Positions 1 through 37,657 of a DNA stretch of 37,657 nucleotides are shown one piece after another. The first letter of the stretch is position 1. Every line of letters begins with the position of its first letter. Both the position numbers and the translations under genes were made by a program. Origin of the DNA: Bacteroidota bacterium (GTDB lineage: Bacteria > Bacteroidota > Bacteroidia > Flavobacteriales_E > Vicingaceae); contig JACPDX010000046.1 of the NCBI GenBank assembly GCA_016183805.1, positions 18,357 through 56,013 of the forward strand, read 5' to 3'. The notes under the pieces are model-generated. The model saw only the letters and a program-made list of their open reading frames with translations, made no database searches and was not told the DNA's origin.

Positions 1-2
1 AA

Positions 3-1712
3 AATAAATTAACAAAAATATTATTCGGAGGTAAGACAGAATCTGATTTTAAGAAGGAATTATCTGATATTTTCAAAAACAAGTCATCTTATGAAGACAT
101 TACAGCACTTCACGCAATAAAGAACAAAGACGAAAAATTAAATAGACAAGAGCAAGAAAACACAAAATCACTCACTACAACAATAAAACCTGAATTAACT
201 GTCGGAAAAGATGGTGTTGGTGGTAGTCTAGGTAGTTTGGAAGGCAAATATGAACAAAAAAAGACAAAAGGACAATCAGAACTGACGAGCATAGAATATT
301 CAGGTGTCTTAATAAGATACTTTAATATAATTGACTTAATGAATCAGATTAAGAAATTGCTTATTAGTTTAAAAATAAAAACAGTGTTTATCTGTCTAGA
401 TGATGCTTCAGAACTTGAAAAAGATGCTTTGGAAACTTTTATGAGATGTGTTGTTACACCATTAAACAACTCTTCCGAAGGTTTTTTCAAGTTTAAGATT
501 TCTTTTTACCCAGGTAGAGATTTGCTTCCTGAAATTGATAGAACAAAAGTTGAAACAATAAACTTAGATTACTACAACTTATATCAAAATACAGGAAGAG
601 ATAAAGTAGAAGAAAATGCTATAAAATATACAGAAAGATTACTTAGAAAGAGGTTTGACTATTATTTTGGAAAAGATTCCTTATTAGAAGATTTTTTTGA
701 TGTGTCATCAGTTACAATTAATCAATATTACAAGCAATTATTTTATTCAAGTTCAAATGTGCCTAGAAACTTAGGGAAAATTCTTTGGTATGCATCTCGA
801 ATGTCAATTTTTGAAGGAAAAAAAATTACTAAAGCAATTATTCAAGAAGCTACAAAACAGCATTATCTGCAAGAAACAAGAACAGTATTTTTTAAAAATG
901 AATTTATTCAATATAAAGATTATAACGAAAAATTTGAAAAAGAGCATTTGAAAAACTTAGTTAATGAGATTATATTAAAAGCTAAAGATAACAAACGTCA
1001 TATTGGGAACTCCTCATCTGCTATTTTCAAAAACTACACTACTAACACAGCTCCTTCAAATTACTTGTATTTTATTCCTGAATTCGAAAGTTTAATAGCA
1101 AGTCTTGAATTAAACTTTTTTATAACAAAACATTCTCAACAAAAAGATAGAGGAAGTGGGTCAGGTTCAAATTATATTCCCCCAAAAGAAGTAAGTATTT
1201 ATACATTAAACTATGGTCTATGCCAAAGTGAAGACATCATATATGATGAAAATAGTGATCGTAAATTTAGAATTGAACGTGTTTTTGATTTTAATAACTT
1301 AATAATAAATTGGGCAAATTCTCAAAAATCTATAATCTGCAATAACTGTAATGCAACTCATAGTTTAGAAAAACTAGATGCAATTAAAGCACTTGGTATG
1401 ATTTGTACCGAATGTGGACAAAAAACGTGTGAAATAATTACAAATAACAATACATTAAAAATAGTAGAAAATAGTGTTCAAATTCCTGAAAAGTATTTCC
1501 AAATCTTAAATACTCTTATGATTGAAGATGGTCAAAAGGTAAGAGATATTTCAACAGAATTAGATTATAATAGGTGGACAATTTCGGCATTAATAAGAAG
1601 TGACCGTTTATTACAGATTGAAGAATATATTACCCCAAAAAATGAAAATGGAACAAAACATTATTATATAACAGAAAAAGCAAAAAACATATTTTTCAAT
1701 GGCTCTAACTAA
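3..1712 (+). CDS. AAA+-type ATPase with zinc ribbon and winged helix, 5' end outside window
   Basis: The frame is open from the first bases of the window to the TAA at 1710-1712 (569 visible codons), so the N-terminus, and presumably the Walker A loop, lies upstream. The TTG at 237 lies mid-frame and is not a credible start. In visible numbering a hydrophobic strand ending in Asp133-Asp134 (VFICLDD) fits a Walker B motif, and NVPRNL around residues 253-257 fits the AAA+ sensor 2 arginine. Cys446/Cys449 and Cys468/Cys471 form a CxxC...CxxC zinc ribbon. The last ~75 residues look like a winged helix. Known AAA+ proteins of this layout (Orc/Cdc6- or STAND-like) are DNA-linked. The exact family was not recognised. 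It overlaps the endonuclease gene by 14 bp, so the two are probably co-translated and act together. A defence or restriction role is inferred from that neighbour. Confidence 0.72.
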   Translation, partial: NKLTKILFGGKTESDFKKELSDIFKNKSSYEDITALHAIKNKDEKLNRQEQENTKSLTTTIKPELTVGKDGVGGSLGSLEGKYEQKKTKGQSELTSIEYSGVLIRYFNIIDLMNQIKKLLISLKIKTVFICLDDASELEKDALETFMRCVVTPLNNSSEGFFKFKISFYPGRDLLPEIDRTKVETINLDYYNLYQNTGRDKVEENAIKYTERLLRKRFDYYFGKDSLLEDFFDVSSVTINQYYKQLFYSSSNVPRNLGKILWYASRMSIFEGKKITKAIIQEATKQHYLQETRTVFFKNEFIQYKDYNEKFEKEHLKNLVNEIILKAKDNKRHIGNSSSAIFKNYTTNTAPSNYLYFIPEFESLIASLELNFFITKHSQQKDRGSGSGSNYIPPKEVSIYTLNYGLCQSEDIIYDENSDRKFRIERVFDFNNLIINWANSQKSIICNNCNATHSLEKLDAIKALGMICTECGQKTCEIITNNNTLKIVENSVQIPEKYFQILNTLMIEDGQKVRDISTELDYNRWTISALIRSDRLLQIEEYITPKNENGTKHYYITEKAKNIFFNGSN

Positions 1713-2754
1713 TCAACAAAAAGAGAAAATATCAATTGAAGTAATCAAAACCTTAGTTACACGGTTTGATAATTTTCCAGAAGATGCATCTAATAATAGA
1801 AATGCACCTTTTCACGAAGCATTTCTTAATGCATTTTCAGATAAACTTAACGGCAAAGTTTCAGATACTCCTTTTTTCATAAGTTTAAGCAGTTGGTTGC
1901 ACGGTTTAAACACTACATTAGGTCAAATTTTCTTCGAAAATATTGCACACCATCTTTGCAATGGAGAAAAAAGAGAATATACCTCTAAAAGATTAGGTAA
2001 TCTAAAAATTACCCAAACTCAAAGAAATCACATTTCTCAAATTATTGCTGACCTTAGTAATACAACTACAACACCAGATTTAACAAATGAAAACAACCTT
2101 TTATTTGCAAATTACAATGATGCTGTAATAAATGCTATGGACTTCTCCGCTGATGTTTTTATTGAAGACACAAACACCATAACCGCTATAGAGTTGAAAT
2201 CTGTAAAACCTAACTCCGGTGAAATGAAAGGAGAAAAACAGAAAATACTTGAAGGAAAAGCTGCCTTATACAGACTATTTCCAGGAAAACAAATACATTT
2301 CTATATGGGTTTTCCTTTTGATCCAACTGTAAATCCTGCGACTGATACTGTTACCAGTTTTAACAAAACAAGATTCTTGGGCTCAATTATAAATATGACG
2401 AAATATTTTGACCCAAACGAAACTCTAGTAGCAAGTGAATTGTGGAATATGCTTTCAGGTCAGCCAAATACTATGGAAGAAATATTGGAAATAATTAATG
2501 CAATTTCAACTACTTCATTCTTAAGTAAGTTTCAGCTGTTAACCGACAACACTAGAAGATTATCTCCTGAATACAGAAATCAGTTAAATGAATGGAATTT
2601 GTTTTCAGAGTTAGAGCTGATTGACAATAATAATTCACTCGTTCAAAATATTGGAACAGATACAACTTTAATAAGAATTTACAATAAAATAGCTTTTGAC
2701 AAAAAAGGAAATTATAATACTGAAAGATACTCGACATTAAAACAATTAATATAA
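1699..2754 (+). CDS. TdeIII-family type II restriction endonuclease
   Basis: This 351-residue protein resembles, from memory, TdeIII-family type II restriction endonucleases over its whole length (for example SNNRNAPFHEAFL near residue 31, and SSWLHGLNTTLGQ near 64). A PD-(D/E)xK-like metal site can be read as Asp152 (SADVFI), Glu165 and Lys167 (AIELKSV), followed by a conserved-looking GEKQKILEGKAAL helix. It would cut double-stranded DNA at a site that cannot be predicted here. The ATG at 1699 lies inside the end of the ATPase gene in another frame, which suggests translational coupling. No DNA methyltransferase is present downstream. If one exists it must lie left of the window. The family call rests on remembered sequence similarity and is not database-checked. 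Confidence 0.75.
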   Translation: MALTNQQKEKISIEVIKTLVTRFDNFPEDASNNRNAPFHEAFLNAFSDKLNGKVSDTPFFISLSSWLHGLNTTLGQIFFENIAHHLCNGEKREYTSKRLGNLKITQTQRNHISQIIADLSNTTTTPDLTNENNLLFANYNDAVINAMDFSADVFIEDTNTITAIELKSVKPNSGEMKGEKQKILEGKAALYRLFPGKQIHFYMGFPFDPTVNPATDTVTSFNKTRFLGSIINMTKYFDPNETLVASELWNMLSGQPNTMEEILEIINAISTTSFLSKFQLLTDNTRRLSPEYRNQLNEWNLFSELELIDNNNSLVQNIGTDTTLIRIYNKIAFDKKGNYNTERYSTLKQLI

Positions 2755-2996
2755 TGCCAACGCTAAAAGCCATACACATTTGCAATTCGCACCAGCCTAT
2801 GCTTAAGTCAAAAATTGCAAAAGAGTATGTCTTTGCCAACGCTGACAGACGACCGAAAAAGAACACCGAACGCACAACAATGTCTATAAGCAATAGCGGG
2901 TTTGGCGCTAAATTGAAAGAAAGTGAATATTAATAAAGTTAAGTGTTTAACCGAAAAGTTAGTGGATTTTTATCCGCTACTGCTCATACACTAGAC
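2755..2996. other. Noncoding stretch after the endonuclease gene
   Basis: No convincing gene is seen here. The 10-mer TGCCAACGCT occurs at 2755 and again at 2833. A small hairpin (TAGTGGAT / ATCCGCTA, one wobble pair) lies near 2961-2980. From memory, sequence of this flavour (a GCGGGTTT-type box followed by AACCGAAAAGTTAGTG) trails accessory genes in flavobacterial genomes, so it may be a recurrent cassette flank. This is unverified. Confidence 0.35.
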
Positions 2997-3082
2997 CGTT
3001 TCCAAAAGAAAAAAAGCCCCACGAACTGCGGGGCTTTCCATTTGCACTAACTAAAAGGTGGGAAATATAAGGGGGTAAACAA
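2997..3082. repeat. 85-bp direct repeat, copy 1
   Basis: This stretch matches 3732-3816 with one substitution (TTTCC versus TTCCC near the left end) and one A-run length difference. It contains a GC-rich terminator hairpin and an adjoining segment ending in GGGGGTAAACAA. The two copies are 735 bp apart and bracket the single gene at 3178-3723. Confidence 0.9.
3009..3037 (-). terminator. Rho-independent terminator, copy 1
   Basis: AAAGCCCC (3013-3020) pairs with GGGGCTTT (3030-3037) around a 9-nt loop. The A-run at 3009-3015 becomes the U-tract only when read on the minus strand, so the hairpin best stops leftward transcription. It may also act weakly rightward at the end of the restriction gene transcript. 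Confidence 0.7.
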
Positions 3083-3135
3083 TTAACCATGCTAAAAGAA
3101 TTGAGTGTTAAAAAATATATTAGTAATAATTTTAG

Positions 3136-3160
3136 ATAAGTAGTATTTTTTACTACTTAT
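3136..3160. promoter_or_regulatory. Perfect 10-bp inverted repeat before the small membrane-protein gene
   Basis: ATAAGTAGTA (3136-3145) and TACTACTTAT (3151-3160) are exact reverse complements around TTTTT. The hairpin ends 17 nt before the GTG start at 3178, where it could be a leader stem or a dimeric repressor site. No function can be assigned from sequence alone. Confidence 0.5.
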
Positions 3161-3177
3161 GTTAAAATATTACTAAA

Positions 3178-3723
3178 GTGAACGCTAAAAATTTTATCAA
3201 ACAGTTGCTCTTTATTAAAGTACTACTACTTTTTTTGACCTTGTCATTTACAGTGGAATTGTTAGCCCAAAACTATGAGAAAGAAAAAGAAGAACTTTTC
3301 ACAACAATTGCACCACGAGTAGGTTTTGGAGTTCATAACGGATTTCATTTTGAAGCAGGTCTTTCAGTATTGCACATCTCAAACAGAGCTCTTCAATGGG
3401 GTGCTGCAAGTCTTTACACCACTTATTTTGTGAGTCAAGATGATTTTAACTCGGGTTTAAATGTTAACGGTTTAAAGATTGGAGTTCAAAGTTCTTACGT
3501 ATTTTTTATGTGGGGTTTAGAGGTAAAAACTGGTAGTTACAATAATAATATGTTTACTTATTTCTCTCCTAAATTTGGACTTAGTTGGTTAGACGTAGTG
3601 AATGTCGAGTATTTAATAAATATAGCAGGTAAGAATGATGACTTTCCATGGAAAAGCAATCACCAAATAGGGATTAATATTAGTTTGAACAAAAAGATTT
3701 ACAACAATATTTGGAAAAAATAA
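3178..3723 (+). CDS. Small secreted or outer-membrane protein, function unknown
   Basis: A 181-residue protein starting at GTG. No in-frame ATG is available upstream, and the ATG at 3159 is followed by an early stop. Residues ~8-30 form a hydrophobic signal peptide ending in LLAQ, a typical Bacteroidota cleavage context. The mature part alternates hydrophobic and polar residues with many aromatics and glycines (APRVGFGVHNGFHFEAGL, GLKIGVQSSYVFFMWGLEV), consistent with a small outer-membrane beta-barrel. No enzyme motif was recognised. It stands alone between two 85-bp repeats and behind a perfect hairpin, so it may be a recently inserted or duplicated unit. Alternative: a periplasmic beta-sandwich protein. 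Confidence 0.65.
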   Translation: MNAKNFIKQLLFIKVLLLFLTLSFTVELLAQNYEKEKEELFTTIAPRVGFGVHNGFHFEAGLSVLHISNRALQWGAASLYTTYFVSQDDFNSGLNVNGLKIGVQSSYVFFMWGLEVKTGSYNNNMFTYFSPKFGLSWLDVVNVEYLINIAGKNDDFPWKSNHQIGINISLNKKIYNNIWKK

Positions 3724-3731
3724 CTGCAAAA

Positions 3732-3816
3732 CGTTCCCAAAAGAAAAAAAGCCCCACGAACTGCGGGGCTTTCCATTTGCACTAACTAAAGGTGGGAAAT
3801 ATAAGGGGGTAAACAA
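3732..3816. repeat. 85-bp direct repeat, copy 2
   Basis: This is the second copy of the repeat at 2997-3082. It begins 8 bp after the stop codon of the gene at 3178-3723 and lies 93 bp beyond the 3' end of the leftward GIN-domain gene. Here the terminator is in the expected place for that gene, so this copy is more likely the original and copy 1 the duplicate. Confidence 0.9.
3744..3772 (-). terminator. Rho-independent terminator, copy 2
   Basis: AAAGCCCC (3748-3755) pairs with GGGGCTTT (3765-3772), with the A7 run at 3744-3750 giving a minus-strand U-tract. It lies about 140 nt past the stop of the GIN-domain gene and probably ends that leftward transcript. It may also slow rightward transcription from 3178-3723. 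Confidence 0.75.
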
Positions 3817-3824
3817 CTAAATTT

Positions 3825-3861
3825 AATGTAACAATTTGTGAATTATTCAATGTAACAATTT
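3825..3861. repeat. Two copies of a 13-bp AATGTAACAATTT repeat
   Basis: AATGTAACAATTT occurs at 3825-3837 and 3849-3861, exactly 24 bp apart, in the spacer downstream of the GIN-domain gene. It looks like a decayed intergenic tandem repeat. It is not followed by CGTC at the ECF spacing, so it is not an ECF promoter. Confidence 0.6.
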
Positions 3862-3909
3862 TTTTTCCAGTTTCCTTTAAAGTCCAGATAGTTATCGGGA
3901 GGGTGGAAT

Positions 3910-5466
3910 TTAAAACCCTAACAACGTAACACCCACACTAAAAGGATACAATTCAGGTCCTCTACCACTTTCAAACAACGGAGTAAGGGCATACGTGGCA
4001 AATAAATTTAACCAACCCACACCCACACGGGCAGTTAAACTTACTTTAAAAGGGTTGGTATTAAAATCACTGTTGTCTTTTACTTTTTGTTCATCACCAT
4101 TGTCTTTATAAATGTATTTCATTCGAGTAGTAAATTTGTACCCAAAAATAGCTCCTGCCGATAAGTGAAACGATTTGTTTTTGTGGTCGCCCGTGTTTAT
4201 TTCAAACATCAACGGAGCATTAATGTAAAAGGTTTTAAATCGGTTTTTTGAAAAATTAATGTTGGTATCAACCACTCCCCAAGTGTAGTTTTCGTTAAAA
4301 CTGTTGATGTTGTTAGAAACATACGAACCTCCGTTGTCAATCAACCTTACATTGTGTTTGAGCTCATAATTGTTGTACTCTAAACCCAATCCGGTTACCA
4401 AGCCAAAACGATGTTGGTATATTTTGAAAAAATGTTCGTAAAAATTTAAGCTAAACACCCACGATTTGGCATAATCCAACTCCATAAATTGGGTTACTTT
4501 TTTCGGGCTGGTTTGCTCCAAACTAATGTCGTGGTTGAGGTTAAAACTTCCTTGATTATTTACAAAACCGTTTATTCCTAAATCGATACCAGCCCAATGG
4601 TTTCTTCGTTTTTTTGGTTTACGGTTCACCGAAATAGAATCGCCAATTACTAAAACAGACATTCTACCCAATTTAATTTTTGTAGTATCGTTTATTATGT
4701 TGATGTCGCTATTTGCAACTCCTGTAATGGTAACATCATCACCCTGAACACTCACATTGCTCGAACCCACATTAATTTTTACATTTTCGCCGGTTGTTCC
4801 GCTAGATGCCCCTGAAAATTTTAGTTCGTTTATCGCCGGATTTCCCAACACCTTAATGCTTGAAGCTCCGGAAACATTTCCTGTTATTTCTTTGGTGGCG
4901 TTTACGGTTAAATCGGAAGCACCAGACTCGGTTATAGTTATCTTTTCTGCTTCAAATTCTTTAGCTTTTATACTGCTGGCACCCGATGAGAGAACATTAA
5001 ATTCTTTTGTACTTCCATTCAATTTCACATCACTTGCGCCCGATGTTTTAAGAGTAAATGTTTCTGATTTGGTGTTTAATAAAACATTCGATGCTCCACT
5101 TGTTTTTAACTCAAAAGCATTAAAATTTAACGTTTCGGTATTTTTTAAAACCGATGCACCACTAATATCAGCTCGTTCTAAATTGGTAAACGTTAATTTT
5201 ATGGTCATGTCTTTTTCTGCTTTTATTTTGCCTTTAGCATAAATGTTTAGCATATTGTCGGTGATTTCTGTTGCCAAATTGGGTAAATATTCTTCAGGAA
5301 CTCCAATAATTTCAACTTGGTTGGTGCTGCCTTGTATCAATTCGACAGTAAATGCCGACGAGACCTTTAAGGCATTAAAATCGGCTAAATTTCGAACATT
5401 GTTTTGTGCTGATACTAAAATTGTACTTGCTATAAACAACAGGATAAAGATTATTTTTTTACTCAT
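3910..5466 (-). CDS. GIN-domain (DUF2807) surface protein with C-terminal beta-barrel
   Basis: 518 residues. Residues 1-20 are a signal peptide ending in VSAQ. Residues ~25-245 form a GIN/DUF2807 (putative auto-transporter adhesin head) beta-helix, recognisable from repeated SGAS turns (ISGASVL, KTSGASNV, KTSGASDV, LSSGASSI, TESGASDL, NVSGASSI, KFSGASSG). Residues ~290-518 look like an outer-membrane beta-barrel, starting NHWAGIDLGINGFV and ending in a strand that closes on Phe (FSVGVTLLGF). This fusion would place the helix on an outer-membrane anchor. The gene has its own ECF-type promoter at 5506-5532 and lies directly behind the sigma and anti-sigma genes, so it is the likely main target of that regulator. 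Its substrate or ligand is unknown. Confidence 0.85.
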   Translation of the reverse strand: MSKKIIFILLFIASTILVSAQNNVRNLADFNALKVSSAFTVELIQGSTNQVEIIGVPEEYLPNLATEITDNMLNIYAKGKIKAEKDMTIKLTFTNLERADISGASVLKNTETLNFNAFELKTSGASNVLLNTKSETFTLKTSGASDVKLNGSTKEFNVLSSGASSIKAKEFEAEKITITESGASDLTVNATKEITGNVSGASSIKVLGNPAINELKFSGASSGTTGENVKINVGSSNVSVQGDDVTITGVANSDINIINDTTKIKLGRMSVLVIGDSISVNRKPKKRRNHWAGIDLGINGFVNNQGSFNLNHDISLEQTSPKKVTQFMELDYAKSWVFSLNFYEHFFKIYQHRFGLVTGLGLEYNNYELKHNVRLIDNGGSYVSNNINSFNENYTWGVVDTNINFSKNRFKTFYINAPLMFEINTGDHKNKSFHLSAGAIFGYKFTTRMKYIYKDNGDEQKVKDNSDFNTNPFKVSLTARVGVGWLNLFATYALTPLFESGRGPELYPFSVGVTLLGF

Positions 5467-5505
5467 GGCTATTTTATTTTTAATTGAATTTGTTTTTTTG
5501 AATGT

Positions 5506-5532
5506 GACGCTTAGCCCATTCTAAAAGTTACA
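5506..5532 (-). promoter_or_regulatory. ECF sigma promoter for the GIN-domain gene
   Basis: Read leftward: TGTAAC (5532-5527), a 17-bp spacer beginning TTTT, then CGTC (5509-5506). This matches the ECF -35/-10 pattern known for sigma-X-like factors, and it has the same boxes and spacing as the site in front of the sigma gene. Transcription would begin near 5499, giving a leader of about 33 nt before the ATG at 5466. Confidence 0.75.
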
Positions 5533-5544
5533 GCGTAACAAAAA

Positions 5545-6552
5545 TTATTTTCTGATTTTTCTTGAGAACGAGAATTCACCAATGTTTAAGGCGTATTCTT
5601 CTGTTTCACCTTGGTCATTTTGAGCGGTTTCTACTTCGGCATTTTTGCCCAAAACTTTAGCAACCAAATTGGCTGCAACCAACTCGGCAGGTGCATTTTT
5701 AGTTTCGGTTTCTAAAATCCTTTTTTGAGCTTCCTTTTTTAATAATTCCGAAACAGATAAATATTCATCCTGTTTAGCATGGTTTACTTCAGCAACATAA
5801 GGTTCTATTTCTATATACTCTGTTTTAGAGGGTTCGATAACAATGTATTCTTTTTCAACCGGTTCTATCGTTATCATTTCCTTTGGTTCGGGGTGTTGGG
5901 TTGTGGGTTCTGAGTGATGAGTTCTGAGTGATGAGTTTTGAGTGTTGGATTTGGTTTTAGGTTTTGTATTGTTATTTGAAAACTGTTGATTGGTATCAGT
6001 CGTTTGAGAACTAACTATTGATGACTGTTGATTGAGAACTGATGACTGATTACTTTCAACTATTAAAGGCTCAACGGTATCATTATTAAAATTTTTCAAA
6101 AGTAAAAACAGCACTAAAATTGCAGCGGCACTAGATATCCACCAATAAAGAGGAACAACTTTAGTGTCTTTTTGTTTTAAGGCTTTTTTATCTTCAAAAA
6201 CAATTGGAGCAGGAATTAAAATGGTTTTTTTGTAATTGCTAAAAAGTTGATTATACGTTGAATTTTTTGCTATTTCAGTAAAAAGTTCGTTCGATTCTTC
6301 GGGAGAATTTAATCCTTCAATTTGGGCAATCATCAACTCTTCAATTGCAGCTTGTTTTAGCGTTTCTTTGTGGTTAAAAGTAGTTGAAGTATTTGCCTCA
6401 AAAGTTACATTTTCAAACTCATCTAATTCGGCTTTTACTTCAGGGTGCTGCTCCAAAAACAACATCAGCTCAGCCACCAAATCTGGTGATAAGTTTTGCT
6501 CAGCATAGTCGAGCAAAAATGCTTCGTAATTATTTTTATTAATTGTACTCAT
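5545..6552 (-). CDS. Putative single-pass anti-sigma factor
   Basis: 335 residues, with its ATG overlapping the sigma gene stop by 4 bp (ATGA), so the two are translationally coupled. The N-terminal ~110 residues are acidic and helical (residues 9-50: YEAFLLDYAEQNLSP, then LFLEQHPEVKAELDEFE), as in many Bacteroidota anti-sigma proteins. One membrane helix lies at ~136-153 (YWWISSAAAILVLFLLL). The periplasmic part starts with a low-complexity Ser/Thr/Gln/Asn segment (~168-224), then three copies of an 'xIEPxxxEYI' motif (228-250), then a charged tail. No zinc-binding HxxxCxxC motif was seen. The role as anti-sigma is inferred from topology, coupling and the neighbouring sigma gene. Part of the low-complexity region is encoded by a 14-bp DNA tandem repeat (see 5907-5948). 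Confidence 0.75.
   Translation of the reverse strand: MSTINKNNYEAFLLDYAEQNLSPDLVAELMLFLEQHPEVKAELDEFENVTFEANTSTTFNHKETLKQAAIEELMIAQIEGLNSPEESNELFTEIAKNSTYNQLFSNYKKTILIPAPIVFEDKKALKQKDTKVVPLYWWISSAAAILVLFLLLKNFNNDTVEPLIVESNQSSVLNQQSSIVSSQTTDTNQQFSNNNTKPKTKSNTQNSSLRTHHSEPTTQHPEPKEMITIEPVEKEYIVIEPSKTEYIEIEPYVAEVNHAKQDEYLSVSELLKKEAQKRILETETKNAPAELVAANLVAKVLGKNAEVETAQNDQGETEEYALNIGEFSFSRKIRK
5907..5948. repeat. 14-bp tandem repeat inside the anti-sigma gene
   Basis: GTTCTGAGTGATGA is present twice exactly (5907-5920, 5921-5934) and once degenerate (5935-5948). Because 14 is not a multiple of 3, the copies are read in three different frames, so the repeat is a DNA-level insertion and not a protein repeat. 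Related GATGACTGTTGATTGAGAACT-type sequence continues around 6000-6055. Confidence 0.8.
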
Positions 6553-7034
6553 AAAACTTGTTCAATGCTTCCTAAATATTGCTGCAAAAATTTTCTCCCT
6601 CTAAAGATGTATACCTTAACTTGCGATTCGGACAATCCTGTAATTTCTGCTATTTCGTCGTAAGCGTACCCTTCGTAATCTCTTAACAAAATCACCGATT
6701 TTTGATCGGTTGGTAATTGATTTAATGCTTGCTCCAACACTTCTTGTAAACCTGTATATTGGTTGGTCGAAGTAAAATTATTTTCTACCACTTCGCTAAA
6801 ATTGCCTTGCTTTTTTTCTCTTCTCGTTAAATCAATAAACGTGTGATAAGCGGTGGTAAATAAGTACGATTTTTCTTTGCCAACTTGTACTTCATCTTTT
6901 TTTATCCAAAATTTTTCGAAAGTATCTTGTACCACATCTTTTGCTTTCTCCTCGTCTCTTGCATTTTTGAGAATAAAGCGATATAGATTATCGGAATAAT
7001 CATCTACACACTTATTAAATTCCTTTACCGTCAA
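6549..7034 (-). CDS. ECF-type RNA polymerase sigma factor
   Basis: About 161 residues. The sigma-2 region is seen at the N-terminus (VKEFNKCVDDYSDNLYRFIL, then EEKAKDVVQDTFEKFW). The sigma-4 helix-turn-helix is at the C-terminus (LPTDQKSVILLRDYEGYAY, then EIAEITGLSESQVKVYIFRG). I place the start at the TTG at 7034 (protein beginning M-TVKEF). The frame is open further to a TTG at 7067, but an ECF promoter -10 element lies at 7059-7062, downstream of that codon, so 7067 cannot be used from this promoter. The gene heads an operon with the anti-sigma gene (4-bp overlap), then the GIN-domain gene. The promoter match suggests that it activates itself. Confidence 0.9.
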   Translation of the reverse strand: MTVKEFNKCVDDYSDNLYRFILKNARDEEKAKDVVQDTFEKFWIKKDEVQVGKEKSYLFTTAYHTFIDLTRREKKQGNFSEVVENNFTSTNQYTGLQEVLEQALNQLPTDQKSVILLRDYEGYAYDEIAEITGLSESQVKVYIFRGRKFLQQYLGSIEQVL

Positions 7035-7058
7035 TGTTTTGTTAGTGTTTGGAGTTAC

Positions 7059-7085
7059 GACGCACAACTAGTTACAAAAGTTACA
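7059..7085 (-). promoter_or_regulatory. Autoregulatory ECF sigma promoter
   Basis: Read leftward: TGTAAC (7085-7080), a 17-bp spacer starting TTTT, then CGTC (7062-7059). Boxes and spacing are identical to the promoter at 5506-5532. Transcription would start near 7052, leaving a short leader of about 18 nt before the TTG at 7034. Confidence 0.75.
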
Positions 7086-7105
7086 CCTAAGTTAAATATA
7101 TTTTT

Positions 7106-7270
7106 TCACTATTAACCGAGTAATTTTTCTAAAGCTATTTTAAATCAACCTTTCTAACTCACCCCCGATTGCCTTTGGCAATCTACCCCCTCTCTTTTTA
7201 GGAGAGGGGAGGCTATCGAAGATAGCAGGGGGTGAGTTAGCAAGTTCAGGTTTACTCGGTTAGTAGTGAT
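7106..7270. repeat. 165-bp palindromic (MITE-like) element
   Basis: The terminal 18-bp inverted repeats at 7106-7123 and 7253-7270 match at 17 of 18 positions (TCACTAYTAACCGAGTAA and its complement). Inside lie a perfect 13-bp inverted pair (CTAACTCACCCCC at 7154, GGGGGTGAGTTAG at 7229) and three small hairpins: GATTGCC/GGCAATC (7167-7183), CCCCTCTC/GAGAGGGG (7187-7210) and CTATC/GATAG (7214-7226). No ORF is present. The layout suggests a non-autonomous mobile element or an intergenic palindromic repeat. Its core recurs at 29724-29745. Confidence 0.75.
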
Positions 7271-7280
7271 ATTTTAACAA

Positions 7281-7318
7281 AAAAGGCGACTCAAATGTGA
7301 TGAGTCGCCTTACTTTTT
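7281..7318 (-). terminator. Terminator after the M16 peptidase gene
   Basis: AAGGCGACTCA (7284-7294) and TGAGTCGCCTT (7302-7312) form an 11-bp stem with a 7-nt loop. It is followed by a T-rich tail in the leftward direction and by a shorter T-run rightward. It lies 26 bp past the stop of the peptidase gene. Confidence 0.88.
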
Positions 7319-7337
7319 TTAATATTTATGATTTAAA

Positions 7338-10259
7338 TTAATATCCAAAAATCTCTTCCAACGTAAGTTCTTTATATTCTCCCAACGATTTTAGAACTTC
7401 TTTGTTTACCATTTTTTTGTTGCCAATAACCAAATAATTGTATTTCCTATTTTTCATGTTTTGGTCAAAAAACTGTTTTAAATCTTTCAATTCCATTTTT
7501 TCTACTTTTTCATAAATGTCTTTGTTGATGTCGTAATCCCTACCTAAATCTTTTGCACTTAAATATCTCCAAAACAAATCAGCTTGTTTGGTTCTGCTGG
7601 TTTCTATTTGTTTTAAAGCAGCCAATTTTGAACCGTTAAACTGGTCGGTAACTTCCGGCATGTTGTTCATCAATTCCATCATCGCTTTTACAGCATCATT
7701 TAATTTATCTACCTGAGTACCAACATAAGCCTGAATAAAATGTGAACGATATGGTTTGTTTGGTGTGGTATACGATGCATAAGCCGAATATGCCAATGCT
7801 TTCGATTCTCTTATTTCTTGAAAAACAATAGAAGAAAGTCCTCGTCCAAAATATTCGTTAAACAAACTAATAAAAGGAACATCTTCGGTGGCATAAGGCT
7901 TAACCTTCGACAACATCATCATTTCGGTTTGTACCATATCATAATTTACAAAATACACGTTATTTTGAGTGTTTTCTAATTCTACAAATTCTTTAGCAGG
8001 AATTAATGGTTTTAAATTTTGTGGTGTTTTATGGTGTTTATCTATGATTGTTTTTGCCTCTTGTTGCTCTTTGGTTCCATAATAATAAACATAGTGTTGG
8101 TAGGAAGTAAGTTCTTTTATTTTAGTAATCAAACGGGTTACATCTAACGCTTTTAGTTCTGTTGAACTTAACAGGTGTTTATTAGGAGCGTCAACTCCAT
8201 ATTTACCATAATTTGCCAGTCCACTGTGCATAATGGCTCCTTTGTTGAGTTTGTTATCGGCACGATCTTTTAAAATACCGTCAACCATGTTGTTAAATGC
8301 ATCTTGGTCGGGTTTTACATTGGCTAAAATGTGTTCAAACAATTTAATACCGTCTTCAAACGATTCATCTAAACCGGAAAGTGAAACATAAACCCGTTCT
8401 TCGGCTGCATAAACACTGTAACTCAATCCTTTTTTAAACAGTTCTATTTGTAAGTCGTTTGCCGAATATTTATCTGTTCCCAAATATTCAAGATAATTTA
8501 CGGCTAAAGCCATTTCTTTATCGCTAAACGAACCCATATCTAAAATATACTCTAAACTAAAGGTTTGGTTAGAAGTATTTTTAACGTAATAAAATGGAAC
8601 ACCAGAAGCCAACTTTTCTTGTTTAACGTTTGCTTTGTAATCATCAAAAACTGGAGTTAACCGAGAAGCTTCCATTTTTTCAAATTTTTGGGCAAAAACC
8701 GAAGCCGTATCTCTGTTTAATTGAACTTTGGTAATGGCTGGTTTTTCCACTTTAGGATTGTTGGTTTCACCGTGTTTTTTATACACTACTGCATAATTAT
8801 TTTTTAGGTATTTGTTAGCAAAATCAACAATTTGTTGCTTCGTAACTTTAGTTAATTTTTCATTTTTATTTACCACATCGCTCCAATTTTGTCCTAAAAT
8901 AAAGGCGTTGGTCATTTTATAAGCTCGGTAGGAATTGTAGAGTTTGCTTTGTTGGTCTTCTAACTTAAAGTTTTTGATGGCTGCCGGTAACATCCATTCT
9001 TCAAAATCGCCTTTTTTAAGTTTTTCAATTTCTGCTAACAATAATTCTTTAACTTCTTCTAATTTTTGACCTTCACGTGGGTTTGCTCCGAATTGGAGTG
9101 TAGCATAATCTCTACCTAAATCATCGTAAGCATAGGCAGAAAGTACTTTTTGGGCTTTTACCAAATTCAAATCCATTAATCCGGCTTGACCATTGTACAA
9201 CAATGATTTTAACAAGGGCAGCATATAAACATCTTCGGAAGCAACACCCGGTAAACGGAAACCAATATTAATCCATTCGGCATCGCTACCTACTACACTT
9301 ACTTCTTCAGGGGTAGTCATTTCATCTTCTGGTTCGAAAGTAAACTTTGGAACTTCTTTGCTTTTGTATGAACCAAAATACTTGGTAATTAAGTCAATGG
9401 TTTTATCAGGGTCAATATCTCCGGCAAGGATAATAGCCATGTTGTTTGGCACATATCGTTCGCTAAAATATTGATGAATTTTTTCCATCGAAGGATTTTT
9501 TAAATGTTCGCTTGTTCCAATGGTGGTTTGTGTTCCGTAAGGATGTTTTTTAAACAACAATTTAGCCATGGCTTCGTACGATTTTCTGTAATCGTTATCA
9601 ACACCACGATTATATTCTTCATAAACAGCTTCTAATTCGGTGTGGAATAAACGTAACACCAATTCGCTAAAACGGTCAGATTCAATAGCCAGCCATTTTT
9701 CAAATTCGTTAGAAGGAATATCGTTGATGTAAACCGTTTGTTCGTCAGAAGTATAAGCATTAGTACCTTTTGCACCAATAGAACTTATCATTTTATCATA
9801 TTCGTTTGGCACGGCGTATTGTGCAGCAACCCCGGAAAGACTATCAATTTGATGATAAATGGCATTTCGTTCTTTTTCGTCGGTAACACTTCTGCGTTTT
9901 TCGTACAAATCAGAAATTTGTTGCAACACCACTTTTTCTTTGTCCCAATTAATGGTAGCAATTCTTGAAGTACCTTTAAACACCATGTGTTCTAAATAAT
10001 GAGCCAAACCTGTGGCATCTGCCGGATCTTGTTTACTACCTGTATTTACAGCAATGTTGGTTTGAATACGGGGCTCGTCCTTGTTAATCGACATGTACAC
10101 TTTTAAACCATTGTCTAAAGTATAGATTAACGTGTTTAAATCATCGCCTTCAACCTGTTCATAGGTATATTTATAGGTAGGTTCAGCGACTTTTTCTTTA
10201 CAAGAAAATTGAAACAATACAATTGCTACAAGTAGTAATGAGGTTATTTTTTTACTCAT
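7338..10259 (-). CDS. M16-family zinc metallopeptidase, lipoprotein
   Basis: 973 residues from the ATG at 10259. The frame is open 15 codons further to 10304, but the shorter start gives a standard lipoprotein signal (VAIVLFQFSC, lipidated Cys20), so the protein is probably anchored to a periplasmic membrane face. The inverted zinc motif HYLEH is at residues 87-91, and a downstream acidic helix (ELEAVYEEYNRG) supplies the third ligand. The length fits two M16 halves (active N-terminal ~45-500, inactive C-terminal ~530-960), as in pitrilysin/PqqL-type peptidases that clear peptides in an enclosed chamber. It appears monocistronic, with a strong terminator at 7281-7318. Decayed TTCGTG repeats (10283-10304) lie in its leader and are the reason for the longer open frame. 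Confidence 0.93.
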   Translation of the reverse strand: MSKKITSLLLVAIVLFQFSCKEKVAEPTYKYTYEQVEGDDLNTLIYTLDNGLKVYMSINKDEPRIQTNIAVNTGSKQDPADATGLAHYLEHMVFKGTSRIATINWDKEKVVLQQISDLYEKRRSVTDEKERNAIYHQIDSLSGVAAQYAVPNEYDKMISSIGAKGTNAYTSDEQTVYINDIPSNEFEKWLAIESDRFSELVLRLFHTELEAVYEEYNRGVDNDYRKSYEAMAKLLFKKHPYGTQTTIGTSEHLKNPSMEKIHQYFSERYVPNNMAIILAGDIDPDKTIDLITKYFGSYKSKEVPKFTFEPEDEMTTPEEVSVVGSDAEWINIGFRLPGVASEDVYMLPLLKSLLYNGQAGLMDLNLVKAQKVLSAYAYDDLGRDYATLQFGANPREGQKLEEVKELLLAEIEKLKKGDFEEWMLPAAIKNFKLEDQQSKLYNSYRAYKMTNAFILGQNWSDVVNKNEKLTKVTKQQIVDFANKYLKNNYAVVYKKHGETNNPKVEKPAITKVQLNRDTASVFAQKFEKMEASRLTPVFDDYKANVKQEKLASGVPFYYVKNTSNQTFSLEYILDMGSFSDKEMALAVNYLEYLGTDKYSANDLQIELFKKGLSYSVYAAEERVYVSLSGLDESFEDGIKLFEHILANVKPDQDAFNNMVDGILKDRADNKLNKGAIMHSGLANYGKYGVDAPNKHLLSSTELKALDVTRLITKIKELTSYQHYVYYYGTKEQQEAKTIIDKHHKTPQNLKPLIPAKEFVELENTQNNVYFVNYDMVQTEMMMLSKVKPYATEDVPFISLFNEYFGRGLSSIVFQEIRESKALAYSAYASYTTPNKPYRSHFIQAYVGTQVDKLNDAVKAMMELMNNMPEVTDQFNGSKLAALKQIETSRTKQADLFWRYLSAKDLGRDYDINKDIYEKVEKMELKDLKQFFDQNMKNRKYNYLVIGNKKMVNKEVLKSLGEYKELTLEEIFGY

Positions 10260-10380
10260 TATTCTATATTTTATTTTTTTGTATTCGTGAGACTTCGTGT
10301 TCATGGATTTTTGATTTTAAAGAGTAAAAATAACACTAATTTTATGAAGTAGTCTATTTTTACAAAAAACAATAATTTTA

Positions 10381-10716
10381 ATGGAAAATCCAGATTTTTT
10401 TCAACTCGTTTATCAGGTTGCCCGAGAAATACCTTATGGAAGAGTCACCAGTTATGGTGCTATTGCAGCCTATTTGGGTACAAAAAGTGGCGCCCGTATG
10501 GTGGGTTGGGCAATGAACAATGCTCACCACCAAAACCCACCAGTACCTGCACATCGTGTGGTAAATCGTAGCGGACAACTCACGGGTAAACATCATTTTG
10601 AAACGCCTTATCAAATGCAAGCGTTGCTGGAGCAAGAAGGTATAAAAGTAAAACTTGACCAAATACAAGATTTTGAAACTATTTTTTGGAACCCGATGAA
10701 AGAGTTGGAGTTATAG
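10381..10716 (+). CDS. Alkyltransferase-like (ATL) DNA-damage recognition protein, MGMT family
   Basis: 111 residues with the MGMT C-terminal DNA-binding fold. The helix-turn-helix arginine segment is present (SGARMVGWAM, Arg39). The active-site motif reads P-A-H-R-V (Ala57), where true methyltransferases have PCHRV. Loss of the acceptor cysteine is the hallmark of ATL proteins, which bind O6-alkylguanine without repairing it and hand it to nucleotide excision repair. The size matches the family (~100-115 residues). It is divergent from the M16 gene and convergent with the damaged Dab operon, so it is probably a single-gene unit. Confidence 0.92.
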   Translation: MENPDFFQLVYQVAREIPYGRVTSYGAIAAYLGTKSGARMVGWAMNNAHHQNPPVPAHRVVNRSGQLTGKHHFETPYQMQALLEQEGIKVKLDQIQDFETIFWNPMKELEL

Positions 10717-10734
10717 CATTTTTGGTTATATTTG
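10705..10734 (+). promoter_or_regulatory. Possible housekeeping promoter with no gene behind it
   Basis: TTG (10705-10707), a 19-bp gap and TATATTTG (10727-10734) fit the Bacteroidota primary sigma consensus (-33 TTTG, -7 TANNTTTG). It overlaps the end of the ATL gene and points into the 186-bp spacer, where no ORF of note follows. It may be chance in AT-rich DNA or drive a small RNA or antisense transcript. Confidence 0.25.
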
Positions 10735-10902
10735 AAATAAACATTGTATGATAATTTTTATACAAAAAGCAAAAAATTAATAAAACGACTTAAATAAAGC
10801 TGTTTTAAGGAAAGTTATTTTTTTCAGTATCTTAAACGGATGCCGTGCTCACCTATAAGAATACGAAACAATTTCAGTGTCATGTCTGTTTTTTTAACCA
10901 GC

Positions 10903-11446
10903 TTAGTATAGTTTTAAAACGTAGTTGGTTGTTCCGTACAATTTTTGGGTAAAAACTTCACTTGTTATTTTTAGTTCTGAAAATTTATTTCGTAGTGAAT
11001 GAAGCGATTCATTGTTTTTATTCTCGATGAAGTTGAAAAAAATCACCCCATTTTTGGTTTTACATTTTAACAGCGATTCGAAAAATGTTTTTTGTAGAAA
11101 TTCTTCAGGCACCTCAATATCCTTAAAAAGATCGACAATAATAACCGAATATTGCTTGTTGTTTTGTTTTATAAAATGCAAAGCATCATCATAAACAAGA
11201 TTAAATTTTTGGTTGTTGTATGGTATTTTAAAATACTTTGTCAGTTGGCGTAAGTGATAAATTAAAAAAATGAAATGCTTTTTTAAAAACCTGATGAAGA
11301 CTTCCATAAGAATAATTTGCATTTTCTGTGTTTAGTATCAATTTGCCATTTTCCCATGTCACTTCCAAAACAGAATGATACTCCCCTTTTAGCTTTTTTA
11401 TCGAAATGGGATAGAAATAACTCAAGTATTTTTTTATTAAATCCAT
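10903..11446 (-). pseudogene. Spermidine/spermine synthase-like gene with internal deletion and frameshift
   Basis: The N-terminal part (from the ATG at 11446, beginning MDLIKKYLSYFYP) runs 72 codons to a stop at 11228-11230. In the -1/+2 frame the protein resumes as YFKIPYNNQKF and continues to the TAA at 10903-10905, including the strand YSVIIVDLF and the loop NGVIFFNF typical of spermidine-synthase-like methyltransferase folds. The glycine-rich SAM-binding loop expected between the two parts is missing. The junction falls near 11233-11240 at AAAGTATT, so a deletion between short repeats could explain both the loss and the frameshift. The remains start 5 bp after the dabB stop, so the gene was the third gene of that operon. 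The family call rests on remembered similarity. Confidence 0.7.
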
Positions 11447-11451
11447 CTATA

Positions 11452-13329
11452 CTAAGATGATTTTAAAGGATTAGATTTATGCGGTTTGTAATAAGTGCCA
11501 AGAAAAAGTCGGGCATATAATCGAATTAAAGCAATACCACCAATAATAAAACTCAGCGAGCTAAACAACCCCAGTAAATATTGATCTTGATGAATGTGAC
11601 TAAAAATTAAATCCTCTCCAATAAACGAAGGTGTAATTGGAAAACCCATTAAACCAAGCGAACACAAAAAAGTAGCGAGAGCAAGTTTTTTATATTTTTT
11701 TACATAACCGTAATATTGATTCAAATCGGAATGTTCTTTTTCGTTGGTTCTTAAGTGATGAATACATAAAAAACCAATGATTCCGGAAACAGTAACTCCT
11801 GTAAGGTAAATCAACACCTGACTAAAATCAAAATCTTCGTTAAACGAAACCGCAAGAGCTACGCAGTAATGGTTAAACAAAACCAGCAACCAGGCTAAAC
11901 GAGGAAAATTTCGTTCGGAGAATGATTTTAAAACCATTATTAAACCTACAAAAGCAATAATTTCGGGAAGGTATTCTTTAATTTTTGGCGATAAATTAAC
12001 TTGATTAAAATAAAAAAATACGCCAATAAAATAAACGGGAATAAAATAGAAAAGCAAGTTTTTCGGGGTTAAAAAGTTTAAATATTTACCGGTATTTTTT
12101 AGTCGCTTAAAAATAAATTTACTCATAAAATAATCGAGGTTCCACTCTTTGAGCGACAACACGTAAATAGTAGCTTTAAAACGGTTATAATACCCTTTGT
12201 TTCCATTTCCGTTGTGCGATACAAAATGGTAGAATTGGTCGCGAATAAGGTAGCTTACCACCGATGGAGAAACCAATAACTGATATGTTCTTAAAAAAGC
12301 ATTGCCTGCAAAATGAATCAATGCTAAGATATGAAAACCTAAAGCCACCTCAATAAACATTATACCTATTTGGGTAATGGAAGCATAAGCAATTTGTGTT
12401 TTTATAGTGGATTGCACCCTTGTAATAAAAAAGGAAATGACGGCAGTAGCAAGACCAACCAAAATAATTAAAATTTTAACCATAGGTTGCGCTTCCCAAA
12501 AAGGGTAGGTTCTTAACAATAAAAACACGCCAAAATGCACCGATAAAGAGCCATAAAAAATTGCACTCGATGGGGTAGGACCTTCCATGGCTCGTGGCAA
12601 CCACGACGAAAATGGTAATTGAGCCGATTTTGCTGCTGCTGCAATTAAAATAGCAACCCCAATAAAAATGGCAGAGCTGGTTTGTCCTTCTAAATGCTGA
12701 TGAACCAACGACAGGTTATTTAATTTTAAAAAGGTAATGTTTTCGTGCCATAAATGATGGCTTGCCCACATGGTTGCTAGAATTCCAATATCGCCAATAC
12801 GGTAAATCGAAAAAACTTTTACGGCATTTCTAACGGGTAAATAACGTTCTCTGTAAAACGCAATCAATAAAAAGGAAGATATTCCCAGAATTTCCCAGCC
12901 AACGAACAGTGTTTCGAAATTCCCTGACAATACCGTCCAATTATATCCCAGATAGAAAAATAAAATGGTGTTAAAGAATCGTTTGTAGCCATTTTCCAAG
13001 TGCATGTAAGTACGGCTATATCGGGCAATTAAAAAAGTAACAAAACTTCCGACAAACAAATAAACGGAAGTTACGCTGTCGAAATAAAAATCAATAAAAA
13101 ACTCGTATTCTTTTGATTGGTAAATTACAGTTTCTTTGATATTAATAATAGGCGAATCCTTAATTATCCAATAAAAAATAAAACTTACTACCATCAACAA
13201 TTGAAATGCTGTGGTATAAATGGCAATTCTTGAAAGTGCTATTTCATTTTTTTTAGAAAAAAGCAAACTCGAAATAAACCCTAAAAAAGGGATTAAAATA
13301 AAACTTAAAATAACATAACTCGTTTCCAT
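11452..13329 (-). CDS. dabB: DabB, proton-conducting membrane subunit of the inorganic-carbon accumulation complex
   Basis: 625 residues with many membrane helices, related to NuoL/MrpA antiporter-like subunits. Key features are the GWEILGISS helix (Glu146) and AKSAQLPFSSWLPRAMEGPT (Lys234), which correspond to the conserved proton-channel Glu and Lys of this family, followed by YGSLSVHFGVFLL. In characterised DabAB complexes this subunit couples an ion gradient to CO2 hydration by DabA, trapping bicarbonate in the cytoplasm. The gene begins 6 bp after the dabA stop. The frame is intact, so the membrane half of the complex could still be made if dabA translation does not limit it. Identification rests mainly on the adjacent dabA. 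On its own it would be called NuoL-like. Confidence 0.88.
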   Translation of the reverse strand: METSYVILSFILIPFLGFISSLLFSKKNEIALSRIAIYTTAFQLLMVVSFIFYWIIKDSPIINIKETVIYQSKEYEFFIDFYFDSVTSVYLFVGSFVTFLIARYSRTYMHLENGYKRFFNTILFFYLGYNWTVLSGNFETLFVGWEILGISSFLLIAFYRERYLPVRNAVKVFSIYRIGDIGILATMWASHHLWHENITFLKLNNLSLVHQHLEGQTSSAIFIGVAILIAAAAKSAQLPFSSWLPRAMEGPTPSSAIFYGSLSVHFGVFLLLRTYPFWEAQPMVKILIILVGLATAVISFFITRVQSTIKTQIAYASITQIGIMFIEVALGFHILALIHFAGNAFLRTYQLLVSPSVVSYLIRDQFYHFVSHNGNGNKGYYNRFKATIYVLSLKEWNLDYFMSKFIFKRLKNTGKYLNFLTPKNLLFYFIPVYFIGVFFYFNQVNLSPKIKEYLPEIIAFVGLIMVLKSFSERNFPRLAWLLVLFNHYCVALAVSFNEDFDFSQVLIYLTGVTVSGIIGFLCIHHLRTNEKEHSDLNQYYGYVKKYKKLALATFLCSLGLMGFPITPSFIGEDLIFSHIHQDQYLLGLFSSLSFIIGGIALIRLYARLFLGTYYKPHKSNPLKSS

Positions 13330-13335
13330 TGCCAG

Positions 13336-15834
13336 TTAATTAAAATGATAAACGGGTAAATTTTCGTCTTCGCACTCAAAAATCTTATCCAAATTATCGG
13401 CTTTTTTAATAGTAGTGGTTAAAGGCTGATATTTTTCGAAAGCACCATTTTTAAATACAAAAAGTTCTTTGTTATCAGGATGAATGACCACCAAATGTAT
13501 CCATTCGTTAATAAACCATTCGTAAGTTGACGGATTGATTTGAATAATTTTTAGCACTTCATCAGGGAAATGCTCTACGGTTACTAATAATCGTAAAGGG
13601 TCGTGAATGTTAATCATTTGTTTAGGTAATCCGGTTCTTAAATCGCCATCCATACCATTGGCAACACCAATTAATCCCATTACGTTATGTGGTAGTTTAG
13701 TGCCGGCACCTAAGCGGTAATTATCTACTCTCGAAAAGTAGTATTCCAGATTAATTCCTCCACAAACTGGGGCAACGGCATTAAGTATCCCCAGCAGGAT
13801 TTTACCATCGGTGTCGATAGCATAATCATAAGAATTTAAGAAAGACCTACGGTCGAGGAACAAGTGTTTATTGTTTTCTCTTTTACCGATAATACAAAGA
13901 GCATTGGTGGCATGGTTCCATTCCGGACGTGGTTCAAACAACGACAAAGAGCGAAGTTTTATCGTTTCATGAATTTTTTTTGCATCATCTTTAGAATCAA
14001 TCATCAAAAACCGACGTGAACGTTCTTTTGCATTTTCGTCAAGTGCATGGGTAAAAGTATTGATGTTTTGTTGGTGTAAATGTTGGTTGGTTGGCGATAA
14101 AACAGCTTCGTCATAAAACTCAATTTCATCACGGGTAGTGTCGTGTAAACCACCAACAAACTGAGTAGTTTCGGGTATTAAAATTCCTTTTTCTTTCAAT
14201 TTTAATCGTACCTCAATATGGTTTGCCATACTTGCTGCTACTCTGGCATTTACCTACCCGGCTCTACCGCTGCAAGCACCACAATCGTACCCTGCATAGT
14301 GGGTGTTGTTTACACTGCTGGCTCCATGTCCGACAATGTAAACTAACGGAGCAAAATCGTTCACTAATCCGATACCTTTTAATAATTCTTGTACTTTTTC
14401 TGCCATTTCATCAATGGTAAACCCTACTTGCAGGTGGTCGGTTTTCTCAATAGGAACAGTTGTTTCTATGGATAATTTCCCAATTTTATCCATGTGTTTG
14501 AAAGAAGAAATAAGAGCTTCGGTTTGTGTGGGGTACAAAATGCTTTTGGCTAGTTTTATTGCCGACCAAAAACCCATGGTAGGGGCAGAAACCCATCCGC
14601 CAAAAAAACCATGAGTGTGTTTGTTAAAATAAGCATCTTTTGAATGGCGTTTTTTTGCTTCGGTTTCTTTAATCAGGTAATTTGGGAATTGTGGTGCAGG
14701 GCATAGTTTGGTGTAAAATTTACCTTGTTCGGGTTGAAAATAAAAGGCCATGTTAAAAAAACCTGCCGTACTAAATGTTTCACATTGATTATCCTGTTTC
14801 TCAAGGTATCTTCGAAAGGAACATTCTCTATCATCAATACAAAAAACTGCCTGAAAACTGGTTTGTTTTTTTGTAATGGAACTGTCTTTTTGAAATTGTA
14901 AACCTTTTAATACTTCGTCGTAGTATGTCCATTCAAATGCTTCCTGCCACAAAGCATAAACATCAAAAATTTCGAGGTAATTATGGCGGTTAAAATAGGG
15001 CTCGATGCGTTTTGCCAATTGATGAGCAAGTGGTTTCCAGTTTACGCCAAATTTCTGGTCTAACACATCAATTTCTATCAATAATTCGAGGATAATAAAA
15101 TCTTTTAAGGTAATGTTTCTTTTGTCGAGTAAACTCGAAGGAGCATCTTCTAAAACTGCAACCATTCCCGACCAGCCGGGGTGGGCAAACTGCTGATCGA
15201 AAAGATAATGTTCGTAGTATTTTTTGTTGCCAACCACTATGTGGAGCAAAGTTTCCAATAAGTTTTCCTTTTGGTTGAGTAGGTCGGAAACACGTTTGCT
15301 TTTAAAAAGTTTAACTACACTGCTGTTGTTGAGTTGGCGAATTCCATCTAAAAAATGGTGTTGATGAAATGGAAAGGAGCTGATGCTAATGCCTTGGTCT
15401 AAAAATGCACCTACCAAACGAAACAGTATCGGATGAACAACTTTATTTATATTAATGTTGTATTGTGATTTCCATAATTTACGAAGCGTCCCAACTTTTT
15501 GGTGCAATGTAGTATCGTAGGGTTTCGATATTAACTTTTCTTTCCAAACAGTTACTTCGGTATTGCCTTTCGCCATTTCAATTCGACGAACTAAAATATC
15601 ATCACTGATTTTTTTGTTCGAATAAAGCGTTCGGTATTCCTCTAAAGTAAGGTAAACCTGATAACCAAAAATTGATGATGCCTGTTGTAATCCTTCATGA
15701 AATTGATGGTGTTGAAAAGCATGTAAAGTATTGTGATGGACAAAATCCTTTAACGGAGCTTGAGCCGGCAAATAATGCTTGAGTTGATGTATGACAAGGT
15801 CAATATCAACAGCGGGTTTAACAAAAGAAGACAT
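13336..15834 (-). pseudogene. dabA: dabA (DUF2309) interrupted by an in-frame TAG
   Basis: One continuous frame of 832 codons before the final stop, broken by TAG at 14254-14256 (codon 527). The first 526 residues carry the carbonic-anhydrase-like zinc site: Cys332 and Asp334 (AVFCIDDREC), His503 (YIVGHGASS) and Cys518 (GYDCGACSG). Their spacing (2, 169, 15) closely follows C351/D353/H524/C539 of the characterised Halothiobacillus DabA. After the TAG the frame goes on as VNARVAASMANHIEV and ends normally at 13336, so about 305 C-terminal residues depend on reading the stop. Homologues have a small residue there, and a single C-to-A change from TCG would produce this codon. It could be a real nonsense mutation, a sequencing error or, less likely, readthrough. 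Without the last third the protein is probably non-functional. An ATG at 14229 could restart a C-terminal fragment. Confidence 0.88.
14254..14256 (-). other. In-frame TAG within dabA
   Basis: The minus-strand context is GCC GGG TAG GTA AAT GCC AGA. Both sides are in the same frame and both read as conserved DabA sequence (CSGRAG before, VNARVAAS after), so this is a nonsense codon and not a frameshift. Confidence 0.9.
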
Positions 15835-15879
15835 CGAAACTTTTTTAAATAAAAAAGGAAAGCTTACAAATAACTGTTA

Positions 15880-15887
15880 CAAATGTA
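15880..15887 (-). promoter_or_regulatory. Candidate -7 promoter element for dabA
   Basis: On the minus strand this reads TACATTTG, a full match to the Bacteroidota -7 box TANNTTTG, 45 nt before the dabA ATG. No TTG was found at the ideal -33 spacing, so the promoter is only plausible. It lies in the 61-bp gap behind the cyclase gene. Confidence 0.4.
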
Positions 15888-15895
15888 GAACTTTT

Positions 15896-18800
15896 TTACT
15901 CATACGTTTTTAATCGTTCTTTTATTTCTTCGATACGTTTTTGTTTTTCAGCTTGGCGGAGTTCAATGGCTGTTTTGGTAAAATATTTATGAGCTTCTAA
16001 GAATTTTATTTGAAGTTCGTCCCATTGTTTATCGTTCGAAATAAAATTTCGTTCCATCAATTCTCGTTTTAATTTATCGGCAATGGGGTAAAACTCATCA
16101 CCTCCCAAGTAATCTAAATCGGAATCACAAATAATTTCTTCCAAATGATTTTTTGGTTGTTGAGGTACTTTGGTGGCATTAATTAATTGATGGATTACTT
16201 CAATTTGGTCGTCGGTATATCCAAAACGGGGCAACACTTTTTTGGCTAATTCGGCACCAATTTCTTCGTTGTTCGAATATTGATGTACAAATCCGGCATC
16301 ATGATATAAAGCAGCAGTTTTAAGCAAGAAAATATCATCACCTACAACTCCTTCCATTAAAGCAAGTCGTTCCACAGCAGCACAAACATCTAAGGTGTGA
16401 CGGAGGTCGTGGTAGTGTAAATTATCGGGCAATTCTTTTTCTAAACGGTCAACAATATACTTTTCAGCTTTTCGGTAATTAATTCCACTATAAATATGCA
16501 AATCGACATATTTCTGGAAAAGCTCGTTCGGAGCAACTCCTTCGCCATTTATAGAAAGTTCTTTTCGTATGCCATGAACAAAATACATGTCGATATTACC
16601 TTTGTTTTTTGCTTTTACTTTTCCACGATATTCGCAAGTAAAAAATTCTTTTACCAATTGATAAGTAGTTCCGGAAATATTTACTTTTCCAACCTCACTG
16701 GCTTCTTCAATCCTACTGGCGATATTTACACTATCTCCCCAAATATCATACGCAAAACGTTTTATACCAACAACTCCGGCAATAATTTCGCCGGTATGGA
16801 TACCGATTCGTAAATCCCATGGTTTTTCTCCTTTAGCAATGTTCTCTTGATGAACTTCATGCATGTATCGTTGTATTTCCAACCCTGCTAAAACAATATC
16901 AATCGGATTACTTTTGTTTCGGATAGGAATTCCACCTGCACACATGTAAGCATCTCCAATGGTTTTAATTTTTTCGATGTTGTGTCGTTGTATAATGCCA
17001 TCAAATTCAATAAAATATTTATCTAATCTGGCAACCAGTTCTTGTGGATTTATTTCTTCGGCTATTTTTGTGAAACTTTTAAAATCGGTAAACATGATGG
17101 AGCATAACCGGTATTGGCGAGCTGTTGCTTTACCTTTCGATTTTAACTCTTCTACCGTTTCTTCGGGTAAGATGTTTAACAGAAGTTGTTCGGTTTTTTC
17201 TTTTTCTTCTTCAAGTAATTTTTTTTGTGCTTCAATTTCTTCCTTTTGTTTAATTACCTCATAAGTTCGTTCTCTTACCTGAACTTCCAATAGTAATTTT
17301 TGGGCTTTTACCCGATTAATTCGAGTAATATAATAGGCATAAACTATGGCTAGTATAACAAAAATAAAAAGGCTTCTAAACCACCAAGTTGCCCAAATGG
17401 GTGGTAAAACAATTACTTTTATTTGTGCAATTTCTTCGTTCCAGATGCCATCGCTATTTGATACCTTAACTTTAAAAACATATTCACCCGGATCTAAGTT
17501 GGTGTAATTGGCAATCCTGTTGTTTCCGATATAAACCCAATCGTCGTTAAAATTTTCGAGTTTATAGGCGTGTTGATTTTTTAATGGATGGGAATAATGT
17601 AAAGAAGCAAATTTGAAGGAGATTACATTTTGACGATACTTTAAAGTGATTTCATCTAAAGTTGAAATATCTTTGGGTAAAATAGAATTTTCGCCAATTT
17701 CAACAGGTTTGTTAAACAAATAAAAATCTGTTATTAAAGGTTTTGGTAAAGTTTTGTTTAAATGAACATCGTCAGGATAAAAGGAGTTATAACCATTAAC
17801 TCCACCAAAAAAAAGTTCGCCATAATTGCTTTTATAAAAAGCACCTATATTAAACTCATTACTTTGTAATCCGTCGCTCTCATCATAATTTTTAAAAGCG
17901 TTATTTTTTTTATCGAAAGCCGACAAACCTTTATTGGTGCTTATCCATAATGTATTGTTGTTGTCTTCAATTATTCCATAAATTACATTGTTTGCCAAGC
18001 CCTCTTTTTCGGTAAATCGAACAAATTCTTCAGTACTAGGGTTAAATTTATTTAAACCGCCACCAAACGTACCAATCCATAAAAATCCATCTTTACCTTC
18101 GAGCATAGTTAAAACCCCATTGTTGCTCAATGAATTTAGGTAAGCAGGATTGTTTAAATACGTTTTAAAGGTAATTTTTCCATCTTTTTCAATTACTCTT
18201 GCGAAACCGGCACCGTCGGTAGCTACCCAAATAGTTCCGTTTTTATCTTCAATAACACAACGAATTAAATCGTTTTTTAAATCGTCTTTTGAAGGTGAGG
18301 AAATAAATGTTTTTGATTTTTTTCTGTCAGCAGCGACCAACACTAATCCCTCTTTTGTGCCTAGCCATAAGCGATGATTTTTATCTTCTAAAATACTATA
18401 AATTCTATTTCTTTGTGATGGTTCTAAAAATTTAACAGGAGTGAAGAGGTTGTTCTGATAAATGAATAAACCACCATCTGTACCTACATACAGGATATTG
18501 GTATGGTCTTTAAAAATGGAATAAACACTTTCGTTTTTCTGTTCACTTAAGTTGTTAAATTTTGGTTGAAGAAAATGTGATTCCCCCGTTTCTTTATTAA
18601 AAATATTTAATCCTTGATTGGTTCCTATATATAATGTTGGGGTAGTGGAGTTGTCCTGAAAAATGCTCCAAACCATGTTACTGTTAATGGTGTTGCTATT
18701 GTTTGGAAGGTATTGAAAATGTTTAAAAAACTGTTTTTGTTTATCGAATTTATCAACACCCGATTGTGTTCCAATCCATATTATACCTGAATTGTCTTCA

Positions 18801-19744
18801 TAAATAGTATTAATTTTATTACTGCTTAAACTGGTATAAATGGTTGCGTCGTAAGTATAATGGTCAATGTTTTCATTGGAATTTACTTTGTATAATCCAG
18901 AGGTCTCTGTTCCTAACCAAATAATACCTGATTTATCTTCGTATATTTTTGTTACGGCAGCATGGTTGATGAGTTGATTGATTTTATGATTATCGGCTAT
19001 TTTATCTGTTTTAAAATTAAAAATATGTATTCCGTTATTGGTACCTACCCAAACCTGATTTTGTAATAATAATGAGAAACTCCAAACGGTATTACTGGCT
19101 AGTGAACTGTTATCGGTAGTAAATTGTGTTGTTTTTTGTGTGATGATGTTGTATTTAATCATCCCATTTCCTTCGGTAGCAATTAACAGGTTGGTATCGT
19201 CAGCAAAAATTAAACTTCTAATTTTTAAAAGTTTATTTGACGTTATTGTATTGAGCTTTATTGGTTCAACCTGAAATGTTTTTTTATTTATTTTAAGTAA
19301 TTCACTGTCGGTTCCTGCCCATATATAATCTCTATGTTCTACAACCGCCCAAACATTATTTCTTGATTTTTCCGAAAAAATATTTTGGGTTATTTTCTTG
19401 AAGGAATGTAAGGCTTTGTTGTAAATGTTTAATCCTATTTCGGTGGCAATCCATAGGTTACCATTTTCATCTTCAATAAAATTGTGAATAAAACTACTCG
19501 ATATGGATAAACTATCTAATATATCATGCGAAAATGTTTTAAACTCATAGCCATTGTATTGATTTAACCCGTCTTGAGTTCCAAACCACATCAATCCGTT
19601 TTTATCTTGAATAACACAAAGTACTTCACTTTGTGATAAGCCATCTTTTAGGCTTAAATGACCAAATTTTATATTGGTTTGTTGTGAAAAGCCAAATGAC
19701 CATAAAAGAACAAAGAATAATAGTATGGATGTTTTATGGTTCAC
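15896..19744 (-). CDS. Propeller-sensor adenylate cyclase fused to HD phosphohydrolase
   Basis: 1282 residues. An N-terminal signal peptide (ends FGFSQ) leads to two periplasmic seven-bladed 'regulator propeller' domains (~25-690, repeated LWIGT, IWVAT and LWISTNKGL blades), then a Y_Y_Y domain (~700-783), one membrane helix (~786-806) and a coiled coil (~812-870). Residues ~880-1055 are a class III nucleotidyl cyclase: metal Asp887 and Asp931, adenine-selecting Lys927 and Asp1000, transition-state Asn1007 and Arg1011, which predicts cAMP production. Residues ~1085-1240 form an HD domain (His1116, His1148-Asp1149, Asp1207/Asp1209). Propeller-Y_Y_Y sensors normally feed histidine kinases. Here the output is a cyclase plus a possible cyclic-nucleotide or other phosphohydrolase on one chain. 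The carbohydrate or surface ligand is unknown. The gene follows the PorP-OmpA genes after a repeat-filled 104-bp gap. Confidence 0.92.
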   Translation of the reverse strand: MNHKTSILLFFVLLWSFGFSQQTNIKFGHLSLKDGLSQSEVLCVIQDKNGLMWFGTQDGLNQYNGYEFKTFSHDILDSLSISSSFIHNFIEDENGNLWIATEIGLNIYNKALHSFKKITQNIFSEKSRNNVWAVVEHRDYIWAGTDSELLKINKKTFQVEPIKLNTITSNKLLKIRSLIFADDTNLLIATEGNGMIKYNIITQKTTQFTTDNSSLASNTVWSFSLLLQNQVWVGTNNGIHIFNFKTDKIADNHKINQLINHAAVTKIYEDKSGIIWLGTETSGLYKVNSNENIDHYTYDATIYTSLSSNKINTIYEDNSGIIWIGTQSGVDKFDKQKQFFKHFQYLPNNSNTINSNMVWSIFQDNSTTPTLYIGTNQGLNIFNKETGESHFLQPKFNNLSEQKNESVYSIFKDHTNILYVGTDGGLFIYQNNLFTPVKFLEPSQRNRIYSILEDKNHRLWLGTKEGLVLVAADRKKSKTFISSPSKDDLKNDLIRCVIEDKNGTIWVATDGAGFARVIEKDGKITFKTYLNNPAYLNSLSNNGVLTMLEGKDGFLWIGTFGGGLNKFNPSTEEFVRFTEKEGLANNVIYGIIEDNNNTLWISTNKGLSAFDKKNNAFKNYDESDGLQSNEFNIGAFYKSNYGELFFGGVNGYNSFYPDDVHLNKTLPKPLITDFYLFNKPVEIGENSILPKDISTLDEITLKYRQNVISFKFASLHYSHPLKNQHAYKLENFNDDWVYIGNNRIANYTNLDPGEYVFKVKVSNSDGIWNEEIAQIKVIVLPPIWATWWFRSLFIFVILAIVYAYYITRINRVKAQKLLLEVQVRERTYEVIKQKEEIEAQKKLLEEEKEKTEQLLLNILPEETVEELKSKGKATARQYRLCSIMFTDFKSFTKIAEEINPQELVARLDKYFIEFDGIIQRHNIEKIKTIGDAYMCAGGIPIRNKSNPIDIVLAGLEIQRYMHEVHQENIAKGEKPWDLRIGIHTGEIIAGVVGIKRFAYDIWGDSVNIASRIEEASEVGKVNISGTTYQLVKEFFTCEYRGKVKAKNKGNIDMYFVHGIRKELSINGEGVAPNELFQKYVDLHIYSGINYRKAEKYIVDRLEKELPDNLHYHDLRHTLDVCAAVERLALMEGVVGDDIFLLKTAALYHDAGFVHQYSNNEEIGAELAKKVLPRFGYTDDQIEVIHQLINATKVPQQPKNHLEEIICDSDLDYLGGDEFYPIADKLKRELMERNFISNDKQWDELQIKFLEAHKYFTKTAIELRQAEKQKRIEEIKERLKTYE

Positions 19745-19822
19745 AGTTAACAGTTATCAGGTCTCGGTTCACAGTTATCAGTTGTCAGTTTACATTTCAC
19801 AGTTGTCAGTTTACATTTCACA
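19745..19822. repeat. CAGTT-type tandem repeat spacer
   Basis: The spacer between the cyclase and OmpA-family genes is built of CAGTTATCAG/GTTGTCAG words, including an exact 21-bp unit repeated at 19781-19801 and 19802-19822. It forms the expanded leader of the cyclase gene and could be a decayed intergenic repeat of Bacteroidota type. No hairpin terminator was seen in it. Confidence 0.7.
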
Positions 19823-19848
19823 GTTGGCAATAAGCAAATCTTAAATTT

Positions 19849-22158
19849 CTAATATCGCTTTATAATTTTAAAATCTGTTCTTCTATTTTTTGCTCTTCCA
19901 TCCGGATTATCGGTCCCGTCGGGGTTTGTATTTGGTGCAATGGGCTGCTTTTCTCCCATTCCTTTTGCAGTAATTTTATTGGAATTCACTCCTTTAGAAA
20001 TTACATATTGTCTCGCTTTTTGAGCACGTTCGAATGATAGTCTATAGTTGTATTCGTCGCTACCTATTGAATCGGTGTGAGAGGATAGTTCAATGCCAAT
20101 ACCTTTGTTTTTTTGTAAGATTAATGCAAGCTTGTCGAGCTCAACTGCTGAAGCTGCATTAACATCAGATGATTTATAGCCGTAATAGATTTTAGAAATA
20201 ACAAAGGAATCGTCTGCTGCAATTTTTATTACTTCGTCCAGCTCATTTATTAAGGTAATTACATTTTTCTCTCCTGCCAATCTAACATATTGATATTTTC
20301 CATCAATTAATCGTTTTGCAGCTTCAAGTACTCTTCCTTCTTCATCTACAATAATGATATTTATACTTGCGTCATCATCGGCAAGCATAAATAAATATTG
20401 CTGATCGGGCGATAATTTCTCAAATGTAAATTTACCATCCTTATCGGTTTTGGCTTTGCCTACAATATTTCCTTCTTCATCAACCACCCATACTTCAAGT
20501 CCTTCGCCATAGTCTCCAGGTAATTTTTGATACACTTGCCCAAAAACACTTACAGTAAATATGCTCTCATCTTTTTCTTCGAGCAATGGTAATTCGTCGT
20601 ATTTATCAATGGGTAATGCCTGAAATTTGTATTTTCCTTTCCCTACATTATTAGCTATTAACACTTTTTCGCCTTTAGAGTTGGTAATATAAAGCTGAGC
20701 TTTATCTAGCACAGCATCATCTTCTTGATCAATTCTGAAAAAGTAATTATTGTCCATTTTTAGTTTATTAAACTTGAAGTTACCATTTTCGTCGGTAATG
20801 GTTTTTTGTAGTTCCTGATCGTTTTCATCAAACAAAGTTATTCCTACATTTGATGCCCCTAACTTATCATATTCCAGTTTACCGGCAATAGCCGTTTGAT
20901 TGTTTATACTTTGGTAATTAAATTTATAAATATCATCATCGCCCATACCTCCTTCTCGGTTAGAGGAAAAATAGCCGGTTTCATCATCTATGAAGAAAAT
21001 ACCAAAATCATCTTTTGGGGAATTTAGAGGAGTTTTTAGATTTTTTGGACTTTGCCAGTTGTCGGTTTCATATACCGAAAATACATCTAATCCTCCATAA
21101 CCTGATAGTCCTTCAGAAGAATAATAGAGTACATCTTTTCTAAAATAAGGAAATACTTCATTTTCTTCAGTATTTACTTCCTTACCAAGATTAATAGGTG
21201 TTCCCCATTCATTGCCTTCAAGTTTACACATGTAAATATCCATTTTACCATAACCTCCGGGCATGTCGGACGCAAAAAATAAACGAGTGCCATCGTCAGA
21301 AAGCCAAGGATGAGCTGTACTATAGGATGGGCTACTATGTTTAAATTCTGTAATGTTTTTCCATTTTTTCCCCTCGAGTGTGGCTAAATAAATTTTTAGT
21401 TTGTTGGCGTATCGTTCTCCTTTTTCAGTTTTATTGGCACGAGTAAAATACATGGTTTTTCCATCAACAGAAATACAGGCAGGACCATCGTGATATTGGG
21501 TGTTTATTTGATTTGAAAAGGGTTTTGCTTTTTTATATCCGTTAGATTGTTTCGCAAAATAAATAGATAAATAGGGTTTTCCAGACAATTCATCGGCACT
21601 TTCATTAACCAAATCAATACCCCTTTCCGAAACAAAAATAATCCCATCTTTATAATTTAAAGGAGAAAAATCTGAAGTAGATGAGTTGATGTCAGAAAAT
21701 GGTGTTACTGTAAATTCTTTAGGGTCAATCTCCCAATCTGCTACGTCTTGGCATGATTGAAGCATTAATTTTCCAATTAAACTATTGGGGACTTTTTTAT
21801 TAAACTCTTCAAATTGTGTTTTTGCTTCCCGTATTTTTCCGTTGTTTTTTAATGCCTGACCGTAATACAAATTATTACTGCTTTCTGTGGGATTTAATTC
21901 TACTGCTTTTGCATAATGAGCTTCGGCTTTTTCGTAATCTTTTAATTTACGGTAACAGAAAGCAATGTTTTCATTGGCTTGAATATTCGACGGGTCTTTT
22001 TTTAACGCTTTTTGGTAATATTCTATAGCGTCGAAATAATGTTCTGATTTAAAAGCTTCATTACCTTTATTAAGTTGTGAAAAAACTGTGACTGGAAAAA
22101 ATATACAGCAAAGTATTGGAATAAACAAAAACTTAAAAACCATTTTTACGCTACTCAT
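19849..22158 (-). CDS. OmpA-family protein with TPR and PD40 repeats (PorE-like)
   Basis: 769 residues. Signal peptide (~1-28, ending FSQ), three TPR repeats (~30-130, for example AIEYYQKALKKDPSNIQANE), PD40/WD40-like propeller strands (~165-405: DGKTMYFTR, DDGTRLFFASD), two carboxypeptidase-regulatory-like Ig repeats (~415-470, ~540-600: DENGNFKF, DKDGKFTF) and a C-terminal OmpA peptidoglycan-binding domain (~655-769). Asp696 and Arg711 are the expected diaminopimelate contacts. The layout matches T9SS PorE and its paralogues, which tie outer-membrane T9SS parts to the cell wall. The gene starts 6 bp after porP/sprF, indicating co-expression. It may serve the core T9SS or only the adjacent surface fibres. 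The sequence cannot decide this. Confidence 0.9.
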   Translation of the reverse strand: MSSVKMVFKFLFIPILCCIFFPVTVFSQLNKGNEAFKSEHYFDAIEYYQKALKKDPSNIQANENIAFCYRKLKDYEKAEAHYAKAVELNPTESSNNLYYGQALKNNGKIREAKTQFEEFNKKVPNSLIGKLMLQSCQDVADWEIDPKEFTVTPFSDINSSTSDFSPLNYKDGIIFVSERGIDLVNESADELSGKPYLSIYFAKQSNGYKKAKPFSNQINTQYHDGPACISVDGKTMYFTRANKTEKGERYANKLKIYLATLEGKKWKNITEFKHSSPSYSTAHPWLSDDGTRLFFASDMPGGYGKMDIYMCKLEGNEWGTPINLGKEVNTEENEVFPYFRKDVLYYSSEGLSGYGGLDVFSVYETDNWQSPKNLKTPLNSPKDDFGIFFIDDETGYFSSNREGGMGDDDIYKFNYQSINNQTAIAGKLEYDKLGASNVGITLFDENDQELQKTITDENGNFKFNKLKMDNNYFFRIDQEDDAVLDKAQLYITNSKGEKVLIANNVGKGKYKFQALPIDKYDELPLLEEKDESIFTVSVFGQVYQKLPGDYGEGLEVWVVDEEGNIVGKAKTDKDGKFTFEKLSPDQQYLFMLADDDASINIIIVDEEGRVLEAAKRLIDGKYQYVRLAGEKNVITLINELDEVIKIAADDSFVISKIYYGYKSSDVNAASAVELDKLALILQKNKGIGIELSSHTDSIGSDEYNYRLSFERAQKARQYVISKGVNSNKITAKGMGEKQPIAPNTNPDGTDNPDGRAKNRRTDFKIIKRY

Positions 22159-22164
22159 GTTCTT

Positions 22165-23088
22165 TTAAAAATATCGTGGTGAAATTACTTTTGATTTGAA
22201 TACACTAAGGTCATAACCAATAAATATTTCGTGCGAACCACTTCCTGTGGTTTTTGTTAGTGCACTAAAGTTATGATCATAGGCATATCCCACTCTAAAA
22301 TTTTTATTAATATTATATTCCGCCAAGATAATAATACTTTTTCGAGTATTCAAAGTTAATCCAAACTGAATGGTTTTATTTATAAGAATACTGGTGTTAA
22401 GGTCGATATTCCCATTGCCTTGTCTGTCTGAACGAATTAATGCAGATGTTTTCAACGTTAATTCACGATTTAAAACAAAGGCTTTACCAACAGTTCCTGT
22501 AATATGAGAATAAACTTTTGCTCCGTTTTCGGTATCTACCATGTTTTTGGTAAAACTGTATTGCGATTCGTTTAGATGTTCTAATGTTGCACCGGCATAA
22601 AAAGTATGTGTGTGATAATACATGCCAAAATCGAATGTTGGAATAACAAAACTACCCACAGCAGTGTTTGGAATTTGGTCTTCCTGATTTTTGTATTCAA
22701 TCATGTCCCAGTTGTAGTTGTAATTTTGTATACCCCCTCGTAAGCCAAATGCCAGTTTCCCCGATCCAATTTTTATTCGGTAAGCATACACTGCGGTTGC
22801 AGAAATGATGCTTTTCGGACCAATTTTATCGTTGGTAACATTTAAGCCAACACCCATACTTTTATTTTTTAATGGGCTATTAATAGCAAATGCCTGAGTT
22901 ACAGGAGCTCCTTTTAAACCTACCCATTGGCTACGGTGTACCAATACTGCACTTAAAGCTTCTCTACTTCCAGCATAACCAGGATTTACACCTAAAGGGT
23001 TAAACATATACAAACTATATTGAGGGTCTTGCTGAGCAAAGCCATTCAAAACAGTAAGTAGGATTAGTATTGTTAGTATTTTTTTCAT
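22165..23088 (-). CDS. PorP/SprF-family type IX secretion outer-membrane protein
   Basis: 307 residues with signal peptide (ends LNGFAQ) and the PorP/SprF hallmarks: QDPQYSLYMFNPLGVNPGYAG right after cleavage, then HRSQWVGLKGAPVTQ, and a predicted ~14-strand barrel ending with Phe. In Flavobacterium, SprF is needed to secrete the adhesin SprB, whose sorting signal is of type B, and PorP-like paralogues sit beside such substrates. Here a type B CTD protein is three genes upstream and a giant fibre gene ends 18 bp before this start, so it is probably the dedicated exporter or anchor for one or more of them. Confidence 0.92.
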   Translation of the reverse strand: MKKILTILILLTVLNGFAQQDPQYSLYMFNPLGVNPGYAGSREALSAVLVHRSQWVGLKGAPVTQAFAINSPLKNKSMGVGLNVTNDKIGPKSIISATAVYAYRIKIGSGKLAFGLRGGIQNYNYNWDMIEYKNQEDQIPNTAVGSFVIPTFDFGMYYHTHTFYAGATLEHLNESQYSFTKNMVDTENGAKVYSHITGTVGKAFVLNRELTLKTSALIRSDRQGNGNIDLNTSILINKTIQFGLTLNTRKSIIILAEYNINKNFRVGYAYDHNFSALTKTTGSGSHEIFIGYDLSVFKSKVISPRYF

Positions 23089-23106
23089 GATTAAATAGTT
23101 CGATTC

Positions 23107-26100
23107 TTATTCTTTATTTTTTAATACTTCAACTTCTTTTTTCAATTCTTCAATCATTTTTAATTGTTCTTCAATCATTTTTTGTTGTTCCTGAACCGCT
23201 TTTACTAAAGGGACTGTGAATTCAGCATAACGCAAACCCCACATTCCTTCAGAATCTTGAGGCTTATCCACTCCACTAAAATTATAATCACTTTCTTTTG
23301 CAGCTTTTTCTACTTCTTGTGAAAGAAATCCACTGAAACGCATTTTTTCAATATCGTACTTACCTTTCCAATCACTTATATCTTCTGTTTTACCTTGTAA
23401 GAGATTTGATTTTTCTATGCTGTAATTATAAGTAACAGGTTTAAGTTTCATTATAAAAGCAAGTCCTTTTACATCTTCATTTACATTCACTTTAACTCTT
23501 TCATCTGATACGGTCGTCCATCCTACTTGACCACCAATAGACCCCATAGAACTATTTCCTATTCTAACACTATTATCTGCTGGAAGAGGAAGATTTCCAT
23601 TACCAGCAATAACAATAGAATTTGTACGGGTGGCTGAGTTTGAAGATGCATTGTATCCGATAAAGGTATTGTAAGTTCCAGTAGTAATGGCAGTACCAGA
23701 AAAACCGGCGTTATAACCTAATGCCGTATTACCCGTTCCTGCACCGGTAACACTATAAAGTGCACTATGCCCATGGGCTGTATTACTGTTCCCTGTTGTA
23801 TTGTTATATAGTGCACCTGTTCCTGTTGCAACATTAGTACTTCCAGAAATGTTTGAGTAAAGTGCATTTTTTCCTGTTGCGATATTAAAATTACCATTAA
23901 TATTACTAACAAGTGCATATTGTCCGCTAGCAGTATTATCACTCCCAGTGGTGTTGGAATACAATGCCGACATACCAGTTGCCGTGTTCTGATTTCCGGA
24001 AGTGTTACTGCCAAGTGCCGAATGTCCAGTAGCTGTATTATATGTTCCTGTATTATTTTGAAGTGTAAAATAACCAGTAGCAGTATTATAACTTCCCGTG
24101 TTATTAGAAAGTGCTGAAGCACCAATTGCAGTATTTTGTGTTCCTGTGGTATTGAGTATCAATGCATTTGTTCCTATAGCAGTATTTTGTGAACCTGTTG
24201 TATTGTCTCTTCCTGCCCAATAACCATAAAATGAATTAGAGAGGGAGGCGTCTATTCTACCGGCTTTTTGTCCATTTACTTTAAAATTTAAAGGAACATT
24301 ATCGGTTGTTCCAATAAAGTGTGTGCTATCAGTAGTTCCTGTATTACCTGTTAATTTCCAACCACTTCCCACCGAGTTTGGATCAGTCCAAATCATCGTT
24401 CCATCGGCAGTTGATACAGGAATATAACCGTTTACTGCACCAATACGCATTCTAATTCTACCATTTACATCCAAAAATTGTGTAGGGTCAAGATTATTAA
24501 TACTTACAAAGCCGTTATCAAAAACCGACAATCCGAGTGGCATGTTACCTAGATTATCTATACCAGCAAGTTGTATGTAGTTTTGGGGAGATACATTTTG
24601 CCCTCCAAATAAACTTCCGGCGGCATTATTACTGACACTGTTAGATAAGGTTAAGGCTCTATGTTTTAAATACCCCCAATTATTAGCACCTCCGTACGAT
24701 ACTATGCTGTCATTATTTTTTATTGAACCATTTACATCTAATTTTACTGATGGTGTAGCTGTCCCAATACCCACATTACCTTGGTCAAAAATAGCAGCAT
24801 AATTATTTGTTCCACCAGCAGCAGTAAAGTATCCCCCATAATTGGTTACTCCACCCATGGCATTTGAATAAATACCATATCTGGTGTTAGCAGAAGGAGA
24901 CCCATTAATATCTGCTCTAACCCCAAAAACATTGTTGGCAACATCATTCGAATTTGTAAAATAACCACCATAAGCATCACCAGAAGAAGAAGATTGATTA
25001 GAAATACTAACTCCATAAGTTTGAGCTGCACCTCCGGCACCACCAATTATTCTTCCTTCTAAAAAATTAGTTTGAACAGTACTATTTCCTGGATAAGCTA
25101 TACCTGAAAATGCAGTATTAAATTGCGAGCCGTTAGATACATAAGCTGTTACACCTGTATTTTTTGTCCCACCACTATTCATCACATCCACACTTATACC
25201 ATCTTTATCTCCATTTCCAGAGGCGTTGTTTTCAACAAATAAACCTAAAGTATTTACATTGTTTGGGTTTAAATTTTTAATATGAGCACTACGCATTAAG
25301 GTGTTATTTTCAACTTCAAATTTTGCACTTGGTGTAGTTGTTCCAATACCAACATTTCCGTTATTAGCATCTATAACCATTGCGGTAAATTCAATACCAT
25401 TATTTTCATTAGCAATACTAAACAAGGAAAACTCATCTACTTTAAAGAGCCATTCTAAAGTTGGTTGATTACCGTGCCCTAGCTGAAAAGCCTTGTGATT
25501 TGCAGTATTTGGCAAAGCAACATGAAGCATGGACTCAGGAGAAATTGTTCCAATACCTACATTACCATTTGTTGCAATTTGTAAGCGTACCTGTCCAACG
25601 GTTTCATCTTTTATTACAAAATCAGGAGTAAGCTCTTTCCCCATAAACCACGATTGACCTGCCCCTGTTCTTACTGAATAACCTGTTTTGAATGCACCAC
25701 CTCCATTTTCTAATACCACTTCAAGTGGATCTGATGTTCCTTGTATATGTAATTTTGATAAAGGATTATTTGTTCCAATACCAACATTATCAGTAAGAGA
25801 AGTTAAATAAGTATTTGCTCCACCATCTGTCCATAATGATGTACTTATAGTAGAAGGGTCAACCCAAATAGGAGCAACCCCTGCACCCTGTGATGAAAGT
25901 AAATATCCACTAGTTCCGGGATCTCCGTTCGGCATTAAAGCACGATCAAAATCAATATCAGCTCCAGCTCCTAATTGAACTGTATTACTGGTCATTACTA
26001 ATGCATTAGCTCCTATCGCTGTAGCATTAATTAAGTTGTCCCAATTGGCATCTGCATTATATCCTAAAAAAGTATTGCTTGACCCTGTAATGTTGTTATC

Positions 26101-28875
26101 CCCTGCAAAAGACCCTACACCTGTATTGTTTGCCCCTGTACTAAAATACAAGGCTTCGTAACCTACACCGGTATTATAATTTGAACTTACTGTAGAATAC
26201 AATGCTTCTTCTCCTAAAGCTGTATTTGCCTGCCCTCCCGTATTTGAATAAAGAGCTGCCCAACCAAAGGCATTATTAGAGCCACCTGTAGTGTTACTAA
26301 ACATAGCTTGAGTTCCAAATGCGTTGTTATTTCCTCCTGTAGTGTTTGCATTTCCAGCTTGAAAACCAAAAAAAGCAACATACAATCCGTTGTCTATTTT
26401 TCCTGCTTTTTGATTAAATACTCTAAAATTTAAAGATTTATTATCTATTGTTCCAATAAAATCTGTTGCCGTATTTGTTAGAGCATTACCGGTTAAATTC
26501 CATGCGTTTGCAGTTGTAGATAAACTTGACAGAGGAACGGACCAATCATTACCTGCTTCTTTTATAACCAAAGAATCACTTGTGCCATTAACTCCAAAAG
26601 AGGTAATTAACTCGTTGGATGGGTTGGCATCGGCATCGTCAATACTAAAAGTAGTACTGGCACCCCCTGTGATGCCAATCGTTACAGTTCCGGGAGAGAT
26701 GGTATTATTTAAATTTTGAATTTCATTGGTTGCTGAGGTATCATTGTCGGTAGTGGTAATAGTAAAATTAGGGTACGCACTTGTAACGCTTGTAGTACCA
26801 CCTCCGGTAATAACCACTGTTTGGTCGGGAGCAGTATTGGTAATAGAATCGCCGGTTAAATTTATTCCTGCTCCTGCGGTATAAGTTGTACCGGATAAAG
26901 TACTTAAATTAACATTGTTTCCACCGGAAATAGATAATGTATCACCGATTAGAGAAAGGGTTTGAATTTCGTTGGTTGCAGAGGTATCATTAGCATTGGC
27001 AGCAATGGTAAAGTTAGGATAAGAACCTGAAACAGAAGCTGCACCAGTAGTATTGATGGTAACAGTTTGGTCGGGAGCAGTATTGGTAATAGTATCGCTA
27101 GTTAAATTTATTCCTGTACCAGCAGTATAAGTTGTACCAGATAATGTGCTTAAATCAACTGTATTTCCTCCTGATATTGATAAGTTTGGTGATGTAAAAG
27201 ATAATGTTTGCAACTCGTTGGTAGTATCGGCATCTACCTCAGTAAAAGTGGTTAAATAAGGCACGTCGTTAGCAAATGCGGAAACATTGGTTGGAGCACC
27301 AGTTAAGCTGGAATATTGACCATCAAAACCTGAAAGTGGAGTTCCATCCCCATCTCCAAAAATAGTTGTATTATCTACGTTTACAGTTTGTGTTCCCCAG
27401 TTATCGCCAACAGAACCTACTATGGTAGAAGGATCAGTCCATTTGGCCTGCCCCGCACCATCATTAGCTAAAACCCAGTTGGTATTTGTGGCATTGCTTC
27501 CTAATACATATAACGAATCGGTTAAAAACAGACCTGAGTTAACATTAATAATTGCATTACCTTGAGCGTAATTATAAATGGTATCGGCTTCATTATAAAT
27601 TCTAGTGGTTTGATTATAAATTAAATCACTTGCAATATTACCAACCACTTTTCCGTACAATGCGACAGTACTATCAGCGTATAATACAGTATGTCCACCG
27701 GGTGTGGTGTTGGTCATCTGAAATGTTTTTTGAGTAGGGTTCATTACAACAATTCCGGAATCGGAACCAGTTAAATAAACACTACCAACTACTGCATTTG
27801 GATTAAACCCCCAAACGGCTATCACCGATCCATACGGATTTGAGCCTGTAAAGCTGGCGATAACAGTATCTGTTGAAACAACGGTTAGTTGGTGTGGTAT
27901 GGTGGCTGTTCCAATACCAACCTTTCCAATATTACTGTTGTTAATATCAGTACCATTGGATGATGTCCAATAACCTGCAGAAGAGGTTGGTAACACCACA
28001 TAATTACCATTACTTAAAAATAAAGTATCGTTTTGTAAACTTAATGTTTGTAGCTCGTTGGTCGGATTATTATCAGCATCTCCTAAATTGGTAATGGTAT
28101 CACCGGATAAGCTAATGCCATTTCCAGCAAAATAAGTTGTTCCGCTGGTTCCTGCAGGTCCGGTTAAATCGGAAGTAGTAAAAGAAGTGCCGTTCGAATA
28201 ATAAATGGAAAAAGTTCCGTCATTATTATTTATAGTAGAATCTATACTCACTCCATCAACTCCGTTTGTACCGTTTGTGCCCGGAAGCCCATTAGCACCA
28301 TCTGTTCCGTTACAAACGTAGTAGCTAATAGGTGTTTCTCCGGTTGATAATGCACCGTTGTCATCTAAATCTAACCATGTTTGTATAAAATAACCTCCAT
28401 TGATACAATTAGTTCCGGCTGGTTCAGGTGTTGAATTCATTAAGGTATTATGCCCTGATGCACCTGTTGGTCCGTTAGCCGATTCTTTGGCATACAGTGC
28501 GAAAGGAACTGAAAGGAGTTGTGTTGCCGGTAAGATGTTCCCATCAATGGTTATTTGTAAATAAAAGGAAGATAATCCCCAGTTTATTGCCGAAAAAATG
28601 CCACTGTTAACAGTTCCACCTCCAATTTCGGCGGTAAACAAACCAAATTGATTGGTTGAAACTCCGGTATGCGTTTCGGAATAAACAACTGCTCCCGTTG
28701 GCGAACCTTGACGAATATTAAATTCAAGACCAACAGCTTGATTTATTAAGGGATTACCTGTTAAATTCCGAGCAACAGCCTGATAATTAATTTTTTCGGG
28801 GGCCTGGGCTTGTAAATTTGAAATTGCAAACAGCAAATTGCAAATCAGGATGAATGTTAATTTTATGGTCTTCAT
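23107..28875 (-). CDS. Giant fibre protein with S74 intramolecular-chaperone end
   Basis: 1922 residues. Signal peptide (1-23, ends LQAQ), then a Bacteroidota fibre N-domain beginning APEKINYQAVARNLTGNPLI. A Cys-containing module (~145-192, NCINGGYF then YYVCNGTDG) leads to a short collagen-like GTNGTNGVDG stretch. The long middle has repeated GTTYTAGTGINLT blocks and many VGIGTATP tail-fibre turns, plus two YadA-head-like arrays of NTAxGxxAL units (the larger at ~1561-1740). Residues ~1790-1895 are a peptidase S74 domain with the self-cleavage motif SDERVK (Ser1790), then a coiled coil. S74 domains trimerise beta-helical phage and bacterial fibres and then cut themselves off. No T9SS sorting domain is visible, so how it is exported is open. 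It is transcribed just before porP/sprF. Confidence 0.9.
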   Translation of the reverse strand: MKTIKLTFILICNLLFAISNLQAQAPEKINYQAVARNLTGNPLINQAVGLEFNIRQGSPTGAVVYSETHTGVSTNQFGLFTAEIGGGTVNSGIFSAINWGLSSFYLQITIDGNILPATQLLSVPFALYAKESANGPTGASGHNTLMNSTPEPAGTNCINGGYFIQTWLDLDDNGALSTGETPISYYVCNGTDGANGLPGTNGTNGVDGVSIDSTINNNDGTFSIYYSNGTSFTTSDLTGPAGTSGTTYFAGNGISLSGDTITNLGDADNNPTNELQTLSLQNDTLFLSNGNYVVLPTSSAGYWTSSNGTDINNSNIGKVGIGTATIPHQLTVVSTDTVIASFTGSNPYGSVIAVWGFNPNAVVGSVYLTGSDSGIVVMNPTQKTFQMTNTTPGGHTVLYADSTVALYGKVVGNIASDLIYNQTTRIYNEADTIYNYAQGNAIINVNSGLFLTDSLYVLGSNATNTNWVLANDGAGQAKWTDPSTIVGSVGDNWGTQTVNVDNTTIFGDGDGTPLSGFDGQYSSLTGAPTNVSAFANDVPYLTTFTEVDADTTNELQTLSFTSPNLSISGGNTVDLSTLSGTTYTAGTGINLTSDTITNTAPDQTVTINTTGAASVSGSYPNFTIAANANDTSATNEIQTLSLIGDTLSISGGNNVNLSTLSGTTYTAGAGINLTGDSITNTAPDQTVVITGGGTTSVTSAYPNFTITTTDNDTSATNEIQNLNNTISPGTVTIGITGGASTTFSIDDADANPSNELITSFGVNGTSDSLVIKEAGNDWSVPLSSLSTTANAWNLTGNALTNTATDFIGTIDNKSLNFRVFNQKAGKIDNGLYVAFFGFQAGNANTTGGNNNAFGTQAMFSNTTGGSNNAFGWAALYSNTGGQANTALGEEALYSTVSSNYNTGVGYEALYFSTGANNTGVGSFAGDNNITGSSNTFLGYNADANWDNLINATAIGANALVMTSNTVQLGAGADIDFDRALMPNGDPGTSGYLLSSQGAGVAPIWVDPSTISTSLWTDGGANTYLTSLTDNVGIGTNNPLSKLHIQGTSDPLEVVLENGGGAFKTGYSVRTGAGQSWFMGKELTPDFVIKDETVGQVRLQIATNGNVGIGTISPESMLHVALPNTANHKAFQLGHGNQPTLEWLFKVDEFSLFSIANENNGIEFTAMVIDANNGNVGIGTTTPSAKFEVENNTLMRSAHIKNLNPNNVNTLGLFVENNASGNGDKDGISVDVMNSGGTKNTGVTAYVSNGSQFNTAFSGIAYPGNSTVQTNFLEGRIIGGAGGAAQTYGVSISNQSSSSGDAYGGYFTNSNDVANNVFGVRADINGSPSANTRYGIYSNAMGGVTNYGGYFTAAGGTNNYAAIFDQGNVGIGTATPSVKLDVNGSIKNNDSIVSYGGANNWGYLKHRALTLSNSVSNNAAGSLFGGQNVSPQNYIQLAGIDNLGNMPLGLSVFDNGFVSINNLDPTQFLDVNGRIRMRIGAVNGYIPVSTADGTMIWTDPNSVGSGWKLTGNTGTTDSTHFIGTTDNVPLNFKVNGQKAGRIDASLSNSFYGYWAGRDNTTGSQNTAIGTNALILNTTGTQNTAIGASALSNNTGSYNTATGYFTLQNNTGTYNTATGHSALGSNTSGNQNTATGMSALYSNTTGSDNTASGQYALVSNINGNFNIATGKNALYSNISGSTNVATGTGALYNNTTGNSNTAHGHSALYSVTGAGTGNTALGYNAGFSGTAITTGTYNTFIGYNASSNSATRTNSIVIAGNGNLPLPADNSVRIGNSSMGSIGGQVGWTTVSDERVKVNVNEDVKGLAFIMKLKPVTYNYSIEKSNLLQGKTEDISDWKGKYDIEKMRFSGFLSQEVEKAAKESDYNFSGVDKPQDSEGMWGLRYAEFTVPLVKAVQEQQKMIEEQLKMIEELKKEVEVLKNKE
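23656..24195 (-). repeat. YadA-head-like ~16-17-residue repeat array in the fibre gene
   Basis: Successive units such as NTGSYNTATGYFTLQ, NTGTYNTATGHSALG and NTTGSDNTASGQYALVS recur about every 48-51 bp. The NTAxG core is the left-handed parallel beta-roll repeat of trimeric adhesin heads, which supports a trimeric fibre. Confidence 0.85.
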
Positions 28876-28961
28876 AACTAGTTGTTTGTTAATCGTTATT
28901 TGTTACTATCTTTTTTATTGGTTTTATTGTTCTGACTTTCCCTTGTCCCTTTCACATCTTT

Positions 28962-29696
28962 CTACCTCGTAATTTCTACCCAACCTTTATAAACATCACC
29001 GGCAACATTAGCTAAATAAAAATAGGTTCCATCGGGTAAATCTTTACCACCATTGTTTGTTCCTTTCCATACTTTATCATCTTCGTTGGTATAGTTTTCG
29101 GTGTTCCAAACTATATCCCCCCAACGGTTAAAAATTTTCACGTTATTTTCTGGGAATTGTTCAATATTATCGACATACCAAATATCGTTGCTTCCATCTC
29201 CATTGGGTGTTAAACCCGAGTAAAATTTAAGTTTACAATCCTCATCACTGTCTAAACCTACATCAATAATTTTTACAAAAACACAACCCGATGCTCCAAT
29301 AATTCTTACCCGGTAAGCTCCTGCTTTTAAATGAGCTTCGTCTAATACTAACGTAGTATCAAGTACCGATTTTACAATCAAAGTATAAGGTCCGGCACAA
29401 CCCAATACATTGTTGATAAAAATAGATCCATTGTTTGCACCCCTACAACTTTCGTTGATTACTTCGTAGGTTACCATAGAGTCAACATTCAAATTGGGTT
29501 GTTGAAAACCTTGTGTTAAAATTTTATTTACTGAAAATAAGGTTTGCACCACCGCCTCACCAACAGTTGAAGATAAAGTAATGTTAGTTCCGGTTGAATA
29601 ACCTCCTGTACTTCCAATTACTTGGCGGTCGAGTACCACTTGGGCATTAGCTCCAAAGCTTAACAGGATAAATAAGTAGATTAGTTTTTTATTCAT
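28962..29696 (-). CDS. Small SprB-repeat protein with type B T9SS sorting domain
   Basis: 244 residues from the ATG at 29696, which gives a clean signal peptide (MNKKLIYLFILLSFGANAQ). The frame is open upstream to 29780, but that part would translate a hairpin repeat and is not credible. Residues ~30-75 resemble the N-region of Bacteroidota surface proteins (STVGEAVVQTLFS, ILTQGFQQP). Residues ~85-140 contain one SprB-like repeat (CRGANNGSIFINNV, GCAGPYTLIV). The C-terminal ~80 residues are a gliding-motility-type (CHU_C, type B) sorting domain: LTPNGDGSNDIWYV, VKIFNRWGDIVW, DGTYFYLANV. It should be exported by T9SS and held at the surface with a PorP/SprF partner, which is present at 22165-23088. 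It looks like a minimal SprB. Confidence 0.9.
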   Translation of the reverse strand: MNKKLIYLFILLSFGANAQVVLDRQVIGSTGGYSTGTNITLSSTVGEAVVQTLFSVNKILTQGFQQPNLNVDSMVTYEVINESCRGANNGSIFINNVLGCAGPYTLIVKSVLDTTLVLDEAHLKAGAYRVRIIGASGCVFVKIIDVGLDSDEDCKLKFYSGLTPNGDGSNDIWYVDNIEQFPENNVKIFNRWGDIVWNTENYTNEDDKVWKGTNNGGKDLPDGTYFYLANVAGDVYKGWVEITR

Positions 29697-29723
29697 TATT
29701 TCTTTATTTTTTTCTTCCACTCT

Positions 29724-29745
29724 CCCCTCTCTTTTTAAGAGAGGG
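29724..29745. repeat. CTCTC/GAGAG hairpin repeat related to the 7.2-kb palindrome
   Basis: CCCTCTCT (29725-29732) pairs with AGAGAGGG (29738-29745) over a 5-nt loop. The core CCCCTCTCTTTTTA-R-GAGAGGG is shared with 7187-7210, and both are flanked by a G-run/GAGTT arm. It lies in the spacer before the type B CTD gene. Confidence 0.7.
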
Positions 29746-29776
29746 CCAGGGGGGAGTTGTTTATTTTTTCTTTTTC

Positions 29777-29848
29777 TCACGAGTTATGCTTCGCTAAACT
29801 CGCGATAGCTGTAGGGGTAAGTAATAGTATGTAAATTAGTTTTTTCAT
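29777..29848 (-). pseudogene. Orphan signal-peptide gene start (23 codons)
   Basis: ATG overlaps the stop of the fibre gene at 29848 (TAATG) and opens MKKLIYILLLTPTAIAS..., ending TGA at 29777. The first codons parallel the start of the next gene (MNKKLIYLFILL at 29696), including the AAAAAACTAAT-TAC DNA core. It appears to be a duplicated gene start that runs into repeat sequence. Alternatively it could be a tiny leader peptide. Confidence 0.45.
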
Positions 29849-32800
29849 TATTTATTTTTCAAAGTTTCAACTTCTTTTTTCAAATCATCTATCATTTTTT
29901 GTTGTTCCTTAATAGCATTAATAAGCATATAAGTCATAGCTCCATTATCTACAGCTAAATAAGTTTTAGCATTTTTATAGTCGAGAACCATTACTTCATC
30001 TTCAGCAGCTCCATTTGGTATAGCAGTTTTTTCATCTGTTCTTTTTTCTTTTATTGTTGGGACATATTTCCAATCTTTCACCATGTGTGGTGCAACCTTT
30101 TGTAACTCTTGAGCCAAAACACCAACGCCAGTTTCTTTTGGCATACCAGCTTCTCCTGTGTAAGTAAACCAAACTGGGTGAATGGCTAAAACTTCTTTTA
30201 GACCTTCAGAATAATCGTGCACATTTGTTTTTAATCTTTCATCTGATGCTATTGTCCAAACATTTGAGGTTGGTTTTGCGGCACTATTTGTTGATAATTG
30301 TAATTGATATGCAGGAGCAGTTCCAATACCAAGATTGTTAGTAATATAAACATCACCAGCATTAAAATAACCTGCGTAATTAGTTGTTGCACCACCTGAT
30401 GTTGCATAAATTCCATATGAAGTTGTACCACCGTAACCATAAGTATAAACACCATAGTTAACCCCTTGGCCATACCATGCTGTTGCATTCAAGCCATATC
30501 TTGTCCCAGCTCCAGTTGCCGTAGTATTTACGTTAGCATTTAATGCAGTACCCCCAGTTGTGGTATTATTATCAAAATATGCTAAAGTTCCTGTTGAGGC
30601 TAATTGAACATGTAATTTATATGAAGGTGCCACCCCAATACCTAAATTATTAGTTACATAAACATTACCGGCATCAAAATAACCGGCATAGTTGGTAGAA
30701 GTACCATTTGCAGCGTAACCATAAACACCATAATTGTTAGCTGCAGTACCTTGAGAATAACCATAAACGCCAATACCATAGGTACCTGTTGCATTACTCA
30801 CACCAACAGTTCCTCTAGAAGATGTTGTCGTACCTGTTACCTCTCCATAAACTGCATTATTGTATGTTGACCAAGTTGCTGTGCTGTTGAGTACATGTAA
30901 TCTACCTGACATTGTACTACTTAAACCAATTCCTATCTCACCTCCATTTACAGCATCAATGGTTAACATGTCTGTTCCGCCGGTATTATCATAAATCTGA
31001 AACTTCCCGGCACCACCTACAGATGTTGAACCGGTGGAAACAACTCTCCATTGTCTGCCTCCTGCACCAGTATTTGCTAGCTGAAGTCCAGTTCCTCCTG
31101 TATATGTAGAACTGATATCCAAATGTACAGCAGGCGATGTAGTTCCAATACCAACATTCCCACCCATTATTGCCATTGTGTTTGGATTTGCAATGGTATA
31201 TGTAGTAGCTGAGAGACCTATTCCAAATGAATTTGCAGCCGCAGCACCGGTAGACATGCTGCTTCCAAAAGCTGAAGAAGATATTCCTGCAGCAGTATTG
31301 TTGATACCAATTGCTGTAGAATTATTTCCACTAGCAGTATTGCCAATACCAATTGCTGTGGAATTATCTCCACCCGCTGTGTTTCCTTGTCCAATAGCTA
31401 CGGCAGAATACCCACTGGCTGTTACACTTTGTCCGAGTGCCATGGCAACTACTCCAGAAGCAACCGCAGTATAACCAACACCCATAGCTCCATAACCTCC
31501 GGATGCTGATGAATTAAACCCATAAGAAATTCTTGGAGCTGCTCCACCTGATGTACCTACACTCTCGATTGTACCGTCTCCACTAATACCTAAATTTCCG
31601 TTAACATTTAATTTATAAGCACCAGGGGTAGATGTTCCAATACCCACATTATCTGTTAAAGTTGTTGGATAAATATTTGGTGTCGATCTTGTCCAGGCAG
31701 TAGCCCCACCTGATGTTAAAGTAGTTAAATCTGTCCAAGTGGCATTACCAGCAGCGTCTGAAGCCAAAACTCTATTGTTGGCTTCAGAACCATCTACCAA
31801 TTGAATGGCATGATTAGTTGTTCCTCCAACAGCACGAAAGTAACCGCCAATATTAGAACTGGCTGTTCCTATAACATCAGAACGAATTCCATATTTTGTT
31901 ACTGTACCTCCTGCATTTCCAGTTAAACTTGAGCGAATTCCATATATTATACTTCCTGTACTGTTAAAATTTTCAAAGTATCCTGCGTAAGTTGCTCCAG
32001 TACTAGAAGAAGAATTTTGACCATAAATACCGTAAGTTGTTCCAGAACCACTTCCTCCAACTGTAGAAAATGTTCCAGTAGCATTTGATGTGCCTGCTGC
32101 ATCTCCAACAGCATACAATGCATAATTACTAGACCCACCATTTGCACTAAATCTTCCACCATAATTTACGCCTAAGCCCATGCTAGTACCATACACTCCG
32201 TATTTATTTCCACCGTTACCACCTGCGGCACCTTGTATCGCATATTTATCTTCGGCAGCATCAGAGGTAACAATAGTTACTTGCCCTAAAGTTCCATTTA
32301 AATAACCGGGACCAGTACCACTATTCCAGTTTCTAATCATTACATTTGGAATTGAATTTGGATTAGCCCAAATGCTGTAGATTTGACCTCCGTTAACTTC
32401 AAGTTTTTCAGAAGGAGCAGTTGTTCCGATACCTACATTATTATTTGTTGCATCGACTGAGAAAGTAGAGCCATCAATACTAAACGCATTTACTGATGTG
32501 GCTGTAAATGCTAAGGTATTGGCTCCCTGAGTTACCGTTCTTGCTGCAGTAAGTGCTCCGTTACTGTTGTAAATATTAACTGATGCGGCAGGTGTTGACC
32601 ATGTATCAGCACCACCCCCACCACCGGAGGTTAGTACTTGGCCTGCTGTACCCGAACTACCATTTAATTTTATAGCATTTGTAACATTAATATCACCTAC
32701 AACGTGTAATCGTTCATTAGGAGTTGTTGTTCCGATACCTACATTTACAATGTCTGCACCCGTTCCTCCAAGAACTAAACTGTTGCTTTGCCCCACTTTG

Positions 32801-33687
32801 GCATTATAACCAATAGCGGTAGCGTTTGTTAAATTACTGTCTGTAGCATCAGCATTATAACCTAAAAAAGTATTATTTGAACCTGATTTAATCGTCTGCC
32901 CGGCATAAGCCCCTGTTCCGGTATTTCCACTTCCAGTTGTTCCCCAAAATAAGGAATATGTTCCTGTAGCAGTATTGTTACTACCTGTTGAATAGCTAAG
33001 AGTAGTTCTACCAATAGCAGTATTACTGGTTCCTGTAATGTTCGAACCAAGAGCATCATATCCAAGTGCCGTATTCCAGTTTCCAGTTGAAGTAGCGGTT
33101 CCCGCAAAGGCACCAATAAACACATTTTGTCTATTATTTAAATCATCGTTGGTACCAGCACTTTGTCCAATAAATGTTGAAGATCCCGTGTTTAATATTT
33201 CCAGTTGCCCTTTTTGGGTTAATCTGGCTTTTATTACACCATTGGTTCTAAAACTAAGGTCAACAGGATCTGAAGTTCCTATATAATTAGTTGCAGCATT
33301 GGTACCTCCATTACCCGTCGTGGTCCAATCGTTACTAGCTGCAGGAGTAGAACCCACAGCAGATAACATTTGCCAATTGGTGCCATCATAGGCCACTGTT
33401 ACAATTTGATTGGTAAGAATATCGCTACCCGAAAGAGGAGCACTTCCACCAATTTTTGTGATAGATACAGCTCCTGTACCTGAAACATTAAGCGTTGCCG
33501 AAGCAGAGTTGGCAGTATGAGCTTTAAACGTTACTTGCAAACCATTAGTCAATACAAATGTTCCGGGAACTGCAACAGTGTAAGCAGCACTTGTCCCACC
33601 AGATACAATTTCTACTTGTGCTTTTGATACTAATGTTATCGTTAATAACGATAGGGTTAGGATAAGAATTTTTTTAGTCATAATCAT
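29848..33687 (-). CDS. Second giant fibre protein with S74 chaperone end
   Basis: 1279 residues from ATG 33687. The ATG at 33681 (MTKKILIL) is equally possible and is the one preserved in the duplicated start. Signal peptide ends VSKAQ. The N-domain (~24-110) is a compact Gly/Ser/Thr beta domain (GGTSAAYTVAVPGTFVLT, NWQMLSAVG). The middle has YadA-like units (NTAIGRTTLS; at ~31250-31445 NSTAIGIGNTASG units of 14 residues), many VGIGTTTP turns and NYAGYFDAGNVYVTN repeats. Ser1148 of SDERLK starts the peptidase S74 domain, followed by a coiled coil similar to the 1922-residue fibre (AIKEQQKMIDDLKKEVETLKNK region). Same inferred role: self-cleaving trimeric surface fibre. Phage tail fibres share the C-terminus, but the signal peptide and neighbours argue for a cell-surface protein. 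Confidence 0.9.
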   Translation of the reverse strand: MIMTKKILILTLSLLTITLVSKAQVEIVSGGTSAAYTVAVPGTFVLTNGLQVTFKAHTANSASATLNVSGTGAVSITKIGGSAPLSGSDILTNQIVTVAYDGTNWQMLSAVGSTPAASNDWTTTGNGGTNAATNYIGTSDPVDLSFRTNGVIKARLTQKGQLEILNTGSSTFIGQSAGTNDDLNNRQNVFIGAFAGTATSTGNWNTALGYDALGSNITGTSNTAIGRTTLSYSTGSNNTATGTYSLFWGTTGSGNTGTGAYAGQTIKSGSNNTFLGYNADATDSNLTNATAIGYNAKVGQSNSLVLGGTGADIVNVGIGTTTPNERLHVVGDINVTNAIKLNGSSGTAGQVLTSGGGGGADTWSTPAASVNIYNSNGALTAARTVTQGANTLAFTATSVNAFSIDGSTFSVDATNNNVGIGTTAPSEKLEVNGGQIYSIWANPNSIPNVMIRNWNSGTGPGYLNGTLGQVTIVTSDAAEDKYAIQGAAGGNGGNKYGVYGTSMGLGVNYGGRFSANGGSSNYALYAVGDAAGTSNATGTFSTVGGSGSGTTYGIYGQNSSSSTGATYAGYFENFNSTGSIIYGIRSSLTGNAGGTVTKYGIRSDVIGTASSNIGGYFRAVGGTTNHAIQLVDGSEANNRVLASDAAGNATWTDLTTLTSGGATAWTRSTPNIYPTTLTDNVGIGTSTPGAYKLNVNGNLGISGDGTIESVGTSGGAAPRISYGFNSSASGGYGAMGVGYTAVASGVVAMALGQSVTASGYSAVAIGQGNTAGGDNSTAIGIGNTASGNNSTAIGINNTAAGISSSAFGSSMSTGAAAANSFGIGLSATTYTIANPNTMAIMGGNVGIGTTSPAVHLDISSTYTGGTGLQLANTGAGGRQWRVVSTGSTSVGGAGKFQIYDNTGGTDMLTIDAVNGGEIGIGLSSTMSGRLHVLNSTATWSTYNNAVYGEVTGTTTSSRGTVGVSNATGTYGIGVYGYSQGTAANNYGVYGYAANGTSTNYAGYFDAGNVYVTNNLGIGVAPSYKLHVQLASTGTLAYFDNNTTTGGTALNANVNTTATGAGTRYGLNATAWYGQGVNYGVYTYGYGGTTSYGIYATSGGATTNYAGYFNAGDVYITNNLGIGTAPAYQLQLSTNSAAKPTSNVWTIASDERLKTNVHDYSEGLKEVLAIHPVWFTYTGEAGMPKETGVGVLAQELQKVAPHMVKDWKYVPTIKEKRTDEKTAIPNGAAEDEVMVLDYKNAKTYLAVDNGAMTYMLINAIKEQQKMIDDLKKEVETLKNK
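33650..33681 (-). repeat. 32-bp direct repeat, copy A (start of the second fibre gene)
   Basis: Identical to 34353-34384. It encodes the first codons of the fibre signal peptide (MTKKILILTLS). The two copies are 703 bp apart with the ORF6N gene between them. Confidence 0.9.
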
Positions 33688-33726
33688 TTATTTTAATATC
33701 GTATACATGAGCGTTTTGCAGTTTAT

Positions 33727-34278
33727 TTAGTTTTCTTTTTTCTTTTTAATGGTATGTTTAAATTTTAAAACGGCAAAGTTAATTTCAATAGATGTTTCGC
33801 TTTCATTGGTTGCTAAATCATTGTCGAAAATTTCAGCAATCATTTCACCACTCTTTTTAAGAAGTTGCTGCTTTTTATTTTCATCATTAGTTTTAGATAA
33901 TTCGTTAATGGTTCTCGAAATATTTTTTAAATTGGCATACGTTTCAATAATGGCAACGGTTGTTTGCGTTGCTTTTTCGCCTTTTAAAATGGTTGCAAGC
34001 ATATACAATCCCTTTTCGGTAAAGGCTTTGGATGTTGCAGTTGAATGTTTCAGAGAATTGAACCGGTCAAAAATTTTGACCAGTTCGGTTTTCTCTACTG
34101 TTGTTAGAGAAAAAATATACCCCTTAGGAAATTTATCAGGATTATTTTTTACTGCTTGATTTATTTCCTTGGTCTGTACTCCGTAAAGCACAGCAACATC
34201 ACTGTCTAAGATAACTTTTTGGTTTCTTAAGTCAATAACTTTACTTTCGATATGTTCAAACTTTACAGGATGGTTCAT
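33727..34278 (-). CDS. ORF6N-domain DNA-binding protein
   Basis: 183 residues. The N-terminal ~100 residues match the ORF6N domain of phage-type antirepressor/KilA-N-like proteins: VIDLRNQKVILDSDVAVLYG, then TKEINQAVKNNPDKFP and KAFTEKGLYMLATILKG. The C-terminus is helical and Lys-rich. Such genes are common as scattered single insertions in Bacteroidota genomes. The DNA target and host role are unknown. It interrupts a run of fibre genes, is unrelated to them in composition, and is flanked by an exact 32-bp direct repeat of the neighbouring gene's start, which points to insertion. Confidence 0.88.
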   Translation of the reverse strand: MNHPVKFEHIESKVIDLRNQKVILDSDVAVLYGVQTKEINQAVKNNPDKFPKGYIFSLTTVEKTELVKIFDRFNSLKHSTATSKAFTEKGLYMLATILKGEKATQTTVAIIETYANLKNISRTINELSKTNDENKKQQLLKKSGEMIAEIFDNDLATNESETSIEINFAVLKFKHTIKKKKEN

Positions 34279-34304
34279 TTTTTAGTTAATTTTCATTTTT
34301 TTAA

Positions 34305-34348
34305 GTCCTTAGTCGCCCTCGCTTTTGCCCTTGCTTCAGACTAAGGAC
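34305..34348. repeat. Hairpin repeat next to the orphan gene start
   Basis: GTCCTTAGTC (34305-34314) and GACTAAGGAC (34339-34348) are exact inverted repeats around a 24-nt loop. It sits directly after the duplicated 32-bp gene start. Confidence 0.75.
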
Positions 34349-34352
34349 AGGG

Positions 34353-34384
34353 GATAGGGTTAGGATAAGAATTTTTTTAGTCAT
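34353..34384 (-). repeat. 32-bp direct repeat, copy B
   Basis: Exact copy of 33650-33681, upstream of the ORF6N gene in the direction of transcription. It lies 48 bp after the end of the partial fibre gene. Confidence 0.9.
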
Positions 34385-34432
34385 CATTTTTAATTTTTAT
34401 TTCAAATCATTTTTATCAACGGTTCAGATATT

Positions 34433-37400
34433 TTATCTTAGTAATACTTTCGCTGGATTACCAACTCCTCCACTAGTTAAATAAACTCCAATACTTGAGC
34501 CGGCATTAGGAATAGAAATGCCCCCAGCCTTACCTGAAGTAGTACTGGTTATACAATGTTGCCCCCTTGTTACAGCAGCTCCTACATTAACTTTAACTAC
34601 TCCGGAAACAGCTATTTTACCAGTTGCACCAGCACCAATATTTTCAAAGGCTACTCCTATAACAGCATAATTACCTTGATCTGATGTTACATTAAATGAA
34701 TCATTCGTAAAAGCATCTACCACAACAATATCTCCGGCAATAACAGCTGCTCCATTATTGCTTAACAAAATGGTCACAGCATTATTGGTTGCAATACTAC
34801 TACCATCATTTAAGCCTAAATCTCCATTAACGTTTAGTTTACTAGTTGCTCCGGTAGTTCCAATACCAACATTACCTGTTTGATCAATCTGTAAACGAGT
34901 TGCAGAGGCATCCATATCTGTAATACGGAATCCTGTTGCTGCAGTACCCTCTTGACCCATGAACCATTCATTAGATACAGTTTTAATAGTATAACCAGTT
35001 TTAAAATTATCTCCTCCATTTTCTACAATGGAGTGGATGATTCCTGTTCCTTTTGTATGTAGTAAGGATTGAGGAGTAGATGTTCCTATACCGACATTAC
35101 CTTGCATAAAAAGAGCTGCATAATTATTTGTACCTCCTGATGCTTCAACCCAAAGACCAATATTAATAGTACCAGCACCAGTTTTTGTAAAATATCCAGC
35201 ATAACCTGCTCCCGCTTGGGCTCCCGTTTGATTTACACGTAGTGCCGTTGCTCCTCCAAATGTGGAGGCGTCATCAACTTGCAATTTAAAAGCAGGAGTA
35301 GAAGTTCCGATTCCCACATTTTCAGTGGCAAAATTTGTTGGGTAAATATTACTACCTGTTTTCGACCAAGGGCCACCAGCACCTAAAGTGCTTGGGTCTG
35401 TCCATGTCATGGTACCGTTAGTATCTGAAACAGGTATGTAACCGTTTACAGCTCCGGTACGCATGGTAATTTTTCCAAATACGTCAAGTGCAGAAAACTG
35501 TGGATCTCCACCAATACCAACATTACTTGTGTTAGAAATATTGAAAGGAGATGTTGAATTGGTGTTGTCTTGTATCCTAAACATTCCATTTTCGTTAGAA
35601 ATAAGCATATATTGTGAAGCACTTTGCATCAACAAAGCAGCACCACTGGTTGGAACATTTTCTTTGATTAACATAGTTGGAGCATCAGTTTTTTCAAGAT
35701 GTAATAAAGCTCCAGGTGTAGTAGTTCCAATACCCACATTACCATCATTTCTTACCAAAAACTTGGAAACTCCACCTGTGTAGATTTGTAAAGCATTTTG
35801 TGCAGAATTTACTCCGGCTGTTCTTATCTCTAATCCCCAACCAGTAACCGCGTCGTTTTCAATACTTGCAGAAAAAATATTTGCTGCTGATTTTTTTACA
35901 TGTAAGGAATATCCAGGTGTAGTAGTTCCAATACCTACTTCACCCGTTGAAGCAACAGTCATTCTGGTGGCATTGTTCGTTAAAAAATATAAGGGTGTAT
36001 TTTCTCTGTTTATTATACTTGCAGAGCCACTGTTTACCGCCAACCATAAACCATCGGTATAGGTAGCCCCGGTTGCCGTGCCGGCTGTTAATTGTATTAC
36101 ACCCAATGAATTACCGGGGTCATTTACATGTAGTAGATTTTTTGGGGCTGATGTTCCAATTCCGATACTATCCGTTAAAACATTTTGATAGATAAAATTA
36201 CCTGTTTTTGTCCATGGGCCACCCGCACCCAAAGTGCTTGGGTCTGTCCAAGAAGCATTACCGGCAGCATCTGTTTTTAAAACGTAATTATTTACGGCTC
36301 CTGTTGGTAGCACTAAAGTGTTTTGAATATACACATTACCTTGAGCAAAATAACCGGCCCAGTTGGTGGTGCCGCCTAAAGCAGAGGCATATATACCATA
36401 TCTATTTCCAGCTGATGCCCCACCAGATACATTTGCTCGTACAGCAATTTGATTGTTTGTTGATGTTGAATTTACTTCAGACAATATTCCGAAAATAGCC
36501 GATCCAGTTGAGTTCATATTTTGAAAATAACCACCATAAGCCGCACCACTTGAAGTTGATGAGTTTTGCAGAAATAACCCATAAGTGTTTCCTGTTCCGT
36601 TTCCTTGAACAGACCCAGAAAAGGCTTCTGCGTTTGATGTCCCTGATGCATTTGCACTGGCTTGAATAGCAATATTTTCTCCCAGAGCATTTCCAACATT
36701 TGAATTGATACCAAAATTATAATTAGCTCCTGCTCCAGTAGTATTTATTGTAAGACCATATTTATCATCAGATCCGGCACCGTTATTTACAATGTCTAAC
36801 CCGATGGTGTAAGCACTTGAGCTGGAAGCAAATGAATTAATGATTTTTGCTGAGTTTAGTTTAGAATCATTATACACATCAAATTTTGCTCCCGGGGTAG
36901 TTGTTCCGATACCAAAATTCCCAAAACCATCAAGTGTTACAAAATTTGTTAAACCAACTCCTGTTGCATCGGCACCACCATTAATTTGATACCCAAATCC
37001 ATTAGTCGAAATTTCCCAGTCAAATGCTCCTGCATTTGTTCTGTCAAATCTAAATATTGGATTTATTGGGGCTGCTATTGTTAATAATTGTAAAGGGTTA
37101 GTAGTTCCAATACCTACATTACCATTTTGCAATATAGAAACTCGTTCTGTATTATTTGTTCGAATTCTAAAATCTTGAGCATCAATTGTACCTATAAAAT
37201 TGTTAGCTGGGTTTGTTCCTGAATTACCTAACAATGACCAAGCAGTTAAAGCACCATCAGCACCGTTACAAACATAAGTTGTGGCAGTAACTTCACCTGC
37301 TTCTAAAATACCACTAAGGTCGGTATCCAAACCTGTTTCAACTTTAATACCACCATCAGGACAGTTTACACCCGGAGCTTCTACGGTATTGTTGGTTAAA

Positions 37401-37657
37401 CTAACCAAACCATCCGTTCCATTAGTTCCGTTCGTACCATTTGTACCGTTAGCACCGGCAGTACCTGCAGCACCATTACAAACATAAGTTGTAGCCGTAA
37501 CTTCACCTGCTTCTAAAATACCGCTAAGGTCATTATCCAAACCTGTTTCAACTTTAATACCACCATCAGGACAGTTTACACCCGGAGCTTCTACGGTATT
37601 GTTGGTTAAACTAACCAAACCATCCGTTCCATTAGTTCCGTTCGTACCATTTGTACC
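34433..37657 (-). CDS. Third giant fibre protein, 5' end outside window
   Basis: 1074 visible residues. The frame is open to the right window edge, and the TTG at 37618 lies mid-repeat and is not a start. The visible N-part has two 70-residue repeats, each with a Cys module (NCPDGGIKVETGLD, YVCNG; DUF7151-like from memory) plus collagen-like GTNGTNGTNGTDG. The middle has repeated VGIGTTTP turns, two near-copies of WTDPSTLGAGGPW blocks and NYAALF/NRYGIYAS segments shared with the other fibres. Unlike those, it has no S74 end. Its last ~130 residues (AGDIVVVDAF, VIGVAFENIGAGATGKIAVS, GVVKVNVGAAVTRGQ) instead resemble the beta-barrel of phage capsid-cement/DUF2190 proteins. A surface fibre role is inferred. 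Secretion and trimerisation may differ from its neighbours. Confidence 0.85.
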   Translation of the reverse strand, partial: GTNGTNGTNGTDGLVSLTNNTVEAPGVNCPDGGIKVETGLDNDLSGILEAGEVTATTYVCNGAAGTAGANGTNGTNGTNGTDGLVSLTNNTVEAPGVNCPDGGIKVETGLDTDLSGILEAGEVTATTYVCNGADGALTAWSLLGNSGTNPANNFIGTIDAQDFRIRTNNTERVSILQNGNVGIGTTNPLQLLTIAAPINPIFRFDRTNAGAFDWEISTNGFGYQINGGADATGVGLTNFVTLDGFGNFGIGTTTPGAKFDVYNDSKLNSAKIINSFASSSSAYTIGLDIVNNGAGSDDKYGLTINTTGAGANYNFGINSNVGNALGENIAIQASANASGTSNAEAFSGSVQGNGTGNTYGLFLQNSSTSSGAAYGGYFQNMNSTGSAIFGILSEVNSTSTNNQIAVRANVSGGASAGNRYGIYASALGGTTNWAGYFAQGNVYIQNTLVLPTGAVNNYVLKTDAAGNASWTDPSTLGAGGPWTKTGNFIYQNVLTDSIGIGTSAPKNLLHVNDPGNSLGVIQLTAGTATGATYTDGLWLAVNSGSASIINRENTPLYFLTNNATRMTVASTGEVGIGTTTPGYSLHVKKSAANIFSASIENDAVTGWGLEIRTAGVNSAQNALQIYTGGVSKFLVRNDGNVGIGTTTPGALLHLEKTDAPTMLIKENVPTSGAALLMQSASQYMLISNENGMFRIQDNTNSTSPFNISNTSNVGIGGDPQFSALDVFGKITMRTGAVNGYIPVSDTNGTMTWTDPSTLGAGGPWSKTGSNIYPTNFATENVGIGTSTPAFKLQVDDASTFGGATALRVNQTGAQAGAGYAGYFTKTGAGTINIGLWVEASGGTNNYAALFMQGNVGIGTSTPQSLLHTKGTGIIHSIVENGGDNFKTGYTIKTVSNEWFMGQEGTAATGFRITDMDASATRLQIDQTGNVGIGTTGATSKLNVNGDLGLNDGSSIATNNAVTILLSNNGAAVIAGDIVVVDAFTNDSFNVTSDQGNYAVIGVAFENIGAGATGKIAVSGVVKVNVGAAVTRGQHCITSTTSGKAGGISIPNAGSSIGVYLTSGGVGNPAKVLLR
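37261..37657 (-). repeat. 210-bp tandem repeat in the third fibre gene
   Basis: Sequence from 37261 recurs at 37471 with few changes (period 210 bp, 70 codons), including both Cys codons and the GTNGT run. The second copy is cut by the window edge, so the array probably continues. High nucleotide identity indicates recent duplication or homogenisation. Confidence 0.85.

Follow-up and report, generated by a model that had tools for sequence, protein, structure and literature searches.

A putative defence-type ATPase, probably carried as exchangeable cargo, in a TdeIII-family restriction-modification operon

Introduction

In this article, I discuss an ATPase gene that stands between the methyltransferase (M) and endonuclease (R) genes of a restriction-modification (RM) operon, and I argue from sequence comparison that its product is probably an autonomous defence-type protein embedded as exchangeable cargo in a type II system, a reading suggested by related operons that carry other defence-type genes in the same spot. 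What is observed directly is the order of the genes, the recurrence of M together with R and a changing gene between the two: a survey of TdeIII loci, a tree of R and one locus with a gene remnant (L102) all have the third gene exchanged while M and R stay.

The DNA in question, here called the window, is a stretch of 37,657 nucleotides from a Bacteroidota bacterium (assembly GCA_016183805.1, contig JACPDX010000046.1, positions 18,357 to 56,013). It opens with the 3' part of the ATPase gene (positions 3 to 1712, + strand, 569 aa with the 5' end open) followed by R (1699 to 2754, + strand, 351 aa), a TdeIII-family type II restriction endonuclease of the long form, and the two share 14 bp (1699 to 1712, + strand) such that the ATPase stop codon lies inside the first bases of R. 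The original prediction, made from the window letters, had seen these two overlapping + strand genes, a Walker B motif, zinc ribbon and winged helix in the first and a D...ExK site in the second, and all of these are borne out below.

The operon and its genes

The order of the operon, most of which lies left of the window, is XRE regulator, M, ATPase, R, and by its gene content it is a predicted type II RM system of the TdeIII family with an extra ATPase gene between M and R. The regulator gene encodes an XRE helix-turn-helix protein (Pfam HTH_19, 7.8e-11) and begins at two 21-bp repeats, TTTGGACTATTATTGTCCAAT and TTTGGACAAAATATGACCAAT, that are 71% alike, 40 bp apart, roughly palindromic and, going by their sequence, operator-like, the second reaching into the regulator start codon; by tblastn this gene was found in only 2 of 24 relatives (L006 and L008). 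M (L003:8358-9935; N6_N4_Mtase, 2e-12) has counterparts 79-82% identical that stand beside R in L006, L008 and L009, and its stop codon shares one base with the ATPase start (TAATG). The ATPase and the TdeIII nuclease belong to one operon, as first proposed from their 14-bp overlap; a methyltransferase just upstream had been named in advance as evidence against a special ATPase-nuclease module, and an N6/N4 methyltransferase does stand directly before the ATPase. Carriage of the operon by a mobile element was considered and set aside: downstream of R, the sequence has no second copy in the genome beyond short weak matches. A short motif is present at both operon edges.

R is a clear member of Pfam RE_TdeIII (E 6e-65; score 219.7 bits, with the cut-off at 27.2) and matches PADLOC REase_II at 6.4e-79. 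Its PD-(D/E)xK residues D152, E165 and K167 are shared without exception by all 16 long-form proteins aligned, among them that of the window. Its AlphaFold2 model (pLDDT 83.8) has EcoO109I as best fold match, a weak one (E 0.015-0.024), with none at E <= 0.001, and the R profile found nothing among sequences of solved structures. The operon thereby resembles the known TdeIII/EcoO109I-type systems (C, M, R) in its RE_TdeIII nuclease, N6_N4_Mtase methyltransferase and XRE regulator with operator-like repeats, and differs from them by the ATPase gene.

That gene is interrupted by an 8-N scaffold gap ending where the window starts, and its 5' part (138 codons, contig C70 17934-18347) lies to the left of the gap, outside the window. 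It is here that the Walker A motif, which the original prediction proposed to seek upstream, was found (GRKGTGKST, L003:10109-10135, that is C70 18108-18134). If there are exactly 8 N, the two halves are out of frame with each other; I take that number as a scaffolding estimate, and I infer from full-length homologues, and do not read, that the gene is continuous. In the alignment, the window copy has LDDASE for the conserved LDDFSE and SFYPGR for AAYPGR, and with conserved residues changed and the gene interrupted by an assembly gap, this copy might be decaying.

Turning to its domains, the Walker B motif FICLDD lies at 387 to 404 (+ strand), its LDD invariant in a four-row alignment of homologues and only the DD once L092 is added. 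The zinc ribbon CNNC ... CTEC spans 1338 to 1415 (+ strand; CxxC at 1338-1349 and 1404-1415), its four cysteines invariant in the four-homologue alignment and the Pfam zinc-ribbon matches of the window piece sub-threshold (0.033 and 0.093). The C-terminal winged-helix region (1485 to 1703, + strand; residues 495-567 of the window piece) has a weak NCBIfam cas_HTH match (0.003) and is supported by MarR/Lrs14-type matches in homologues and in the family profile. Of the proposed "sensor 2", what stands is a conserved PR motif, NVPRNLG, at 756-776, which supports no more than that name.

The N-terminal part has distant relatives among known profiles. Sll1717 (NF047389) matches the window 5' half at 2.5e-9 and the N-terminal part of the L032 homologue at 8.6e-10, and the scores of the window 5' half, L032, L005 and L090 (36.8, 38.3, 31.2 and 42.6 bits) all lie under the curated cut-off of 75, so that family membership was rejected. 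DS41_1 (NF053860), which from its name I infer to be the validated DS-41 of PMC13092281 as far as the accessible part of that paper goes, likewise matches the N-terminal part of L090 at 1.9e-8 and scores 20.4, 22.9 and 33.7 bits for the window 5' half, L005 and L090 against a curated cut-off of 370, with no match listed for L032; this membership was rejected too. The window 5' half also has matches below threshold to ORC-CDC6-like PF24389 (4.3e-5; 22.9 bits, curated cut-off 27), TniB (2.6e-4) and nSTAND models in Pfam, of which PF24389 and TniB are listed for neither L032 nor L005. PADLOC scans of the ATPases gave nothing convincing, no effector or toxin domain was recognised, and a full-length model of the L092 homologue was too poor for use (pLDDT 48.7), with no Foldseek match at E <= 0.001. 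The family is uncharacterised, and beyond what it shares with Sll1717 and DS41_1 it carries a zinc ribbon and a C-terminal winged helix.

Turnover of the gene between M and R

TdeIII nucleases occur in 29 of 395 genomes of the window's phylum and 25 of 395 of its class, own genome included in both, and none was found in plasmids or phages; from the class, contexts of 18 of the 25 were taken besides the window's own, with G832, G837, G1004, G826, G872 and G1019 left out as fragmentary or weak matches. The M-R junction could be resolved in 61 of 71 loci (60 from the slot survey, with L007 settled separately; L017, L022, L088, L089, L109, L111, L112, L117, L118 and L119 fall outside the count, L088 with an ORF of 309 aa in front of R). 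In 38 of the 61, M directly adjoins R; 3 have 191-241 bp between the two and no ORF, and 20 have at least one ORF there, with ORFs counted from 60 aa upward in 53 loci and from 55 aa in the other 18. In L026 the gene beside M is EcoO109I-like and satisfies the R profile as well, for which reason the locus is scored as adjacent; L110 is scored as occupied, its occupant being an EcoO109I-like gene.

The occupants of the slot are AIPR/AbiU-type proteins, a family of 377-454 aa, small ORFs and the window ATPase. AIPR (Pfam PF10592) fills 7 of the 61 junctions, where the window has the ATPase instead, and the AIPR profile of the slot survey was built from the slot AIPRs themselves; the L016 protein is AbiU by PADLOC (2.2e-46), L069 retains an N-terminal AIPR remnant, and AbiU/AIPR genes are described as often associated with RM systems in the accessible part of PMC3506569. 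The 377-454 aa family stands in L008, L081 and L107, with a deletion remnant in L006.

On a tree of 49 R rows (a quick tree with a long-branch warning, built before the last 18 loci joined, with no R piece shorter than 200 aa and without L017, L022, L026, L088 and L089), six changes are required to account for the six rows labelled AIPR, and a 7-row clade with the window R comprises the ATPase, the 377-family twice (one a remnant), AIPR twice, an ORF of 63 aa and one slot without a gene. The slot labels need 14 changes, where shuffling gives 14.6 on average and values as low in 68 of 200 shuffles, weakly indicating, with few rows per label, that they are scattered and not clustered. In L102, the order is M, AIPR, a 73-residue ATPase remnant and R; the remnant is 71% identical to the winged-helix stretch of the window ATPase over those 73 residues and sits directly before an R different from the window's (24.7% identity over 215 aa). 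I read it as the fossil of a replacement. That two TdeIII slots hold this ATPase, whole in one and as a remnant in the other, could hint at a functional fit with R.

ATPase homologues outside TdeIII operons

The ATPase itself is rare. It was found in 2 of 395 genomes of the window's phylum and 5 of 395 of its class (own genome included in both, two of the five with fragments only), in none of 398 genomes of the phylum of G395, a search run with no positive control, in none of 12 genomes behind TdeIII loci, and in no E. coli genome searched with the L005 gene DNA. A plasmid search returned a single record, identical for the window piece, L032 and L005 itself as queries, and a phage search for the ATPase returned none. 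Among viral contigs, there was no match with the window piece or with query A1 (its start misaligned), and one with query A2, while query A3 gave three loci, one of them (L091) being on the same contig as L090.

The homologues keep mobile company: those of L090 and L093 lie in prophage-like contigs, those of L032 and L100 in mobile-element-like regions (prophage, relaxase, repressor and mobile-element labels in these four given by eye), and that of L005 on a 6-kb plasmid next to a replication gene. The L092 copy follows a type III RM pair at a distance of 145 bp, the G025 homologue precedes a PLD-domain gene, and a fragment in G1049 (L101) has beside it genes that we take to resemble DarT/DarG. 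The proposal of an undescribed defence module stands as regards an uncharacterised ATPase family with mobile-type contexts and RM neighbours, and finds no support as regards a dedicated pair with the nuclease.

Discussion

How the preferred reading would work can be sketched. R and M would work as an ordinary type II pair, cutting incoming DNA that lacks methylation and needing no ATP to do so, while the zinc ribbon and winged helix of the ATPase may bind nucleic acid or a partner, and its P-loop module, distantly like the Sll1717 and DS41_1 models, would switch or oligomerise on an infection cue and then block the invader or the cell. Placed between M and R, with an overlap at either end, the ATPase gene would be transcribed with them and probably coupled translationally to R, and because it is embedded there and transcribed together with them, it would be regulated with the RM module and spread with it as a second layer. 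A stronger version, in which TdeIII RM operons hold a standing M-R cargo slot where unrelated second-line defences (AbiU/AIPR, a putative nuclease family and the ATPase) swap while M and R persist, some of them spliced onto R via the 14-bp overlap, and in which the ATPase is an undescribed zinc-ribbon/winged-helix defence family that watches over the RM system, is tentative, and I would sooner bet against it than for it.

There are precedents for this arrangement. EcoprrI is a type I system and PrrC a tRNA anticodon nuclease, and no anticodon-nuclease part was recognised in the window ATPase; the likeness lies in the arrangement. The accessible part of a review (PMC12707154) describes PrrC as an accessory gene inside the EcoprrI RM operon, as the ATPase is in the window operon. 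A 2024 preprint cited in the accessible part of PMC13092281 names the same general phenomenon, a likeness by title alone, and the accessible part of PMC10121019 has nothing on genes inside RM operons. A literature search of limited scope returned no papers on TdeIII, on Sll1717, on genes placed between a methyltransferase and another gene or on the zinc ribbon/winged helix combination.

The rival that survives best, though still a doubtful one, is that the ATPase is a guardian that senses when the RM system is inhibited or overcome, as PrrC does in EcoprrI, and responds by shutting the cell down; PrrC and PARIS are called RM guardians in the accessible part of PMC12707154. Its place inside one RM operon, as a remnant in a second and downstream of the type III RM pair of L092, fits this, as do AIPR/AbiU abortive-infection proteins as other cargoes of the slot. 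However, no RM gene was recognised in the stretches examined near the full-length homologues of L005, L032, L090, L093 and L100 (L090 and L093 have the ATPase at a contig end and were covered on one flank only), and the ATPase has no recognised toxin domain.

I consider it improbable that the ATPase and the TdeIII nuclease form one effector with ATP-driven or target-licensed cutting, as the original prediction supposed. The shared operon and overlap, the recurrence of that overlap in both TdeIII slots with an intact or remnant ATPase, and the PLD-domain gene behind the G025 homologue speak for it. Yet a methyltransferase is present, and the same 14-bp overlap with R recurs in 6 of the 20 occupied slots (window, L009, L011, L063, L102 and L104) with different slot genes, AIPR and small ORFs among them. 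R relatives 73-81% identical to the window's have other slot genes in L006 (a remnant), L007, L008 and L009 and none in L010. Within the extent of their contigs, none of the 70 other loci has an intact ATPase, and the 38 junctions without a third gene mean that the TdeIII nuclease family as a whole needs no ATPase.

Just as unlikely, in my opinion, is a housekeeping protein of mobile elements, engaged in DNA targeting, partition or replication control and with no defence role, although the TniB and ORC-CDC6-like matches, the replication gene beside the plasmid homologue and the mobile-element-like regions would suit one. Against it, the ATPase contexts showed no recurring partner of the transposase, integrase or partition kind, and the gene sits in two TdeIII slots, in one type III RM locus and, as a fragment, beside the presumed DarT/DarG genes. 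A dedicated ATPase-nuclease pair was rejected on the neighbour survey of TdeIII loci, in which the search for conserved co-occurrence found one 73-residue remnant and no conserved neighbour, and an unrelated housekeeping gene running into the operon was rejected on the one-base and 14-bp overlaps and the rarity of homologues.

Genes lodged in immune operons offer one route to new defences, and a slot refilled repeatedly between two constant genes provides a simple search rule, namely to read what stands between M and R. Different second layers on one RM backbone amount to a natural experiment, the remnant in L102 is a replacement that left its trace, and the ATPase family is a testable candidate for a new single-gene defence.

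A type II restriction-modification operon with an extra gene

In a draft genome of 3.47 Mb the window (C70:18357-56013) begins directly 3' of an 8-N scaffold gap, and the stretch that includes its left flank (L003; subtracting 10357 from an L003 position gives the window position) carries, upstream and on the same strand as the window's ORFs, an XRE regulator gene (L003:8036-8356), a DNA methyltransferase gene of the N6_N4 family (M; from the ATG at L003:8358 to 9935) and, at L003:9935-10348, the 5' portion of the gene for the ATPase, which includes the Walker A motif GRKGTGKST. The ORF calls and the sequence bear out the original prediction of two ORFs at the positions and with the overlap claimed, namely the 3' part of the zinc-ribbon/winged-helix ATPase gene (window 3-1712) and the TdeIII-family nuclease gene (R; window 1699-2754). 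The stop codon of M and the start codon of the ATPase gene have a single base in common (TAATG), the ATPase stop codon lies 14 bases within R, and, with regulator, M, ATPase and R following one another in this order, the locus is a type II restriction-modification (RM) operon with one gene beyond the usual set. Paired palindromic copies near the regulator start are expected of a C-protein operator, and the start of the regulator gene has two roughly palindromic 21-bp copies, 40 bp apart, the second extending into the start codon; among 24 relatives, tblastn matched the regulator only in L006 and L008.

At both edges of the operon lies the motif TGCCAACGCT(A/G)AAA (L003:7912, window 2755 and 2834, with at most one mismatch), which may be a mark of insertion of the RM module. 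Further on, two near-identical intergenic copies of about 88 bp, each with a terminator-like hairpin (AAAGCCCCACGAACTGCGGGGCTTT; window 2997-3086 and 3732-3820), bracket a 181-aa ORF (window 3178-3723).

The window R is a long-form TdeIII enzyme of 351 aa whose D...ExK site is intact and does not vary among the 16 aligned proteins. Its structure model is good (pLDDT 83.8), and the best matches in a fold search, which returned none at E 0.001 or below, were three EcoO109I chains (E 0.015 to 0.024, probability 0.80 to 0.97) with low TM-scores of 0.27 to 0.36 by query. EcoO109I and TdeIII have related GGNCC-type recognition sites, and an EcoO109I-family gene stands beside a TdeIII gene in the same operon at L026:6032-6949 and L110:6270-7034. 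Tandem TdeIII genes, long form then short, follow a single methyltransferase at L009:7001-8843 and L010:4209-6101, one of the two from an archaeal bin, and are possibly two subunits or two specificities.

Turnover of cargo between methyltransferase and nuclease

Successive searches gave 71 TdeIII loci (the window + 24 + 28 + 18), and the placement of M and R was resolved in 61 (60 in the main count, L007 by a separate tblastn): they are adjacent (≤60 bp) in 38, separated by 191-241 bp without an ORF in three, and separated by at least one ORF in 20. The occupants of this slot are AIPR proteins by Pfam (L007, L009, L016, L024, L064, L102, L104), an AIPR remnant (L069), a family of 377-454 aa (L008, L081, L107) and a remnant of that family with an internal deletion (L006), small ORFs of a first (L063, L087, L103) and a second family (L011, L072), single cases (L021, L110) and, in the window, the ATPase. 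Database searches found no match for the 377-454 aa family; by eye its PDF...EVG stretch resembles a PD-(D/E)xK nuclease, a resemblance that no search supports. AIPR-like ORFs number nine among the 874 ORFs of the surveyed loci, seven of them within the slot and the other two being halves of a single broken gene directly 3' of R in L020. Six of the 20 occupied slots (window, L009, L011, L063, L102, L104) show the 14-bp overlap with R, which is formed by AIPR genes, small ORFs and the ATPase alike; in the remaining 14 the last ORF ends from 16 bp before R to 1 bp inside it. The small ORFs of L011 and L072 belong to a family of about 62-81 aa with further members 3' of R in L068, L073, L086 and L088.

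While M and R recur, the third gene has been exchanged. A quick tree built from 49 R proteins scatters each cargo family that has more than one row, with six changes needed for the six rows labelled AIPR, and the seven-row clade that includes the window R holds the ATPase, two 377-family members (one a remnant), two AIPR genes, a 63-aa ORF and an empty slot. The AIPR proteins of L009 and L064 are 79.5% identical, although one R is of the long form and the other of the short. Among single pieces of evidence, L102 (genome G861) is the strongest: here an M 62.5% identical to that of the window is followed by an AIPR gene, two stops, a 73-residue ATPase remnant (matching the last part of the window ATPase at 71% identity and running into R by the same 14 bp) and a different, short-form R, 24.7% identical to the window R over 215 aa. 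This slot formerly held the ATPase and now holds AIPR, which also argues against regarding the ATPase as a one-off, since at least two TdeIII slots hold or have held it.

Role of the ATPase

Six longer homologues (705-731 aa, mutually 30-52% identical) lie before a PLD-domain gene near mobilisation-like genes in a different genome from the class to which the window belongs (L032), on a 6-kb Enterobacter plasmid (L005), on two prophage-like contigs (L090; L093, with an adjoining repressor-like gene), in a mobile-element-like region before a gene whose HNH match is borderline (L100), and 145 bp after a type III RM pair (L092; Pfam N6_N4_Mtase 2.7e-50, ResIII 2.3e-15). A decayed N-terminal fragment with an altered Walker A (L101:6263-8673) adjoins genes that I take, from their appearance, to be DarT- and DarG-like. 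The P-loop part distantly resembles two models, Sll1717 and DS41_1, with scores below all cut-offs. MarR/Lrs14-type winged helices are matched by the C-terminus, and no effector domain was recognised.

Modification and cutting by type II M and R need no ATP, and the ATPase would act as a separate defence layer beside them. It shares its slot type with AbiU/AIPR, a known abortive-infection family, often associated with RM according to an excerpt of PMC3506569 and placed within a type II operon in a figure legend of PMC5608340. By analogy, the ATPase might instead guard the RM system, as PrrC, described as an RM guardian in an excerpt of PMC12707154, does in EcoprrI; RM genes are its neighbours in three places (the window, L092 and, as a remnant, L102). 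Of the two, I prefer autonomous defence as the probable role.

Accessory genes within RM operons, such as PrrC, are already known, and a 2024 preprint, cited in the reference list of PMC13092281, reportedly deals with embedded defences; the word TdeIII retrieved no paper from the limited literature collection searched. Within the limits of that search, and as a reading of sequence from a genome in draft state, what seems new is that cargo in a single M-R slot of a type II family has been replaced repeatedly, that one such replacement has left a fossil in L102, and that the cargoes include an uncharacterised zinc-ribbon/winged-helix ATPase.
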